NCBI GenBank assembly: GCA_016936235.1
Contig: JAFGPK010000036.1
Coordinates: 1-41,481, forward strand
Direction: 5' to 3'
Length of the DNA: 41,481 nucleotides
From: Candidatus Fermentibacteraceae bacterium
GTDB lineage: Bacteria > Fermentibacterota > Fermentibacteria > Fermentibacterales > JCC-6
The stretch's first letter is position 1. Each line of letters begins with the position of its first letter. The notes below the pieces were generated by a model. It did no database searches and was not told the DNA's origin. It was given only the letters and a program-made list of their open reading frames with translations. Below, in pieces: positions 1 to 41,481 of the stretch. The translations under genes and the position numbers were made by a program.

Positions 1-63
1 CTTGCCGTCTACCTTGTGACAACTGTCCTGAAAAGGTCCGAATCTGATCCAGATCGGACTTGA
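1..63 (+). CDS. C-terminal end of an upstream gene (partial)
   Basis: The frame is open from the first base to a TGA at 61-63. It reads as a short hydrophobic run (LAVYLVTTVL) followed by a charged tail (KRSESDPDRT). This is what the last membrane helix and cytoplasmic tail of a membrane protein would look like. With only 20 residues, the family cannot be named and chance cannot be excluded. The next gene starts about 50 bases later on the same strand. Confidence 0.35.
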   Translation, partial: LAVYLVTTVLKRSESDPDRT

Positions 64-115
64 CAGTCTGCACAACTGAGCTCGATCTTGCCGCTAGTAC
101 ATTGAGGTGACCAAG

Positions 116-961
116 ATGTGTCTCTCATGCTATTATTGCTTTGCCATGAAAACTCTTTGCAACTCCGTTCTCGACAGGTTGGGTCTCGGTGCCGCAGCGC
201 GGAACACGCTGAACCGACTAAGGTACATGTGCAATCCGGGAATGATCATCAGGAACATGAGATGCAGAAGGAAGGAGACTCCCGACGGTCTCCCCCTTCA
301 GACCCCGGGAATGGTATTCCTCGTGTCCGGCCAGTTCGATGTGCTCGAGCTCTATTACAACGGGGAAAAGGGCGCTTCCTGGATAAGGGAGCTGCTGAGA
401 AGGAATTCCATTCCGCTTGGAGGCCGGATACTGGATTTCGGCTGCGGCTGCGGCCGGGTCCTGCGGTTCTGGAAGGATCTGCAGTGCGGGGGGGGGAGAC
501 TGTACGGTACCGACTGCAATCCAGGACTTATCGGATGGTGTGCCGAAAACCTCGACTTCGCTGAAGTCGCAGTGAACGATCCATCTCCACCTACCCGTTA
601 CCAGGATGGCTTCTTCGACCTGGTCTACGCAATCTCGGTCTTCACCCATCTTTCGGAGGAGATGCAGGGGCGGTGGCTGAAGGAATTAATGAGGATAACC
701 GCTCCCGGTGGACATATCATCATAACTGTTCACGGCAGATCCAGAACTGGAGTTCTCGATCCGGAACAGATAGATCGATTCGAGCAGGGTGAGCTGGTGA
801 TCAGGGGCGGACGCTACAGCGGTTCCAACATCTGCGGCGCCTATCATCCCAGGAACTACCTCCTCGAGTTGTCTGAAGGTGGACTGGAGGAGGTCGATTA
901 CGTGGAGTCCGGAGCAACGGACGCAGCACAGGACGTTCACCTCTTCAGGAGGACCCCGTGA
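116..961 (+). CDS. SAM-dependent class I methyltransferase
   Basis: This is a 281-residue soluble protein with a Rossmann methyltransferase core in its middle. Motif I (ILDFGCGCGR) lies near residues 105-114, an acidic strand-2 end (GTDCNP) follows, then the post-motif region FDLVYAISVFTHL and the strand-5 segment APGGHIIIT. These are hallmarks of Methyltransf_11/25-type small-molecule or glycan methyltransferases. The substrate is not evident. ATG 116 is chosen because GAGGTGA lies 5 bases upstream; a GTG at 107 is in frame but falls inside that ribosome site. The N-terminal ~60 residues are basic and Cys-rich with no recognised domain. Glycosyltransferases nearby make sugar or lipid methylation possible, but that is inference. 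Confidence 0.85.
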   Translation: MCLSCYYCFAMKTLCNSVLDRLGLGAAARNTLNRLRYMCNPGMIIRNMRCRRKETPDGLPLQTPGMVFLVSGQFDVLELYYNGEKGASWIRELLRRNSIPLGGRILDFGCGCGRVLRFWKDLQCGGGRLYGTDCNPGLIGWCAENLDFAEVAVNDPSPPTRYQDGFFDLVYAISVFTHLSEEMQGRWLKELMRITAPGGHIIITVHGRSRTGVLDPEQIDRFEQGELVIRGGRYSGSNICGAYHPRNYLLELSEGGLEEVDYVESGATDAAQDVHLFRRTP

Positions 962-1008
962 ATTCCATCTGCTTTGCCGCCTGCCCGTCCTGGAAGTACA
1001 GGGCTGGA

Positions 1009-1860
1009 TCAGATAAGGCTTCTTGCCGTCGAAACCTGATAGATAACGCTGTCGGGAATAGATCCCGCGGGACAGGATGCCATGCAGTTGTTGCAGTAGA
1101 GTCCGTTCTCGTCTATCTCCGCCCTCCTGGCGACACAGGTTTCCCTCGACCATGATTCCGGGTAGTCCAGCTGCGGGTCGTAAGCTTCCGCCGGGCAGTT
1201 CTTCATGCACTCATCACATCCTTCGCAGGGATGGAAGTCCCTGAGAGGAGTGTCATGCTCAATTGCCGCATCCGTCATGACCACTCCCAGGCAGAGCCTG
1301 CTGCCCAGCTCAGGGTGGATGATCAGTCCCGACTTCCCGTAGACACCCAGGCCTGCTTCGTAAGCCGCGGTCTTGTACTGGATCCTGCGAAATGACGACC
1401 TGTATCCCTCGGATTCCAGGATAGCCATGCAGACCATCTGGACGTAGTTACTCGACAGTCTTGCCACCCTGTTCAGGGCGTAGTGCTCCGAGATGATGTT
1501 GTCGGGAACGGGGGAGGGCAGGGTCCTTTCAGGCCATGGGGCCAGGGGACCTACATAAGTGTTGTTCATCTCCGGCGACATGGGAACCGCGAAGACTACT
1601 ACGGATCGGCAGTCAGGCCAGACTTTCTGGGGGTGGTAATCCGGAAGCACGTGCTGGAAACCCGCTGAGGGATCAGCGAAACCCACATCCCAGGCTCCTG
1701 CCTGACGCATATACACGGACAGAGTTGACTTGAGTGATTCGCTGCTGCTCATGAAGGGAACATAACTGCCGGTCAGGATCGTGTGCCAGTTTTCCGGTTC
1801 CGAGTGTATTATCGGGGAAGTAGACTGCTGTGGTTCCGATGGAATACAGGGGCGCTTCAT
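1009..1860 (-). CDS. Epoxyqueuosine reductase-like protein with two 4Fe-4S clusters
   Basis: This 283-residue protein belongs to the COG1600 (QueG-like) group. The central segment AGLGVYGKSGLIIHPELGS matches the QueG core (AGLGWIGKNTLLINP). The C-terminal third carries a ferredoxin-type block CEGCDECMKNCP and then CNNCMASCP, enough cysteines for two 4Fe-4S clusters. True QueG is about 350-380 residues and has a D-Y-H stretch with the catalytic Asp. Here the equivalent region reads YALNRVARLSSNY and lacks it, and the C-terminal HEAT-like part is absent. A relative with a different reductive role is therefore more likely than tRNA queuosine synthesis. No strong ribosome site precedes the ATG at 1860; an internal ATG at 1752 is an alternative. 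It is transcribed divergently from the secreted gene at 1900. Confidence 0.75.
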   Translation of the reverse strand: MKRPCIPSEPQQSTSPIIHSEPENWHTILTGSYVPFMSSSESLKSTLSVYMRQAGAWDVGFADPSAGFQHVLPDYHPQKVWPDCRSVVVFAVPMSPEMNNTYVGPLAPWPERTLPSPVPDNIISEHYALNRVARLSSNYVQMVCMAILESEGYRSSFRRIQYKTAAYEAGLGVYGKSGLIIHPELGSRLCLGVVMTDAAIEHDTPLRDFHPCEGCDECMKNCPAEAYDPQLDYPESWSRETCVARRAEIDENGLYCNNCMASCPAGSIPDSVIYQVSTARSLI

Positions 1861-1899
1861 CGGTACAGAGAGCAGAGGGGTCGAACCGGAAGGAAGTCT

Positions 1900-2805
1900 A
1901 TGTTACAACTGATCTGCTGTCTGCTGGCGAACGCTGTCTGTGCGGAGTTCTCCGATGATATTGTATACGTCCACGAATGGGGCGTAATACTCCTTGATGG
2001 ATCATATCTCCGCGCGGCCGGATGTCCCGGCGGCTACATCGATGAGTACGGCTGCTTCCAGGAGTACCCCATGGCGGAGGTGACCGCGCCGGTTGTTTAT
2101 TTCTACGGCGGGGAATGCTTCGGCGACTTCACGGTAAGCACGGGCGCAGGCTCCTTCACTCTCATGGACCCGCCCCCGGACACCCTTGTCAGCCGGTCCG
2201 ATCCGGAACGGATGGAGATGGCTGTATGGGAGGGGATCATAGTCAAACATGAGGACCCCGAAGCCCGGCAGTCCTCCGAGGCGGCCATCATGCCCCCTGC
2301 CGGTCAGTGGATGGACTGCTTCTCCTGGGCTGCGCCCTTCTGGAGACTTCCGCCCGCGAACCTCATCTTCCATCCGGCGTCGGGATACAATGACGAGTTC
2401 ATCTATTACGAATCCAGCATAGATGATCCTGAGATGTTCCTTGGCGAGTACTACGACTACTCCGGGGAAGCACTTGTCTTCTTAGCCGATGACGGAGAAA
2501 TGGTCTGCGTGAAAATGACGGTCCCGGGGGAGTGCGACGCATCGGGACGGACCCTGTCCGACCTTGAGATACTGACGGTGATTGGAAGCTGGGGGAACGG
2601 CGGGATGCTGCCGGAGGAGGTGTACGGCCTGTGGCGGACCTGGAAACCACTGCTGAAGACAAGATGCGAAGGGGAATGCCTGATTCTGATGCTCTTCCCG
2701 CTCACTGACCGTCAGGAGAACACCGTCAGCCATCTGAGCTTCGTGCCGGTGGAGAACCTGCGGGTTGAATACGAAAGGCTGCTCCTCGGGCTGGGATACA
2801 TCTGA
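1900..2805 (+). CDS. Secreted protein with a HEWG motif, function unknown
   Basis: The 301-residue product begins with a short signal peptide (MLQLICCLLANAVCA) followed directly by DDIVYVHEWGVI. A mature start at a HEWG motif, followed by a TAPVVYFY segment near residue 60, resembles unnamed secreted proteins of planctomycetes and acidobacteria that carry HEWGT and METPVxYFY motifs. No catalytic function is established for them. The rest is acidic and aromatic-rich with no further recognisable domain. ATG 1900 is preceded by AAGGAAG at a good distance; an upstream in-frame GTG at 1783 would overlap the divergent gene and precede the signal peptide, so it is rejected. Confidence 0.7.
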   Translation: MLQLICCLLANAVCAEFSDDIVYVHEWGVILLDGSYLRAAGCPGGYIDEYGCFQEYPMAEVTAPVVYFYGGECFGDFTVSTGAGSFTLMDPPPDTLVSRSDPERMEMAVWEGIIVKHEDPEARQSSEAAIMPPAGQWMDCFSWAAPFWRLPPANLIFHPASGYNDEFIYYESSIDDPEMFLGEYYDYSGEALVFLADDGEMVCVKMTVPGECDASGRTLSDLEILTVIGSWGNGGMLPEEVYGLWRTWKPLLKTRCEGECLILMLFPLTDRQENTVSHLSFVPVENLRVEYERLLLGLGYI

Positions 2806-2949
2806 CGCCCGGACTCATGGATGAATGATCCTCTCTGAATAGAACCCGCAGCCTTCAAGACCGACTTCATCATCCGGACCGGATGTCAAGAATATACGGA
2901 TGGCGGGAACCTGAACCTTCCATTCTGATCTCACTTCCCGGATCATCCA

Positions 2950-2979
2950 TTGACCGGTGCTAAAACAGCGTGCTATCTT
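2950..2979 (+). promoter_or_regulatory. Sigma70-type promoter for the secreted NPGFE protein
   Basis: TTGACC (2950-2955) and TATCTT (2974-2979) are separated by 18 bases and lie about 34 bases before the ATG at 3013. The rest of the 2806-3012 gap shows no gene. Confidence 0.5.
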
Positions 2980-3012
2980 TAGTTATGGAGCTGGATATAA
3001 GAAGGAGGCATT

Positions 3013-3537
3013 ATGAGATACATACTGATTCTGCTGTTTCTGGCCGCAAGCGCCGCTCTGTCAGCGCCGGTGGAGCTGCTCGCGAATCCGGGATTCGAAG
3101 ACGGGGTCCTGACTCCCTGGACGACCAGCAACTGGACGGTTGTGACCACCGACCCGCATTCAGGGACATATTGCGCCTTTGATGAGGGGAACTACTGGAT
3201 AAAGCAGGAATTCACACCGTCCGACGTCAAAAACATAGTCTCGGTGACATTCTGGTATAGGCAGCCGGAGGCCGCCATCTTCGCATTTGATTTCTTGTAC
3301 GGTCCTTCGGACTATGACGAGGAGATAGTGTATGTGACCGGGCCGAACTGGACGGAGTACGACCTGACTTATTTCCTTCGATCCACCGGAAATCTCCAGG
3401 CGATCAGGTTCTATGGCTACAGCGGAGCCGGCCCCGACCCCGACTACTCATACCTCGACGATGTGTCCATCATTTATGACGAATCCGTCTCGCTCCAGCC
3501 GTCAACCTTCGGCAGCATAAAGGCGATGTTCGATTAG
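3013..3537 (+). CDS. Small secreted carbohydrate-binding-like protein with GSIK tail
   Basis: This 174-residue exported protein has a clear signal peptide (MRYILILLFLAASAALSA). It continues with LLANPGFEDGVLTPW, the usual opening of CBM-type beta-sandwich domains, and ends that domain with YLDDVSI, also typical of the fold. A ligand cannot be deduced. After the domain comes a short tail, SLQPSTFGSIKAMFD. Two other secreted proteins here (ends at 15810 and 24354) close with a matching tail although their bodies are unrelated to this one. The ribosome site AAGGAGG lies 5 bases before the ATG. The gene stands alone and converges on ppnP. Confidence 0.8.
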   Translation: MRYILILLFLAASAALSAPVELLANPGFEDGVLTPWTTSNWTVVTTDPHSGTYCAFDEGNYWIKQEFTPSDVKNIVSVTFWYRQPEAAIFAFDFLYGPSDYDEEIVYVTGPNWTEYDLTYFLRSTGNLQAIRFYGYSGAGPDPDYSYLDDVSIIYDESVSLQPSTFGSIKAMFD

Positions 3538-3576
3538 AGAACGGGGCGGCGGCGCCGAAGTCGCGGCAGCGGTGGA

Positions 3577-3888
3577 TCAGCCGTACGAGCAGCAGTAGTC
3601 GAGAACTCCCTCGGTGATGATCCTGAAGGATGAGTCCGCCGCCACCTCGAAGGTCTCGCCCTCGGCGAAGGTGCTCCAGCGGTCCTGTCCGGGGAGCAGC
3701 ACCCTGGCCTCTCCCGCCAGGACCTCCATCAGTTCCCTGGATGACGTGCTGAAACGGTATTCGCCCGGCTGCATTATACCCAGAGTCTTCTTAGTGCCGT
3801 CTGGAAGGATAACGGTTCTGCTGGTGACACTGCCATCGTAATACTGGTTAGCCTTGAGGACTACGGTGACTCCTTTGAGTTCGGACAT
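3577..3888 (-). CDS. ppnP: Pyrimidine/purine nucleoside phosphorylase
   Basis: This is a 103-residue single-domain cupin of the DUF1255/YaiE family. It phosphorolyses a broad range of nucleosides to free base and ribose-1-phosphate in the cytoplasm. The match with E. coli PpnP runs the whole length: ANQYYDGSVTSRT, then MQPGEYRFSTSSRELMEVL, then an LPGQDRW turn, a GETFEV strand and a final YCCSYG. Length is normal for the family (about 94-105). A GAGGGG ribosome site precedes the ATG. The gene is monocistronic and convergent with the secreted gene ending at 3537. Confidence 0.92.
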   Translation of the reverse strand: MSELKGVTVVLKANQYYDGSVTSRTVILPDGTKKTLGIMQPGEYRFSTSSRELMEVLAGEARVLLPGQDRWSTFAEGETFEVAADSSFRIITEGVLDYCCSYG

Positions 3889-3923
3889 GAAGCACCCCTC
3901 TCACAGGTTGGGATTTCAGGTAA

Positions 3924-4073
3924 TATAGGGCGTGTACCCGCCGGGAACACGCCATCTATCCCGATCTCAACAGCTGCTTCATCAGGAGCCCGTGGAACGA
4001 TGCCGCGCTCTTCCACGAGACGGTCGGCGGAGGACCGCCTCTCCATTACCGGTTCAGGTCCATCGACTTCTAG
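3924..4073 (+). pseudogene. Possible C-terminal remnant of a decayed gene
   Basis: The 422-base gap between ppnP and the radical SAM gene holds no intact gene. One frame, open from just after a TAA at 3921 to a TAG at 4071, reads like a genuine protein C-terminus: DLNSCFIRSPWNDAALF and then GGGPPLHYRFRSIDF. It has no start codon of its own and no ribosome site. I do not recognise the family. It could be the tail of a gene whose 5' part was deleted, or coincidence. The rest of the gap (4074-4262) shows nothing convincing. Confidence 0.3.
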
Positions 4074-4262
4074 GGTCCCGTGGTGGACATCCAGGTTTCC
4101 GGAGATTATCGCGAATGCGGCCGGTCCGTTGGACGGGTATCCGGGAACGAGGTTCTCCCCCTGGAACGGGGTTGTTTCGGCCGGGATGATTCAGGTGTCC
4201 TCAGTTCCACCGGCGCGGAAGACGGACACTGCACCGGGGATGATGGCCTTCGGTATGCGAAA

Positions 4263-4291
4263 TTGCGTCGCCCCGCAGGTTCGTGTATCTT
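4263..4291 (+). promoter_or_regulatory. Sigma70-type promoter for the radical SAM-GT2 pair
   Basis: TTGCGT (4263-4268) and TATCTT (4286-4291) are spaced by 17 bases, 20 bases before the ATG at 4311. The leader would be very short, containing little more than the GGAGG ribosome site. Confidence 0.45.
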
Positions 4292-4310
4292 CCCAGACCG
4301 GAGGAACGCC

Positions 4311-5744
4311 ATGAGAGTAACCTTTGTCGATTCGCCGATCCAGCGTGGGGAACGCGTGCCGGAGCGTGTATTCGGGTGCACGTACGGCCTTTACCCGATA
4401 CCGAACATCTTCCTGCTCTATTCCGCCGCGACACTGGAGAAGGCGGGGCATGAAGCCGCCTACATCAACTGCCCCCAGTCCGGCATCGGTCTGAACGAAT
4501 TCCAGCGGTATCTGAAGGATGACCAGTCGGATGCCTACGTCTTCTATTCCGTGAACCTCTCCAGGGAGGTGGATCGCAGGGCGAGGAGCATCATCCGAAG
4601 GATCAGGGGCGGGGACATTCCCATCGTATCCATCGGTCCTGCTCCCACGTACTATGTGATGGATTTTCTCGACGACGGCAACACGTTCGTCATCAGAGGC
4701 GAACCGGAGCTTGTCCTTCCCCGTCTGCTGGAGAGACGCAGCGATCCTTCGGAGCTGGCCGGTGTGAGCTTTCTCCGCGAAGGAGAACTGGCAAGCAACG
4801 ATGCCGCACCTCCGGTAACGGATCTGGACTCTCTTCCCTACCCTGCGAGACACCTTCTGAAACCAGGCGACTACTTCAATCCCAAGTTCAGGGATTGCGG
4901 CGGTCTGTTCACAGCCGTGCTCACCAGCAGGGGCTGTCCTTACAGGTGTGTCTTCTGCGTGCCCAACTCGCTGAGCTTTTCAAGGGAGCTGGAGTACAGG
5001 AAGGAGTTCGGCAGGAAGCCCCCTTACAGGGCAAGATCCGCCGTGAGCGTAGTTGATGAGTTCAGAATGCTGAAGGAGGAGGGGTACTCCTGCATATCAA
5101 TCATCGATGACGAGTTCGTCATAGACAGACAGCGGACTGTGGAGATCTGCGCGGGTATAGCCGGCCTGGGTATCACCTGGGGCTGCCTTGCCAGAGCAGA
5201 CAGTATCGACGGGGAACTTGCCGGGATCATGTCGGACGCGGGATGCGAGTATGTGGACATCGGGGTTGAATCCCTCGACCAGCGGATACTTGACGACATC
5301 AGGAAGGACATCGATGCGGATACCATCAGGAACTCGGTCTCATCCCTGAGGGAATCGGGCATCTTCACGAAACTCAACATACTGCTGGGGTCCAGTCCGC
5401 TGGAGAACAGGACATCGGTCCGGAACACCGTTGATGCGGCTATCGCCATGAGGCCCGACTCGATAATGTTCAGCATATGCAATCCGTTCCCGGGTACCGA
5501 ACTCTACCACATTGCGATGGAAAAGGGGTATTTCCACAGCGGGGATTACTACCCCGTGGACGTGCAGAAGAGCTCCACAGTCTCACTGCCGATGATCTCC
5601 CGACACGAACTGGAGAGGGAGCTTCGCAGAGCCAACAGGAGGTTCTTCCTTTCTCCGGCCCTGATCGCGCGAAACCTCTGGAGGCTGCGTCATCCCGCCG
5701 GTTTCCTGCGTGTGCTTAACGTGCTCAGGAAAAAGCTCTTCTGA
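4311..5744 (+). CDS. Cobalamin-binding-type radical SAM protein
   Basis: This 477-residue protein has the layout of B12-dependent radical SAM enzymes (BchE/HpnP class). The N-terminal ~150 residues form a Rossmann-like B12-binding-type domain, with IGPAPTYYVMDFL and a FVIRGEPELVLPRLL signature. The radical SAM barrel follows, with its 4Fe-4S cluster cysteines 209, 213 and 216 in RGCPYRCVFC. Members methylate or rearrange unactivated carbons in lipids, cofactors and natural products; the substrate here is unknown. ATG 4311 has GGAGG 6 bases upstream; the open frame extends back to 4080 without a ribosome site. Its TGA is followed after one base by the ATG of a GT2 glycosyltransferase, so the two are probably translated together and may act on the same glycan or lipid. 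Confidence 0.85.
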   Translation: MRVTFVDSPIQRGERVPERVFGCTYGLYPIPNIFLLYSAATLEKAGHEAAYINCPQSGIGLNEFQRYLKDDQSDAYVFYSVNLSREVDRRARSIIRRIRGGDIPIVSIGPAPTYYVMDFLDDGNTFVIRGEPELVLPRLLERRSDPSELAGVSFLREGELASNDAAPPVTDLDSLPYPARHLLKPGDYFNPKFRDCGGLFTAVLTSRGCPYRCVFCVPNSLSFSRELEYRKEFGRKPPYRARSAVSVVDEFRMLKEEGYSCISIIDDEFVIDRQRTVEICAGIAGLGITWGCLARADSIDGELAGIMSDAGCEYVDIGVESLDQRILDDIRKDIDADTIRNSVSSLRESGIFTKLNILLGSSPLENRTSVRNTVDAAIAMRPDSIMFSICNPFPGTELYHIAMEKGYFHSGDYYPVDVQKSSTVSLPMISRHELERELRRANRRFFLSPALIARNLWRLRHPAGFLRVLNVLRKKLF

Positions 5745-5745
5745 C

Positions 5746-6558
5746 ATGGACATCTCGGTGGTTGTGATAACATGGAACAAGCTGGGGCTGCTGCGGGAAT
5801 GCATCGAATCGGTCAGGGACAACGCGCGGTCCTGCTCCTCCGAGCTGATAGTCATCGATAACGGTTCGACCGACGGCACCGGGGAATACCTCGGTTCCCT
5901 CAAGGATGCGAGGATTCTTCTGAACGCGAGGAACCTGGGCGTATCAAGAGCGAGGAACCAGGGTATCGGAATGGCCGGGGGCAGGTACATCCTCCATCTG
6001 GATGACGATACGGTGATGCACCGGGGATGCCTGGACAGGATAGTCGGATTCATGGACAGCAATCCCGAGGTGTGGCTGTCGGGAGGGAAACTGCTTAACC
6101 CTGACGGCACCCTCCAGCCCAGCGCGAGGACCTTCTACACTCCACGTGTGATACTGGCCAGGCGCACTCCCTGGGGCAGGACCCGCGGGGGCAGGAAGCT
6201 GGTTGCGCGTCATCTGATGGAATGGTGGGACCATGACGACAGCAGGACGGTGGACTGGGTCTGCGGTGCCTGTTTCTGCATGCGCAGCGATGCCGTGGGC
6301 AGGATCGGCACGCTGGACGAAAACTATTTCTTCGGCATGGAGGACCTTGACTGGGCCTTCAGGGTGTGGCGCGAAGGAGGCCTGGTAGCCTACGTGCATG
6401 ATGCGCTGGTGACACACGTCTATCAGAGGTCGTCACGGAGGCTGTTCTCCAGAAAGGCTCTGGATCATCTCGCCAGCCTGGCCAGGTTCCACCTGAAGCA
6501 TGGTTTCAGGTATCCTGAGAGACCTCATGAGGATGGAGCTGCTCTGATACTGGACTAG
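5746..6558 (+). CDS. Family 2 glycosyltransferase (rhamnosyltransferase-like)
   Basis: This 271-residue protein has a GT-A fold. It starts with the classic ISVVVITWN strand and has LIVIDNGSTDGT, the nucleotide/metal motif LDDD at residues 85-88 and the acceptor-side motif FFGMEDLDWAFRVWREG near 196-212. This pattern is typical of inverting WbbL-like GT2 enzymes that add dTDP-rhamnose or similar sugars to cell-surface glycans. No membrane segment is present. The start is fixed by its position one base after the stop of the radical SAM gene, which suggests translational coupling. The gene converges on another GT2 gene 32 bases away. Confidence 0.9.
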   Translation: MDISVVVITWNKLGLLRECIESVRDNARSCSSELIVIDNGSTDGTGEYLGSLKDARILLNARNLGVSRARNQGIGMAGGRYILHLDDDTVMHRGCLDRIVGFMDSNPEVWLSGGKLLNPDGTLQPSARTFYTPRVILARRTPWGRTRGGRKLVARHLMEWWDHDDSRTVDWVCGACFCMRSDAVGRIGTLDENYFFGMEDLDWAFRVWREGGLVAYVHDALVTHVYQRSSRRLFSRKALDHLASLARFHLKHGFRYPERPHEDGAALILD

Positions 6559-6590
6559 CGCGCCACATCGAAACCAAGGTTTCAGAGCGG

Positions 6591-7526
6591 CTACTCGAAG
6601 TTCCGCCCCCTGTACCCCATCAGACATCCCCCTACTGACAGGTACGTGAAAAGGAAGGATGGCGTTCCGAATCGCTCCATCCATCTGAGGACGGTTCTGT
6701 AGACGGCGGGTATCAGAGTGATGCGAACCAGGATCCGCATGATTATCAGCGAGACGTTCGCGGGTTTAGAGAAGACGGGTCCGACCCAGTCGGTCCCGAG
6801 CATGCCCCCCGCCTCGGGGATCTTCTCCAGTGTGTATCGAAGTCCCGTACCGCCGTACTCCACCATCTTCCTCGAGTGTTCCCGTACGGTGACCCTGTCA
6901 AGATGGTACACCTCCAGCTCCGGGTCCCAGTAGAGCTCCGCCCTGATCCTTGCCAGACGGAATCCGAATTCCGTGTCCTCGCCTCCGTAGTGGTCTATCC
7001 TGCCGTCAAAACCGCCGGTCTTTTCCAGCAGCGCAGTCCTGAGGCTTATGTTTCCGGTGACGAAATACCTGGGCGGGAACGGTCCCGCCGGCTTGCCGCC
7101 CATTGCCCTGGTATCGAACCACTTCTGCCATGGGGTGGCATCCTCCATCCACGCGTTGACCCTGGCGCCCATAACCACGTCAGCCGGTCGGGTCCTGTGC
7201 GCAAGGATATGCTTGAGGAGGATGTCCTCGGGGAAAAGGATGTCCCCGTCGGACAGGAATGAAATACCGGCGGAAGCAGCCTGCCATCCCATGTTCCGGG
7301 CTATCGGCCTGTTACCCCGTCCTTCCCTTCTCAGGACCTTCACTTCCACATGTTCAGGGAAGGATAGATCGTATTCCTTTTCCACCGGCACCGTGCTACC
7401 GTCGTCTATGATCACCAGTTCCCAGGGGATACCGTCGGTCCTCTGCCCGGCCAGGCTGAGGAGGGCCTGTCCGAATTCCTCTCCTCCGTTCCTTACCGGT
7501 ATCTGGACCGAAATCTCCGGTTCCAT
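6591..7526 (-). CDS. Family 2 glycosyltransferase
   Basis: This 311-residue GT-A protein opens with ISVQIPVRNGG. It has LVIIDDGST, the metal-binding triplet DGD at 93-95 (LSDGDILFP), and HYGGEDTEFGFRL near 185, which supplies the catalytic base in this family. The last ~60 residues contain a hydrophobic stretch (NVSLIIMRILVRITLIPAVY) that may bind the membrane. The sugar donor and acceptor are unknown. The ATG at 7526 lacks a strong ribosome site. It converges with the GT2 gene ending at 6558 and is divergent from the AEC permease. Two surface-glycan transferases in 2 kb suggest a small envelope-glycan locus. Confidence 0.88.
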   Translation of the reverse strand: MEPEISVQIPVRNGGEEFGQALLSLAGQRTDGIPWELVIIDDGSTVPVEKEYDLSFPEHVEVKVLRREGRGNRPIARNMGWQAASAGISFLSDGDILFPEDILLKHILAHRTRPADVVMGARVNAWMEDATPWQKWFDTRAMGGKPAGPFPPRYFVTGNISLRTALLEKTGGFDGRIDHYGGEDTEFGFRLARIRAELYWDPELEVYHLDRVTVREHSRKMVEYGGTGLRYTLEKIPEAGGMLGTDWVGPVFSKPANVSLIIMRILVRITLIPAVYRTVLRWMERFGTPSFLFTYLSVGGCLMGYRGRNFE

Positions 7527-7760
7527 TTCAGCTTTTCGCCTTTCTAGGAGGTTGCTTCCCGCCGGGACCGCCGGATCGGCATCACGGCTATCCCGGAACC
7601 TATGAAGAGCCGAGGACCGGCGGTAGCTCCCCCGCCGGGACGAACCACCCGACGATCAGACCCTCTCTTTCCTGATACTCCTGTCATGCCTTCCGGCTCA
7701 ACGGCTATCCTGTCGGGCGTTCATCCGCTATTATTCCAGCAACCCGGCGGAAGGAGCTGT

Positions 7761-8705
7761 TTGAGCCCTCTTCATCAGATGCTGAACGCCATATCCGTGA
7801 TCATGGCCATCTACCTCATAGCCCTGATCCTCAGGAAGCACCAGATCCTCAGTGAAGAGCATTCTCTCACATTCGCCAGGCTGGTGACCGACGTATGTCT
7901 GCCCGCCATCGTGTTCAAGGGTCTGGCGTCCCAGTCGATCAGGCCGGACCAGCTGGAACCGGCGGGCTTGATGCTTCTCCTCGAGATAGCTTGCATTTCT
8001 CTCGCATGGGCGGTTACTTCCCTGCTGGGCTTCAGCAGGTCCAGACAGGGAGCGGTGGTATTCTGTTCCGCGTTCGGCTCATCAACATTCCTTGGGTATT
8101 CCATGGTCACCCAGATGTATCCCGGAAACGGGACCGCTCTGGGAGAAGCGGTGCTGATCTCCGAGTTGGGTGTGGGTTATCCCATCTTCATCCTCGGCCC
8201 GGTCCTGGCGGGTTGCTTCGGATCCGAGAGAGCGGGTTGGAAGGCTTCACTGGGATTCTTCAGGTCTCCCGTGTTCTTCGCGCTGATCGGGGGACTTCTA
8301 TGGGGGATTCTCAGGCTTCCCGGGAAGGACAGCGCCCTGACCGCTCCACTCTTCCACCTTGCAGATGTTCTGTCGGGAGCCCTGACTCCACTGGCCATTA
8401 TCAGCGTGGGCCTCATGTTCAGAAGACCCAGGGTGAGGGTCATCCTCCTGCCGCTGGCCATTGTGGTCTGCATCAAGCTTCTTCTCAAACCTCTCGTTGC
8501 AGGTCTTGCAGCATCATCACTGGGGTTTCCCGAAGTGTGGCACGACATACTCGTCATCCTGGCGGCCATGCCTCCCGCCGTGCTGGGCGCCGTTTTCCTG
8601 AGGAGGTACGGCGGTGATGCTGAGCTGGCTTCCACACTCCTGCTCACGGCTACTCTGATCAGTGTGGCGACCCTGATGGCCGTATTCTGGCTGGTGGGGA
8701 CCTGA
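7761..8705 (+). CDS. AEC-family permease (auxin efflux/malate type)
   Basis: This integral membrane protein of about 314 residues has roughly ten hydrophobic helices in the Mem_trans (PF03547) pattern. It starts SVIMAIYLIALILRKHQILS, has TDVCLPAIVFKGL after helix 1, PLAIISVGLMF in the second half and MPPAVLGAVFL near the end. AEC proteins export or import organic acids such as malate or amino-acid-like substrates; the substrate here cannot be told. TTG 7761 is chosen because AAGGAG lies 4 bases upstream; ATG 7779 is the other candidate but has no ribosome site. The 234 bases before it hold no gene. Confidence 0.82.
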   Translation: MSPLHQMLNAISVIMAIYLIALILRKHQILSEEHSLTFARLVTDVCLPAIVFKGLASQSIRPDQLEPAGLMLLLEIACISLAWAVTSLLGFSRSRQGAVVFCSAFGSSTFLGYSMVTQMYPGNGTALGEAVLISELGVGYPIFILGPVLAGCFGSERAGWKASLGFFRSPVFFALIGGLLWGILRLPGKDSALTAPLFHLADVLSGALTPLAIISVGLMFRRPRVRVILLPLAIVVCIKLLLKPLVAGLAASSLGFPEVWHDILVILAAMPPAVLGAVFLRRYGGDAELASTLLLTATLISVATLMAVFWLVGT

Positions 8706-8723
8706 GCGAGATCAGCGGAGGAC

Positions 8724-8752
8724 TTGCTTTACCTCTGTCAGTGCTTCATAAT
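8724..8752 (+). promoter_or_regulatory. Sigma70-type promoter for the secreted protein at 8788
   Basis: TTGCTT (8724-8729) and CATAAT (8747-8752) are spaced by 17 bases, 35 bases before the ATG. Confidence 0.4.
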
Positions 8753-8787
8753 CATATCATGCATGGGGTTGAACTGAGGGGATCTTC

Positions 8788-9486
8788 ATGAAAGCTCAAC
8801 TGGCGTCGCTCGCGATAATGCTGGCACTTCTTGTGCTGTTGGTCCCATTTCCCGAATCGCGACCCGTGATCGGTTCCTTCAATGAGGAATGCGGAGCGGT
8901 CACGCTGGAAGCGTCCGCAACGGTCAACCTGAACGTGATCCTTCAGTCGACGGCAGCCATACAGGGTCAGCCCGACGCCTTTCATGCCGATGCCCGGAGT
9001 AACCCTTCATCGCATGAGGAAGCGGGTCCGGCGATTTCTTCCCCACGGATGGTCAGGACCAGGGAGACGGAGACTGCGGATACACCGGTGGAAGCTTCAT
9101 CCTCCGCTGCCAGGGCTAATCAGACTTCCCGCTCCTATCAGAGTGGTGAATCTCTCAAGACCAGCTGCTCGGGCAGGATAGCGCATGGCAACAGCACGCC
9201 TGCAGTCCAGGGCCTGCATGTCGGGCTCCATAATCACGGGATTCTAGCCGCCGGCATCACCAGGCGGATGAAGATCTCTTCCGTCGGCTCCCAGGAACCC
9301 CGCTCATGCTTCGAAGAGCTGGTTTCACCAACGTACGATCCCCGGCTTTCCTCGGGTGAATCCTCACCTTCCGCCCATCTTCTGAACGATCAGTACGGGC
9401 ATCCGGTAAGGCCGCCAGCCAACCCCCGTGTCCGGACCCTGTTCCGGCAAGCCTCAGCCGTGGAGCATCCGGCTATTCTCAGATAG
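8788..9486 (+). CDS. Secreted protein of unknown function, Ser/Arg-rich
   Basis: The 232-residue product has an N-terminal hydrophobic segment (LASLAIMLALLVLLVPF) that is either a signal peptide or a membrane anchor. The remainder is low in hydrophobic residues, rich in Ser, Ala, Pro, Arg and His, and probably largely disordered, with only three cysteines. No domain is recognised. A GAGGGG ribosome site lies 6 bases before the ATG and a promoter-like pair sits upstream, which favours expression. The composition is unlike a folded enzyme. It is monocistronic, with the next promoter starting after its stop. Confidence 0.55.
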   Translation: MKAQLASLAIMLALLVLLVPFPESRPVIGSFNEECGAVTLEASATVNLNVILQSTAAIQGQPDAFHADARSNPSSHEEAGPAISSPRMVRTRETETADTPVEASSSAARANQTSRSYQSGESLKTSCSGRIAHGNSTPAVQGLHVGLHNHGILAAGITRRMKISSVGSQEPRSCFEELVSPTYDPRLSSGESSPSAHLLNDQYGHPVRPPANPRVRTLFRQASAVEHPAILR

Positions 9487-9500
9487 AACCATTCTGCCGA

Positions 9501-9528
9501 TTGACGATATCAGGAAAACACTTATCTT
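9501..9528 (+). promoter_or_regulatory. Sigma70-type promoter for the DrrAB-like operon
   Basis: TTGACG (9501-9506) and TATCTT (9523-9528) are spaced by 16 bases, 43 bases before the ATG at 9572. Confidence 0.5.
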
Positions 9529-9571
9529 GGTCTGTCCAAAGCAATTGACGGTTTGAGATCAGGATGTGTGA

Positions 9572-10555
9572 ATGAACCTGTCCATCGAAGTCGATGAGCT
9601 TCACCGTGAATTCAGGGGCTTCACAGCAGTCGATCACATCTCGTTTTCGGTGGACAGGGGGGAGCTATTCGGGTTCCTCGGGCCCAACGGTGCCGGAAAG
9701 ACCACGACCGTACGGATGCTCAGCACCCTGAGCCGACCGACCTCCGGCAGTGCGCGGGTAGCCGGGTTTGACGTTGTACATCAGCATGACATGGTCAGGA
9801 AGTCGATCGGCATCATTTTTCAGGACCCTTCACTTGACGACCGGTTGACGGCCCGCGAGAACCTCAGGTTCCACGCCATGATATACAAGGTCCCGAGAAA
9901 AGAGGTCGGGCAACGTATCGACAGGGCCCTTGAATGGATGCAGCTCAGCGACAGGGCGGATCACCTTGTGAGGACATTCTCCGGAGGGATGAAGCGCCGT
10001 CTCGAGATAGGCAGGGGACTTCTTCATTCCCCCGGGGTGCTTTTCCTGGACGAACCCACACTGGGGCTCGATCCCCAGACCCGGGCACGGATATGGGAGC
10101 GGCTCCTCGATCTGAGAAAGACCATCGGGACCACGCTGTTCCTCACGACCCACTACATGGACGAGGCCGAGAATTGTGACCGCATAGCCATTATCGATCA
10201 TGGAAGGATCGTAGCCCTGGATACTCCCGCCCGTCTCAAGGGACGTGTCCAGGGAGATCTCGTGCGGCTCAGCACAGCGGACGATGTGTCCGCAGCGGAT
10301 GAGATAAGGGGTAAATACGACATCGAGGTGCTGGAGGAAAGTTCCGGGCTGCGGCTGGAAGTTGATGACGGGGCCGCTTTCGTGCCGGGACTGCTCCGCG
10401 GTCTGTCGGTCCCGGTCCTGTCCGTCTCGGTGCGCCAGCCCACTCTGGAGGATGTTTTCCTGAGACTGACCGGCAGGGAGATAAGGGATGAGGAGGCCGG
10501 AGAGAAAGACCGGCTTCGAAGTCGTATCAGACGCATGGGCAGGGCGGGCAGGTAA
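9572..10555 (+). CDS. ABC exporter ATP-binding protein, DrrA type
   Basis: This 327-residue nucleotide-binding subunit has Walker A (GPNGAGKTT, residues 38-46), a Q-loop region (IIFQDPSLDDRLT), the ABC signature TFSGGMKRRLEIGR (136-149), Walker B (VLFLDEPTLGLD, 156-167) and the switch His in TTHYMDEAE. The pattern and length, including a C-terminal ~90-residue regulatory domain, are those of the DrrA/daunorubicin-resistance branch (DRA family), which drives export of drugs, lipids or polysaccharides. The permease gene follows after 2 bases, so the two form one transporter. The substrate is not indicated. Confidence 0.93.
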   Translation: MNLSIEVDELHREFRGFTAVDHISFSVDRGELFGFLGPNGAGKTTTVRMLSTLSRPTSGSARVAGFDVVHQHDMVRKSIGIIFQDPSLDDRLTARENLRFHAMIYKVPRKEVGQRIDRALEWMQLSDRADHLVRTFSGGMKRRLEIGRGLLHSPGVLFLDEPTLGLDPQTRARIWERLLDLRKTIGTTLFLTTHYMDEAENCDRIAIIDHGRIVALDTPARLKGRVQGDLVRLSTADDVSAADEIRGKYDIEVLEESSGLRLEVDDGAAFVPGLLRGLSVPVLSVSVRQPTLEDVFLRLTGREIRDEEAGEKDRLRSRIRRMGRAGR

Positions 10556-10557
10556 TC

Positions 10558-11319
10558 ATGATGAGCGTGATCGACCTGTCCTGTATAAAGATGGTATGGC
10601 TCCGCGACATTCTGCGCTATTTCCGGGAACGGAGCCAGCTTTACGGTTCCCTTGCCCGTCCGGTGCTCTGGCTGTTCGTGCTGGGAATGGGCCTGCGGGG
10701 TTCCTACGGTCGAGTGCAGGACGTGGATTATACGCAGTTCATCTTCCCGGGCATCCTGGCGATGACGGCGATATTCACTTCCGTCCAGTCAGCGGTATCC
10801 ATAATCTGGGACAGGGAGTTCGGATTCCTCAAGGAGATCCTGGTCGCGCCGGTTCCCAGGACCTCCATCGCAGTCGGGAAGGGTCTGGCCGGAACTACGC
10901 TCTCTCTGATCCAGGGTATGATCATCCTGATGCTGGCGCCTCTGGTGAATGTATCCATACCCTGGCTGAACATTCTTCCGCTGATCGGAGTGATAGCCCT
11001 TCTTTCCTTCAGCCTTACGGGGATCGGTATCGTCATCGCCGCCAGGATGACGTCTTTCCAGGGATTCGGGACCATAATGAACTTCATCATCATGCCGATG
11101 TGGTTCCTTTCCGGAGCGCTGTTCCCATTCGACCGGCTGCCCGGGTGGCTCACCGTACTCGTTCGGGTCAATCCCCTTACCTACGGTGTGGACCTTATCC
11201 GGAAGCTGGTTCTGGGTTTTTCCTACCAGCCGCCGTTGCTTGATCTGCTATTCCTGGTGGGCTTCAGCGTGATCACTACAGCCGCAGCCGTCTTCTTCTT
11301 CAGTCGTGGGGAATACTGA
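10558..11319 (+). CDS. ABC-2 type permease, DrrB type
   Basis: This 253-residue membrane subunit has six predicted helices and the ABC2_membrane pattern: RDILRYFRERSQL before helix 1, DREFGFLKEILVAPVPR in the cytoplasmic loop, and MPMWFLSGALFPFDRLP followed by VNPLTYGVDLIR near the end. These are the standard DrrB signatures. It pairs with the ATPase encoded 2 bases upstream. Two ATG codons occur in tandem at 10558 and 10561. The next gene is 229 bases away with its own promoter, so the operon probably ends here. Confidence 0.92.
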   Translation: MMSVIDLSCIKMVWLRDILRYFRERSQLYGSLARPVLWLFVLGMGLRGSYGRVQDVDYTQFIFPGILAMTAIFTSVQSAVSIIWDREFGFLKEILVAPVPRTSIAVGKGLAGTTLSLIQGMIILMLAPLVNVSIPWLNILPLIGVIALLSFSLTGIGIVIAARMTSFQGFGTIMNFIIMPMWFLSGALFPFDRLPGWLTVLVRVNPLTYGVDLIRKLVLGFSYQPPLLDLLFLVGFSVITTAAAVFFFSRGEY

Positions 11320-11392
11320 GATCCCTCCGCGACCGCGTCAGTATCGCTCCCAGGAGGGCCTGCCGGGTGAAGAGGTATCGGCTGGTCTGTCA

Positions 11393-11421
11393 TTGACTGC
11401 CGCGTTAACGGCGGCTATGGT
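11393..11421 (+). promoter_or_regulatory. Sigma70-type promoter upstream of the decarboxylase gene
   Basis: TTGACT (11393-11398) and TATGGT (11416-11421) are spaced by 17 bases. They sit in the 229-base gap, implying a leader of about 120 bases before ATG 11549. No gene is seen in the leader. Confidence 0.45.
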
Positions 11422-11548
11422 CTTCAATCGAATCTTTGCGAATACGGGCAGACCGAAGCGACACCTTCGATCCCTTTTCCCGGGCGGCCTCCCGATTTGG
11501 TCGACTCAGGTGGCATTATCTGTCTTGCTTCAGCAGAGGAGGGTTCAG

Positions 11549-12646
11549 ATGAAATCTTTTTCGTACGCGGTCGCCGCATGTATCTTCCTTATGATAACAG
11601 GGATCGCGCATGCGGGGGACACGACCTGGGATCAGGTTCCGGCAGAGCTGGAAAGGCTCATCGAAACCACCCCCGAACTTGGAGCGATGCTTGATGAAGT
11701 TCTCTCCATGCAGCCCGATACATCCTGCTGGTATGGGTACACCAGAGAGGACCTTGTCCGCTTCTTCGAGGAATGGCTTGTGTACAATCCAGCTCCGGAG
11801 AATCCCGCCCTCTACATCCAGCCCTTCGACCAGCTTGCGAACTCGGAGGGAGGGGAGCTTCTTTTCGGCAGCAATGTGTTCAGCAGCTGGTTCATCAGGT
11901 TCCTGAACGCAAGGGGCGAGTATCTCAATACTCCCGCTTCGGCCGCCGTTGTACCGGTATGGCTGGCAGACACCGCGATCCATATCGAGGATTTCGTCAT
12001 TCCCGAGGGCGGCTTCAGCTGTTTCAGCGATTACTTCCTCAGGGAGCTGCGGCCGGGGGCGAGACCTCTGTCCGGTGATGGCGATCCCTCCGTTCTCGTT
12101 TCACCCGCGGACGGTTCGATCTTCCGAATACTGGCGCAGGACATAGACACTAACTTCGAGGTCAAGAGAGACGTGCTCAATATCCGCCAGGCCCTCAACA
12201 ACAGCCCTTACGCCGAGCGCTTCATAGGAGGCGACATTGTAGACATCCTGCTGTGGTTCACGGACTATCATCATTTTCACTCTCCGGTTTCCGGGGAGAT
12301 CGTGGAGATAGGCGAATACGCCGGCTCGTACAACTACGATTTCGCCGATGTGGACTGGTACCGGGACCTGGCCAGGCACAAGAGGCTCTGCTACCTGATA
12401 GAGACCGAGGACTTCGGTCTCGTAGCGATGATACCGGTGGGTTTCTGGGGAGTGGGTTCCTGCATCAACGAGCGCATGGAAGGAGAATTCGTCGAAAAGG
12501 GCGAGGAACTGGGCCACTTCGGTTACGGGGGCTCCTCGATCCTTCTGGTCTTTGAGCCGGGCGCCGTCCAGTTCATCCCGGAGATAACCGGGGAAGCCGC
12601 TCCAGTGAGGGTCCGTTCAGGAATAGGTGTATCTGCCGGGATATGA
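11549..12646 (+). CDS. Phosphatidylserine decarboxylase-family protein with signal peptide
   Basis: The protein has 365 residues. Residues ~25-140 resemble the PSD-associated N-terminal domain (helical, FIRFLNARGEYLNTP). The PSD core follows, with SPADGS around Asp188, DYHHFHSPVSG around His241-244 and GYGGSSILLVF near 325-334. In the family, the Asp and His drive self-cleavage at a (L/G)GS(T/S) site to create the pyruvoyl group; here that would be between Gly328 and Ser329. The enzyme makes phosphatidylethanolamine from phosphatidylserine. The oddity is a strong signal peptide (FSYAVAACIFLMITGIAHAG), which would place the core outside the cytoplasm. GAGGAGG precedes ATG 11549. It lies between two ABC-2 exporters. 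Confidence 0.82.
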   Translation: MKSFSYAVAACIFLMITGIAHAGDTTWDQVPAELERLIETTPELGAMLDEVLSMQPDTSCWYGYTREDLVRFFEEWLVYNPAPENPALYIQPFDQLANSEGGELLFGSNVFSSWFIRFLNARGEYLNTPASAAVVPVWLADTAIHIEDFVIPEGGFSCFSDYFLRELRPGARPLSGDGDPSVLVSPADGSIFRILAQDIDTNFEVKRDVLNIRQALNNSPYAERFIGGDIVDILLWFTDYHHFHSPVSGEIVEIGEYAGSYNYDFADVDWYRDLARHKRLCYLIETEDFGLVAMIPVGFWGVGSCINERMEGEFVEKGEELGHFGYGGSSILLVFEPGAVQFIPEITGEAAPVRVRSGIGVSAGI

Positions 12647-12731
12647 ACGGATACCCTTCAGAATTCACGGTCCTGTTGACCCTGTTGTTGGTTTTCGAGT
12701 ATTTCACCCTTTCCGCAAGGCCAGGAATGGA

Positions 12732-13514
12732 ATGATAATAGTAAAGGACCTGAGCAAGACCTTCAAGGTCTCCAGAAAGCAGAGAAGGGAAGAGGGTACC
12801 GGTCACGGCACCAGGGAGATCCTGGCGGTGGACGACGTATCGTTTCAATGCAGGCCGGGCAGGATATTCACGCTGCTGGGGCCCAACGGCGCGGGCAAGA
12901 CCACTATCCTGCGTATGATAGCCACCCTCCTGAGACCCACTTCGGGGAGCATAAGGGCCGCCGGGTTCGACACGGTGAAGGACCCCGGCAAGGTGAGGGC
13001 CAGGATAGGCTTTCTCACCGGCACTACGAAACTTTACGACAGGCTTACTGTAACAGAGCTGATCAAGTACTACGCGGACCTGCACAGGATGGACGGGAAG
13101 CTCTTCAGCCAGCGGCTGGAAGAGATGATGGACCTGCTGGGCATGAAAGAGTTCGCCAGCAGGAGGATAGGCAAGCTGTCCAGCGGAATGAAGCAGAAGG
13201 TCTCCATAGCCAGGACCGTGATACACGACCCCGAGGTGATGATCTTCGACGAGCCCACCACAGGGCTCGATGTAATGACCTCCAGGAGCATCATCGACCT
13301 CATTCACAGGTGCACCGAACGGGGAAGGACCGTGATCTTCTCCACCCATATAATGAGCGAGGTCAGCAGGCTCAGCGACGATCTTGCAATCCTGCACCGG
13401 GGAAGGCTCCTCTTCAACGACACGTATGAAACCTTCATGCACGGAATGAAAGAGGATTCGGTGGAGGAGGAGTTCCTGCGGGTCCTGAGGGAGGGGGAAG
13501 CCCGATGGGCATAA
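12732..13514 (+). CDS. ABC exporter ATP-binding protein, NatA type
   Basis: This 260-residue ATPase has Walker [10 protein letters not shown] (50-58), the signature [15 protein letters not shown] and Walker [13 protein letters not shown]. The switch region reads [15 protein letters not shown]. The compact length without the extra C-terminal domain, and the partner permease type, match NatA, the ATPase of Na+-extruding or lipid/peptide ABC-2 exporters. A basic insert ([17 protein letters not shown]) precedes the Walker A region. ATG 12732 is chosen with AGGA upstream. The permease gene overlaps its end by 10 bases, so translation is coupled. Confidence 0.9.
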
Positions 13515-14695
13515 TAGCCGTCATCTTCCGCAAGGAACTGAAGGACTCCCTGAGGGACCGGAGGACCATCCTCATGCTGATCGTACTGCCCCTTTTGATG
13601 TTCCCTGTCATGATAGGCCTCACCTCCAGCCTGATCTCTTCTCACGAGGCCAGGGCCCAGGAGAGGACCATCAGCGTAGCCGTGTTCACCCAGGGGAACG
13701 CGGACAGGTTCCCGGGTTTCATGGAGGGACATGCAGGCTTCAGGCTTGTCCAGGCCGAAGACCAGGAATCGGCAGCTGAACTGATCAGAAGTGACAGCCT
13801 TGATGCCATGATTGTCTTCGATCCGGACTTCGATATGGCGCTGAGGGGTATGGGGACAGGGCAAGTGGTTCTCTACATTAAGGATACGGAAGAGACCGAG
13901 ATCGAGCAGTCAAGGCTGTTCGACCTCCTCGGGGAGTACGAGGATGAGCTGCGCGCGGAGCGTTTCGAATTACTCGACCTGGACGTTTCCATATACAACG
14001 TCGTGGAGATCGCCACGAACAACCTGGCTACCCCACAGGAGCGCATAGCCGACGTTGCAGGGGGCATGCTTCCTTACATGTTCGTGATATTCTGTTTCAT
14101 GGGGGCGATGTACCCGGCAATAGATCTTGCCGCCGGGGAGAAGGAACGCGGGACCCTTGAGACTCTGCTGACCTCTCCGGTGAGTAAACTCCAGATCCTG
14201 GTGGGGAAAGTATGTGTAGTGATCCTGACCGGGATCAGCTCCGCCGCCATTTCCCTGATAGGTCTCTACGTCGGCGTCAGGTACATAAGTTCCATACCGG
14301 CTGAGTTTCTGGACATGGTGCTGTCCATATTGAAGCCCGGGACCATCATCCTGCTCATGACCCTGCTCTTCCCTCTGACAGTCTTCTTCGCGGGTCTCAT
14401 GCTGTCACTCTCCTTCACGGCAAGGTCATACAAGGAAGCCCAGAGCAAGCTGGGACCCATGATGCCAGTTGTGATAATCCCCGCTTTCATCGGTCTGATG
14501 CCCGGCATCACGTTCAACGGATTCACGGCCATCATACCGATACTCAACGTGACACTGGCGACCAAGCAGATAATAGCGGGACAGGCGGACCCGATGCTTC
14601 TGATGCTGGTCTACGGGTCACTGGTGGTCTACGCCGCCGCGGCGCTTCTCGTCTGCGCCCGAGTGTTTTCCAGGGAGAGCGCCATCTTCAGCTGA
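13505..14695 (+). CDS. ABC-2 type permease, NatB type
   Basis: This 396-residue membrane protein begins VIFRKELKDSLRDRRTI, the standard NatB opening. One helix follows (LMLIVLPLLMFPVMIGL), then a long extracytoplasmic domain (~residues 40-180) and five further helices. The coupling loop LAAGEKERGTLETLLTSPVS is the hallmark of this family. With the overlapping ATPase gene it forms an export system; Na+, lipids or peptides are known cargoes of relatives, and the cargo here is not evident. The proximity to a decarboxylase acting on lipid makes a lipid-related role conceivable. That is inference. Confidence 0.9.
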   Translation: MGIIAVIFRKELKDSLRDRRTILMLIVLPLLMFPVMIGLTSSLISSHEARAQERTISVAVFTQGNADRFPGFMEGHAGFRLVQAEDQESAAELIRSDSLDAMIVFDPDFDMALRGMGTGQVVLYIKDTEETEIEQSRLFDLLGEYEDELRAERFELLDLDVSIYNVVEIATNNLATPQERIADVAGGMLPYMFVIFCFMGAMYPAIDLAAGEKERGTLETLLTSPVSKLQILVGKVCVVILTGISSAAISLIGLYVGVRYISSIPAEFLDMVLSILKPGTIILLMTLLFPLTVFFAGLMLSLSFTARSYKEAQSKLGPMMPVVIIPAFIGLMPGITFNGFTAIIPILNVTLATKQIIAGQADPMLLMLVYGSLVVYAAAALLVCARVFSRESAIFS

Positions 14696-14790
14696 TCCCC
14701 GGGCTGTGTGTCTTTAGAACCGGTAATGATAAGGATTATACGGCAGCGTACCTGTATTCAAAACAGGATTCTTCTGCGCGGGCCGCTCTC

Positions 14791-14855
14791 CAATGGTCAT
14801 TCAGGTTGACAATCATCGAATACCAGCGTTATCGATTAGATGTAAAGACCATTGG
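14791..14855 (+). promoter_or_regulatory. Promoter flanked by a 9-base inverted repeat
   Basis: CCAATGGTC (14791-14799) and its exact reverse complement GACCATTGG (14847-14855) enclose TTGACA (14807-14812) and a weak -10 (TATCGA, 14830-14835, spacing 17). The structure lies in the 275-base gap before the secreted gene at 14971. The repeat could be a split operator or chance. A further CGGGTT/AACCCG hairpin sits at about 14868-14890. Confidence 0.35.
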
Positions 14856-14970
14856 TTGCGGGAAGAACGGGTTTACCGGGAGAACCCGGTTATCTGACGT
14901 ATTATGATGACACAAATAATAACACACTAACATGCTAGGATAAACTCCGGGCAGAAGAAAGAAGGTAAAT

Positions 14971-15810
14971 ATGAGAATTGCAGCCATTCTATTCATCGTC
15001 AGCGGAATCAGTCTGGCCTTCAATATCGATGAAGCGGATTATTCCATTGTGCATAATCCCTCCAGCCCTACCGATGACATCGTGCTTACTACTGTGGACA
15101 CCTGGATCCTGACCGGAGCGAAGACTCCCAGGGGCATAGACTGCTCGGATACGGCAAGTGAGCTGTTTATAACCGACTACAGTGCAGACAGAGTATTCAT
15201 CTTCGACTATTCCGGGAATTCCCTGGGCAACATCGATGTACCTGCCGGGCTTGATGATGTGGGAGGTGTCTGTTCGGGAAGCGATTACCTGTTGATAAAC
15301 GAGATGGGTTCGGATACTGATATATGGGAGTACCAGTCCGCAGGCTGGAATCCTGCGATCTCGAATCCGTCGACGGATCCCATGGGAATTGACTTGGATG
15401 CGGACGGCAACCTGTGGGAGATCGAGAGCTCCAGCAATATACTGTACCGGTTCAATTCCAGCGGTACTGTCCTGAACCAGTGGACCCTTTCGGAAGTGCC
15501 GGCCAGCGCATCCGCCATGGCCTGCACTATTTTCCCTGTCAGCGGGACCAATGTCGTGATGGTTGGCGGTCTCACATGGTCCGATTTCTACTTCTACGAA
15601 TGGGACGGCTCTTACCTCACATATCTGGGCTCACATCCTGTTCCGGTAAGCTGCAACAAGAGCTACGGCGCCGCATGGTGCCAGCAGCGCAATACTATAT
15701 TCTGGATCTACAAGACCGGCGGGGATTTCGGAGTATGCGAATTCCAGTGTTTCATCACCGGTGTGGCTCTGGAGAGGAATACCTGGGGAGGGATAAAGGC
15801 GGAGTACTAG
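14971..15810 (+). CDS. Secreted beta-propeller-like protein with GGIK tail
   Basis: This 279-residue protein is exported by an N-terminal signal (MRIAAILFIVSGISLAF). The body has short repeats of the kind seen in beta-propellers (PRGIDCSDTASELFITDY, PMGIDLDADGNLWEI). The last third is clearly paralogous to the protein ending at 24354: both have FFYEWDG or FYFYEWDG, a Cys-rich segment, and a final tail, here LERNTWGGIKAEY. That tail also recurs on an unrelated protein (end 3537). No enzyme motif is seen. AAGAAGG precedes the ATG, and a strong terminator follows the stop. Confidence 0.78.
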   Translation: MRIAAILFIVSGISLAFNIDEADYSIVHNPSSPTDDIVLTTVDTWILTGAKTPRGIDCSDTASELFITDYSADRVFIFDYSGNSLGNIDVPAGLDDVGGVCSGSDYLLINEMGSDTDIWEYQSAGWNPAISNPSTDPMGIDLDADGNLWEIESSSNILYRFNSSGTVLNQWTLSEVPASASAMACTIFPVSGTNVVMVGGLTWSDFYFYEWDGSYLTYLGSHPVPVSCNKSYGAAWCQQRNTIFWIYKTGGDFGVCEFQCFITGVALERNTWGGIKAEY

Positions 15811-15832
15811 CTTTGTATCAGACGTGCCGATG

Positions 15833-15858
15833 AAGGCCCCGCGACTGCGGGGCCTTTT
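15833..15858 (+). terminator. Rho-independent terminator
   Basis: A perfect 10-base-pair GC-rich stem (AAGGCCCCGC / GCGGGGCCTT) with loop GACT is followed by T-rich sequence, 22 bases after the stop at 15810. The A residues at its 5' side allow it to serve the convergent lipoprotein gene as well. Confidence 0.85.
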
Positions 15859-15960
15859 CCCTTTCGGACCGTCGCGAAGGTGCTCCTATTCTGCTTGACC
15901 TGAGAAACAGCTTCAGGCGAGTTTCTTTTGATCCCCGCTAGTACGACCTGCGGACAGCCA

Positions 15961-16938
15961 TTACTCGAGGACCAGGACGCTGCCGTCACCCTGGCTGGGC
16001 ACGAGGACGTTCAGACCGTCGGGGGAAGACGTGATAGCCTGGGCATAGGTGCCAACCGTCAGCGTCGCCACGATGCTCCTGTCAGCTGCCCTGATGACCA
16101 TCAGGTTGTCCTGCATGTATTTCAGGGCCACGTACACGTAAGTGTACTCGCCCGATGAAAGCGCGCAGATGCCGAAGGGCTCGTGATCCACAGCTATCGT
16201 GTCGATGACCTGGTTCCGGGCGAGGTCGGTGACGGTTACGGAATGGTCTCCGTGATTCACGTTGTACAGATAGTCGTTTCCCGGGAGGATGCACATCTCG
16301 TGGGGTAACCGCCCCACCGCGATGGAGCAGGTGACCGTATTGCTCTCCGTGGAGATCACGTCGATCCGATGATCATCCGTACAGGCCACGTAGACGTGTT
16401 CGCAGTCGGGGGAAGCGCAGATCGAGCTGGGGAAGGCTCCCACCGCAATGGTGTCCACCACTGTATCGCCCGAAGTCTCTGTGACCATGACATTGTCGTC
16501 CCATGCGTTGGTCACGTAGACGAAGCCGCCCGAGGGCAGGGCGCAGATGGCGTCGGTCTGGAGGCCGGTTGGAATGCTCCTTATCACCTGCATGGTCTCC
16601 GTGTCGATGACGGACACGGTCCCCGATCCGTGGTTCGCGGCGTAGACGAATTCACCTGAGGGGAGAACGCAGACTTTACGGGGCAGGCTTTCCACCGTAA
16701 TGCTCCCCTTGTAGCTCCAGCTGCCGGCGTCTATCACTGCTATGCTGTTATCGCCGGTTTCCGCCACATAGACCCTGTCACCCTGCTGGTCGCAGCATAT
16801 GCCCGTAGGGTAGGTACCCACATCGATCACTGCCACTACGCTGTCCGGAAAGACCTCGTCCGACGGCGAGGCGGGTTCTCCGCCGCAGGAGAAAAGCAGT
16901 ATGGAGACACCTGCGAATGCGAACGGGCGAATATTCAT
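15961..16938 (-). CDS. YVTN-repeat beta-propeller lipoprotein
   Basis: The 325-residue product starts with a lipoprotein signal (PFAFAGVSILLFSCGG). The Cys at residue 18 would be lipidated. The mature part is a series of about seven ~42-residue YVTN-type blades, each with a core such as VYAANHGSGTVSVIDTETM or VYVTNAWDDNVMV followed by an I-x-V-G step, forming a seven-bladed propeller. Such proteins are surface scaffolds or binding proteins; no catalytic residues are apparent. ATG 16938 is favoured over the in-frame upstream start at 16992 because GGGAGG precedes it and it begins the signal peptide. A promoter with a perfect TATAAT lies upstream. Confidence 0.85.
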   Translation of the reverse strand: MNIRPFAFAGVSILLFSCGGEPASPSDEVFPDSVVAVIDVGTYPTGICCDQQGDRVYVAETGDNSIAVIDAGSWSYKGSITVESLPRKVCVLPSGEFVYAANHGSGTVSVIDTETMQVIRSIPTGLQTDAICALPSGGFVYVTNAWDDNVMVTETSGDTVVDTIAVGAFPSSICASPDCEHVYVACTDDHRIDVISTESNTVTCSIAVGRLPHEMCILPGNDYLYNVNHGDHSVTVTDLARNQVIDTIAVDHEPFGICALSSGEYTYVYVALKYMQDNLMVIRAADRSIVATLTVGTYAQAITSSPDGLNVLVPSQGDGSVLVLE

Positions 16939-16978
16939 CGTATGACCGCCTCCCATTAATCCTGAAAAAATCCGGATA

Positions 16979-17008
16979 ATTATACATATCATCTTGATAT
17001 ATTGTAAA
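16979..17008 (-). promoter_or_regulatory. Sigma70-type promoter for the YVTN lipoprotein
   Basis: On the minus strand TTTACA (17003-17008) and a perfect TATAAT (16979-16984) are spaced by 18 bases, about 40 bases before the ATG at 16938. Confidence 0.55.
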
Positions 17009-17095
17009 GGTCCGGCCGGTCGAGGTCGGACACCGGCACGGCCGTGACATGTGCAGTCCCCCCGGTGCCTGAAGGGTCTGATCCGGAGGCCTGGA

Positions 17096-17125
17096 TTGAA
17101 GCGTGTGGATGTTCATATATATACT
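17096..17125 (+). promoter_or_regulatory. Sigma70-type promoter for the 5'-nucleotidase gene
   Basis: TTGAAG (17096-17101) and TATACT (17120-17125) are spaced by 18 bases, 43 bases before the ATG at 17169. It is divergent from the YVTN promoter in the same gap. Confidence 0.5.
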
Positions 17126-17168
17126 CCTGTCCGATACAGCCTGAGTTGCGTAATGAAGGGAAATCGAT

Positions 17169-18884
17169 ATGCGGATTCTTCTGAACACGGTACTGGTGGT
17201 TCTGCTTCTATGGAGTTCTGCCCATGCGGAAGGCGGCTTCGTAATTGAAATACTCCACCTCAACGATACCCATTCCAATCTGATTCCCGCCGGGCTCAAG
17301 ATATACCCGTTCCCCGGAGATGATAGGATCACGATCCCGGCCGGCTCAGTGGCCCGTACCGCCTCCGAGATAGCGGCGATACGCGCGACCGGAGAGAACG
17401 TGGTATTCCTCCATGCAGGCGACCTGGTCCAGGGAACGCTGTTCTATACCGTTTACGGAGGTGCTGCCGACGCCGATGTGTACAACGTCATCAGACCGGA
17501 TGTCATGACCCTCGGGAATCATGAGTTCGACAGGGGGAGCGAAGGCCTGGCGCACCTTCTCGACCAGCTCCGTTTCCCCGTGGTGTGCGCCAACATCGAT
17601 GTGTCCTCCGACTCTCTGCTGACCGGGAGGATACGCCCCTGCACCGTGCTGGAGGTCGGGGGAGAGAGAATAGGTGTGGTGGGTCTGCTGACCGAGGAGC
17701 TTCAGAGCGTATCCAGCCCTTCGCCGGAGACCGTTCTTCTTCCCCTGGCAGGATCCGCCCAGGCCGTGATAGACAGTCTTCATGGTCTTGGCGTGAACAA
17801 GATAATCATCCTTTCTCACATCGGATACGAAAACGACCTTCAGCTGGCGTCACAGCTGACCGGTGCAGATGTGATAGTGGGAGGTCATTCCCATACGCTC
17901 CTCGGGGATTTCTCCCGGATGGGTCTTGATCCCCAGGGAGATTATCCCACGGTAGTCCAGGCTGCCGACGGGCGGACCGTCCTCGTGGTCCAGGCCTGGA
18001 GGTATGGGCAGGTCCTGGGAAGGCTGAGGGTGGAATTCGATGAGGACGGCAGCGTGGAAGGATTCACAGGAAGTCCCGTGATACTCACCGGAGAGCCGTT
18101 CCTCACCGGTTCGGGCGATACGCTGTCCGGTCCCTTTCTGGAGAGTTTCCTGGCTGTTCTGGAGGAAGATCCGCTCCTGTCGGTGGTTCCGGAAGACGGT
18201 CTTGTGGCCGGTATCGTGGAAAGCTACAGCGAAGCCATCTCCGGCCTGGAAGAGGAACCGGTGGCTGAAGCCGAGGATGATCTTCCACACATAAGGATAC
18301 CGGGAGGCAACCTTCCCGGGGGCAGCATGATAGCCCCCATCGTCTGCGATGCCCTCCTGTGGAAGGCGAACGAAATAGGTGCCGGGGCCGATATCGCGCT
18401 GCAGAATGCCGGAGGCGTCAGGATCGACATACCGAAGGGCTGGATAACGGTAGGCGCAGTCTACAGGCTGCTGCCCTTCAGCAACACCCTCGCAGTACTT
18501 GATATATCGGGTCAGGAGATGCGCGAGACGCTGGAGAACGCCCTGACCGACATCTTCGATGGAGGGTGTTCGGACGGGGCCTTTCCCTACGTTGCTGGAA
18601 TGCGTTTCACGGCTCTCCGGGACGCCCCTTCGGGGCAGAGGATCACGGATCTGGAAGTCCGGGGTCCCGATGGCTCCTACATGGCAATAGACCCTTCCCG
18701 CACCTACAGGCTTGTTACAAACGCTTTCGTGGCAGGCGGGGGCGACGGTTACTCCATGCTTGCCGGCAGACCCTTCACCGATACTGGCTTCACCGATTCT
18801 GAAGTGTTCATTGAATACCTTGAAATGATGGGGACCGTCCAACCGGTTGAACAGAGGGTCTTCCTCGTCGACGCTATCGAGTGA
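17169..18884 (+). CDS. Secreted 5'-nucleotidase / UshA-type metallophosphatase
   Basis: This 571-residue exported enzyme has a signal peptide (MRILLNTVLVVLLLWSSAHA). It then has an N-terminal calcineurin-like domain carrying the metal and catalytic motifs LHLNDTHSN, HAGDLVQGT, TLGNHEFDRG, SHIGYENDL and GGHSHTLL. A 5'-nucleotidase C-terminal domain follows, with LQNAGGVRIDIPKG, LPFSNTL and FVAGGGDGY, which bind the nucleotide. Family members hydrolyse nucleotides or UDP-sugars in the periplasm for phosphate and nucleoside salvage. The length is normal. An acidic linker (EEEPVAEAEDDLP) separates the domains. The downstream secreted gene starts 35 bases after the stop. Confidence 0.92.
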   Translation: MRILLNTVLVVLLLWSSAHAEGGFVIEILHLNDTHSNLIPAGLKIYPFPGDDRITIPAGSVARTASEIAAIRATGENVVFLHAGDLVQGTLFYTVYGGAADADVYNVIRPDVMTLGNHEFDRGSEGLAHLLDQLRFPVVCANIDVSSDSLLTGRIRPCTVLEVGGERIGVVGLLTEELQSVSSPSPETVLLPLAGSAQAVIDSLHGLGVNKIIILSHIGYENDLQLASQLTGADVIVGGHSHTLLGDFSRMGLDPQGDYPTVVQAADGRTVLVVQAWRYGQVLGRLRVEFDEDGSVEGFTGSPVILTGEPFLTGSGDTLSGPFLESFLAVLEEDPLLSVVPEDGLVAGIVESYSEAISGLEEEPVAEAEDDLPHIRIPGGNLPGGSMIAPIVCDALLWKANEIGAGADIALQNAGGVRIDIPKGWITVGAVYRLLPFSNTLAVLDISGQEMRETLENALTDIFDGGCSDGAFPYVAGMRFTALRDAPSGQRITDLEVRGPDGSYMAIDPSRTYRLVTNAFVAGGGDGYSMLAGRPFTDTGFTDSEVFIEYLEMMGTVQPVEQRVFLVDAIE

Positions 18885-18919
18885 ACACAGGGAGCAGGAT
18901 GATTGGCAGGAGATTGAGA

Positions 18920-19459
18920 ATGAGAAAGCTGAGTCTTTTCACCGTGCTTGTCGCGATCGTGGCTACGGCGGCCCTGGCGGATCAGGAAGCCTCGAACCGA
19001 CCTGTAGTGAGGGCGTCGCAGTACGGCGTTATCTACGCGAAGAGCGTCCCCTTCGACTATTACGGCCAGGAGGGTGTGACCAGGGTCTACTCCGTGGGCG
19101 AGGATGAAGACACTCTGATCGCCGAGTATGACTGGTTCGCGAACGAGATATACCTGGGCGGTTCCGGCGATGCTGCGCTGGTGCGGTTCGGCCCCTGGCA
19201 CAGGGACCGGGAACCCAGTGAAGACCATCTTGCCATAGGAATCTATCGGGACGGGGAGGTCGTAAGGGAATACTCCACCCTGGAGCTCTTCGAGATGGGC
19301 AGCGGAGTCCAGTCAAGCGTATCGCACTACCGGGTCTTCGGTCGAAGGCTTGGGTTCGGCTGGTTCGAGGGGTATGATTACGTCTACCAGGTAGAGGGAG
19401 TCAGCGGAAAGGTCTTCACGTTCGACCTTGTTTCCGGGGACATACTCGAGATGGAATAG
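18920..19459 (+). CDS. Small secreted protein, function unknown
   Basis: This 179-residue exported protein has a signal peptide (LSLFTVLVAIVATAALA) ahead of DQEASNRP. The mature part is beta-rich and aromatic, with KSVPFDYYGQEGVTRVYSV, DWFANEIYLGGSGDAAL and VRFGPW, but no domain I recognise. ATG 18920 is chosen because AGGAGA lies 6 bases upstream; an in-frame GTG at 18881 overlaps the preceding stop and precedes the signal peptide. Close spacing (35 bases after the 5'-nucleotidase and 83 bases before the C10 peptidase) suggests one transcript of three secreted products. Confidence 0.7.
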   Translation: MRKLSLFTVLVAIVATAALADQEASNRPVVRASQYGVIYAKSVPFDYYGQEGVTRVYSVGEDEDTLIAEYDWFANEIYLGGSGDAALVRFGPWHRDREPSEDHLAIGIYRDGEVVREYSTLELFEMGSGVQSSVSHYRVFGRRLGFGWFEGYDYVYQVEGVSGKVFTFDLVSGDILEME

Positions 19460-19542
19460 AGGAGGGAAGACCCTGCATCAGGGCTGTTCCGAGGAACTGC
19501 GGCGGGGCGGCGACAGCAGTCAGAACCGGAAAAGAGGGAGCG

Positions 19543-21000
19543 ATGAAGCTAAGTTTTCTTGCTGCGACGATACTTGTCACGATGGTCCTCGCCGCCGGTA
19601 TGGACACGGGCCAGGCGGAATCCGTCGCGAGGAGCAGGATCAGCATCGACGGATATTCGAACATCCGCTTTATAGCAGGGAATATCTCACTTTCACGCGA
19701 AGACGGCGGAACCCCTCTTGCCTTCGTATTCCAGCTGGATCCCCGGGGCTACGTGATCGTATCCGGCGATAACAGGATAGCGCCCGTTATCGCCTACTCC
19801 TATTCCAACGCTTGCTGTCCCGAAGGTGAAGCAGCGGGTCCTCTCCTTGATCTTGTGAGGATCGACCTCGCATACCGCATGGACCACCTGGAGGAAGTAC
19901 CCGCCTGGTACGTAGGTGAAAACATCAGGAGATGGGCCGAGATGACCGGCGCGGCGGCCCCTGATGCTCCCATGCCGGAGCAGTGGCCACCTGCCGGATC
20001 GACGCCTACCGAGGGTTGGCTTGAGGAGAACTGGACCCAGAGCGCTCCCTACAACATGTACTGCCCCCTTGACCTGGTCACCGGCCAGAGGAGCGTCGCC
20101 GGGTGTCCGGCTGTCGCCATGGGAGCCATACTCAATTTCCATGAAGAGACGAACACTACGAGGTTCGATGACGGCGATGATTACTACCACAACTACCACG
20201 AGTACTACTGGATAGACGATGATCACGAGGCCCATGATTTCCCGTCCTGGCCGGAACTCAACATACTCCTTGATACGCTGGAGGCACACTACGCAGAGGG
20301 GTCCGTGACAGTGGAGGACCGGGCGGCGATAGTCTACGCTTCCGGAGCTGCATGCAGGCAGGTCTACACCTCCTCGGTCTCCGGGACGTTCGGTGTGGGC
20401 CAGGCATACGACGCGTACGTTAGGTTCGGTTTCGAGGACTGCCAGCTCCTGGACGACGCGGCAGACAGTCTGCTGGAAAAACTCGCGCAGAACATGATGG
20501 ACGGCATGCCCGCCCATCTGGCCATAATAGACGCGGTGCCCCAGTATGGCCACAATGTAGTGCTGGACGGCTACAACACCGATGAGTTCTTCCATATCAA
20601 TTTCGGCTGGGGCGGAGCCAGTAACGGCTGGTACAGCTTCCCCCTCTCAGGCATGCCGTACGGAATGAACTTCATCGAAGGTGTCATAATTGATATAGGT
20701 GAGCCGCTGATGTCAGCAGAGCACTCCGTCGCGGGTTACCGGGAAGACATCAGCATAATATCCGTTTCAAATCCGGTAACGAATGAGCTGTACACCACCG
20801 TATCTTCCCCGGAAGACTGCATGGCACAGCTGCGGGTGTACTCCATCGGAGGCAGGCTGGTAATGAGCACTGACGTGACCCTGGGCCGGGGCATCAGTAC
20901 ACTCTCCCTCCCCCTGGACCGGATGCCGTCAGGTGTTTACGTGATCAGGATCGGAGACACCTTCGATGAGGATTCCGCCGTCTTCACGGTATTGAGGTAG
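19543..21000 (+). CDS. Secreted C10 (streptopain-like) cysteine peptidase with sorting domain
   Basis: The protein has 485 residues. The order is signal peptide; an inhibitory-propeptide-like region (~30-125; GYVIVSGDNRIAPVIAYS); the peptidase domain; and a Por-type C-terminal domain. The catalytic Cys is Cys188 in SVAGCPAVAMGAI, the general His is His337 in GHNVVLDGY, and Trp356 in NFGWGG completes the C10 signature. Relatives are SpeB and interpain A, which degrade host or environmental proteins outside the cell. The last ~85 residues (VYSIGGRLVMS, MPSGVYVIRI) resemble the T9SS cargo domain. GAGGGAG precedes the ATG. The DUF3795-like gene begins 10 bases after the stop. Confidence 0.9.
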   Translation: MKLSFLAATILVTMVLAAGMDTGQAESVARSRISIDGYSNIRFIAGNISLSREDGGTPLAFVFQLDPRGYVIVSGDNRIAPVIAYSYSNACCPEGEAAGPLLDLVRIDLAYRMDHLEEVPAWYVGENIRRWAEMTGAAAPDAPMPEQWPPAGSTPTEGWLEENWTQSAPYNMYCPLDLVTGQRSVAGCPAVAMGAILNFHEETNTTRFDDGDDYYHNYHEYYWIDDDHEAHDFPSWPELNILLDTLEAHYAEGSVTVEDRAAIVYASGAACRQVYTSSVSGTFGVGQAYDAYVRFGFEDCQLLDDAADSLLEKLAQNMMDGMPAHLAIIDAVPQYGHNVVLDGYNTDEFFHINFGWGGASNGWYSFPLSGMPYGMNFIEGVIIDIGEPLMSAEHSVAGYREDISIISVSNPVTNELYTTVSSPEDCMAQLRVYSIGGRLVMSTDVTLGRGISTLSLPLDRMPSGVYVIRIGDTFDEDSAVFTVLR

Positions 21001-21010
21001 TGGAGGCGAG

Positions 21011-21487
21011 ATGAAGCTTAGGTACGATACGTACTGCGGTCTTTTCTGCGGCGCATGCCCGGTGGGCATGGCCAATGAAACGGGTGACGTCGAACTCCTG
21101 GAGAAGATGGCCGAAGAGTGGGGAAGGAGTCCGGACGAGCTCAGGTGCGGCGGTTGCAGGTCCGGCATCACGGCCGTCTTCTGCACCGACTGCGAGATGA
21201 GGGCGTGTGCCGTGAGAAAGGGCCTGGAGTACTGCTCCCAGTGTGATGAATACCCGTGCGGAACACTGACCGGCTTCAGGAACGACCAGGCTCCGCACCA
21301 TTCCGCCGTATTGAGGAACCTCTCAAGGATGGCGGAAATGGGCGTCGAGGAATGGCTTGAGGAGGAAACCGTGCGCTGGACCTGCGGAAAATGCGGAAAA
21401 CGCTTCGGCTGGTACTCCGAGACATGCCGGGAGTGCGGAGAAGCTCTCTTCAACTCCGTTCTGGAGGAGAGGGAACTGGAAACCTGA
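21011..21487 (+). CDS. DUF3795-like cysteine-rich protein
   Basis: This 158-residue cytoplasmic protein starts YDTYCGLFCGACPVGMA, then has ELRCGGCRSG and CTDCEMRACAVRKG, and CSQCDEYPCGTL, the Cys pattern of DUF3795 proteins, which are presumed metal or Fe-S binding and of unknown role. A second, zinc-ribbon-like part at the C-terminus (WTCGKCGKRFGW...CRECG) is an addition. GGAGG precedes the ATG. Its position 10 bases behind a secreted peptidase suggests cotranscription, but no functional link is obvious. Confidence 0.8.
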   Translation: MKLRYDTYCGLFCGACPVGMANETGDVELLEKMAEEWGRSPDELRCGGCRSGITAVFCTDCEMRACAVRKGLEYCSQCDEYPCGTLTGFRNDQAPHHSAVLRNLSRMAEMGVEEWLEEETVRWTCGKCGKRFGWYSETCRECGEALFNSVLEERELET

Positions 21488-21535
21488 CCGGGTCTCCCTG
21501 CTATGCCCGGGCTTGTCCCTTCCATTTGATTTTGC

Positions 21536-21564
21536 TTGACACAATGCTCAGTTTGCTCTAGTGT
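21536..21564 (+). promoter_or_regulatory. Sigma70-type promoter for the roadblock gene
   Basis: A perfect TTGACA (21536-21541) and a weak TAGTGT (21559-21564) are spaced by 17 bases, about 70 bases before the ATG at 21635. Confidence 0.4.
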
Positions 21565-21634
21565 CCCTGTAAGAAGGCAGAGGACCGGCTTCACCTGCAG
21601 GTGGAAGTGTCAGAAGGAAAGAGGTTGACCCGCT

Positions 21635-22048
21635 ATGAAGAAGGACAGGCTGTTCAGGAAGGACCGTCGCAAGGACCGTTCAGAGAATCCCTTGGAAGCC
21701 GTGAAGAAACAGCTGGAGCATATAGCCAGGGAGGGGGGCTTCAAGGCGGCTCTTCTCACGACCGAGGACGGTTTCGCTGTGGCGGACGTCGAGTCGAACC
21801 TGGATTCGGATGCGCTGGCGGCTCTGGCCGGCTTCGTCTGGCAGATGAACAGGACCGCGGTGGAGCTTACGGGATTCGCAGCCATCGACCAGATGACCAT
21901 GAGCGGGCCCTCCTGCGATTCGGTAATATGCCAGTCCTTCGATATCGAAGGTGAACCTGTGGTCCTGATAGTCATCGCCTGCCTGGATAACGCATACCGA
22001 GACCTTACCGACCGGGCCGTGGACGGGATCAGGCGGATCATGTCATAG
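21635..22048 (+). CDS. Roadblock/LC7 domain protein
   Basis: This 137-residue cytoplasmic protein has a basic N-terminal stretch (KKDRLFRKDRRKDRSE). A single roadblock/LC7 fold follows, with KKQLEHIAREGGFKAALL, TTEDGFAVADVES and the closing helix YRDLTDRAVDGIRRIM. In bacteria such proteins (MglB class) often act as GAPs or partners of small Ras-like GTPases in polarity, motility or gliding. No GTPase gene lies in the window, so this copy is an orphan here. An AGAGG ribosome site precedes the ATG. The next gene downstream is a pseudogene. Confidence 0.85.
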   Translation: MKKDRLFRKDRRKDRSENPLEAVKKQLEHIAREGGFKAALLTTEDGFAVADVESNLDSDALAALAGFVWQMNRTAVELTGFAAIDQMTMSGPSCDSVICQSFDIEGEPVVLIVIACLDNAYRDLTDRAVDGIRRIMS

Positions 22049-22066
22049 CTGCCCTGTCACGGGTCA

Positions 22067-23354
22067 ATGACCCTGCAATCTCGTTCTGATGCTCTGGTAA
22101 CTCTCCTCCAGCAGCTTTCGATTTCTGTCTCCGATTCGATCGGCAATCCCGTCCAGGGTGTTCCCGTCGAATTCACCATGGATTCACGGAGGGATCGCTG
22201 GTAGTTCCTTTCAGAGGAAGTCAGCCGGTAGTCCTGGATGGCGACACGGTGTCCGGTGCGGTGAATTCCCTGAGAATAAGCGCCGGTCCGGACGGCGTGG
22301 CTGCCGTCTCCCTCGAACTTGGTGAACACACGGGAAACAATCGCGTGAACGCTGTAGCTTTCCTTCCCGACGGTTCGGATTTCTGCACCAGGGTCTCGGC
22401 CCTCGGAATCGACCTGATGATGATTGTCTTCCAGCTCCTGGGCGGTCTCGCGATCTTTCTCCTGGGCATGAAGACCATGTCCGAATCGCTGCAGCGTTCA
22501 AGCGGGACGAAAATGCGCGTTATCCTCAAACGGGTTACCGGCAAGAGGTTTGCGGGTCTGATGACCTTCCCGCGGTCCATTGGAGTAATACTGGGCTCGA
22601 ATATGGGAACCACGATAACGGGCAAGCTGCTGGCCTTCAATACCACCGACTTAGCATGTCCGACGGTCGCATCAGGTTTCGGGATCTGAGCATTCGGCAA
22701 GAGCAGGAGAAAGCAGTTCTGGGGAAAGGTTATCATGGGTCTTGGCCTGATCTTCCTTGGAATGACCATCATGAAGGAGGTGCTGGACCCCATCAAGACC
22801 AGCTCGTCCGTGAAGGCCTTCTTTGCCGGTTTCAGCTCGAGCCTTCTGCTGGGGATAATGGCCGGCACCCTGCCATCTATGCGTCCAAGCTCTTTCAGCG
22901 CGACCTGCCTGAGGACATTTCACTGCGGCTCCCCGTGCTGCTGCATACGATAAATGACATTGAGAGAGTTTCGGACCATGCTGTCAACATGGTGGAGGCA
23001 AGGAACAGGATAAAGGACAATATCGAGGAGGCCGTGGGTGAGCTGCCCGAAGCAGCCAGGGAGGCTGCAGGGATCATAGGCAGAATGATCGCGTCTATCG
23101 TGGATTCGCTGTCCAGATACGACAGAAAATCTGCCCAGACCGTCCTGGTTCTGGAGGAGAAGCTTAACAGACTGGATGAGAGGGTGAAGGATTACTATTC
23201 CGAGTCGCTCTCCCAGTTCGGTCTGGCGGACCTGACCGGGCTTGCTATCCTTGACTTCATCAACTTCTGCGAGAGGATAGGCGATCGCCTGGCCAATATC
23301 GCACAGTCGCTTCTCAGCGGTGGATTGTGGCATGGAACTCATGATGACAAATAG
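22067..23354 (+). pseudogene. Decayed Na/Pi cotransporter (NptA/YjbB type) with Ig-like N-terminus
   Basis: Pieces of one gene remain in order. An Ig-like start (DSIGNPVQGVPVEFTMDS) breaks by frameshift near 22190 and resumes as VSGAVNSLRISAGPDGVAAV. The first membrane part (LGGLAIFLLGMKTMSESLQ) follows. It then jumps from RFAGLMT to FPRSIGVILGSNMGTTIT, missing the conserved VTALxQSSxATT repeat. A TGA at 22687-22689 interrupts before KVIMGLGLIFLGMTIMKEV. Near 22868 a further deletion with frameshift removes the second QSS repeat and joins the C-terminal PhoU-like domain (DIERVSDHAVNMVEARN). Intact relatives import phosphate with Na+. At least four lesions make function very unlikely. Confidence 0.85.
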
Positions 23355-23363
23355 GGACTGAGA

Positions 23364-23391
23364 TTGACTGGAAACCGATCATGCGTATGAT
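23364..23391 (+). promoter_or_regulatory. Sigma70-type promoter for the secreted paralogue at 23482
   Basis: TTGACT (23364-23369) and TATGAT (23386-23391) are spaced by 16 bases. The leader would be about 85 bases. Confidence 0.5.
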
Positions 23392-23481
23392 TCCGATTGC
23401 AGAACGGGTTGCACTTACGGGGCAGGACACTGACATGCATCCCGGAGTGTGTTTTTTGATTTTCAGTCCTGGAGGGATTTG

Positions 23482-24354
23482 ATGACCGCTGCAGGATACA
23501 TGGCAGCGTTCCTGTTCCTGTGCGTCACTGAGAGTGCCGCTCAGGATGAGCGTATGTCCGGTGTTGTTGACGGAACACCGGACATGTCGAGCAGCGCTGA
23601 CATTGATCTCATACTGATGCGCGACTGGGTCATCGATGAGACTGACATCGCCATGGGTCTGGATGTCTGGGCGGACGGGCCTGAGATAAGGGTGATATTC
23701 TGCGATCAGATCGCCGGCGTTCTGGGCAGCTTCGATCCCGGTACGGGAGTCGTCGTGGGAGAACTGCCGCTGTGTCCTTCCAACTCCGATTGTTTCGGGG
23801 TCACGTTCGACAGCGATCCTGCCGATCAGGTCTGGTATACCAATGACGAGAACGATGCCTGCCTGTACTACACCGAAGACCTCAGCAATTGGTACACCAT
23901 CGCCAATCCCTCTCTTCAGCACGGCAGGGGGATGGACTTCGACGGAGCCTGGTACTGGGAGACATTCGGCGATTCCGGTGTTTACCGATTCCAGCCCGGA
24001 GGCAGCCAGGAGCTGATCGACCTGCCCGGGATCCCCGATACTCTCAGCGGTCTGACCGTGTTCCCGCTGGGAAGCAACCTCGGTATTGCGGCGACGTGCT
24101 TCGAATCGGAGAACCTCTTCTTCTACGAATGGGACGGTGTGACTGCAACCTGCCTGGGAGCAGCAGCCTGCCCATCCGCAGTCAAGGACTCCTGCAACTA
24201 CGGGCTTGCATACTGCGAACAGAATGAAATGCTTTACTGGAGTTACATCAGCGCTTCGGACGAGGTGAAGATCGCCGAGATATCCTTCGAGATCAACACC
24301 GTCCTGGAGCAGTCCAGCTGGGGGGGAATCAAATCGGTATTCGGCGACCTGTAG
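23482..24354 (+). CDS. Secreted beta-propeller-like protein with GGIK tail (paralogue)
   Basis: This 290-residue exported protein has a signal peptide (AAFLFLCVTESAAQ). Repeats such as CFGVTFDSDPADQVWYTND and GRGMDFDGAWYWETFG suggest a propeller of about six blades. The C-terminal third aligns with the protein ending at 15810: FFYEWDG, a CNYGLAYCEQNEMLYW segment against SYGAAWCQQRNTIFWIY, and the tail LEQSSWGGIKSVFGDL. No catalytic motif is visible. ATG 23482 has GGAGG 6 bases upstream; an in-frame GTG at 23449 precedes the signal peptide and is rejected. Confidence 0.78.
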   Translation: MTAAGYMAAFLFLCVTESAAQDERMSGVVDGTPDMSSSADIDLILMRDWVIDETDIAMGLDVWADGPEIRVIFCDQIAGVLGSFDPGTGVVVGELPLCPSNSDCFGVTFDSDPADQVWYTNDENDACLYYTEDLSNWYTIANPSLQHGRGMDFDGAWYWETFGDSGVYRFQPGGSQELIDLPGIPDTLSGLTVFPLGSNLGIAATCFESENLFFYEWDGVTATCLGAAACPSAVKDSCNYGLAYCEQNEMLYWSYISASDEVKIAEISFEINTVLEQSSWGGIKSVFGDL

Positions 24355-24375
24355 AAGTTGCATCTTTCGAATCAG

Positions 24376-24411
24376 TTGACATTCAGTTCCAGCGACCGGG
24401 CTGGATATCTT
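24376..24411 (+). promoter_or_regulatory. Possible promoter for the Bax-inhibitor-like gene
   Basis: TATCTT (24406-24411) lies 28 bases before the ATG at 24440, as in three other promoters here. The only good -35, TTGACA (24376-24381), is 24 bases away, too far for standard sigma70 spacing, so the assignment is tentative. Confidence 0.25.
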
Positions 24412-24439
24412 AGCGTAACCGAAGAGAACAGGGGGGATC

Positions 24440-25147
24440 ATGGCGTACAGCACATACTCGGATACCGCGGTGGCCGGTGTAATGGAAGACGAAAGGGCGG
24501 GATTCATCAGGAGAACGTATGCACACCTGGCGGGGGCCATTGCCGCCTTCGCCATGCTGGAGGTCTATCTTCTCAAGTCCCCTCTGGCCGTTGAAATGAT
24601 CAGATTCATATCCAGGAACCAGTTCGGGTGGCTGATGGTCCTGGGGGCCTTCATCCTTGTGGGCTGGATGGCCAGGGGTCTGGCGTCGAAGGTCCAGTCA
24701 AAGGCCATGCAGTATGCGGGGCTGGCTCTGTACACCGTTGCCGAAGCCGTTATCTTCATACCCATCCTCTACCTTGCGGTGAACTACTCCGAGCCCAGCG
24801 TTCTCTCCAATGCGCTTCTCCTGACCGGAGCCATGTTCGGAGGATTGACCTTCATCGCTTTCACGACCAGGAAGGATTTCTCGTTCCTCCGCGGCATCCT
24901 GTCCATCGGCGGTTTCGTTGCCCTGGGGCTCATCGCAGGAGGGGTCGCATTCGGGTTCGATCTCGGTCTTGCCTTCTCCGTGGGCATGATAGCCCTTGCG
25001 AGCGGATCGATCCTGTACGACACGTCGAAGATCATCCATCACTACTCACAGGACCAGTATGTCGCCGCTGCCCTTGAGCTCTTCGCGTCGGTGGCCCTGC
25101 TGTTCTGGTACGTTCTCAGGATACTGATGAGGTTCTCAAGGAGATAG
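24440..25147 (+). CDS. Bax inhibitor-1/YccA family membrane protein
   Basis: This 235-residue integral membrane protein has seven predicted helices and the BI-1 (PF01027) layout. FIRRTYAHLAGAIAAF forms the first helix, then LLTGAMFGGLTFIAFTTRKD, the acidic pair YDTSKIIHHYSQDQY between late helices, and the closing ALELFASVALLFWYVLRIL. Family members (YccA, YbhL) modulate membrane proteases such as FtsH or conduct Ca2+; the exact role here is unknown. A GGGGGG-type ribosome site precedes the ATG. It is a single-gene unit closed by a hairpin. Confidence 0.93.
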   Translation: MAYSTYSDTAVAGVMEDERAGFIRRTYAHLAGAIAAFAMLEVYLLKSPLAVEMIRFISRNQFGWLMVLGAFILVGWMARGLASKVQSKAMQYAGLALYTVAEAVIFIPILYLAVNYSEPSVLSNALLLTGAMFGGLTFIAFTTRKDFSFLRGILSIGGFVALGLIAGGVAFGFDLGLAFSVGMIALASGSILYDTSKIIHHYSQDQYVAAALELFASVALLFWYVLRILMRFSRR

Positions 25148-25164
25148 GCGGGTCTTTAAGGAAA

Positions 25165-25192
25165 CGGTGATGCCGGAGATCCGGCATCACCG
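25165..25192. terminator. Hairpin between convergent genes, probable bidirectional terminator
   Basis: CGGTGATGCCGG and CCGGCATCACCG form a 12-base-pair stem around the loop AGAT. Outer AAGGA/TCCTT bases extend it imperfectly. It sits between the Bax-inhibitor gene (end 25147) and rocD (end 25217). A U-tract is weak on both sides. Confidence 0.6.
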
Positions 25193-25216
25193 CTCCTTAA
25201 TCGATCCAGGCCGTCC

Positions 25217-26440
25217 TCAGAAGGCGGCCAGCGATCGTTCGATGATGGAAACGCATTCCATCAGCTGGTCCTCCGTGATGACCAGGGGCGGGGCGAACCG
25301 GATTATATCTCCGTGGGTGGGCTTGGCCAGGAGACCGTTCTCCGCCATCTTCAGGCAGACGTCCCAGGCCTCCTTACCGTTCCTTGGCCTTATAACCACG
25401 GCGTTCAGCAGACCCCTCCCCCTGACCATGGGCACCATCTCGGAATCAATGGCTCTGAGTTCCCGCCTGAGGACCTCTCCCAGGCGGTCGGCCCTTTCCG
25501 CCAGGTTCTCGTCCCTCACAACATCAAGGGCCGCCATGGCCACCCTGGCCGCTACAGGGTTGCCGCCGAAGGTGGAGCCGTGCTGCCCAGGCTTGATGAG
25601 CAGCATGATGTCATCGTTGGCGAATACTGCCGATACGGGGTACATACCGCCGCTTATGGCCTTGCCGAGAATCAGGATGTCCGGCTTTACATCCTCGTGG
25701 TCGCAGGCCAGGAGCCTTCCGGTCCTGGCGATACCGGTCTGTACCTCGTCTGCGATGAAAAGGACATTCCTCTTTCGGCAGAGTTCCGCCGCCCCCCTGA
25801 GATAACCGTCCGAGGGCACGTAGACACCGGCCTCGCCCTGAATGGGTTCCACGAGGAATCCAGCTGCATCGGGGTCCTCCAGGGCCTTTTCCAGGGCTTC
25901 CAGGTCATCGTAGGGGATGCTGACAAAGCCGGGAGTGAAGGGTCCGTACTCGCTATAGGCATCAGGATCGCTGGAGAAGGAGACTATTGTCGTGGTCCTG
26001 CCGTGGAAATTGTTATCGCACACGACTATCTTAGCCCGGTCCTTCTCGATGCCCTTCGCGAGATACGCCCACTTGCGGCAGAGCTTTATGGCTGTCTCCA
26101 CGGCCTCGGCTCCGGTGTTCATGGGAAGGACCTTGTCAAACCCGAAATACTCCGTGACGTACTTCTCGAAGACTCCCAGTACATCGTTGTGGAAGGCCCT
26201 GCTGGTCAGGGCCAGTATGCCGGCCTGGTCCCTCAGGGCCTCGACTATCCTGGGATGGCAGTGACCCTGGTTCACGGCTGAATAGGCGGAGAGGAAATCG
26301 TAGTACTTCTTTCCCTCCACATCCCAGACGAAGACCCCTTTCCCCCGGCTGAGGACCACCGGCAGAGGATGATAGTTATGGGCGCCATAGCGGTATTCCA
26401 GCTGGACAGCCTGCTCACTTGTGATTATTTCCCTTTCCAT
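25217..26440 (-). CDS. rocD: Ornithine--oxo-acid aminotransferase
   Basis: This 407-residue class III PLP enzyme converts ornithine and 2-oxoglutarate to glutamate semialdehyde and glutamate in arginine/proline metabolism. Diagnostic parts are [18 protein letters not shown] at the N-terminus, [31 protein letters not shown], the PLP-phosphate segment [20 protein letters not shown] with the cofactor Asp231, and the Schiff-base Lys260 in [21 protein letters not shown] and the C-terminal [10 protein letters not shown] also match. Length is normal and no break is seen. A GGTGG-type ribosome site precedes the ATG. It is monocistronic. Confidence 0.93.
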
Positions 26441-26507
26441 GGTCCACCTTCCTTCGCAGGTCCCACCGTCGCTATGAGGAGGACCGCGTTACTCCCTGGA
26501 GGGATCG

Positions 26508-26717
26508 ATGCTTGCCTGGTGCAGTGTTCACGGCGGCGGTCTTTTGTCCTTATGGCTCTTGACGGTAGGAATATATGCACTCGGTCCAGTGCCACCAGCA
26601 TCGATAAGGAGATCTGCAGGGCACTGGCCGGAAACGCTTCGCGCCCGGTGGAGACGTGTCATCCGGATCTCGCTGAACACTTGCGGTAATCCGGGTTCAG
26701 CTTATGTTGTCGCCTGA
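26508..26717 (+). CDS. Possible small membrane protein (weak)
   Basis: In the 428-base gap between rocD and the next gene, a 69-codon frame begins with ATG after GGAGGG. It has one hydrophobic segment (LLSLWLLTVGIYALG) and a very basic remainder (RRSAGHWPETLRARWRR). The basic, Arg/Trp-rich tail is typical of chance frames in GC-rich DNA, and no promoter is clear, so it may not be real. Apart from this and the promoter at 26809, the gap holds nothing I can name. Confidence 0.2.
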   Translation: MLAWCSVHGGGLLSLWLLTVGIYALGPVPPASIRRSAGHWPETLRARWRRVIRISLNTCGNPGSAYVVA

Positions 26718-26808
26718 TCCGGGAGTTCAAACGGGAATCGGTCCGAAGGGGCGCAGAGGCGGGGAGCCAGGCTCGGTAGCGGCCCCCCGTTCAGTTGTCT
26801 GCGCATAC

Positions 26809-26837
26809 TTGATGAACGGACCCGCTTCACATAATAG
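26809..26837 (+). promoter_or_regulatory. Sigma70-type promoter for the 1024-residue secreted protein
   Basis: TTGATG (26809-26814) and TAATAG (26832-26837) are spaced by 17 bases, 31 bases before the ATG at 26869. Confidence 0.45.
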
Positions 26838-26868
26838 TTATGGGATTGGATCGAACCGGGAAGGAGAT

Positions 26869-29800
26869 ATGAGAGTGCCCAGAGTCCTCCTCGCTCTGTT
26901 CCTGACAGCCTGCTGCCTCTCCGCAGGGAACATGTGGGAGAACCATGGTGTAAACTTCAGTTACGTTCGCACCGGGACCGGTGAGAGCGTAACCATGTTC
27001 CCTGTGGTCTGGGACATCAGGGGCGCAGGCATTCAGTACTGGTATTACTGCGCCGTGTTCTGCATCGATCCGTCAACGGATCCCATATTGGATCTCCTGG
27101 CGGAGTCGCAGAGATTCGGTGTCAATACCGCCATGGTGAGGACAGAGCTGCAGCAGGAAGAAGTACCCGGTTCGTTCATTTCCACTGACTACGAGTTTGA
27201 AGAGCTGGCGAACTCCGTCCGTTCCACCGGCATGAACGTAATCGTAGGGGGTTTCTGGACCGATCCGTATGCCCAGGAACACAATGACGCCACCCTGGAT
27301 TACCTGGCCGATTACGTAGGTCTTACTGCCGGGCAGTTCCCGGGAGAGGTGGTGGGCGTATTCGGATTCGATGAACCGGCCGTCAAATTCCTCGAGAATC
27401 CCGAGACCTCGTGGGACTATATAGAAATGGTCGCCTGCTACCGTAACCTGTGTGAGTCCGAGATAGGCCTCCCGATGCTCTCCTTCATTTCCAAGTACGG
27501 CACCCTTGATCCCAGCGGCATGATGCAGTACTACTGCGATACCACGAGTGTCCTGAACCGGTTCGCAAGGCACCTGGACATAATCGCCCTGAACATGTAC
27601 CCCATCAAGAACAATGACAGGAGACTCGCCTATATTCTCCTCGAGACTCAGAACGTGCTGTTTTGCGGCGCCACAGATCTGCTTCCCTCTTCCTCTCCGT
27701 ACTACGAGGTATACTGCGACAGAGACGAGTTCTTCACTGTGACGGAAGAAGGGGGCAGCTGCAGGTTCACGGCCTACGAGTTCCTCTGCACTCCAGATTT
27801 TGACGATATCTTCCTGGAGGAGGCACTCTCGATGGAACTTCCATTCAGGCCGACGGGGATGGCCTGCAGCGATTACCGGGCCAGGGACATCGGGGACCGG
27901 AGGTATCAGGAGCACAGGCTCAACGGTGCGGTGATCCTCTGGGACAGTACCGCATCTGCGGGCGGGGAGCTTGTGATCATCAACGACGGAGACGGGATTG
28001 TCACGACGGACTTGCCCGATTTCCCGGGCTCGGAAAGAGCCGTGCCCCTTGCATTCTGTGTGGGGGAGGGGGGGCATAATGGAACGGATCACCCTTCCGA
28101 CGGCATCCTCGGGAAATGGGACACCGCCATCATGGGATGCTATCTGATCGGCGGAACTGAAACCAGGCTCGTGGTTTTCGAAAAGGAGGGAGCGGACGGG
28201 TTCTCCCTGGAGACCGGGGACCCGATTGCCATAAGGGGACTTGAAGTAGACGGTACCCTCTGGGGAAGATTCTGGGGAGATGGTCTGCCCGAGCCGCCGA
28301 TGATCCAGCCCGAGAACGGCGGGTTTCTCATCTACGATGATCGAGGTCTCTACGTATACGTGATCCCGAGGTTCGGACGATGGAACCTGTATCCCGCTAT
28401 GGAACCCTGTTTCATGAACCTGTTCGGTCCTTTCGCGGATCCCGCATCGGTCTTCGTCACCCATGAGAGCGGTGTCGAACCCCCTTATACTCCCGGCAAC
28501 GATTACGTTACAGCATTCTTCGATGGGTCTACCCCTGTCCTGACCCGGACCAGGAGCAACGGGATCTACACCATGCTTGATTCTATAAACACATGCCGCC
28601 TGGAGGGCACGATTGGAGATGTCCGTGCGGTCTCCGCATACCGGCCCGATAAGAACTACGGTGATGTACTGCTTACTCTGGACGAAGACGGCAGCCTCAG
28701 AAGATCCTCCGGCACCATCACCGGGGGTGAGACCGGCGGGACCATCCAGATGCAGCTGTTGAACTCGGTCCCCGGAAACACCGTACTCTCCGGAGCAAGG
28801 GTAATGCACACACGCAAGGCCATACGGACCGGTCTCGCGCTGTCTGACCACTCCCTGATCCTGCCCGCGGCGGAGCTGTTCTGGAGCGACTGGGACGACC
28901 GGCGTCTGAACTGGTTCTCCGAATGCTACGAAGTAGCCATGGAAAACGCCGTCTTCTCCACCGAGCGGGACAATTGCGCCTTCGCCAATGTACAGTCCTA
29001 CGGTCGCCATGCCTTCGGTCTGCCGAGTTACTGCGCTTCGCGGGATACACTGCTCTTCATGGCGACGGTCCCCATCATCAAAGGCTGCAGGGGCCTGGTG
29101 TTCTACGCCATGGACATCGCTCTCATGAGCGGCAACCGGACCGCTGATCAGACCTTGAGATATCCCGATCTCCTGCAGAACTGGGGTCCGAGCAGGGACG
29201 TCGGTAACACCGACATACCTGGCCGGGTGCATCAGGTGGTTGCATCACTGACCGGGAACGGACCCCAGGGGGGACCGGACTTCCTGGCTGCCCTGGTGGA
29301 TCCCGCCTACAGGGTACTTCAGACCTCGGAAGCGATGAACTGCAGCATCAGCAGCGTCATGGGATCAGTTCCTGATCCGGCCGACACCACGCTGAACTTC
29401 ATCGCCGTTGAGAATACGGAAGACGGTTCGATACTGATGCTTGTATCCAACGAGTCCGGAGCGCAGCTCGCACCCGGCAGAGGCATCTGCTTCCCCGGGA
29501 GGTTCAACGGCAACTACTCCCTGAACGTAGTTGACGGCTTCGCTCCGGCAAGGTCATTCTCGCAGCCGGTCATTTTCGGGGACGAACCGGGAACCGTGGG
29601 CCCAGGGACCCTGATCCTCGACTTTTCGGGAATGCCCTCCACAACGGTTTCACTGCTGGAGCTCGGTTCCGACGGGCTCTATCCCGGCAGCGATGCGTTC
29701 CTTGAGGTCTTCAACTGCATGGGATCTTCATGGATCAGGTTCCGAGCCGTTCCGGGAGCCATGGGCGAACTGTCCCTTTACGATCTCGCCGGCAGGAAGA

Positions 29801-29943
29801 TGAGCACGTTGTGGACCGGAGAGGGCGGCACCGAAGTGCTGGAGATGACAATCGTAAGGAACGGTCTACCATCCGGATTGTACTTCGTAACGCTAAATTC
29901 AGGCGGGTACTTCATCCCGCAGAAGATAATCCTGCTCAGGTAA
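26869..29943 (+). CDS. Large secreted protein with glycosidase-like barrel and sorting domain
   Basis: The product has 1024 residues and starts with a signal peptide (VPRVLLALFLTACCLSAG). Residues ~60-270 look like part of a TIM barrel of the clan GH-A kind: EVVGVFGFDEPAVKFL, then HLDIIALNMYP at strand ends. A later part (~735-770) has MATVPIIKGCRGLVFYAMD, similar to strand segments of beta-galactosidase-like proteins. A beta-rich insert lies between. The last ~75 residues are a Por-like sorting domain (LSLYDLAGRKMSTLW, LPSGLYFVTLN). A glycoside hydrolase or an inactive relative is my best guess; the catalytic pair is not established. ATG 26869 follows AAGGAG by 2 bases; the frame is open back to 26704 without support. 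Confidence 0.75.
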   Translation: MRVPRVLLALFLTACCLSAGNMWENHGVNFSYVRTGTGESVTMFPVVWDIRGAGIQYWYYCAVFCIDPSTDPILDLLAESQRFGVNTAMVRTELQQEEVPGSFISTDYEFEELANSVRSTGMNVIVGGFWTDPYAQEHNDATLDYLADYVGLTAGQFPGEVVGVFGFDEPAVKFLENPETSWDYIEMVACYRNLCESEIGLPMLSFISKYGTLDPSGMMQYYCDTTSVLNRFARHLDIIALNMYPIKNNDRRLAYILLETQNVLFCGATDLLPSSSPYYEVYCDRDEFFTVTEEGGSCRFTAYEFLCTPDFDDIFLEEALSMELPFRPTGMACSDYRARDIGDRRYQEHRLNGAVILWDSTASAGGELVIINDGDGIVTTDLPDFPGSERAVPLAFCVGEGGHNGTDHPSDGILGKWDTAIMGCYLIGGTETRLVVFEKEGADGFSLETGDPIAIRGLEVDGTLWGRFWGDGLPEPPMIQPENGGFLIYDDRGLYVYVIPRFGRWNLYPAMEPCFMNLFGPFADPASVFVTHESGVEPPYTPGNDYVTAFFDGSTPVLTRTRSNGIYTMLDSINTCRLEGTIGDVRAVSAYRPDKNYGDVLLTLDEDGSLRRSSGTITGGETGGTIQMQLLNSVPGNTVLSGARVMHTRKAIRTGLALSDHSLILPAAELFWSDWDDRRLNWFSECYEVAMENAVFSTERDNCAFANVQSYGRHAFGLPSYCASRDTLLFMATVPIIKGCRGLVFYAMDIALMSGNRTADQTLRYPDLLQNWGPSRDVGNTDIPGRVHQVVASLTGNGPQGGPDFLAALVDPAYRVLQTSEAMNCSISSVMGSVPDPADTTLNFIAVENTEDGSILMLVSNESGAQLAPGRGICFPGRFNGNYSLNVVDGFAPARSFSQPVIFGDEPGTVGPGTLILDFSGMPSTTVSLLELGSDGLYPGSDAFLEVFNCMGSSWIRFRAVPGAMGELSLYDLAGRKMSTLWTGEGGTEVLEMTIVRNGLPSGLYFVTLNSGGYFIPQKIILLR

Positions 29944-29993
29944 CCGGCCTTTCCTCGACGGACATCCTGCGTGCTACTCCTGATCCGGCGCGA

Positions 29994-30023
29994 TTGACTG
30001 TCGGTATATCCGGCATGTATCAT
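29994..30023 (+). promoter_or_regulatory. Sigma70-type promoter for the yidD pair
   Basis: TTGACT (29994-29999) and TATCAT (30018-30023) are spaced by 18 bases, 27 bases before the GTG at 30051. Confidence 0.5.
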
Positions 30024-30050
30024 CATCGGGAACAGGGAGGAGCACTGCGA

Positions 30051-30431
30051 GTGTATCGGAGTTGTATTCTGCTGACCGCGTTTATCCTCCTGGGAGCATC
30101 CGAGTCACGGACAGACTGTGGGAATACTGAATTCCCGCAGATACCGGGAGTTACGGATGCTCTTTTCTTCCAGTACAGACTTGTGGTCAGGGACTTTCTG
30201 GACAGGAGGTGCAATTTCATCCCGTCATGTTCGCATTACGGGCAGATGGCCATTTCACGGTTCGGCCCGGTCCTCGGCACCATGATAGCGCTGGAACGTT
30301 GGACCAGATGCCACTCCTCCGCACGGGGTCTCGATTACTACACGAGGGACGAAGAGGCACAAGCCCTGCGGGACCCTGTCGATACCGGTGAAGGGAATGT
30401 CGTATGGGATTCGCTGCTCTTGCCTTTCTAG
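30051..30431 (+). CDS. yidD: YidD-like protein with N-terminal signal/anchor
   Basis: This 126-residue protein carries the Haemolytic/YidD domain: CNFIPSCSHYGQMAISRFG (Cys54, Cys60), an ALERWTRCH segment (Cys87) and the arginine-rich approach VVRDFLDRR. YidD helps YidC insert inner-membrane proteins and is usually ~70-90 residues with only an amphipathic start. Here a hydrophobic leader (SCILLTAFILLGASES) is added, so the domain may face the periplasm. GTG 30051 is the start because GGGAGGAG lies 8 bases upstream. It is not next to yidC, rnpA or rpmH. Its last 28 bases overlap the following gene, so the two are coupled. Confidence 0.8.
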   Translation: MYRSCILLTAFILLGASESRTDCGNTEFPQIPGVTDALFFQYRLVVRDFLDRRCNFIPSCSHYGQMAISRFGPVLGTMIALERWTRCHSSARGLDYYTRDEEAQALRDPVDTGEGNVVWDSLLLPF

Positions 30432-31228
30432 CGCTCCTTGGGAATTTTGCAGACCAGCTGTACGAAAATGGTGATTACCGAATGGCAGCCCTGGAGTACT
30501 CGCGCATCCTCTACGAGGCGGGAGATACCCTCGGCCATTCCGAAGAGGCGCTGAAGCTGGCAAGGTGCCGCCATCTTCTGGGCGAGATGGAGGCGTCCCT
30601 TTCACTGTACACATTCCTCATCGAAGGACTGCCTGAAGGCGATGACAGGGCCAAGGCGCTGCTCGGGGCCGGGTCCGTTTATGCGGACCTGGGATTCAAT
30701 ACGCTCTCTGTGGATGCTTACAGTGAAGCGGCGTGCATTTCCGTTGACAGTGAACTGGCGTACAGGAGCCGGCTGCTGGAAGCCCTTGCTCCTCTTCACA
30801 GGTTCCAGTGGTCGCGGAGCAGTTCGGAACTGCTATCAGTGGCGCAGCAATGGGATGGGGACAGGGGCCTGCTTGCGGCCGAACTCTCATCCCTGGCTTC
30901 CCGTGGAGAACATCTTCCAGGGAGAAGTCCTTTCTGGTGCGGAGTGGCAAGCGCCATCCTGCCTGGCTCGGGACAGATGCTGTGCGGGCACACGTCCGAC
31001 GGCCTGATAGCCTTTGGGATGACTGTCGCCACCGGCGCGCTGCTCTACGTATCCATTGAGGAGGACAACCTGTCCACCAGCATTCTTCTGGGCTGGCTCT
31101 CCTTCTCGTTCTACGGGGCCAACGTCTACGGAGGCAGCAGGGCCGCTGAGTATTACAACTCCACCCGCCGCAGGGAGCTTCTCGAGGAGGTCTACGGCAG
31201 GCTTGACCACCGGTACGGTCCCGACTGA
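30404..31228 (+). CDS. TPR-like protein with two C-terminal membrane helices
   Basis: The 274-residue product starts with a hydrophobic signal (FAALAFLALLGNFA). Helical repeats of the TPR type follow (ENGDYRMAALEYSRIL, LGEMEASLSLYTFLI, DLGFNTLSVDAYSEA). The C-terminal part has ASAILPGSGQMLCGHTSDGL and two membrane helices. The PGSGQ-x-YxG-like turn is found in TM2/DUF5683-type membrane proteins. The gene overlaps yidD by 28 bases, a strong sign that the products work together, perhaps in envelope protein insertion or assembly. That role is inference from the neighbour. Confidence 0.75.
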   Translation: MGFAALAFLALLGNFADQLYENGDYRMAALEYSRILYEAGDTLGHSEEALKLARCRHLLGEMEASLSLYTFLIEGLPEGDDRAKALLGAGSVYADLGFNTLSVDAYSEAACISVDSELAYRSRLLEALAPLHRFQWSRSSSELLSVAQQWDGDRGLLAAELSSLASRGEHLPGRSPFWCGVASAILPGSGQMLCGHTSDGLIAFGMTVATGALLYVSIEEDNLSTSILLGWLSFSFYGANVYGGSRAAEYYNSTRRRELLEEVYGRLDHRYGPD

Positions 31229-31354
31229 TACCGGTTTCCGGGATAGCCCGGCGGAGCAGTAGACTTCTTTCAGCAATGGCATTATCAATTCCATGAAGGG
31301 GCAGTCAGCTGCCCTGTCGATCGGGGAATGATCATATCCCTGGGAGGGGGGACC

Positions 31355-32233
31355 ATGAGGATCATCGCGCGTCTGATGATACTGACCCTGGTATTTCAGC
31401 CTGTCCTGAGAGCATCCCATCAGGAAATGGCGTCCAGGGTGGTTCCAGGTGAGATGGTGGGCGGCTCCTTCGATGAAGGGGTATCCGAGGTGCTCTACGT
31501 AGTCGATACAAGGGGCCTCCAATCCTATACGTTCAGGGACCGGGGAGGCCTCCGTCTGGTGATGGAGGTCCTCGATCGCGACGGACAGGTCCTTTTCTCC
31601 ACGGCTTACTCCGGTGATGACCAGTGGGCAGGGTCAGGGGATGTTCACTGGGATTGCCTGGTGGGAGGTGCTGTTACCATCAGGGTGAAACCGGCCCTGC
31701 CCGGAACTGCGGGGGAATTTGCTTTCATTTTAGAGGAGGCTCCGGGATGGCTGGCGGCAACGTCTCTCTCCAGTGTCACTTCACTCGAGGGAAGACTTGA
31801 TTACCCGGGAGACGTGGACTACTTCAGTTTTGAGAGGACTGAGGAGGAAAGGGTATTCGAAATATCCCTCCTGAGTGATTCCTCACTGTCGCTGTTCTGG
31901 GTCGACACCAGGACCGGGGTCAGGGAAGCCACGGTGGAAGGAACTGAACTCTCTCTGGTGGAGAACTACCCGGGAGGGGACCTGTCGAAGACTGATGCGT
32001 ACTACGGTGTGAGTGGTCCTGCGACCGTCTACTCCGTATCGGGTACGGTGGAGGAGGATGGCGGTCTCAGCACCTGGATAATCGTCGGTATAGCAAGCGG
32101 GGTGGTCTGCCTGCTGCTGGGCCTGTACGTATACAACCAGGCGGAGGAGAGCTGCGGCTCGTGCAACATACCTTCCGATGGTCTGTTCGGTAACAGTTCG
32201 GGATGCACGAATTCGGGGTGCAGCGGAGGCTAG
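31355..32233 (+). CDS. Exported protein with two PPC-like domains, membrane anchor and Cys/Gly tail
   Basis: This 292-residue protein has a signal peptide (RLMILTLVFQPVLRAS). Two beta-sandwich-like domains resemble bacterial pre-peptidase C-terminal (PPC) domains; the second contains the typical YPGDVDYFSF. One membrane helix (WIIVGIASGVVCLLLGLYVY) comes near residue 250, followed by a ~33-residue tail with CGSC and GCTNSGCSGG. The four tail cysteines could bind a metal or be modified. ATG 31355 follows a GGGAGG site; the 126 bases before it hold no gene. No enzymatic motif is present, so a surface adaptor or sensor is possible. Confidence 0.7.
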   Translation: MRIIARLMILTLVFQPVLRASHQEMASRVVPGEMVGGSFDEGVSEVLYVVDTRGLQSYTFRDRGGLRLVMEVLDRDGQVLFSTAYSGDDQWAGSGDVHWDCLVGGAVTIRVKPALPGTAGEFAFILEEAPGWLAATSLSSVTSLEGRLDYPGDVDYFSFERTEEERVFEISLLSDSSLSLFWVDTRTGVREATVEGTELSLVENYPGGDLSKTDAYYGVSGPATVYSVSGTVEEDGGLSTWIIVGIASGVVCLLLGLYVYNQAEESCGSCNIPSDGLFGNSSGCTNSGCSGG

Positions 32234-32309
32234 TCCTCCGGGAACCTCACGGTTACCGCTTCTCTGTGTGAGCGGCGTCGGTAGCTTTCACTAACGGGCT
32301 CTTCCTGCC

Positions 32310-33203
32310 TTAATGAGCCGGTTGCTCCAGGAAATCAAGGACCAGTCCTGCGAACAGCTCAGGGTACTGGTACATGACGCCATGTCCCCCGTTCTCGATC
32401 TGCTCCAGCTGTGCCCCGGGGATACCTTCGAGAAGCATCAGAGAGTTCTGCGGAGGAGTAAGGACGTCCTCGGTACCCGTGATCAGAAGCGTCGGGGATT
32501 CTATCAGCCCGAGACGGTTTCCTGCCCCGGTCCAGGAATCCATCGCATCAGCCTGTTTCTGGATGTTCTCCGCTGACGATGTCTCTGTGAAGCCGGAGAA
32601 GACACCGATCACCCGGTCAAGATTCGAAGCGAGCCATTCAGGTGGGAAGAGCAGGCCCATCATCCTCGTCCCCCGCTCGCCGGCGCTTCCCGAAGTGTCG
32701 GTAAGGGTCTGGAAGACCTCCGGGGATGGCGGACACGCTTCGACCTGATAGTCACCCGCGTAGAGTATCAGTCGATCCACCTTCTCTGGATGTCTTAATA
32801 CCAGTTCCAGTGCGATCTCGGTCCCCATTGACCAGGAGAGCACATGGGCCTTGCTGATCCCCAGGGAATCCATGAGTGCTGCGGCGTCATCGGCGAACTG
32901 CTCGATGGAGAAAGCCCTTTCACCTGCAGTGGTCTCTCCCATCCCCCTGTTGTCGAATGCTATCACTCGGTACTGCCCGGAGAGGATGGAGACAACATCG
33001 GGGTCCCACATATCCATTGTCCCTCCGAAACCCGTGATCAGCACCAGGGGATAACCGTCTCCCGAGACTTCGTATCCCATGGTGATATCTCCTGCCTGAA
33101 TCCTGTGAATCGGGTCCTCTTCCCCGGTTTCAGCCGCGCTGCAGATATTCAGGGCGAGAAGCAGAGAACAGGAAGTGATTACAAGATCCGAGCCTCTTTT
33201 CAT
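32310..33203 (-). CDS. Secreted alpha/beta hydrolase
   Basis: This 298-residue exported enzyme has a signal peptide (LVITSCSLLLALNICSAA) and then a full Abhydrolase_1 fold. The oxyanion-loop region is LVLITGFGGTMDMW, the strand-loop AFDNRGMGET follows, the nucleophile is Ser125 in LSWSMGTEI, the acid is in TGTEDVLTP and the His in GGHGVMYQYPE. The first Gly of the usual GxSxG elbow is Ser here, which occurs in some family members. Relatives are esterases, lactonases or haloperoxidase-like hydrolases; the substrate is unknown. ATG 33203 is preceded by a GGGAGG site and starts the signal peptide, unlike the upstream ATG at 33278. Confidence 0.85.
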   Translation of the reverse strand: MKRGSDLVITSCSLLLALNICSAAETGEEDPIHRIQAGDITMGYEVSGDGYPLVLITGFGGTMDMWDPDVVSILSGQYRVIAFDNRGMGETTAGERAFSIEQFADDAAALMDSLGISKAHVLSWSMGTEIALELVLRHPEKVDRLILYAGDYQVEACPPSPEVFQTLTDTSGSAGERGTRMMGLLFPPEWLASNLDRVIGVFSGFTETSSAENIQKQADAMDSWTGAGNRLGLIESPTLLITGTEDVLTPPQNSLMLLEGIPGAQLEQIENGGHGVMYQYPELFAGLVLDFLEQPAH

Positions 33204-33283
33204 GTCGCCCTGCCCTCCCTCGAGATTGAACGCCTGAGCCTGATGCTGAAAGTACAGTTTCAGACAGATATCTACCATTCATA

Positions 33284-33312
33284 TTCATAACTCGGTAAAA
33301 CAACACTAACAA
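33284..33312 (-). promoter_or_regulatory. Sigma70-type promoter for the alpha/beta hydrolase
   Basis: On the minus strand TTGTTA (33307-33312) and TATGAA (33284-33289) are spaced by 17 bases, about 80 bases before the ATG at 33203. Confidence 0.35.
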
Positions 33313-33421
33313 GCCCGTAACCATATTTCCGGCAGGAAATTCTACCTTCGCGGCATCCGTCGTCGAAGGTGTCTCGGGAACGTCCCTGGATTATACTCGG
33401 TATTGCCGTCATCTAAGGGAG

Positions 33422-34987
33422 GTGACCGATCTGAATCATCGCATAAAAATGCGGAACGGCAGGGTCGCGGCCGTCCTCTGCCTTCTGTCCTTCTTATTCA
33501 TAATGGCAGCGTCTGCCGCCTGGGGCCTTCAACTCCTGGACGATGGCTACTACTACCTCCAGGTTGCATGGAACATCTCCCGCGGTGCGGGTTCCAGTTT
33601 TGACGGCATACATGCCACCAACGGATACCACCCGCTATGGCAGATGATCCTGGTGCCGCTTCACCTGCTAGCCTCGAAGGATGCTGCGGCCTGGATGGCC
33701 GTGGCGCTCCAGGCACTGCTCTTTTCAGCATCGGGTTATGTTCTTCACAGGCTGGTCCGGGACGCGGGTGGAGGTGGAGGCGCAGCCGCGGCCGCCTGTG
33801 GATTCTGGGTCATGAACTTCTGGTTCTGGGGGAAGGGTGCCTTCTCCGGCATGGAGACCGGGCTGCTTCTGTTCCTGTTCGGCCTTTCCCTCAGCGGTCT
33901 TCTCCGGACCCTGCGGACAGGGGAGGGGGGCTTCCGGCTGGGTATCCTCCTCGCCCTGACCTGCGCGGCCAGGCTTGACGCAGCAGCCCTTGCGCTGGTT
34001 ATTTTCATCGTACTCATGTCCATGGGGTACCGCAGGGCGGCCATCGGGGCGCTTCTGCCCGCGCTCTGCTACACTCTGGTGTATTTTTCCATGAACCTTC
34101 TTGTTTTCGGTGGCCTGACGCCTGTCTCGGGATACGTAAAAAGCGAAGCAGGAAGAAGGCTCTTAGGCCGACTCTTTCAACACGGTGATACATCCCTGGT
34201 CGGTCATGCCCTTGGGAACCTGGGGGAACTTGCCACACTGGGAGGAAGGCTTCCCCTGCCCGTATCCATCATTGTCTTCACGGGCATACTGATCCTGGGA
34301 GCCTTGATCTTCAGGCGCTCCGGCAACGGTCTGAAAGCACTTCTTGCTGCAGTGGCAGGGTACGGGATTCTGCTGCTGGCATTCTACGCTGTGATGTACC
34401 CCTCCATCCTTGGCGCCTACACCTATTACTGGTATCCTCTGCTATACGGCATCGCGGCGGTGGCCTTCTCGTCCCTCCGGTTCCTTTCATCGAACTGGAG
34501 GAAAGTCCTGATCACGGCGTCTGCATCCTTTCTACTGCTGTTTGACATCGTATACGCTTCGGACAGACTGGCCAGCTACTCCTTCACCGTTCCTCCGGAA
34601 GAAAGACCCGACGCCGCCGGGGTCCGCTTCCTGAACTCCCTGGAGGGGGATATCCTTGTGGGCAGCTGGGATGCGGGTTACCTGGGCTACAACTGCGTGC
34701 ATCCGGTGGTCAACCTGGACGGACTCGTCGCCGGGTACGAGTATCAGCGCTTCCTTGAGGAATATGGCCTGGAGGCATGGATAGAGAGTGAGGGCATCAC
34801 GCACCTGGCGAATGTCGATTATTTCAGCGGCAAGAGGCAGTTCATAGAGGAGCGCCTGGGATGGCGGTCGGTTTTCGAGGATACCGTCGCCATGCCCAGG
34901 CCGATTTCCATCTTTTCCCTTTCCCCCGGGGACCTGGAGTACGCCTCGAGGCAGCTGAGGGTCTTCTTCGTCTATACGCGGCCGTAG
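33422..34987 (+). CDS. GT-C family membrane glycosyltransferase
   Basis: This 521-residue integral membrane protein has about ten hydrophobic helices. The first periplasmic loop has LLDDGYYYLQVAWNISRG and then FDGIHATNGYHPLW, the D-D catalytic-loop signature of polyprenyl-phosphate-sugar dependent GT-C enzymes (ArnT/PMT-like). They move a sugar from a lipid carrier to a lipid, glycan or protein on the outer face of the inner membrane. The C-terminal ~130 residues form a soluble domain (GDILVGSWDAGYLGYNC). The start is uncertain: GTG 33422 lies inside AGGGAGGTGA, and ATG 33449 is further from that site. The convergent gene ends 13 bases beyond its stop. Confidence 0.85.
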   Translation: MTDLNHRIKMRNGRVAAVLCLLSFLFIMAASAAWGLQLLDDGYYYLQVAWNISRGAGSSFDGIHATNGYHPLWQMILVPLHLLASKDAAAWMAVALQALLFSASGYVLHRLVRDAGGGGGAAAAACGFWVMNFWFWGKGAFSGMETGLLLFLFGLSLSGLLRTLRTGEGGFRLGILLALTCAARLDAAALALVIFIVLMSMGYRRAAIGALLPALCYTLVYFSMNLLVFGGLTPVSGYVKSEAGRRLLGRLFQHGDTSLVGHALGNLGELATLGGRLPLPVSIIVFTGILILGALIFRRSGNGLKALLAAVAGYGILLLAFYAVMYPSILGAYTYYWYPLLYGIAAVAFSSLRFLSSNWRKVLITASASFLLLFDIVYASDRLASYSFTVPPEERPDAAGVRFLNSLEGDILVGSWDAGYLGYNCVHPVVNLDGLVAGYEYQRFLEEYGLEAWIESEGITHLANVDYFSGKRQFIEERLGWRSVFEDTVAMPRPISIFSLSPGDLEYASRQLRVFFVYTRP

Positions 34988-35000
34988 TGCCCTGGAGAGC

Positions 35001-35552
35001 TCACTGCCCGTCCCTGGATTCCATCCAATCTGCGAACGTGGTATCACCGGTCCGGACTTCCACCACCCTGATCGTTCTTATCCCTTCCTCCACATCCGCT
35101 GTCCGGTCTTCGATCTCCTCGATCTCCAGATAGACCGTTTCATTGGCATGCTGCCGGAGGAACTCCTTCATGAGAACGTCGTCCGACCAGAAGTAGAGTG
35201 CCTGCCCCGTACTGTCCGCAGGGGGGGCACTGCTCCAGAGCCAGGGCACCCCGGTCGTTTCTTCTCCGGCCCCGGTCACCGGCCAGAACAGGGAAGGGGC
35301 AGTTGCTTCAGCCTCGTTCACGGACAGGCATGAAGGCTGGGTCTTGATCTCCCTGCCGCTTCCGGTCAACAGGTCCTGTATTATTCCCGGCAGGTCTCCG
35401 GACGCATCCTCCTCTTCAGCGGGCATCTCTTCGGATTCCCAGATGCCGAGGAACAATTGTCCTCCTGAGCTGCTGAACTGAGCTATGTCAGGGGGGAACT
35501 CGAAATCATCAGGAACCCCCGCAAAGAGAGAGAGGATCAGGAGAATTACCAT
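35001..35552 (-). CDS. Secreted acidic protein, function unknown
   Basis: The 183-residue product has a short signal peptide (MVILLILSLFAGV) and an acidic mature part. An aromatic segment (PSLFWPVTGAGEETTGVPWL) and a helical C-terminal third (DVLMKEFLRQHANETVYLE) are the main features, and only one cysteine is present. No family is recognised. ATG 35552 has GGAGG 6 bases upstream and is preferred to the adjacent TTG at 35555. The gene is divergent from the esterase at 35892; the 339-base gap between them holds the esterase promoter and otherwise no gene. Confidence 0.65.
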   Translation of the reverse strand: MVILLILSLFAGVPDDFEFPPDIAQFSSSGGQLFLGIWESEEMPAEEEDASGDLPGIIQDLLTGSGREIKTQPSCLSVNEAEATAPSLFWPVTGAGEETTGVPWLWSSAPPADSTGQALYFWSDDVLMKEFLRQHANETVYLEIEEIEDRTADVEEGIRTIRVVEVRTGDTTFADWMESRDGQ

Positions 35553-35733
35553 CAATGACCTCCAAATGACGCCTCGGGACTGTAATCTGCATGCGTTATA
35601 CAGCCCGTCCGCCTGAGTATTCCCTGCCTGTCAGTACAGACCTGCGAATTCAATCCATATACTGATAATAGAGAACCTTTATATATCCAAGTCATCCTGA
35701 CAGTCGATCGATCGAATCCGACATTCCCGTTCA

Positions 35734-35763
35734 TTGACACTGATCAAGGAATCACGGTATTAT
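35734..35763 (+). promoter_or_regulatory. Sigma70-type promoter for the secreted esterase
   Basis: A perfect TTGACA (35734-35739) and TATTAT (35758-35763) are spaced by 18 bases. The leader to ATG 35892 is about 120 bases and contains a 15-codon frame (35781-35828) without a ribosome site. Confidence 0.6.
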
Positions 35764-35891
35764 CAAAATAGTCGGATTATATGAAAAAGCGTGATACTAT
35801 GTCATTCAAAAGGTTTTTGTGCTTTTAGGAGACAAGATATCCTCGGGGATGGGTGTACTCCAACGGGTCGTAAGCGTGAGGGGAGAGCAAG

Positions 35892-37142
35892 ATGGAAAGG
35901 ATATTCTTCTTATTGTCTACGGTGGTGGCTGTCGCTTCGGCAGCAGGTTCCTGGACTGACACAACGTTCGTTGCTCCTTCGCTGGGATTCCATAACACAG
36001 TGGCCGTATTCCTGCCGGAGGGGTACGAACCCGGCGGCACACTAGACTACCAGCTTCTCATTTGGCTTCACGGCTGGGGAAGCCACTACTGGAACGATAC
36101 GACAGCATTGCGGGTTGCGCACGACAACCTGGTGGCATCTGGAGATATTGCTCCCTGTATCATGGTCAGCCCTGAGGGCTGGTGCCTTCCCTACGAGGGC
36201 TGCATGTGGGCAAACTCCGAGCTCTACGGCAACTATGAAGGATACGTGGTTGACGACATAATCACTTTCATGGACACCACCTACTGTACGGTGGGTGACC
36301 AGGCAAGGTACATAATGGGATCCTCCATGGGCGGGTCCGGTGCACTGGACATCGCTCTCAGGCACCAGGAGCTGTTCAAATGCGTCTGCACCACCGCTGC
36401 GGTCCCGGACATGGTCGTATGCATGCCTTACGTCATCGCCGAGGTTTTGATAGAGTGCCCCGAGACGGAACCTCCGTACACCTTCGACTGGGGCAACGGA
36501 TTCTACACCGATGCAGAGTTCATGTACGCAGGCGGCTATTCCCCGAACCTCGCGGCACCCGACTCCGTCGATTTCCCCATCGACGAGAACGGTCTGCTGA
36601 TCGACTCCGTCTACACCGAGTGGGAGCTGTACAACGCAGCCCATATGGTCAGGCTGAACCCTCCATCCGATCTCATGATAGGTCTGACATGGGGACTGAG
36701 CGATCCACAGGCCGGTCTGGTGGAGTGCAACTACGCCTTTGCAGACACCCTTTCGGAGCTGGGTCTTCCCCACACGGTCTATACGGACAACAGCGGTCAT
36801 GGATACAACATAATGAGGCTATCCCAGATGATGCTGATAGCCATGGGATGGAGCGGCATCAATGAGGATCCCGCCTCCGCATCGGCGCGATTGTCGGTCA
36901 AGCCGAACCCCACTACCGGACCCGCTGCCATCGGTTTCCGTCTGGAAGCCCGATCCCGCGTGCTTCTTGAAGTGTATGATGTCTCCGGAAGGTTGGTTGG
37001 CACGGTCCTGGACGCAACGGTCGAAGCTGGCGATCATGCAGTTGATTTCGACGGGACCGGTCTTGGATCCGGCGTCTACTTACTGAGAATGTCCGAAGGA
37101 GGCCGCATAAGTACATCAAGCCTGGTTCTGATGGATCGGTAG
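35892..37142 (+). CDS. Secreted esterase D-family protein with T9SS-like sorting domain
   Basis: The protein has 416 residues. A signal peptide (IFFLLSTVVAVASAAG) is followed by an esterase domain of PF00756. It has LLIWLHGWGSHYWND at the oxyanion loop, the nucleophile Ser145 in IMGSSMGGSGALD and the His in NSGHGYNI. Relatives cleave feruloyl, acetyl or S-formylglutathione esters; a secreted copy suggests polysaccharide ester removal. The last ~80 residues are a clear Por/T9SS-type domain: LSVKPNPTTGPAAIGF, LEVYDVSGRLVGTV, GLGSGVYLLRM. GGGGAG precedes the ATG. Single gene. Confidence 0.88.
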   Translation: MERIFFLLSTVVAVASAAGSWTDTTFVAPSLGFHNTVAVFLPEGYEPGGTLDYQLLIWLHGWGSHYWNDTTALRVAHDNLVASGDIAPCIMVSPEGWCLPYEGCMWANSELYGNYEGYVVDDIITFMDTTYCTVGDQARYIMGSSMGGSGALDIALRHQELFKCVCTTAAVPDMVVCMPYVIAEVLIECPETEPPYTFDWGNGFYTDAEFMYAGGYSPNLAAPDSVDFPIDENGLLIDSVYTEWELYNAAHMVRLNPPSDLMIGLTWGLSDPQAGLVECNYAFADTLSELGLPHTVYTDNSGHGYNIMRLSQMMLIAMGWSGINEDPASASARLSVKPNPTTGPAAIGFRLEARSRVLLEVYDVSGRLVGTVLDATVEAGDHAVDFDGTGLGSGVYLLRMSEGGRISTSSLVLMDR

Positions 37143-37228
37143 ACCATTCCGGGGCGGCTCCATACCAGCCAGCCTGCTCATACGGGGTTGTCTGCATCCT
37201 GACTGCAGGTTACACGTATGGAACATCC

Positions 37229-37257
37229 TTGACTTGCTTCGGCAGCAGGGATTATTC
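37229..37257 (+). promoter_or_regulatory. Sigma70-type promoter for the cyclase-domain gene
   Basis: TTGACT (37229-37234) and TTATTC (37252-37257) are spaced by 17 bases in the 263-base gap before ATG 37406. The leader would be about 140 bases. Confidence 0.35.
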
Positions 37258-37405
37258 TCCTGGCGCAAATATATCGGATGAATACAACTGAATTGAGAGT
37301 AGGAAAAGTGCCCCGCATTTCATCAGTCACAGCTGTCCCGGTCTTTCCTGTCCTGCTCTCGTGCGGAGGCTGGCGCATTGCACTTCTGACTGGCGATGTC
37401 CATCG

Positions 37406-38014
37406 ATGAAAGACCTGAAGGGGCTCTTCGATACGATTAGAAGTCTCTACGGAGCGGCTGCAGGAACGGACCTAGAGGAGGATGAAATCTGGAAGGAGTT
37501 CGGAACAAGATGCGCCGTCATGGTGCTCGACTCCTCCGGTTTCACCTCAGGTACGCGGAGCAGCGGGATAATCAGCTACCTCAGTTGCATAGTAAGGCTC
37601 AGGGATCTCGTCCAGCCGATACTTACCAGGCACGGGTGCACAGGCAGCCGGTTCGCAACCGATAATGCCTACGCGGAATTCCACACCGCAGAAAAGGCTC
37701 TTGCCGCTTCCTGCGATATCCAGAGAACGATTCAGTCCTCCGGGATAGAGGTCAGTGAAGGGTGCGCCTTCGGGGTCTGTATCGGCATCGGTTACGGTGA
37801 CGTACTCCGTTCTCAGTCAGAGGGCGTGTTCGGAGATGAGATGAACCTGGCCTCCAAGCTGGGCGAGGACCTGGCGGGGAGGGGAGAGATCCTGCTTACC
37901 AGAGCTGCCTTTGAAGCCATCCCTGAGGCTTGCCGTGAGGATTTCGTCGAGAAGAGGTCAACGGTATCAGGGGTGGAGTTCACCTATTACATGGCAAGTG
38001 TACAGTCCCGCTAG
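37406..38014 (+). CDS. Stand-alone class III adenylate/guanylate cyclase domain
   Basis: This 202-residue cytoplasmic protein is almost only a cyclase catalytic domain. The first metal Asp is Asp42 in MVLDSSGFTSGT, the second is Asp86 in RFATDNAYAEF. The C-terminal part has GVCIGIGYGDVL, then GVFGDEMNLASKLGEDL, where the usual N-x-x-x-R pair that stabilises the transition state reads N-L-A-S-K. Both metal sites are thus kept but the Arg is Lys. It may make cAMP or cGMP at low rate, or act as a nucleotide sensor. There is no sensor domain. No strong ribosome site precedes the ATG, so the start is less certain. Confidence 0.75.
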   Translation: MKDLKGLFDTIRSLYGAAAGTDLEEDEIWKEFGTRCAVMVLDSSGFTSGTRSSGIISYLSCIVRLRDLVQPILTRHGCTGSRFATDNAYAEFHTAEKALAASCDIQRTIQSSGIEVSEGCAFGVCIGIGYGDVLRSQSEGVFGDEMNLASKLGEDLAGRGEILLTRAAFEAIPEACREDFVEKRSTVSGVEFTYYMASVQSR

Positions 38015-38100
38015 ACGGCCTGACCCATTCCAGGTATCGTCTCCAGCACTTGAGCGGATACACACCAGTAGACCTGTTCCGGTTCCGCACAGAATGCAGG

Positions 38101-38129
38101 TTGTTGCGTTCAATCGGCAGCTCTATAAT
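38101..38129 (+). promoter_or_regulatory. Sigma70-type promoter for the lamin-tail gene
   Basis: TTGTTG (38101-38106) and a perfect TATAAT (38124-38129) are spaced by 17 bases, 46 bases before the ATG at 38176. Confidence 0.5.
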
Positions 38130-38175
38130 ACGATGCAGATGAATTCTTCACTTCAGCAACGGAGGAATCGACCGA

Positions 38176-38754
38176 ATGATGTTACTTGCAGTCCTTATAC
38201 TTACTGCGCTGCCCGGCGATCTTGTGATCAGCGAGATCATGTACAATCCAGATGGAACCACAATGGGTCCGGACGAACTGCTGGAATGGGTCGAGCTCTA
38301 CAACGCCGGGGATGAGACCGTTGACCTGGACGGTATGATTCTGTCCGACAGCAGCAATCAGCTTGTTCTTGACGACTACCTTATCCAGCCGGGGGAATAT
38401 GTCGTCGTAGCGGCCAGCTCGGGCGCCTTCATGGACCTCTACGGCCCGGATATCCCCATTGTGGAATGGAATGGAGACTGGACCAAGCTCAGGAACAGCG
38501 GCGATCAGATCTCGCTCTCTACATCGGACGGGACCATTATTGAATCGGTGATCTTTTCGGATGGCTGGGGTAGGGACAACGGGTCAGGAAGCCCGGCGGA
38601 CGGTGACGGTTCGACACTTGAGAGGATCGACCTTCTCGGCGGGACAGAGGAATCCAACTGGGCCCCGTCCGAAGACTGGGACCACAGGATCGTAACGGCA
38701 GGGAATCCGCTCTGCTGGGGTACACCGGGAGCGAGGAACAGCCGCTGGCGATGA
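38176..38754 (+). CDS. Secreted lamin-tail-domain protein
   Basis: This 192-residue exported protein begins with a short signal (MMLLAVLILTALPG). It goes straight into a lamin-tail (LTD, PF00932) beta-sandwich: LVISEIMYNPDG, LLEWVELYNAGDETVDLDG, then IQPGEYVVVA and NSGDQISLSTSDG. The closing WGTPGARN is also typical. In bacteria LTD domains are secreted adhesion or scaffold modules, often on nucleases; here no second domain is present. GGAGG precedes two tandem ATG codons (38176, 38179). Confidence 0.88.
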   Translation: MMLLAVLILTALPGDLVISEIMYNPDGTTMGPDELLEWVELYNAGDETVDLDGMILSDSSNQLVLDDYLIQPGEYVVVAASSGAFMDLYGPDIPIVEWNGDWTKLRNSGDQISLSTSDGTIIESVIFSDGWGRDNGSGSPADGDGSTLERIDLLGGTEESNWAPSEDWDHRIVTAGNPLCWGTPGARNSRWR

Positions 38755-38801
38755 CTTCCTGACCGACGGAATTCCTGAAACGGACGACTAATGCTGGTTT
38801 C

Positions 38802-38969
38802 GTGACAGAATCGAAAGAAGATGTCATCATCGAACTGGAGCGGGCGTTCGACGGTGAGGACGGAATTGCTCCTTCCGGGAGGCGTATGACAGCGATCTTG
38901 ACCGGTGTCGAGCGGTATCCTGCGTTGCCTGCCGGTTCTGAGGTCGACTCAAATGTTGAGGGGGAATGA
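38802..38969 (+). CDS. Possible small acidic protein overlapping the next start
   Basis: A 55-codon frame starts at GTG and ends in TGA overlapping the next gene's start as ATGA. It reads like protein (SKEDVIIELERAFDGEDG, MTAILTGVERYPALPAG) and is acidic, unlike shadow frames in this DNA. No good ribosome site is seen and the frame stays open back to 38763. It could be a small cotranscribed protein or the decayed end of a larger gene. I do not recognise it. Confidence 0.35.
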   Translation: MTESKEDVIIELERAFDGEDGIAPSGRRMTAILTGVERYPALPAGSEVDSNVEGE

Positions 38970-40477
38970 TGCCAAGATACGCATGCCTTGAGATCAGGAC
39001 ATCCTGCAGCAGCTGCGGCCAGCCGATCCCGGTGAACGGACCCTACCTTAAGATGATCTGCCCTGCCTGTTTCAAGGATGTCTCCATCTCTGGAGATGTT
39101 GTCGGGGATTTCCTCAACGACTTCGAAGAGGAGTACGAATCCCTAAACAGCGGCCAGGGTCAGGGCGGAACCCTCATGTGCGGAAGCGGCACCTTCAAGT
39201 ACGGCTACTGGAGGCTTCCGCCCCGCTGCTCGAAGTGCAAGAAGCCTATGGAACTCCCCGAAGTCAATGAAAACGCGGTGATAAGGTGTGCGGGATGCCA
39301 GGCCGAATACAGCTTCTTCCCCGTGCCTGACTGGCTCGGGAAGAAGGTTCCGTCAGCCGTATTCTGCATTACGCCTGAGCCTCCTCCGGGTGCGGACGGG
39401 GCGGAAGCGCTGAAGGTTGACGAAACCGCTTCCCGGCCGATAGTGATGTCCTGCCCGCAGTGTGCCGGCGCCCTTTCTGTGTCATCCGGCAGCGACAGGA
39501 TCATGGAATGCAAGTACTGCTCATCCGAGGTTTACGTCCCGGATGAGGTCTGGACAAGGCTTCACCCTGTCAAGATCGCTGTTGAGTGGTTCGTGGGTCT
39601 GGAGGGCAAGAACGTTCATCAGTTGAGACTGGAGAGGCGCCGGAGGGACGAGGAGGAGGAGAAGGAATTCCTGAAATCATGGAAGCTGAGGCACGCGCCT
39701 GAAAAAGCCCGCGTATCCCTGAGGCGTTACCTGCCGGTATTCTGGATATTCCTGGCCATCGCGGTAATGGTAACGCTCATAGGTGTCTTCTCAGAAGAAG
39801 GAGCAAAGGAGATCGGCGATACATGGTCAACAGTCGGGCCGTTCCTGATAGTGCCCTTCGTGGTCATGATACCAGCATGGTTCGCCCTCAGGTCCGCCCT
39901 CTCATCCAGGATGGGCAGGGGAAAGGAATCCAAGAAGGCGCTGGCGGCACTTGCCGCCAAACACAGCTGGAAGCACGAGGGTGCTGAGTACAAGGGCTCC
40001 CAGGGTTACATTGATACGAAGTACCGGGGCAGGGACATAGAAATACGGCCTGATGACGATTACGCAATAGAGGTGGAGATAAACGACTGCGCCTTCTACC
40101 TTCGCACGGAACCTCCGGGATACCCCGGTGACGAGGTCCGGCGATTTTCCAGCGGCGACCCCGAGTTCGATGATGTCTTTCCGATAAGGTACGCGAAACC
40201 GGAGTTCGCCGCGAGGATAGAGAACTCGAATGATGAGGCCAGGTCGGTTCTGGCTCCCGTTTACTGGTTCCTCTCCCGCTGGGGTGACAGACTGGGAAGA
40301 ATGAAGGCGGACTGGTCCACCGTGGGCGTACATATAGCTCCGGGGCACATGGACGTTATGGACTCCGGAGGCAGATACCTGATGCCCGCAGACCTTGAAC
40401 CGCTGCTTGAGGACATGATGATCCTGGCCTCCGGGCTTGATGCCGTGGCCTCAGGCAGGGAACCTGAGCTTCCCTGA
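38966..40477 (+). CDS. Zinc-ribbon membrane protein, function unknown
   Basis: This 503-residue protein has three zinc-ribbon-like modules in its first ~190 residues, each a pair of CxxC knuckles (SCSSC/ICPAC, RCSKC/RCAGC, SCPQC/ECKYC). An acidic/basic coiled-coil-like segment follows (RRRRDEEEEKEFLKSW). Two membrane helices come next (LPVFWIFLAIAVMVTLIGVF and FLIVPFVVMIPAWFAL). A soluble C-terminal domain of ~180 residues (HSWKHEGAEYKGSQGYIDT, DYAIEVEINDC) resembles nothing I can name. Both ends would be cytoplasmic. GAGGGGG precedes two tandem ATG codons. A small frame ends on its start as ATGA. Confidence 0.72.
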   Translation: MMPRYACLEIRTSCSSCGQPIPVNGPYLKMICPACFKDVSISGDVVGDFLNDFEEEYESLNSGQGQGGTLMCGSGTFKYGYWRLPPRCSKCKKPMELPEVNENAVIRCAGCQAEYSFFPVPDWLGKKVPSAVFCITPEPPPGADGAEALKVDETASRPIVMSCPQCAGALSVSSGSDRIMECKYCSSEVYVPDEVWTRLHPVKIAVEWFVGLEGKNVHQLRLERRRRDEEEEKEFLKSWKLRHAPEKARVSLRRYLPVFWIFLAIAVMVTLIGVFSEEGAKEIGDTWSTVGPFLIVPFVVMIPAWFALRSALSSRMGRGKESKKALAALAAKHSWKHEGAEYKGSQGYIDTKYRGRDIEIRPDDDYAIEVEINDCAFYLRTEPPGYPGDEVRRFSSGDPEFDDVFPIRYAKPEFAARIENSNDEARSVLAPVYWFLSRWGDRLGRMKADWSTVGVHIAPGHMDVMDSGGRYLMPADLEPLLEDMMILASGLDAVASGREPELP

Positions 40478-40593
40478 CGGTCGGATAGGCTGATATCCAT
40501 TAGTCTCATATTATTATGTACGGTTTATTTCAGGAATCTTAGTCTATGAAATGGCCGGAAGTTACGTACGACCCCGCAGGTCGCACCCGAAGG

Positions 40594-41481
40594 TCAGGGG
40601 AGGAGAAGGAGGGGGACGGTACAGGCAGACTCGCCTGCCCGGGCCACGGCGAAGTAGATGCCGGAGGAGACCGTTCGTCCGTCCTGGGCGTCTCCGTCCC
40701 ACTGCATCCAGGCCGATCCTTCGGATGCCATGACGGGGTCCAGCTCCCTCACCAGCCTCCCGTTGATGTCGTAGATACCGGCAGCGAAGATCCCTTCCTG
40801 TTCGCCTTCCCAGCGCAGCTCGATGCTGACCGAGTTCGAGAAGGGATTCGGTGAGGCCAGCAGGGTGAGTTCCCCCTCAGAAGGTTGAGGGCTCTCCGTG
40901 ATTCCCAGGGCGTCCCCGGAGGTGAACTGGTAGTCCGGTCCTCCACCGCTGGAGACGCTGGCCACCACAAGGATCACCTCGTCCTGTGGATCCAGTCCAT
41001 TCACTTCCATGGAACCGCTCTGTGATGATCCCTCCAGCGTCATGGCAAGAACCTCCGTGGGATCCTGATTATGCAGCACCAGTGCCCTCACTCCGAAGAT
41101 GTTGCCGTCGTTGCCGTCGAACGTGATCTCCATGTCATCGAAGGAAATGCTCTGGAACCTGTAGTAATCCGTTGCCCACCCGTTGACGGTCCTGGATTCC
41201 GCGACCGGATAGGATGAGAAGGTGGCGGCAGGGTAGAAGGGAGGAAGCTCCTCTCCCGAATAGCCGTACCTGCCGTCCGAAATGGTGGTGTCATCCAGGA
41301 AATTCGCAACCGACCAGTCGATGAATATATCATCGGTGTTCTCGGTGTACCCAAGATCATCCAGTACCGCATCATATCCGTACATCGAGTTCTGGGGCTC
41401 GTGGACCACGGCGAAGACAGCCGGGTGCCCCCCGTACTGTTCGAAGAAATACAGTGTCCACAGGTAGGTCTGAATGTAATC
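40594..41481 (-). CDS. Large secreted protein, C-terminal part with sorting domain (partial)
   Basis: The frame runs off the right edge of the window; at least 295 residues are present. The visible start (TYLWTLYFFEQYGGHPAVF, then VVHEPQNSMYGYDAVL) resembles the HExxH-distal region of M6-like secreted proteases seen in related candidate phyla, but the metal site would lie outside the window, so this is a guess. A beta domain follows, and the last ~85 residues are a Por/T9SS-like domain: LLASPNPFSNSVSIEL, AGIYDINGRLVREL and VSSGIYFAVA. The GTG at 41407-41409 is internal, not the start. It converges on the zinc-ribbon gene; the 116-base gap shows no terminator. Confidence 0.82.
   Translation of the reverse strand, partial: DYIQTYLWTLYFFEQYGGHPAVFAVVHEPQNSMYGYDAVLDDLGYTENTDDIFIDWSVANFLDDTTISDGRYGYSGEELPPFYPAATFSSYPVAESRTVNGWATDYYRFQSISFDDMEITFDGNDGNIFGVRALVLHNQDPTEVLAMTLEGSSQSGSMEVNGLDPQDEVILVVASVSSGGGPDYQFTSGDALGITESPQPSEGELTLLASPNPFSNSVSIELRWEGEQEGIFAAGIYDINGRLVRELDPVMASEGSAWMQWDGDAQDGRTVSSGIYFAVARAGESACTVPLLLLP

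Follow-up and report, generated by a model that had tools for sequence, protein, structure and literature searches.

The window analysed here, a contig of 41,481 nucleotides from a Candidatus Fermentibacteraceae bacterium, encodes three secreted proteins, all on the plus strand, that close with a similar short tail. The first (3013–3537) consists of a signal peptide and a CBM_4_9/NTTRR-F1-like body, whose matches fall below the curated cut-offs, and its tag at 3478–3537 ends SVSLQPSTFGSIKAMFD and then the stop codon (profile E 2.9e-9); a relative of this protein, also tagged, lies at locus L063. The second (14971–15810) is propeller-like, with its tag, GVALERNTWGGIKAEY and then the stop, at 15760–15810 (profile E 1.7e-8), and the third (23449–24354), whose tag at 24298–24354 reads TVLEQSSWGGIKSVFGDL followed by the stop (profile E 1.9e-8), is a paralogue of the second by sequence comparison and family membership. 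These two proteins are 24% identical and fall in one propeller-like family with 21 members among the fetched loci, all of which carry the W form of the tail. The first-pass annotation of this DNA had pointed to the ends STFGSIKAMFD (ORF end 3537), NTWGGIKAEY (15810) and SSWGGIKSVFGDL (24354) as a tail shared by three proteins with signal peptides, the last two paralogous and the first with an unrelated body. We find the tails at these places and signal-peptide-like N-terminal stretches on all three proteins (read by eye), and both the paralogy and the unrelated first body stand; the spacer proposed to precede the tail, V-x-L-x-x, has to be amended, since (A/S)-L-(E/Q)-x-x fits better. The AlphaFold2 (AF2) model of the second protein has an all-beta, propeller-like body at residues 37–262 and shows the tail as a low-confidence appendage, with a helix drawn at residues 269–278. 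A search for signs of viral origin returned no PHROGs match (E ≤ 0.01) for any of the three.

The window has four further secreted proteins that had been described as bearing T9SS-like domains, and we recover Por_Secre_tail/FlgD_ig matches on all four, three of them over a cut-off and one below it (ORF 26866–29943, at 21.6 bits against a cut-off of 23). For comparison with the tagged proteins, a C10 peptidase (19543–21000, plus strand) and an esterase (35892–37142, plus strand) each carry a T9SS type A C-terminal domain (CTD), matching TIGR04183 at 26.2 and 26.5 bits, respectively (cut-off 23). We note that the window also contains a lamin-tail-domain protein (38176–38754) whose end has neither the tag nor a T9SS domain; some of its lamin-tail relatives elsewhere are tagged.

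A strictly C-terminal tail on unrelated bodies

The consensus of the tag is [AS]-L-[EQ]-x-x-[TS]-[WF]-G-x-I-K-[AS]-x-F, followed by zero to three residues. Within the genome from which the window comes (2.68 Mb in 117 contigs), 19 sites match a degenerate pattern for [WF..]GxIK[AST] at the DNA level, as against one for the reversed pattern, and 17 of the 19 lie 8–11 residues from a stop, the remaining two (L012, L015) being internal in ordinary proteins. A profile built from the 17 near-stop tails (A1) returned 22 matches in the genome at E ≤ 10, comprising the same 17 and five new ones, every one of them C-terminal, and a further variant tail, NSWAFIKAFVQ, closes a gene neighbouring one of the profile matches. 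Tagged proteins thus number at least 22 in this genome, with bodies that are largely unrelated. At loci L020–L094, all 73 distinct ORFs containing the motif as a regular expression stop 2–5 residues past IKA, and a position-blind, six-frame matrix scan of loci centred on profile matches placed 125 of 128 matches of at least 14 bits within 6 residues of a stop. Of the other three, two are 8 and 11 residues short of a stop and one is an antisense coincidence; among the four matches of 10–14 bits, three are internal. In every one of the 119 tag ORFs, the W or F of the motif stands 8–11 residues before the stop, a distance that the search expression itself bounds. The motif is therefore seldom internal, judging by the strong matrix matches and by the 17 of 19 pattern matches near a stop, which agrees with the strictly terminal motif first described, and a chance origin of the tail is ruled out by the reversed-pattern control together with the terminal positions. 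The original observation of a shared tail is correct, and it is larger than first noted.

When the ends are removed, clustering by single linkage at E < 1e-4 sorts 115 tag proteins into 41 body families, 21 of them singletons, where remote kinship between some of the families remains possible. In the genome of the window alone, 22 tag ORFs (21 of the 22 profile matches, one cut by a contig end being excluded, plus the NSWAFIKAFVQ variant) represent 13 body families. The tail is therefore not part of one homologous domain, and a single shared domain is excluded as its source. Using a simple rule of our own, we found a signal peptide in 93 of 105 tag ORFs compared with 36 of 119 control ORFs (at least 200 aa, from the same loci), so that the occurrence of a common tail on exported proteins with unrelated bodies, inferred in the first-pass annotation from three proteins, holds for a far larger set. 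Pfam models matched by the 105 proteins at E ≤ 0.01 describe domains typical of extracellular proteins and include CBM96 (11 proteins), LTD (3), MAM-like (3), CBM_4_9 (3) and PPC (2) as well as propeller models, and NCBIfam assigned 11 to DNRLRE and one to choice-of-anchor J. The aromatic residue of the tail goes with the body, being F in 10 of 11 members of the CBM96-type family and W in 21 of 21 members of the propeller family. In the window's genome, contig C23 carries three F-type tag ORFs of a CBM96/DNRLRE-like family in tandem (L020, 8108–10398), one of them truncated by the contig end.

Distribution of the tail and its co-occurrence with SprA

All 42 sampled genomes of the window's phylum, apparently Fermentibacterota (Candidatus Aegiribacteria/Hyd24-12), which span three families and nine genera, contain the tag at E ≤ 0.001, with 1 to 33 copies each and 646 matches together, and the motif is thus a regular feature of related genomes. 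Outside the phylum, a second profile (A2) matched 13 of 343 genomes at E ≤ 5e-4. Nine of these have 22–53 matches each at the loose limit of E ≤ 0.5, with tails such as VEETSWGSIKAMFR (judged from 30 fetched loci in all), and each of the other four (G030, G036, G196, G234) has one small secreted Fn3-like protein ending TWGSIKAMFR. A general profile (A3) built from 50 tails, to which the 13 outside genomes supplied rows, was run on the same 385 genomes (the 42 of the phylum and the 343 others) at E ≤ 0.01 and scored 42 of 42 and 44 of 343 genomes, respectively, as tag-positive. Of the 44, 16 have at least 10 copies and 28 have one or two, copy numbers being taken among no more than 23 scored candidates per genome. 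Genomes with at least 10 tag proteins are found in the window's phylum and in nine other sampled families. Tails were read in five of the 28 low-copy genomes (G030, G036, G196, G234 and G122), and there the low-copy tag sits on a small secreted Fn3 protein with a TWGSIKA(M/L)FR end; the records concerned bear the labels Ignavibacteria, KSB1, Calditrichota, Neomarinimicrobiota and Delongbacteria. Among the matches listed from the open-access literature, we found no description of such a tag; the string TWGSIKAMFR is absent from the open-access papers searched, and shorter strings appear, from the listing, only in papers on other subjects.

We refer to the small secreted Fn3 protein that ends TWGSIKA(M/L)FR as SFT. 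The pattern TWG[S]IKAMFR-stop occurs at no fewer than 120 loci (L125–L244) in named genomes, and the 80 names listed comprise Ignavibacteria and their kin, Bacteroidetes, Chlorobiota and Chlorobiaceae bins, KSB1, Calditrichota, Neomarinimicrobiota, Delongbacteria and a handful of other or unplaced labels. An ORF of one single-linkage cluster is present at 113 of the 120 loci. An alignment of 89 of its 105 complete members, from which near-duplicates and one long ORF were excluded, gives a median pairwise identity of 28% for the body; in the tail, Ser fills the sole partly open position of the search pattern in 88 of the 89 members, the invariance of the remainder being largely by construction since the pattern required it. 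The SFT protein of G122, which was found without that pattern, has the same tail except for one M-to-L change (TWGSIKALFR). Four of the 119 tag ORFs are SFT proteins. Three SFT members tested gave no significant Pfam or NCBIfam family, and an SFT sequence profile searched against the PDB gave no significant match (best E 0.015). The AF2 model of SFT is an Ig/Fn3-type sandwich at residues 22–114 with pLDDT mostly above 90, and a fold search of it against the PDB returned Fn3/Ig-like matches (best E 1.2e-4); the tail is a low-confidence appendage, mostly coil, with pLDDT blocks of 58–63.

The genes most often found near SFT are of the SpoIID- and Maf-like kinds rather than those of T9SS. A SpoIID-type cluster is represented near 51 of the 120 SFT loci (one member, at L136, was confirmed as SpoIID), a Maf-like cluster at 65 and a flippase-like cluster at 36, the latter two named by eye. 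One SFT gene, in a KSB1 record (L104), adjoins porD, as judged by a DUF4835 match over its cut-off and an NCBIfam PorD match below its own. We found no linked partner gene common to all 120 SFT loci, nor one common to tag genes across phyla.

The first-pass annotation had suggested looking for a co-occurring transpeptidase or export gene, and an export gene does co-occur, namely that for SprA, the T9SS translocon; short of a genome-wide search, no transpeptidase was identified. SprA_N (PF14349) matched 125 of the 385 genomes at E ≤ 1e-5 (123 over the cut-off) and none of 14 control genomes. Outside the phylum, SprA is present in 44 of 44 tag genomes, while 43 genomes have SprA without the tag and 256 lack both (Fisher p=1.7e-31, with no correction for shared ancestry). 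Thirty-one of the 44 were new beyond the 13 found with A2, and all 31 have SprA; the 44 represent 27 families, so that their independence is limited. Within the phylum, SprA is found in 41 of 42 genomes (38 by Pfam and three more by direct search), that of G001 scoring over the TIGR04189 cut-off, and matches to T9SS C-terminal domains occur in 42 of 42 genomes, at 30–105 each, indicating that the usual T9SS cargo is present beside the tag. Tag-free SprA genomes are common (43 of the 87 SprA genomes outside the phylum). The association of tag and T9SS is confounded by descent, and both may mark one superphylum.

The one phylum genome in which we detected no SprA match is G005, a member of the window's genus (98% complete, 1.9 Mb). 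It has two tag proteins, both at one locus, against 12–23 in the other members of its genus at the same setting, and it retains 33 T9SS-domain matches, a number inside the range for the phylum. Orthologues of LptF and PilB, which neighbour SprA in its kin, were not found in G005 either, and because these are also missing we cannot distinguish a gap in the assembly from a wider loss of envelope functions. The low tag count would not be accounted for by such a gap alone. We rejected the use of G005 as a clean natural knock-out, since its CTD matches are kept and the genes flanking SprA are missing too. In the relatives of the window's genome represented by L282, L283 and L302, SprA lies in a pilus/LPS cluster, between genes for pilus-type ATPases and the LPS-export permease gene lptF.

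Comparison with known C-terminal signals

By the models tested, the tail does not belong to the T9SS C-terminal domains of type A. TIGR04183 matched none of 105 tag proteins at E ≤ 0.001 (with all 13 NCBIfam families that did match taken into account), and PF18962 gave no match below E 0.009 among the best 25 Pfam families. Models of type B are absent from the 13 NCBIfam families matched at E ≤ 0.001, and the tail is far shorter than type B or C domains. That the tag and the type A CTD were not found together suggests that the two signals are alternatives. Seven relatives of tag-protein bodies that have other ends were examined for an exchange of tails. Three Fn3-type proteins (L147, L169, L176) have a C-terminal TIGR04183 domain over the cut-off, where only the Fn3-type regions are shared with tag proteins; the ends of two lamin-tail proteins (L212, L230) match FlgD_ig or CHU_C, a T9SS signal, below the cut-off; and the ends of another lamin-tail protein (L161) and of a beta-helix protein (L055) match no T9SS-signal model. 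These comparisons are suggestive, and no more than weak evidence, of an interchange of tag and CTD on related bodies, and as an exchange was seen in three of seven relatives, our confidence in the best explanation was lowered slightly.

LPXTG/sortase, GlyGly-CTERM/rhombosortase and MYXO-CTERM are systems in which C-terminal tags are found on bodies of the same kinds as those of the tag proteins. Unlike those tags, the present one has no transmembrane segment and, by eye, no matching tail motif. Among the M36 models, the rhombosortase-dependent one matched two and the myxosortase-dependent one matched one of 105 tag proteins; like the matches to DNRLRE and choice-of-anchor J, which also point to bodies of these kinds, they were not graded against cut-offs. 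Because its W or F stands 8–11 residues from the end, the tail is too short for a membrane-spanning helix. It lies outside the well-predicted body in both AF2 models (SFT and the second window protein), one of which draws a low-confidence helix and the other mostly coil, and hydrophobic moments left helix versus strand undecided. As judged from the distance of its motif to the stop, the tail is not one of the transmembrane-type sorting tags (PEP-CTERM, LPXTG, GlyGly-CTERM). The beta-signal of outer-membrane proteins was tentatively set aside on account of the invariant lysine. The tag resembles PEP-CTERM/exosortase in being a short C-terminal homology on diverse exported proteins, present in many copies per genome and found through its distribution relative to that of candidate machinery, and it differs from PEP-CTERM, with its PEP motif, transmembrane helix and basic cluster, in being too short to contain such a helix (PMC1569441).

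The tag is like the T9SS CTDs in that it is C-terminal on Sec-exported proteins, occurs many times per genome on unrelated bodies and is found with SprA. It is unlike them in having about 10 conserved residues, as against the folded domains of 67–108 residues reported for P. gingivalis (PMC11285876). Three types of T9SS signal, A, B and C, are described, all of them folded domains (PMC10202324), and their readers are SprA together with shuttle barrels, PorV for type A and PorP/SprF-like proteins for type B (PMC12618676; PMC10994853). The T9SS signal of HBP35 has been mapped to its last 22 residues, RgpB is blocked by the loss of two C-terminal residues, and type A CTDs need their last strand, which bears a conserved lysine (PMC11285876).

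A possible T9SS-linked sorting signal

We favour, with moderate confidence, the explanation that the tail works as a short sorting signal, strictly C-terminal and linked to T9SS, where the dependence on T9SS is inferred. The near-invariant lysine with its flanking hydrophobic residues, the confinement of the tag, outside the phylum, to genomes with SprA and the lack of a CTD alongside it fit a minimal T9SS-linked signal. In such a scheme, tag proteins would be exported by Sec by means of a cleavable signal peptide and would present a flexible tail, [TS][WF]GxIKAx[FY], in the periplasm. The tail would be read by the T9SS outer-membrane apparatus, that is SprA with a PorV-family shuttle, or by a T9SS-dependent receptor, and the reader would carry the protein across the outer membrane or place it on that membrane; the tag would do for these proteins what the folded T9SS C-terminal domain does for others of the same cell. 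On the fuller proposition, that this is an undescribed T9SS export or targeting signal in the form of a linear stretch of some 10 residues, common to Ignavibacteria, Calditrichota, KSB1, Neomarinimicrobiota, Delongbacteria and the window's phylum, with one or two clients, typically SFT, in many genomes and dozens in others, our judgement is evenly divided. The first-pass reading of the tail as a sorting or anchoring tag is supported, none of its three refuting conditions having been borne out; the role itself remains an inference, as it was there, there being no export, binding or cleavage data, and T9SS as the reader, like any dependence of export on it, is also inferred.

The main rival, which we think unlikely, holds that the tail is a surface or outer-membrane retention tag, a docking peptide that is perhaps an amphipathic helix and whose receptor or transpeptidase happens to occur solely in the same superphylum, without involvement of T9SS. 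A short, aromatic, cationic tail that is predicted to be an appendage would suit this role, 51 of the 120 SFT loci hold an ORF from the cluster in which the one member tested is SpoIID, and G005 keeps its two tag proteins and 33 CTD matches in the absence of a detectable SprA. Retention alone, however, leaves the presence of SprA in all 44 outside tag genomes unexplained, and no candidate receptor was found. It is more doubtful still that the tail marks parts of the T9SS itself, with SFT as a docking component and the multi-copy proteins as accessory subunits that share its dock: SFT is small, was the sole tag match in the four genomes where it was first seen and in one case is encoded next to porD, but the diverse carbohydrate-binding, propeller and lamin-tail bodies, at least 10 per genome, resemble cargo. 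We regard as scarcely credible, and as largely refuted by these results, the idea that the tail is the ordinary end of a common extracellular domain, or a chance convergence, with no sorting role, since this could fit the three window proteins taken alone but not a tail that is found on 41 body families with 125 of 128 strong matches terminal, that is kept on Fn3 bodies of 28% median identity (Ser at the partly open position in 88 of 89) and that AF2 puts outside the well-predicted body in both models.

If the tail is indeed a T9SS-linked sorting signal, then T9SS reads a short peptide and not solely a folded domain, and a system thought to require a folded domain would gain a signal for export or anchoring that is minimal and easy to search for. 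The tag would predict a destination for at least 10 uncharacterised proteins per genome, it defines SFT as a small conserved protein family, and a peptide of about 10 residues could possibly be used as a fusion tag or as a probe of cargo recognition by T9SS shuttles.

One type of tag protein has a further feature. The gene at L033 (1495–2007, minus strand, on contig C35 of the window's genome) and its relatives at L051, L069 and L085 contain a conserved in-frame TGA (2005–2007 in L033), located just past the signal peptide in a CxxU setting (PFCAS-TGA-GS, PFCGN-TGA-TY). A hairpin of seven pairs, CGCUAUC-AGGU-GAUAGCG, begins 13 bases past the TGA and was folded in L033, L051 and L069; L085 also allows this hairpin to be drawn, given a single change of U-A to C-G, though its computed fold is shifted. 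None of the four folds was clearly more stable than shuffled sequences (z 0.26 to −1.51), and a search of Rfam gave no SECIS match. The AGGU loop of the hairpin is as in bacterial SECIS elements, and the L033-type tag protein is, on the strength of its gene sequence, a candidate exported selenoprotein.
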